Assembly: GCA_023262065.1 (NCBI GenBank) | Contig: JALRDW010000076.1 | Location: 1 to 11,679 of the forward strand | Length of the DNA stretch: 11,679 bases | Reading direction: 5' to 3' | From: Acidimicrobiia bacterium | GTDB lineage: Bacteria > Actinomycetota > Acidimicrobiia > IMCC26256 | Program-made: the position numbers and the translations under genes | Notes under the pieces: generated by a model | Told to the model about the DNA's origin: nothing | Database searches by the model: none | The model's input: only the letters and a program-made list of their open reading frames with translations | Part shown: positions 1 through 11,679 of the stretch, one piece after another | How positions within the stretch are numbered: position 1 is the stretch's first letter | Layout: each line of letters begins with the position of its first letter

Positions 1-326
1 ACGTGTCGAACGACATGACGATCGCTCAGGAGGAGATCTTCGGCCCGGTGCTGTCGATCATCACCTACAAGGACGACGACGACGCCGTGCGCATCGCCAA
101 CGACGTCGACTACGGCCTCCACGCCGGGGTGTACTCGGCGGACCGCGACCGGGCCATCGGGGTGGCTCGACGCATCGAGGCCGGGCAGGTCGACATCAAC
201 GGCCCGCAGTTCAACATCAAGGCGCCGTTCGGCGGGTACAAGCAGTCCGGACTGGGCCGCGAGTACGGGACCTACGGTCTCGAGGAGTTCCTCGAAGTGA
301 AGTCCCTGCAGATCCCGCTCGGCTGA
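1..326 (+). CDS. Aldehyde dehydrogenase, C-terminal fragment (cut by window start)
   Basis: About 108 C-terminal residues of an NAD(P)-dependent aldehyde dehydrogenase, which oxidises an aldehyde to a carboxylate; family members are usually about 480-500 residues. The reading frame is already open at the window edge, so the GTG at base 3 is unlikely to be the start. Family motifs are clear: an EEIFGPVLS block near the start (the Glu-Phe-Gly-Pro cofactor-site motif), then [13 protein letters not shown] followed by the [10 protein letters not shown] tail that forms the oligomerisation strand. The catalytic cysteine and general-base glutamate lie upstream and are not visible, so activity and substrate cannot be judged. 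The gene ends in TGA at 324-326 and converges on the minus-strand gene ending at 388. Family assignment is secure; substrate is unknown. Confidence 0.93.
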
Positions 327-347
327 GCGGACCGTCTCCGGAACGTG

Positions 348-375
348 CGGGGCCCGGCCGAACGGCCGGGCCCCG
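348..375. terminator. GC-rich hairpin between convergent genes, possible bidirectional terminator
   Basis: A perfect inverted repeat with 13-base arms (348-360 and 363-375) and AA at the centre; a real fold would have about 12 pairs and a GAAC tetraloop. It lies between the stops of two convergent genes (326 and 388). No T-tract follows on either strand, so it is not a canonical intrinsic terminator, though such hairpins are common at actinobacterial gene ends. Terminator function is inferred from position and stem strength. Confidence 0.6.
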
Positions 376-387
376 TCGCGTCCGTGG

Positions 388-597
388 TCAGAGGGTCGGT
401 CGGTCGGGGGCGCTCCCGTCCAGATCCTCGGCGATGACCTCGAGATCGAAACGGTCGAGGCAGTCCTCGCACCGGTACGGCGCCCAGTCGCCCTCGGCGT
501 ACGGGGCCTCGGGGTCGGCGATCTGGAGCAGGTGGGCGCGCCCGCCGCACTCCACGCAGACGATGATCGAGGCCGGTTGGCTCGCCGGGGATGTCAC
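388..597 (-). CDS. Small four-cysteine (zinc-ribbon-like) protein, function unknown
   Basis: A 69-residue protein I do not recognise. It carries two Cys-x2-Cys knuckles, CVEC at residues 14-17 and CEDC at 43-46, separated by 25 residues, the usual layout of a zinc ribbon. The C-terminal third is acidic (residues 48-65 hold several Asp and Glu). No signal peptide or membrane segment is seen. The chosen start is GTG at 597-595: its last three bases belong to the amidase stop (GTGA, a four-base overlap), which suggests translational coupling and makes this the last gene of the MBL-amidase operon. The same frame stays open further upstream inside the amidase gene, but that part reads as arginine-rich shadow sequence. 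Metal binding is inferred from the cysteines; a partner or regulatory role cannot be specified. Confidence 0.75.
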   Translation of the reverse strand: MTSPASQPASIIVCVECGGRAHLLQIADPEAPYAEGDWAPYRCEDCLDRFDLEVIAEDLDGSAPDRPTL

Positions 598-1988
598 GCG
601 GGCGAGCCGGGTGCGGTGAGCGGCCACGGGCGGGCCCGTTCGAACGCGAAGGCGCAGTCGAGCAGCCACTCCTCCCGGTGGTGGGGTGCGAGGACCTGCA
701 GGCCCACCGGCAGGCCCCGGACCTGCCCGGCCGGGATGCTCACCGCAGGATTGCCGTAGATGTTGGACGGGATGGTGAGCGCGCCGTTGTTCCCGAGGCC
801 GACCTTCTCGCCATCGATCTCGTCCGGCATCGGGCCGTGCGAGCCGAACGCGACGTCGGGGTTCGTCGAGGCGAGCACGAAGTCCACCTGGTCGAAGACC
901 GCGGCCATCGTCTCGTTCATGCGTACCCGCTGGCTCTCGATCCGGGCTCGCGTCTCGATGCCGTACATCGACTGTGCCATCTCCATGCCGAACGCGATCT
1001 GCGGCGTGAGTTCGGGTTTGCAGTCGGGCCAGCGGTCGCCGAGGCGCATGAGGATCTCGCCGAGTCCGGACAGGGCCCACTCGTACGAGACCTCGGGCAC
1101 CCGGATCGGGATCTCGACGAGTTCGAGGCCGACCTCGTCGGCGAGCCAGCGGGCGGCCTCCTCGACGACCTCGCGCACCTCGTTCGCCACCGCAGCGCGT
1201 CCGAGATCGACGCTGATGGCGGCCCGCTTCCCGCGGAGCGAGTCGAGGTGGGTGCCGAGTCCGGCCTCCCAACCCTCGACCCGGGGGAGCGAGTACGGGT
1301 CCCGCGGGTCGAAACCGTTCGACACGTCGAAGAACCGCGCGATGTCGCGGACCGAACGGGACAGGCAGCCGCTCACCGCGGTGAGCGAGGCCATCACCAT
1401 GTTCGGGCCCTTCGGGATCCGGCCGTAGGTGGCCTTGAGGCCGGGCAGCCCGGTGAACCCGGCCGGGATCCGGATCGAACCGCCCCCGTCGCCACCGGTC
1501 GCCATCGTGATGAGGCCGCCGGCCACCGCCGCGGCCGATCCGCCCGAGGATCCTCCGGGCGTGTGCTCCGGGTCCCACGGGTTGTGCGTCGCCCCGTTGA
1601 GCTTCGTGTAGGTGAGGTTCACCCCGCCGTACTCACTCGAGGTCGTGAGGCCGACCGGCACCGCGCCGGCGTGGCGGAGCCGGGCGACCTTCGTCGAGTC
1701 ACGGTCGGCGACCTCGTCGCGCAGGGGGATGCTCGCCTCGGTGGCGGGCCAGCCCGCGACCGCGTCGAGCTCCTTGACGCCGATCGGCACACCGCCGAAC
1801 GGCTGCGACGTGTCGGCCGTGGCCGCCGCCGTCCGGGCCGCCTCGGGGTCGAGGAAGGAGAACGCGTTCAGCGAGGACGCATCGATCGCGGCCAGCGTCG
1901 CGTCGAGTTCCTCGAGGGGGGTGCGCTCACCGGCGCGGAACGCCTCGACGAGGGAGCAGGTGTCTCCGGACCAGGGTGCATCAGCCAT
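594..1988 (-). CDS. Amidase-signature family hydrolase
   Basis: A 464-residue amidase-signature enzyme (family includes FAAH, malonamidase, GatA and 6-aminohexanoate-dimer hydrolase), hydrolysing a carboxamide or related bond in the cytoplasm. The Ser-cisSer-Lys triad is intact: Lys72 in PIGVKE, Ser147 in TPGGSSGGSAAAV, Ser171 in GDGGGSIRIP. The intervals of 75 and 24 residues equal those of FAAH (Lys142, Ser217, Ser241), a strong check on both frame and family. Length is normal. The residues that set substrate choice in the C-terminal half are not diagnostic to me. GatA is unlikely because no gatB or gatC is adjacent. The ATG at 1988 lies 32 bases after the stop of the MBL gene upstream, and its stop overlaps the start of the four-cysteine gene. 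A TAGCCT box six bases before the ATG may give it its own leaderless transcript. Confidence 0.93.
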   Translation of the reverse strand: MADAPWSGDTCSLVEAFRAGERTPLEELDATLAAIDASSLNAFSFLDPEAARTAAATADTSQPFGGVPIGVKELDAVAGWPATEASIPLRDEVADRDSTKVARLRHAGAVPVGLTTSSEYGGVNLTYTKLNGATHNPWDPEHTPGGSSGGSAAAVAGGLITMATGGDGGGSIRIPAGFTGLPGLKATYGRIPKGPNMVMASLTAVSGCLSRSVRDIARFFDVSNGFDPRDPYSLPRVEGWEAGLGTHLDSLRGKRAAISVDLGRAAVANEVREVVEEAARWLADEVGLELVEIPIRVPEVSYEWALSGLGEILMRLGDRWPDCKPELTPQIAFGMEMAQSMYGIETRARIESQRVRMNETMAAVFDQVDFVLASTNPDVAFGSHGPMPDEIDGEKVGLGNNGALTIPSNIYGNPAVSIPAGQVRGLPVGLQVLAPHHREEWLLDCAFAFERARPWPLTAPGSPA

Positions 1989-1994
1989 GGGCGG

Positions 1995-2000
1995 AGGCTA
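1995..2000 (-). promoter_or_regulatory. -10-like TAGCCT box upstream of the amidase start
   Basis: The minus strand reads TAGCCT, then six bases, then the amidase ATG at 1988, with no Shine-Dalgarno sequence between. This fits the TANNNT-plus-start layout of actinobacterial leaderless transcripts. The box is in the 32-base gap after the MBL gene, so it would be an internal operon promoter. No -35 is evident. Confidence 0.3.
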
Positions 2001-2020
2001 GGCCGCGGCCCCCGGTGGCG

Positions 2021-2752
2021 TCAGGCCCCGGGTTCGCCGAACATCATGCGCCACTGCTCGAGCGTCGGCAGCCGGAACACGTAGTTGCGGGCGCGGGTCT
2101 CGCCCAGGGTCGCGTGCGGCTCGGCCGAGTAGAGGTGGCCCGGGTAGAGGACCGTGTCGTCCGGGACCCGGGCGAGGCGCTGGGTCAGGGAGTAGTACAG
2201 CTCGTCCGAGTCACCGCCGGGCAGGTCGGTACGCCCGCACCCGTCGAGGAACAGCGTGTCACCGGAGACCAGCCGGCCGTCGACCATGAAGCACTGGCTG
2301 CCCGGGGTGTGGCCGGGGGTGTGGACGAGCGTGATGGACACCGCACCGACCTCGACCACATCGCCGCCCTCGTGGAGCACGAGGTCGGAGTCCGAGAGCC
2401 CGGTGACGCGCTGGACACCCCAGGCCTCCTCGCGGTTGACGTGGAGCTTCGCCCTCACCCCGTCGAGCGCGAGCAGGTCGGCGGCACCCTCGATCTCCCA
2501 ACCCATCATCGAACCGCCGACGTGGTCGGGGTGGTAGTGGGTGGCGAGCGCGCCCGTCACCGTCATGCCGTCGGCACCGGCGATCTCGACGAGCTCCCGG
2601 ACGCCGTAGGCCGGGTCGATCACCATGGCCTCGCCCGTCGCACGGTCACCGACGAGGTAGACGAAGTTCACCATCTGTCGAGCGATCGGATCCTCGACGG
2701 CGAAGTCCCGACCGGCGAGGAGCTGGCGGAAGTACAGGCGATCGTCGGTCAT
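2021..2752 (-). CDS. MBL-fold metallohydrolase, glyoxalase II / persulfide dioxygenase-like
   Basis: A 243-residue metallo-beta-lactamase-fold protein. The metal-site series is complete: His72-x-His74-x-Asp76-His77 in THYHPDHVGG, His148 in HTPGHTPGS, Asp165 in SGDTLF, and His206 in YPGH. The CGRTDLPGGD segment (172-181) recalls the corresponding loop of glyoxalase II and ETHE1-type persulfide dioxygenases. It could therefore be a thioester hydrolase or an iron-dependent sulfur dioxygenase; motifs alone do not decide. The frame stays open to 2974, but residues before ATG 2752 are Ser/Arg/Pro-rich shadow overlapping the divergent gene, while family similarity begins right after MTDDRLYF. No signal peptide. 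It is the first gene of the minus-strand group with the amidase and is divergent from the molybdoenzyme. A TACGCT box eight bases before the ATG suggests a leaderless transcript. Confidence 0.88.
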   Translation of the reverse strand: MTDDRLYFRQLLAGRDFAVEDPIARQMVNFVYLVGDRATGEAMVIDPAYGVRELVEIAGADGMTVTGALATHYHPDHVGGSMMGWEIEGAADLLALDGVRAKLHVNREEAWGVQRVTGLSDSDLVLHEGGDVVEVGAVSITLVHTPGHTPGSQCFMVDGRLVSGDTLFLDGCGRTDLPGGDSDELYYSLTQRLARVPDDTVLYPGHLYSAEPHATLGETRARNYVFRLPTLEQWRMMFGEPGA

Positions 2753-2760
2753 GGTCGTCG

Positions 2761-2766
2761 AGCGTA
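2761..2766 (-). promoter_or_regulatory. -10-like TACGCT box upstream of the MBL hydrolase start
   Basis: On the minus strand TACGCT is followed by eight bases and then the ATG at 2752, with no Shine-Dalgarno sequence between. The spacing puts the predicted transcription start at or next to the start codon. No -35 match is evident. Confidence 0.4.
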
Positions 2767-2791
2767 CCGGCCGACCGGCGCGCCGCGGCCG

Positions 2792-2819
2792 GGACCCGGG
2801 GGTCCGCGCGCACGGACCC
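2792..2819. repeat. Three alternating GGACC/GGTCC half-sites in the divergent intergenic region
   Basis: GGACC at 2792-2796, GGTCC at 2801-2805 and GGACC at 2814-2818 alternate in orientation. The outer pair can be read as a 7-base inverted repeat, GGGTCCG (2800-2806) with CGGACCC (2813-2819) and a 6-base spacer; the inner pair forms a rival, tighter repeat. The array lies in the 121-base gap between divergent genes, just upstream of both predicted -10 boxes, where a regulator could control both. Operator function is inference. Confidence 0.35.
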
Positions 2820-2827
2820 GACGTGCC

Positions 2828-2833
2828 TAACCT
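2828..2833 (+). promoter_or_regulatory. -10-like TAACCT box for the molybdoenzyme gene
   Basis: TAACCT matches TANNNT and lies 40 bases before the ATG at 2874, leaving a leader of roughly 33 bases that contains the GGAGGA ribosome-binding site. No convincing -35 is visible about 17 bases upstream, where the GGACC half-sites lie. Confidence 0.35.
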
Positions 2834-2864
2834 CTCGCGACGGCCGCCCGTCGCCGTCGTCCCC

Positions 2865-2870
2865 GGAGGA
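2865..2870 (+). promoter_or_regulatory. Ribosome-binding site GGAGGA fixing the molybdoenzyme start
   Basis: GGAGGA ends three bases before ATG 2874. The spacing is short, but the match is strong and the protein's conserved part (Arg-Thr-Cys-Pro-x-Cys) begins seven residues later. This favours 2874 over in-frame starts upstream. Confidence 0.65.
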
Positions 2871-2873
2871 CCC

Positions 2874-5099
2874 ATGCGCACGATCGAGTACCGGACCTGC
2901 CCGCTCTGCGAGGCCACCTGCGGCCTCGAGCTGCACATGGAGGGCGAGGAGGTCGTGCTCGTCCGGGGGGACAAGGACGACGTGTTCTCGAAGGGTTACC
3001 TGTGCCCCAAGGGCGCAGCGCTCAAGGACCTCGTGGCCGACCCGGACCGGCTGCGCGCCCCCCTCGTGCGGCGTGGTGACGAGTACGTGGAGGTCAGCTG
3101 GGACGAGGCGTTCGCCGCCGTCCGCGAGGGGCTCATGGGCGTGATCGAGCGGCACGGCCGCGACGCGGTCGGCGCGTACCTGGGCAACCCGTGCGCCCAC
3201 AACCTCGCGCCGATCATCTACAACCGTGCGCTCCTGCAGGGACTGGGCACGACGAACGTGTTCTCGGCGAGCACGGTCGACCAGATGCCCAAGCACGTCT
3301 CGGCGGGCCTGATGTTCGGGACGCCCATCTCGGTGCCCATCCCGGACCTCGACCACACCGACCACCTGCTCATGCTCGGCGCGAACCCGTTCGCCTCGAA
3401 CGGCAGCCTCATGACCGCCCCCGACCTCCCCGGCCGCCTGCGGGCGATCCGGGCCCGCGGCGGACGCATCGTCGTGGTCGACCCGCGCCGGTCGAAGACG
3501 GCCGAGGAGGCCGACGAGTGGGTGGCGATCCGCCCCGGGACCGACGCCCACCTGCTCTTCGGGCTCGTCAACGTGATCCTCGCCAGCGGCCGGGTCGATC
3601 TCGGACGTGCGGAGGGCATCACCGATGGGTTCGAGGTGATCGAGCGCCTCGCCCCGCACTTCACGCCGGAGGCGGTCGCACCGGTCTGCGGGATCCCGGC
3701 GGAGGACGTGCGTCGCCTCGCGACCGAACTCCTCGATGCGCGCACCGCGGCGGTCTACGGGCGGATCGGCACCTGCACCCAGGAGTACGGGACGCTCGCC
3801 TCCTGGCTCGTGGACGTCGTGAACATCCTCACCGGCAACCTGGACCGACCGGGTGGGGCGCTCTTCCCGAAGAACGCGGCCGGCAGCGCGAACACCGGCG
3901 GGACGCCCGGTCGCGGGCGCGGGTTCCGCACCGGTCGTCGGCACAGCCGGGTCGAGGGGAAGCCCGAGGTGCTCGGAGAGTTCCCGGTGGCGACGCTGGC
4001 GAGCGAGATCCTCACCCCCGGGGAGGGGCAGATCCGTGCGCTCGTGACGGTGGCCGGCAACCCGGTCGTGTCCACGCCGGATGCCGGCCGACTCGACGCC
4101 GCGCTCGCGGACCTCGAGTTCATGGTGAGCGTCGACATCTACCGGAACGAGACGACCCGCCACGCCGACGTGATCCTGCCGCCCGGCGGCATCCTCACGA
4201 AGGAGCACTTCGACCTCGCCTTCTACTCCCTCTCGATCCGCAACGTCGCGAACTACTCGCCGCCCATCAACCCGTTGCCGCCCGGCGAGCTGCACGAGTG
4301 GGAGATCCTGCTGCGGCTCGCTGCGATCGCCGGTGGGGCGCAGGGGAGCGCCGAGGAGTGCGCGGGCCTCGACGATCTGATCATCGGGGGCCTGGCGGCC
4401 AAGGCGGCGCAACGGGACGACCTGCCGACGGCCGACGAGATGCTCGAGGCACTCGCCCACCGGCGGGGCCCGGCACGGGTGGTCGACTTCATGCTGCGGA
4501 CGGGTCCGTACGGAGATCGGTTCGGTGCCGATCCGGAGGGGCTGAGCCTCGCCGTGCTCGAGGCGAACCCGCACGGCGTGGATCTCGGACCGCTCCAGCC
4601 CCGCCTCCCCGAGGTGCTGCGCACCCCGACGGGTCGGATCGACCTGGCACCGGACCTCATGGTGGCCGACGTCGAGGCGCGCCTCATCCCGTCGCTCGGC
4701 GCGCCGACACCCGGTCTCGTGCTCGTGGGCCGACGTGACCTGCGGTCCAACAACTCCTGGATGCACAACATCAAGGTCCTCGTGAAGGGCCGACCCCGCT
4801 GCACCCTCCACATCCACCCCGATGACGCGGCCGGTCTGGGCCTCACCGACGGCGCACCGGCCCGGGTGCGTTCGCGGGTGGGTGAGGTCGTGCTGCCGGT
4901 CGAGGTGACCGACGGCATCCGGCCGGGCGTCGTGAGCATCCCGCACGGCTGGGGTCACGGGGCGCCGGGCACGGCCATGCGGGTCGCGGCCGAGTACGCC
5001 GGGGTGAACTCCAACGTCCTCACGGACGCCAGCGTGATCGATCCCCTGTCGGGCAACGCCGTGCTCAACGGCATCCCGGTCGAGGTGGACGCCGCCTGA
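2874..5099 (+). CDS. Molybdopterin-dependent oxidoreductase (DMSO reductase superfamily), substrate unknown
   Basis: A 741-residue cytoplasmic molybdenum/tungsten bis-MGD oxidoreductase; no Tat signal precedes the first domain. The N-terminal [4Fe-4S] site is complete (Cys9, Cys12, Cys16, Cys44) and is followed by Lys46, matching the electron-relay lysine of E. coli FdhH. The central catalytic domain spans roughly 50-560, with MGD-contact segments such as LGANPF and VVVDPRRSKTAEEAD. The C-terminal molybdopterin-dinucleotide-binding domain (about 605-735) contains LVGRRDLRSNNSW and SIPHGWGHG. By my ungapped alignment of residues 129-141 with FdhH, the selenocysteine position is Phe130 and the adjacent catalytic His is Ser131. 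The FdhH arginine motif RGQNNVQG is also missing, so formate dehydrogenase is unlikely. The protein resembles the uncharacterised 'molybdopterin oxidoreductase' type common in actinobacteria. No iron-sulfur or membrane-anchor partner subunit is adjacent. Confidence 0.92.
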   Translation: MRTIEYRTCPLCEATCGLELHMEGEEVVLVRGDKDDVFSKGYLCPKGAALKDLVADPDRLRAPLVRRGDEYVEVSWDEAFAAVREGLMGVIERHGRDAVGAYLGNPCAHNLAPIIYNRALLQGLGTTNVFSASTVDQMPKHVSAGLMFGTPISVPIPDLDHTDHLLMLGANPFASNGSLMTAPDLPGRLRAIRARGGRIVVVDPRRSKTAEEADEWVAIRPGTDAHLLFGLVNVILASGRVDLGRAEGITDGFEVIERLAPHFTPEAVAPVCGIPAEDVRRLATELLDARTAAVYGRIGTCTQEYGTLASWLVDVVNILTGNLDRPGGALFPKNAAGSANTGGTPGRGRGFRTGRRHSRVEGKPEVLGEFPVATLASEILTPGEGQIRALVTVAGNPVVSTPDAGRLDAALADLEFMVSVDIYRNETTRHADVILPPGGILTKEHFDLAFYSLSIRNVANYSPPINPLPPGELHEWEILLRLAAIAGGAQGSAEECAGLDDLIIGGLAAKAAQRDDLPTADEMLEALAHRRGPARVVDFMLRTGPYGDRFGADPEGLSLAVLEANPHGVDLGPLQPRLPEVLRTPTGRIDLAPDLMVADVEARLIPSLGAPTPGLVLVGRRDLRSNNSWMHNIKVLVKGRPRCTLHIHPDDAAGLGLTDGAPARVRSRVGEVVLPVEVTDGIRPGVVSIPHGWGHGAPGTAMRVAAEYAGVNSNVLTDASVIDPLSGNAVLNGIPVEVDAA

Positions 5100-5182
5100 G
5101 CGGCCGCCCGCCGATCCGCCCTCAAGGCGGGGTCAGGGCGCGCCGATGACCTCCGTGGCCGCCGACGTGGGTCGGACGGCGC

Positions 5183-5188
5183 AGGAGG
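5183..5188 (+). promoter_or_regulatory. Ribosome-binding site AGGAGG fixing the carotenoid oxygenase start
   Basis: A consensus AGGAGG lies eight bases before ATG 5197. The in-frame ATG at 5146 has no such site, so 5197 is taken as the start. The rest of the 97-base gap after the molybdoenzyme stop holds only a weak 5-base hairpin (CCGCC-CTCAA-GGCGG, near 5116-5130) and no -10-like box I trust, so the two genes may be co-transcribed. Confidence 0.7.
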
Positions 5189-5196
5189 ATCGTTCG

Positions 5197-6495
5197 ATGA
5201 CCGATGTCGTGGGGGTGGGGGCCGCACCCCGCCGTGCCGATGCGCCGTCGCGCCCGGAGATGCCGCGGGCGGTGGAGCGGACGGTCGACGGCCTCCCGGT
5301 GCGCGGCGCGCTGCCGGAGGGCCTCGAGGGTCGTTTCCTGCTCATCGGTCCGGAGCCCCGACGTGGTCCCGACGGCGTCGACGTCCCCGCCGGCCACGGT
5401 GCGGCCATGGTGCACGAGGTCCGCATCGGCGGCGGTCGTGCTGACTACCGGAGTCGGTGGATCTCCTCGGACGGTCCCGATGCGCCGAGCGCCGGGCTCG
5501 TCACCCACGCGGGACGACTGCTCGCGCTCGGGGCGCACGGGCGTCCCGTGGTCCTCGATGGTTCGCTCGTCCCGATGGGCGACGACGCGGTGGGCGCCAC
5601 TGGGGGGAGTGGCGCCCACGCGCGGGTCGACCCCGTGTGGGATGAGCTCCTCCTCGTGGATGCCGTGCCGGGCGAACCCCGGCTGGCCGTGACGACCATC
5701 GACGTCCGCGGTCGCGTGCGTCGGGTCGCGGAGGTCGCGACCGACGGACCGCTGCTCGTCCACGACTTCGCGATCACCGACCGGTTCGTGGTCCTCATCG
5801 CGACCGGGGCGGTGGAGGACGGCGCACGCGTGCTCTGGGATCCGACCGTTCCCGCCCGCATCGGGCTCGTGGATCGTTCCGCTGAGGCGCCGGAGGCGTC
5901 CTGGTTCGAGGTGGCGCCGCGCGCCGTGTGGCACTTCGTCAACGCGTTCGAACGCGACGGGGAGGTCGTGATCGACCACGTGGCGCACCGGCAACCCGTG
6001 GTGGGTGTCGGCGGTCCGGGCCCGCTCCCGGGATCGACCTCGCCCGCGCTCGTGCGGACGGTGGTGGACCCGGCGACCGGTGGGATCCGGGACGAGGTGC
6101 TCGACGACCGCGCGGTCGAGCACCCGGCGATCGATCCGGCTCGGACCGGACGTCGTCACCGCATCGTCTACGCCGCCCTCGCCGACTCGCGGGCCGTCGA
6201 TCCGGCTGGTGCGTTCGTGGGCCTCGTGCGCCACGACCTCCGGGACGCCTCGTCGGCCGAGTTCCGGCCGGCGGACGGCGCCCGCCTGGGCGCTCCGGTC
6301 TTCGCCCGGCGGGCCGGGAGCACGGGAGAGGATGACGGATGGGTGCTCGCCACGGCCGCCGATCCCATCTCGGGGTCGAGTCGACTCCTCGTGCTCGGCC
6401 CCCGAGCGTTCGCGGCGGCGCCGATCGCCGAGATCGTGCTCCCTGCGCCGGTGTCCGCCGGCCTCGAGGCGCACTGGGCCCCACCGGCACCCTGA
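5197..6495 (+). CDS. Carotenoid oxygenase family protein (CCD / lignostilbene dioxygenase / RPE65 fold)
   Basis: A 432-residue non-heme Fe(II) dioxygenase of the seven-bladed propeller family, which splits a C=C bond in carotenoids, apocarotenoids or stilbenes to give two carbonyl products. The four iron-ligand histidines can be placed: His141 in GAHARVDP, His189 in HDFAITD, His246 in WHFVNAFE, and His426 in AHWAP. The last is six residues from the end, as in cyanobacterial ACO (His484 of about 490). The N-terminal LPVRGALPEGLEGRFLLIGP and the YRSRWI block at about residue 85 are also family-typical. It is shorter than usual (about 480-500), and the usual final FHGxW is replaced by EAHWAP. 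It follows the molybdoenzyme by 97 bases and converges with the HAD phosphatase gene 16 bases away. The substrate cannot be read from sequence; no carotenoid biosynthesis gene is nearby. Confidence 0.88.
   Translation: MTDVVGVGAAPRRADAPSRPEMPRAVERTVDGLPVRGALPEGLEGRFLLIGPEPRRGPDGVDVPAGHGAAMVHEVRIGGGRADYRSRWISSDGPDAPSAGLVTHAGRLLALGAHGRPVVLDGSLVPMGDDAVGATGGSGAHARVDPVWDELLLVDAVPGEPRLAVTTIDVRGRVRRVAEVATDGPLLVHDFAITDRFVVLIATGAVEDGARVLWDPTVPARIGLVDRSAEAPEASWFEVAPRAVWHFVNAFERDGEVVIDHVAHRQPVVGVGGPGPLPGSTSPALVRTVVDPATGGIRDEVLDDRAVEHPAIDPARTGRRHRIVYAALADSRAVDPAGAFVGLVRHDLRDASSAEFRPADGARLGAPVFARRAGSTGEDDGWVLATAADPISGSSRLLVLGPRAFAAAPIAEIVLPAPVSAGLEAHWAPPAP
5590..5619. repeat. 12-bp perfect inverted repeat with a G6 loop inside the carotenoid oxygenase gene
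   Basis: Arms 5590-5601 and 5608-5619 are perfectly complementary and enclose six G residues. It covers codons 132-141, including the codon of iron-ligand His141. It is in coding sequence, so it may be compositional; a stem this long and perfect could slow translation. Confidence 0.7.
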
Positions 6496-6511
6496 CCCCG
6501 GACGCGTCGGG

Positions 6512-7135
6512 TCAGCGACGCGCCTCGATGCGGCCCTTCCGCACGAGGTGGGGATGGTCGGCGGCGGCGAGGAGCTCGGTGTCGCCGGCCGAGTCCCCGT
6601 AGGCCCAGACCTCGGCCGCGTCCCCTTGCAACCACGCCGTGAGGCGCGTGACCTTGTTGGCGGCGCGCACGTTGCCGTCGACGAGTCGGCCCGTGAGCCG
6701 TCCATCGACCACCTCGACCTCGGTGGCGAGGGTCGCGTGGGCGCCGAGCGTCGCCACCACCGGGGCGACGTACGTCGCGAGCGAGGCGCTGATCACGACG
6801 ATCCGGTGCCCGGCCTCGGCGTGCCAGGCCATCCGCTCCACGACCTCGGGGTTGAACGGTGCCCGCTCGACGACCCGACGCGCGTACTCGGTCCCGGCCG
6901 CGGTGAACTCGGCGGCCGGACGTCCGGCCAGCAACGAGACGAAGTACCGCTCCTTGGCGAGATCCCGATCCACGCGTCCGAGCGCGGCGCCGCCGAGGCG
7001 GTGGGCGTGGGGGAGTGCGGCCCGGACCATCGCCCGGCGACCGACGAGGTGCACGAGGAAGGGGCCGAGCGTGTCCCTGCGGGTGATGGTCCCGTCGAAG
7101 TCGAACGCCGCGACACCGCGTGTCGGACCGTCCAT
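6512..7135 (-). CDS. HAD-IB family phosphatase, probable DPPR 5-phosphate phosphatase
   Basis: A 207-residue soluble HAD-superfamily subfamily IB phosphatase (phosphoserine-phosphatase-like). All four motifs are present: I, Asp12-x-Asp14 in FDFDGT; II, Ser116 in VVISAS; III, Lys161; IV, Asp181 and Asp185 in YGDSAGD. The helical cap lies at about residues 25-100. No membrane segment is visible. ATG 7135 is five bases after the dprE2 stop, whose TGA forms part of a TGAGG sequence that may serve as a weak ribosome-binding site. Being last in the ubiA-dprE1-dprE2 operon, it most likely removes the 5-phosphate of decaprenylphosphoryl-phosphoribose before epimerisation. In M. tuberculosis that step is assigned to the unrelated PAP2-type Rv3807c. 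Family is certain; the specific substrate is inferred from context. Homoserine/phosphoserine phosphatase activity is the main alternative. The frame extends upstream of 7135 only as Gly/Pro/Arg-rich sequence inside dprE2. Confidence 0.85.
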   Translation of the reverse strand: MDGPTRGVAAFDFDGTITRRDTLGPFLVHLVGRRAMVRAALPHAHRLGGAALGRVDRDLAKERYFVSLLAGRPAAEFTAAGTEYARRVVERAPFNPEVVERMAWHAEAGHRIVVISASLATYVAPVVATLGAHATLATEVEVVDGRLTGRLVDGNVRAANKVTRLTAWLQGDAAEVWAYGDSAGDTELLAAADHPHLVRKGRIEARR

Positions 7136-7140
7136 CGGCC

Positions 7141-7902
7141 TCAGACCGGGAGGCGACGGAAGACCGGACGCGGGACGTGGCGCAGGCCCGACATCACGCC
7201 GCGCAGCGCCGCCGGGACCCACACGATCTCGCGGCCCTTGGCCAGGCCCTCGACGATCGCGTCCGCCACGGCCTCGGGTGTCGTCGCGAGCGGCGCCGGG
7301 TCGAGTCCCTCGGTCATCTTCGAGTGCACGAAGCCGGGCCGCACGATCATCATCCGAACCCCGGTGCCGACGAGCGCGTCCCCCATGCCCTGGCAGAACG
7401 CGTCGAGACCCGCCTTGCTCGAGCCGTAGACGAAGTTCGATCGGCGAGCCCGTTCGCCGGCCACCGAGGAGAGCACCACCACCGTCCCGTGGCCCTGGGC
7501 GCGCATCCGGTCGATCAGGGGGATGAGCACCGACACCGCGCCGGTGAAGTTGGCATCGATGATCGCGAGCGCCGCGTCGGCGTCATGCTCGGCCACGTCC
7601 TGATCTCCGAGGACACCGAACGCCACGAGCACGAGGTCGATGTCGCCGTACTCGGCCCAGCACCGCTCGACGAAGGCACCGTGCGACCCGCGGTCGAGGG
7701 CGTCGAACGAGGCCACCTCGACCCGGCGGGCCCCGGCCCGACGCAACGAGTCCGCACCCTCGGCCATGGCCCCCGGGTCGCGTCCGGCCAGGACGACCGT
7801 GGTCGCCCGGTCGTCGACGAGGCGTCGGGCCGTCGCGAGACCGAGGTCCGAGCCGCCGCCGAGCACGAGCACGGTCTGGACCCCGCCGAGTGCGTCCTGC
7901 AT
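7141..7902 (-). CDS. dprE2: Decaprenylphosphoryl-2-keto-ribose reductase DprE2
   Basis: A 253-residue short-chain dehydrogenase; M. tuberculosis DprE2 (Rv3791) has 254. It reduces decaprenylphosphoryl-2-keto-erythro-pentofuranose, the DprE1 product, with NADH to give decaprenylphosphoryl-arabinose. The nucleotide-binding motif is GGGSDLG at 15-21, and the active site is Ser146, Tyr159 and Lys163 (in FVYGSSKAGLD). Several stretches match my memory of Rv3791 closely: FDALD near residue 66, VAFGxLGD at 93-100, RMRAQG, SSxAGERxRRxNFVYGS, and the C-terminal RHVPRPVFRRLPV against RHIPRSIFRKLPI. ATG 7902 is 53 bases after the dprE1 stop; the weak purine-rich leader AGGCAGGAC precedes it. The frame is open further upstream but lies in dprE1 tail and spacer sequence without family similarity. 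Confidence 0.94.
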   Translation of the reverse strand: MQDALGGVQTVLVLGGGSDLGLATARRLVDDRATTVVLAGRDPGAMAEGADSLRRAGARRVEVASFDALDRGSHGAFVERCWAEYGDIDLVLVAFGVLGDQDVAEHDADAALAIIDANFTGAVSVLIPLIDRMRAQGHGTVVVLSSVAGERARRSNFVYGSSKAGLDAFCQGMGDALVGTGVRMMIVRPGFVHSKMTEGLDPAPLATTPEAVADAIVEGLAKGREIVWVPAALRGVMSGLRHVPRPVFRRLPV

Positions 7903-7955
7903 CGCTGTCCTGCCTGCCTTTCCGGGCCCCACTCGGCCCGGCGTCGTGGGGTCGG

Positions 7956-9323
7956 TCAGAGTCCGAGTCGTCGGGCGAGATCGGACCGCAGCGTCCCGTC
8001 GGGATCGAGGCGGTGCCGCACGGCGCGCCACTCGTCGAGCCGAGGGTACATAGCGGCGAGGTGCTCGGGGCGCACCCGTGCGTCCTTGGCGAGGTACACC
8101 CGGCCACCCGCGTCGAGCACGAGGTCGTCGAGGCCGTCGAGGAGGTTCGGGAGGGTGGGGTCACCCACCGGGATGTCGAGCGCGAGCGTCCAGCCGGGCT
8201 GGGGGAACGAGAGCGGCGCAGGGTTCGCCGGCCCGAACCGCTTGAGGACCGCGAGCAGGGAGGGCGCGCCGGCGAGGCTGAGCCGCTCGACCGCCGTCTG
8301 CACCGCCCGCTCCTGACCGAACGGCACGACGAACTGGTACTGGACGAACCCGCGCGGGCCGTAGAGACGGTTCCAGCCCGTGATGAGGTCGAGGGGGTGG
8401 AAGAACCAGCCGATGTCGACGAGGTGCCCCTCGCTGCGCTTCGGGGACTTACGGAACCACAGTTCGTTGAAGGCCCGGACGGTCCAGCGGTTCACCAGTC
8501 CTGAGGGGAAGATCGGCGGTGCACTGATGACCGCGTGCGGATCGAAGGCCCGCGGGTTCGCCCGTCGCGCCGGCTTGAGGTCCTCGATGCGGGCGTGGTC
8601 GCCGCGGTCGAGGATGCCGCGACCGGTGGATCGGCCGGTGGCGAGGCAGTCGATCCACGCCACGGAGTAGCGGTACTCGTCGTCCCGTGCGTCCATGCGG
8701 GCCATGAGGTCGTCGAGGTCCGAGGCCCGCTCGGTGTCGGCGAGGATCATCGAGGTCTCGACCGGGATGAGGTCGATCTCGGCCTCGGTGATCACACCGG
8801 TGAGGCCCATCCCGCCGGTCGTCGCCCAGAACTCCTCGGGGGTGTCCTCGGGGGTCAGGTGGCGTTCGGTGCCCGTGCCGTCGACGAGGGTCAGTGCACG
8901 CACGTTCGAGCCGAAGGTGCCGTCGGCGTGGTGGCCCTTCCCATGGATGTCGGAGGCGATCGCCCCGCCGACCGTGACCGATCGGGTGCCCGGGGTGACG
9001 AGGAAGAACCCCTCGGGCAGGAGCCAGCGCATGAGGTCGTCGAGGCTCGTCCCGGCGGCCACGGTGGCCCGGGCCCGTTCGACGTCGAGGTGGCGCACGC
9101 CGCGCATGGCCGTGGCGTCGAGCACCAGGCCCCCCGAGTTCTGCGCCGCATCGCCGTACGCGCGGCCCAGCCCGCGTGCGACCACGCCCCGGTGCGGCCG
9201 CTCGCGGACCGCGGCGACGACGTCGGCGTCGTCGAACGGGTGGCGGACCTCGGCGCGCGACGGCGACGTGCCGCCCCAGCCGGACAGGAGCACCTGCGCG
9301 CCGCGCCGTGCGTCAGTGCCCAA
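7956..9323 (-). CDS. dprE1: Decaprenylphosphoryl-beta-D-ribose 2'-oxidase DprE1 (FAD-dependent)
   Basis: A 455-residue FAD-linked oxidase of the VAO/PCMH type; the M. tuberculosis enzyme has 461. It oxidises the C2' hydroxyl of decaprenylphosphoryl-ribose, the first half of epimerisation with DprE2. The FAD domain holds ARGLGRAYGDAAQNSGG (about 49-65), PGTRSVTVGGAIASDIHGK (about 110-129, with His127 equivalent to His132) and GGMGLTG. The substrate domain contains the GFVQYQFVVP, FGPANPAPLSFPQPGW and YLAKDAR stretches, with Lys413 equivalent to catalytic Lys418. Ala381 occupies the position of Cys387. The start is TTG 9323, overlapping the ubiA stop by 11 bases; this gives the usual ~15 residues before the conserved GWG. 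The alternative GTG 9293 would leave only five. No Shine-Dalgarno is visible for either, so translational coupling to ubiA is likely. No signal peptide. Confidence 0.95.
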   Translation of the reverse strand: MGTDARRGAQVLLSGWGGTSPSRAEVRHPFDDADVVAAVRERPHRGVVARGLGRAYGDAAQNSGGLVLDATAMRGVRHLDVERARATVAAGTSLDDLMRWLLPEGFFLVTPGTRSVTVGGAIASDIHGKGHHADGTFGSNVRALTLVDGTGTERHLTPEDTPEEFWATTGGMGLTGVITEAEIDLIPVETSMILADTERASDLDDLMARMDARDDEYRYSVAWIDCLATGRSTGRGILDRGDHARIEDLKPARRANPRAFDPHAVISAPPIFPSGLVNRWTVRAFNELWFRKSPKRSEGHLVDIGWFFHPLDLITGWNRLYGPRGFVQYQFVVPFGQERAVQTAVERLSLAGAPSLLAVLKRFGPANPAPLSFPQPGWTLALDIPVGDPTLPNLLDGLDDLVLDAGGRVYLAKDARVRPEHLAAMYPRLDEWRAVRHRLDPDGTLRSDLARRLGL

Positions 9324-10236
9324 CGAGGATCCCGATCCCGACGGTGATGACCCAGAGCGCGCCGAAGGCCTGGAGCACCCGGTCGGTGAGCACGACCTCC
9401 TCCGGGGCGCCGGCCTCGCCGCGGTCGACGATGAACGCGTACCGCAGGAAGGCGAGGACGAAGGGAACGATCGACACCTCGTACCAAGGGAACCCGCCCT
9501 GCCCCTCGGCCTTCTCGAAGGCCCAGAGGCAGTAGGCGACGAGGGTCACGCCGCTCGCGACGGCCCGCACGTACCCGAGGAACGAGGCGGAGTACACGCC
9601 GAGGGTGCTCCGGACCCGGGCCGAGTCGTCTCCGAGTTCGACCATCTCGGAGTACCGCTTGCCGGCCACGACGAACAGGGACCCGAACGACGCCACGATG
9701 AAGAACCAGACCGAGATCGGCACGTCCACCGCGACGGCCCCGGCCACCGTGCGCAGCACGAACCCGGCGGCGACCATCCCGAGATCGACGACCGGGACCC
9801 GCTTGCCCCAGAGGGAGTACGTCGTGGTGAGGACCAGGTAGACGAGCACGACCACCGGCAGACGCCAGCCCGTGAGGAAGCCGACCGCGAACCCGGCGGC
9901 GAGCAGGCCGACGCCGACGGCCCGGGCGGTGCCGACCGACACCTCGCCCGCGGCGATGGGACGGAACCGCTTGGTCGGGTGGGCCCGGTCGGATTCGACG
10001 TCGGCCGCATCGTTGAGCAGGTAGGTACCGCTGGCGGCGAGGCAGAACGCGACGAAGGCGACCGTCGCCTCGGCGAGGTCGGCCCGCTGGCCGAGCACGC
10101 CGGCGGCCGCCGGGGCCGCGAACACGAGCACGTTCTTGAGCCACTGCTTGGGCCGACACGCGCGCAGCAGGGGCGGCAGGTGCGAACGTCGCCCTCCGGG
10201 GCTCGCCGTGGTGGGGAGTTCCTGGGCCTCGGCCAT
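9313..10236 (-). CDS. ubiA: Decaprenylphosphoryl-5-phosphoribose synthase (UbiA-family prenyltransferase)
   Basis: A 307-residue polytopic membrane protein; M. tuberculosis Rv3806c has about 302. It transfers 5-phosphoribose from PRPP to decaprenyl phosphate, the committed step of DPA synthesis. The first Asp motif is N75-D-x2-D79-x3-D83, followed by RAHPTKRFRPIA (84-95). The second conserved region is YSLWGKRVPVVD (140-151), with Lys145 and Asp151. About eight or nine hydrophobic helices can be seen between residue 36 and the end. The segments FGSLFVVAGKRY, WAFE, PFVLAFLRYAF and LTDRVLQ agree with Rv3806c as I remember it, which separates it from menaquinone or heme UbiA enzymes. A charged N-terminal tail (1-30) ends in the RPKQWLKN entry motif. 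It is first of the four-gene DPA set, and its stop overlaps dprE1. The 60 bases upstream to the MBL gene hold a 7-base GC inverted repeat and no clear -10 box. Confidence 0.93.
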   Translation of the reverse strand: MAEAQELPTTASPGGRRSHLPPLLRACRPKQWLKNVLVFAAPAAAGVLGQRADLAEATVAFVAFCLAASGTYLLNDAADVESDRAHPTKRFRPIAAGEVSVGTARAVGVGLLAAGFAVGFLTGWRLPVVVLVYLVLTTTYSLWGKRVPVVDLGMVAAGFVLRTVAGAVAVDVPISVWFFIVASFGSLFVVAGKRYSEMVELGDDSARVRSTLGVYSASFLGYVRAVASGVTLVAYCLWAFEKAEGQGGFPWYEVSIVPFVLAFLRYAFIVDRGEAGAPEEVVLTDRVLQAFGALWVITVGIGILVGH

Positions 10237-10296
10237 GGGGTCTGCGTGACTCCGAGCGGGGAGCGGCCCGGCCGGGGCCGGGAAGGAGCACGGATC

Positions 10297-11520
10297 CTAC
10301 CGCCGCTCCGGCGCCTCCCCGGTCGCCTCGCGCGACTCCCGCGCCGCCGCACCGAACACGCCCCGGGCCATCGTGGAGGACTCGGCGGCCCGGCGTCGCT
10401 CGAAGACCTCGGCCCGGGCACCGTGGACCGCGGCGTCCTCGGGCGCAGCGAGTGCGGCCCACTCGGCGAGGTGACCGGCGAGGCGCAGGTCCCCGGCCTC
10501 GGCCAGTTCGACCGCGCGGCGCGCCAGCTTCCCGGGACCGCCGGCGAGCGCAGCCACCTCGGCCGCCACCGCGGCATCGGGTGCGGGCTTCAGGGTCGCC
10601 GGATTGCCGTCGTACCAACCCCCGAGCAACCGCCAGATGTTGTGCACGATGAACTCGGGCTCGTCGTAGATCGGGCGGAGGTAGGGCCGTGCGAGCAGGT
10701 GCTCGGGGGCCCGCACCGTGTGGATGATCTCATCGAGGCGCGCCCCGGCGTTCATCATCGCCAGCGTCTCGTCGTAGAGGTGCTCGAGGAGCTCCGCGCT
10801 CTCGGTCAACGCGGCGCGCACGCGGGCCGCGCCCGTGATCGGCAGGCCGTGCCCGGGCAGCAGGATCTCGGCGTCGCAGGCCGCCATGGCCCGGAGTCCC
10901 CGGGCCCAGTCGCGCGGGTACCGCTGCACCTTCTGGGGGTTGCCGGCGTTGGGGGCCACCCCGATGAACAGGTCGCCGCAGGCCAGCACCTTCCGGCCGG
11001 GCACCCACACCCAGGTGCCGTCGTCGGTCTCGCCACGGGCGTGGCGCAGACAGAACGTCTCGCCCCCGATCTCGAGGTCGAGGGCGTCGGTGTAGGTGAC
11101 GTCCGGCCAGGCGAAGTCGGCGTCGGTGCGGGGCCAGCGCACCGCCTCGGGCGGGATGCCGAACTGCACGGCGTTGATGCCGGCGTTGTACCCGGCCGTG
11201 CGCGCGTAGCGGCGGAACCGCTCGGCGACCCCGACGTGCGCCACGATGCGGGGCCGGTCCCCGGCCTCGAGGAACGCCCGGAGCCCGAAGGCGTGGTCGA
11301 CGTGGCCGTGGGTGAACACCACGGTGTGGAGCGGGAGGTCCGTCACCGACCGGACGGCGGTGTGGATGCGGCGGGCGTCCCCGGCGAGGCCGGCGTCGAC
11401 GAGCACCAGGCCGTCGGCGGTGGCGAAGGCCGCCACGTTGACCCAGCCCGGCACGAACCAGGTGCCGGGGGTCACCTCCACGGCGACCGGGTCGCTCGGT
11501 CCGGGGGCTCGGGTGGGCAT
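10297..11520 (-). CDS. MBL-fold hydrolase with alkylsulfatase dimerisation domain
   Basis: A 407-residue protein in two parts. Residues about 12-230 are a metallo-beta-lactamase fold with THGHVDHAFG (His71, His73, Asp75, His76), further candidate ligands Glu164 (ARGETDD) and Asp183 (CGDLF), and His224 in LLPGHG. Residues about 235-375 match the alkylsulfatase dimerisation domain: YDETLAMMNAG, the GWYDGNPATLKP block (301-312), then the GG..ARRAVELAEAGDLRLAGHLAEWA repeat-like helices. The third, SCP2-like C-terminal domain of SdsA1/BDS1 alkylsulfatases (about 650 residues) is absent, so classical alkyl-sulfate cleavage is doubtful; a thioester, lactone or other ester is possible. No signal peptide is visible. 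It lies 60 bases upstream of ubiA in the same direction and may share its transcript, though a pathway link is not evident. Start ATG 11520 has no ribosome-binding site but a TAGCGT box eight bases before it. Confidence 0.85.
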   Translation of the reverse strand: MPTRAPGPSDPVAVEVTPGTWFVPGWVNVAAFATADGLVLVDAGLAGDARRIHTAVRSVTDLPLHTVVFTHGHVDHAFGLRAFLEAGDRPRIVAHVGVAERFRRYARTAGYNAGINAVQFGIPPEAVRWPRTDADFAWPDVTYTDALDLEIGGETFCLRHARGETDDGTWVWVPGRKVLACGDLFIGVAPNAGNPQKVQRYPRDWARGLRAMAACDAEILLPGHGLPITGAARVRAALTESAELLEHLYDETLAMMNAGARLDEIIHTVRAPEHLLARPYLRPIYDEPEFIVHNIWRLLGGWYDGNPATLKPAPDAAVAAEVAALAGGPGKLARRAVELAEAGDLRLAGHLAEWAALAAPEDAAVHGARAEVFERRRAAESSTMARGVFGAAARESREATGEAPERR

Positions 11521-11528
11521 CGGCCGTC

Positions 11529-11534
11529 ACGCTA
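11529..11534 (-). promoter_or_regulatory. -10-like TAGCGT box upstream of the alkylsulfatase-domain MBL gene
   Basis: The minus strand reads TAGCGT, eight bases, then ATG 11520, the same spacing as the box before the other MBL gene at 2752. No Shine-Dalgarno sequence intervenes, which fits a leaderless transcript. If real, it could also drive ubiA, dprE1, dprE2 and the phosphatase. Confidence 0.4.
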
Positions 11535-11553
11535 CGCGAGACTGCGGACCGAC

Positions 11554-11569
11554 GCGCCCGGCCGGGCGC
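11554..11569. promoter_or_regulatory. 16-bp perfect palindrome in the divergent promoter region, candidate operator
   Basis: GCGCCCGGCCGGGCGC is its own reverse complement. It sits in the 102-base gap between divergent starts (11520 and 11623), and overlaps where a -35 element would lie for the TAGCGT -10 box. Pure GC palindromes also arise by composition, so operator function is tentative. Confidence 0.35.
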
Positions 11570-11622
11570 CCACGCATCCCGCGCCCCGCCGACCGGGCGG
11601 GCGCCGTCGAGAAAGAGCCCAG

Positions 11623-11679
11623 ATGCCGCTGAACCCCGACGCCGTCGGCTGGTCGAGGCGTCCGCTGCACCGCACCGCG
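11623..11679 (+). CDS. N-terminus of a divergent gene, possibly a MaoC-type enoyl-CoA hydratase (cut by window end)
   Basis: Nineteen codons from ATG 11623 are open to the end of the window, reading MPLNPDAVGWSRRPLHRTA. A purine-rich GAGAAAGAG lies about five bases upstream and could act as a ribosome-binding site. The MPLNPDAVG opening resembles the start of bacterial 2-enoyl-CoA hydratases of the MaoC/HSD17B4 type, but nineteen residues cannot establish family. The start is supported mainly by its position opposite the MBL gene. Confidence 0.45.
   Translation, partial: MPLNPDAVGWSRRPLHRTA

What the first reader, a model, noticed from the sequence alone, without database searches (positions are those of the whole stretch)
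6512..10236. Compact four-gene DPA (arabinofuranose donor) operon with a HAD-IB enzyme in the phosphatase slot
Seen: ubiA, dprE1, dprE2 and a HAD-IB phosphatase run in order with gaps of -11, 53 and 5 bases. Known: in M. tuberculosis dprE1-dprE2 (Rv3790-Rv3791) lie apart from ubiA and the PAP2-type Rv3807c, the usual candidate for the 5-phosphate phosphatase; a related gene set arabinosylates Nod factors in Azorhizobium (noeC region). Inference: the HAD-IB protein, with intact Asp12/Asp14/Ser116/Lys161/Asp181/Asp185, is a non-homologous replacement that completes the pathway in one operon. If the host is outside Mycobacteriales, it should make an undescribed arabinose-containing glycan.
Basis: partly seen in the sequence, partly recalled or inferred. 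Interest (0 to 1): 0.72.

Follow-up and report, generated by a model that had tools for sequence, protein, structure and literature searches.

The report
HAD phosphatase completes arabinose-donor operon
A group of little-studied water and soil actinobacteria appears to make the same activated arabinose that tuberculosis-type bacteria use for their walls, but with a different kind of enzyme for one step, which suggests that these bacteria carry an arabinose-containing surface sugar still to be described.

Summary
Confirmed: minus-strand ubiA, dprE1, dprE2 and a HAD-IB gene with gaps of -11, 53 and 5 bases, each over its curated cut-off, in an Acidimicrobiia MAG. An operon-type HAD lies by the cluster in 32 of 40 related dprE1 neighbourhoods, groups apart from 28 chosen same-family paralogues and co-occurs with DprE1 (33 of 46 DprE1+ class genomes, 5 of 28 without). 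In two incomplete genomes the locus has ubiA directly followed by the HAD, without dprE1-dprE2. The Rv3807c-type PAP2 sits by ubiA in Mycobacteriales and Streptomyces and was not found in 31 class genomes. Most likely the HAD removes the 5-phosphate of polyprenyl-phosphoryl-5-phosphoribose. Precedent: a HAD domain fused to a UbiA enzyme does this in Citrobacter (PMC11127046); HAD-UbiA fusions precede dprE1-dprE2 in rhizobia. An Asn six residues before the motif-III Lys is in 37 of 38 operon HADs, 9 of 9 fusions and 0 of 28 paralogues. Thirteen DprE1+ genomes have neither phosphatase. The acceptor glycan is unknown; no Emb.

The parts
9313..10236 (-). ubiA: polyprenyl-phosphate 5-phosphoribosyltransferase (DPPR synthase type), 307 aa
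   Evidence: NF008978 377 bits against cut-off 207; PF01040; N-D-x2-D-x3-D at residues 75-83
7956..9323 (-). dprE1: FAD-dependent polyprenylphosphoryl-ribose 2'-oxidase, 455 aa
   Evidence: NF053785 584 bits against cut-off 500
7141..7902 (-). dprE2: SDR 2-keto reductase, 253 aa
   Evidence: NF053786 339 bits against cut-off 250, model position 1 at residue 44 of the longer frame, which is near this start; same start in L045
6512..7135 (-). HAD-IB phosphatase, 207 aa, proposed polyprenylphosphoryl-5-phosphoribose 5-phosphatase
   Evidence: TIGR01490 138 bits against cut-off 98.3; motif residues; N155-x5-K161; model pLDDT 95 with HAD fold
10297..11520 (-). MBL-fold hydrolase with alkyl-sulfatase dimerisation domain, possibly first gene of the same transcript; role unknown
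   Evidence: PF00753, PF14863; 60-base gap to ubiA; a relative next to ubiA in 8 loci counting the window

Best explanation
The four genes make the lipid-linked D-arabinofuranose donor from PRPP. UbiA transfers 5-phosphoribose from PRPP to a polyprenyl phosphate; the HAD-IB enzyme, through an aspartyl-phosphate on Asp12, removes the 5-phosphate to give polyprenyl-phosphoryl-ribose; DprE1 oxidises C2 and DprE2 reduces it to the arabinose epimer. A flippase and a GT-C transferase encoded elsewhere then place arabinofuranose on an unidentified surface glycan. Shown by sequence: family assignments, intact motifs, conserved linkage and co-occurrence. Inferred: the HAD's substrate, the order of steps, the product and its use.
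For: Curated models for all four. An operon-type HAD is in 32 of 40 relatives' dprE1 neighbourhoods, 26 directly after dprE2; in other orders of the class directly before ubiA (7 of 25 further class loci); near dprE2 in two genomes where dprE2 lies away from dprE1 (L240, L249). 38 operon HADs and 5 not linked to dprE1 fall on one side of a branch (support 93/86, just short of the tool's star), 28 chosen paralogues outside. Profile scores are bimodal: best match 199-297 bits in 38 genomes, other HADs at most 103. Co-occurrence with DprE1: 33 of 46 against 5 of 28, Fisher p 9.5e-6; by family 11 of 16 against 1 of 11, p 0.005. In G051 and G055 ubiA and HAD stand side by side, 21 bases apart, without dprE1-dprE2. 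Rv3807c-type PAP2: at most 87 bits in 31 class genomes, 147 in an independent bearer outside the class, 228-252 in three genomes whose sequences are in the profile. Precedent: the HAD domain of Citrobacter ORF15, where D18A accumulates the 5-phosphate (PMC11127046). Asn at -6 of the motif-III Lys: 37 of 38 operon HADs, 5 of 5 not linked to dprE1 and the Lactococcus HAD by a stricter pattern; 9 of 9 HAD-UbiA fusions; 0 of 28 paralogues.
Against: No activity data. 13 of 46 DprE1+ class genomes lack this HAD and also the Rv3807c-type PAP2, so something else can do the step. 5 of 28 class genomes without DprE1 have the HAD; one, G060, is 95% complete. dprE1-dprE2-ubiA clusters with no HAD in the stretch or in UbiA also exist outside: Flammeovirgaceae, and UbiA of Sinorhizobium alkalisoli without the HAD part. 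The co-occurrence counts are corrected for relatedness only by the family count, where a family with any positive genome counts as positive. In one search the fused HAD domains and the Lactococcus HAD do not join the operon clade (long branches). In Citrobacter the HAD mutant kept some activity, so the enzyme may be dispensable. The Asn signature was found after looking at the operon HADs and 3 fusions; only the 6 fusions fetched later are an independent check.
Confidence: 0.85

Rival explanations
1. A PAP2 phosphatase elsewhere in the genome (contig C110) does the 5-dephosphorylation, as Rv3807c is thought to, and the HAD has another job.
For: The own genome has three PAP2 genes; matches to C110 are in 42 of 48 searched genomes, weak ones counted, including DprE1+ genomes without the HAD.
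Against: C110 and 15 relatives form a clade (98/98) apart from the ubiA-adjacent PAP2 clade (100/99); C110 scores 59 bits to the Rv3807c-type profile. Strong C110-type genes (90 bits or more) occur in 4 of 8 searched class genomes without DprE1, and no match was found in the DprE1+ genomes G223 and G266, which have the HAD. C110 is not on the contig of ubiA.
Confidence: 0.07
2. The HAD acts on a different phosphate, such as a serine, histidinol or phosphatidylglycerol phosphate, and sits in the operon by history.
For: It matches phosphoserine and histidinol phosphatase models weakly, its nearest solved folds are a protein of unknown function and SerB enzymes, and sources name some relatives phosphatidylglycerophosphatase C.
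Against: Those models are far under their cut-offs; the linkage survives several gene orders and the absence of dprE1-dprE2; the genome has a separate, higher-scoring TIGR01490 paralogue at C48.
Confidence: 0.05
3. The pathway mainly supplies ribofuranose; dprE1-dprE2 are minor or regulated, and the glycan carries ribose.
For: UbiA-HAD pairs without dprE between them occur in G051 and G055 and in a Lactococcus plasmid; one cultured class member has whole-cell ribose and no arabinose reported (PMC12263773, passages).
Against: The window has complete dprE1 and dprE2 over equivalog cut-offs, and the sister genomes G002 and G003 have all four genes.
Confidence: 0.08

Closest known systems
Mycobacterial DPA pathway (Rv3806c UbiA, Rv3807c PAP2, DprE1, DprE2)
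   Same: UbiA, DprE1 and DprE2 are members of the same curated families.
   Different: HAD in place of PAP2; genes in one operon; no Emb in 19 class genomes searched; no GtrA-family gene in four genomes of the genus.
Citrobacter youngae ORF15 three-component system (PMC11127046)
   Same: A HAD-family phosphatase paired with a UbiA phosphoribosyltransferase; shared role by inference.
   Different: There the HAD is the N-terminal domain of one protein and the product is polyprenyl-phosphoryl-ribofuranose; here it is a separate gene beside dprE2, with dprE1-dprE2 for arabinose. I did not have the ORF15 sequence to align.
HAD-UbiA fusion (NF006088) with GtrA, DprE1, DprE2 in Rhizobium, Ruegeria and Azospirillum plasmids
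   Same: Same four activities in one cluster; Asn-x5-Lys at motif III.
   Different: Fusion protein and a GtrA gene in the cluster; HAD domain far from the window's in the tree.
Lactococcus cremoris pF27D UbiA-HAD-IB-GtrA cluster
   Same: Separate HAD-IB gene directly after a decaprenyl-phosphate phosphoribosyltransferase; 26% identity along the window HAD; NCHGAEK at motif III.
   Different: No dprE1-dprE2 annotated in the 10.8 kb read, so ribose is expected; under the TIGR01490 cut-off.
noeCNHOP of Rhizobium sp. IRBG74 (PMC5080398, passages)
   Same: UbiA, DprE1 and DprE2 homologues for arabinosylated Nod factors.
   Different: The UbiA gene there has 387 aa, like that of Sinorhizobium alkalisoli, which on scanning lacks the HAD part; the gene in the noeN position is annotated GtrA.

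Membership tests
Decaprenyl-phosphate phosphoribosyltransferase (UbiA superfamily) | Over the cut-off of an NCBIfam equivalog | tested here: met
   NF008978 377.4 bits, cut-off 207; two sister models with the same name, NF008976 and NF008977, are under their cut-offs
Decaprenyl-phosphate phosphoribosyltransferase (UbiA superfamily) | N-D-x2-D-x3-D loop whose residues matter in Citrobacter ORF15 (PMC11127046) | tested here: met
   NDAADVESD at residues 75-83
DprE1 | Over the cut-off of NF053785 | tested here: met
   584.4 bits, cut-off 500
DprE2 | Over the cut-off of NF053786 | tested here: met
   338.7 bits, cut-off 250
HAD-IB (TIGR01490) | Over the curated cut-off, with the HAD motifs and a helical cap between strand 1 and motif II | tested here: met
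   138 bits, cut-off 98.3; residues; model with helices 23-107 between the strands 6-11 and 111-119
Polyprenyl-phosphoribose phosphatase (PRP) of Kelly et al. 2024 | Removes the 5-phosphate from the UbiA product | not testable with these tools
   needs an assay
Polyprenyl-phosphoribose phosphatase (PRP) of Kelly et al. 2024 | Fused to the UbiA domain | tested here: not met
   separate gene; linked instead
Polyprenyl-phosphoribose phosphatase (PRP) of Kelly et al. 2024 | Groups with fused HAD domains in a tree | tested here: inconclusive
   fusions and the Lactococcus HAD are long branches outside the operon clade; shared Asn-x5-Lys
Rv3807c-type PAP2 | PAP2 of the ubiA-adjacent clade | tested here: not met
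   the window gene is a HAD; own PAP2 C110 lies outside that clade and scores 59 bits
Mycobacterial arabinogalactan machinery | Emb arabinosyltransferase (PF04602) | tested here: not met
   0 of 19 class genomes; 3 genes in G433

The most novel reading that the evidence does not exclude
Across much of the Acidimicrobiia a stand-alone HAD-IB enzyme is the standing phosphatase of a D-arabinofuranose donor pathway that feeds an undescribed arabinose-containing surface glycan made without Emb enzymes; HAD phosphatases marked by Asn-x5-Lys at motif III are the widespread bacterial solution to this step, and the PAP2 of Mycobacteriales and Streptomyces relatives is the lineage-specific exception.
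Probability: 0.4. Interest if true: 0.65.

Novelty: new variant of a known kind. Interest (0 to 1): 0.5.

Why it matters
The 5-phosphatase is among the less certain steps of the arabinose donor pathway, whose enzyme DprE1 is a drug target in mycobacteria. A lineage that codes the whole donor pathway in one operon with a soluble HAD gives a simple way to assay the step in vitro, and a sequence mark (Asn-x5-Lys) to look for such enzymes elsewhere. It also predicts arabinose, or ribose where dprE1-dprE2 are absent, at the cell surface of little-studied aquatic and soil actinobacteria.

Tried and rejected
Considered and set aside: (a) HAD as a chance neighbour: rejected by linkage, tree and scores. 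(b) Own PAP2 C110 as the Rv3807c counterpart: rejected. (c) The large conserved gene after the HAD in family f13 as an Emb-like transferase: it is methionine synthase. (d) A third phosphatase next to the cluster in families without the HAD: 7 of the 10 proteins came from such loci (f24, f31, f23); six matched families that are not phosphatases and one matched none. Not exhaustive. (e) The GT39-like gene F22 as the transferase of the window's genus: found in 13 of 55 genomes, 0 of 4 of the genus. (f) Literature: on arabinose in Acidimicrobiia, searches listed no paper that reports it among the titles and abstract starts I saw (15 of 176, 4 of 4 and 12 of 1,232 listed). A HAD in this slot in actinobacteria was not seen in the listings; the main text of PMC11127046 has none of the actinobacterial terms, and its supplement could not be read. 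(g) A paper on Rv3807c (PMC3889854) is not held.

Rows dropped or limits: 28 paralogues are those of the stretches I fetched, told from the operon type by score (at most 99 bits against 194 or more) before the tree was built. One search examined 80 of the 112 handles first named; the 20 class genomes left out all have DprE1, and 19 of these show the HAD in their neighbourhood, so leaving them out does not favour the association. Of the eight plasmid loci, two (Flammeovirgaceae, Natronococcus) hold no annotated fusion and were not used for the Asn count; Natronococcus was not examined further.
Full report
WHAT IS THERE. The window is a whole contig (C25) of a MAG of 2.10 Mb, 300 contigs, 79% complete. 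On the minus strand lie ubiA, dprE1, dprE2 and a HAD-IB gene with gaps of -11, 53 and 5 bases. All four exceed curated NCBIfam cut-offs. AlphaFold gives a confident model (pLDDT 95) whose best solved matches are 3fvv, a protein of unknown function, and SerB phosphoserine phosphatases: a HAD with a helical cap, which by itself does not tell the substrate.

HOST. The class is Acidimicrobiia by this route: contigs of three genomes of the same genus or order in my set have the length of contigs of named records, two of them with the same gene positions: G001:C176 is WLHA01000257 (Actinomycetota MAG UFOp-RE-4nov15-119), G038:C32 has the length of SHUZ01000053 and G049:C351 is JAFMJM010000079, both titled Acidimicrobiia. 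A complete genome of the same genus (G003) has the same four genes and the same downstream genes (carotenoid oxygenase, molybdopterin oxidoreductase, MBL hydrolase, amidase); the gene upstream of ubiA differs.

LINKAGE. I searched DprE1 in 61 genomes of the order and class (39 over the cut-off) and took 40 neighbourhoods besides the window's, two of them from genomes with partial matches only. An operon-type HAD is in 32 of 40: 26 directly after dprE2 (in one, L070, split in two frames), 3 directly after dprE1 where dprE2 is not between (one of these a fragment at a contig end), 2 some 2-3 kb after dprE2, 1 before ubiA; 5 have none although the contig goes on; in 3 the contig ends before the slot. 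In a wider draw of 396 genomes of the phylum 63 have DprE1 at E 1e-60; I took 60 further neighbourhoods. Of these 25 are of the class, and 7 of the 25 have the HAD, each before ubiA; 35 are of other classes, with PAP2 overlapping ubiA in 7 and the HAD in none. No neighbourhood has both. In 80 named loci (the best 80 of at least 592, and in part the same genomes) 14 have the HAD (one a contig-end fragment), 14 a ubiA-adjacent PAP2, none both, 52 neither within the stretch held. The 14 HAD records are titled Acidimicrobi- or only Actinomycet- names, one an isolate, Acidiferrimicrobium sp. IK; the PAP2 bearers include Streptomyces, Blastococcus and Saccharothrix.

ORTHOLOGY. In a tree of 75 HAD sequences, 38 operon HADs and 5 HADs not linked to dprE1 (families f25 and f30) lie on one side of a branch with support 93/86, and 28 other TIGR01490 members of the same and other genomes outside it. 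A profile of 19 operon HADs separates the two kinds in 80 genomes: best match 199-297 bits in 38 genomes, other HADs at most 103 bits; two truncated operon-type pieces score 161 and 57 bits (at most 39 candidates per genome were scored and the weakest matches are not listed). In f25 the HAD is present in 8 of 8 genomes but on another contig than dprE1; in f30 it lies near dprE2 away from dprE1 (L240, L249).

CO-OCCURRENCE. Of the 74 class genomes, 46 have DprE1 and 33 of these the HAD; 28 lack DprE1 and 5 of these have the HAD (Fisher p 9.5e-6). By family, a family with any positive genome counted as positive: 11 of 16 against 1 of 11 (p 0.005; family f6 left out as its DprE1+ genome was not). 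Among genomes at least 90% complete: 30 of 42 against 1 of 18. The five exceptions are G040 (dprE1 broken by stops), G056 (contig piece with dprE2-HAD), G051 and G055 (below) and G060.

A NATURAL EXPERIMENT. In G051 and G055 (80% and 64% complete) ubiA is followed 21 bases later by the HAD, with no dprE1-dprE2 between. The flanks are those of other f13 genomes: an M17 aminopeptidase relative beside ubiA in G051, methionine synthase after the HAD in G055. No DprE1 over E 1e-16 was found elsewhere in these two bins, but both are incomplete. The HAD has stayed with ubiA and not with the epimerase, as an enzyme acting on the UbiA product would.

PAP2. The own genome has three PAP2 genes. C110 has strong counterparts across the class, also in 4 of 8 searched class genomes without DprE1. 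ubiA-adjacent PAP2 proteins from four mycobacteria-like genomes, Nocardia farcinica and seven f49 genomes form one clade (100/99); C110 and 15 relatives form another (98/98); the other two own PAP2 genes did not reach the profile and are not in the tree. A profile of 12 of the first kind gives 228-252 bits in three genomes that contributed to it, 147 in an independent genome outside the class, and at most 87 in 31 class genomes, 59 in the own genome. The 12 have FPS[SA]H; all but none of the C110 type and other PAP2 rows have the usual [PAS]SGH (21 of 21), the first kind 0 of 12.

PRECEDENT. Kelly et al. 2024 (PMC11127046; outline, passages and sections 7 and 12 read) showed that a HAD domain fused to a UbiA enzyme in Citrobacter youngae ORF15 removes the 5-phosphate; the D18A mutant accumulates the 5-phosphate product but keeps some activity. 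They state that Rv3807c is unrelated to HAD-family enzymes. In plasmid records I found HAD-UbiA fusions (NF006088) in front of GtrA-DprE1-DprE2 in Rhizobium, Ruegeria and Azospirillum (in the last with an acyltransferase gene between dprE1 and dprE2), and a separate HAD-IB gene after UbiA in Lactococcus cremoris. Against a general rule: a Flammeovirgaceae cluster has UbiA-DprE1-DprE2 with no HAD in the 6.8 kb read, and the UbiA of Sinorhizobium alkalisoli lacks the HAD part.

A SHARED MARK. Two invariant residues of the operon HADs, Asn155 and Arg157, precede the motif-III Lys161. The pattern N-x-[RH]-x2/3-K is in 37 of 38 operon HADs, 5 of 5 not linked to dprE1 and the Lactococcus HAD, and in 0 of 28 paralogues; the three fusions first seen have Asn at the same place. 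In six further fusions fetched afterwards (Sphingomonadaceae, Granulicella, Vibrio, Agrobacterium, Azospirillum ramasamyi, Mesorhizobium) Asn-x5-Lys stands 19-21 residues before motif IV in 6 of 6 (the alignment took in only one of these six because its search pattern missed the others). Whether this is common descent or convergence the tree cannot say.

WHAT IS MISSING. Emb (PF04602) is in 0 of 19 class genomes and in G433. GtrA is in 0 of 4 genomes of the genus. The genus has several PMT_2-type GT-C matches, 4 in the own genome and 7 in G003, two of the latter under the cut-off, any of which might use the donor. In family f12 a GT39-like GT-C gene overlaps or follows the HAD, a good candidate there, but it was not found in the window's genus. 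So the acceptor is open. Thirteen DprE1+ class genomes have neither phosphatase.

VERDICT. The HAD is very probably the 5-phosphatase of this donor pathway (0.85). As a kind it is a variant of something known: a stand-alone HAD where Citrobacter has a fused one and mycobacteria have PAP2.

Noticed in passing
window 10297-11520 (-): MBL-fold hydrolase with alkyl-sulfatase dimerisation domain directly upstream of ubiA; a relative is next to ubiA in 8 loci counting the window, not in G003.
   Followed up: partly
L046:5677-7692, L051:325-2340, L060:5621-7699, L047:11808-13787: GT39-like GT-C gene (DUF7846) overlapping or just after the HAD in family f12; candidate arabinofuranosyltransferase.
   Followed up: partly
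L148:13148-14365 and L170:6842-7744: Phosphodiester glycosidase (NAGPA-like) genes near the cluster in family f25 and in the Lactococcus UbiA-HAD-GtrA cluster.
   Followed up: no
L395:5858-6280: In the IRBG74 arabinosylation operon the gene in the noeN position, proposed in PMC5080398 as the 5-phosphatase, is annotated GtrA family, so it may rather be a flippase; its partial mutant phenotype would fit. Identified by position only.
   Followed up: partly
L271, L272: ubiA-HAD locus without dprE1-dprE2 between flanks known from relatives; a ribofuranose version is predicted.
   Followed up: yes
L274:4852-6809: dprE1 of G040 is broken into pieces by stops while dprE2 and HAD remain; decay or sequencing error.
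   Followed up: no
L120-L126, L334, L341, L344: Streptomyces and f49 genomes carry dprE1-dprE2 divergent from an overlapping ubiA-PAP2 pair, yet the one f49 genome tested has no Emb match (G390).
   Followed up: partly
window 2751-6495 (+): Carotenoid-oxygenase-like (RPE65) and molybdopterin oxidoreductase genes converge on the operon; kept in the sister genome G003.
   Followed up: no
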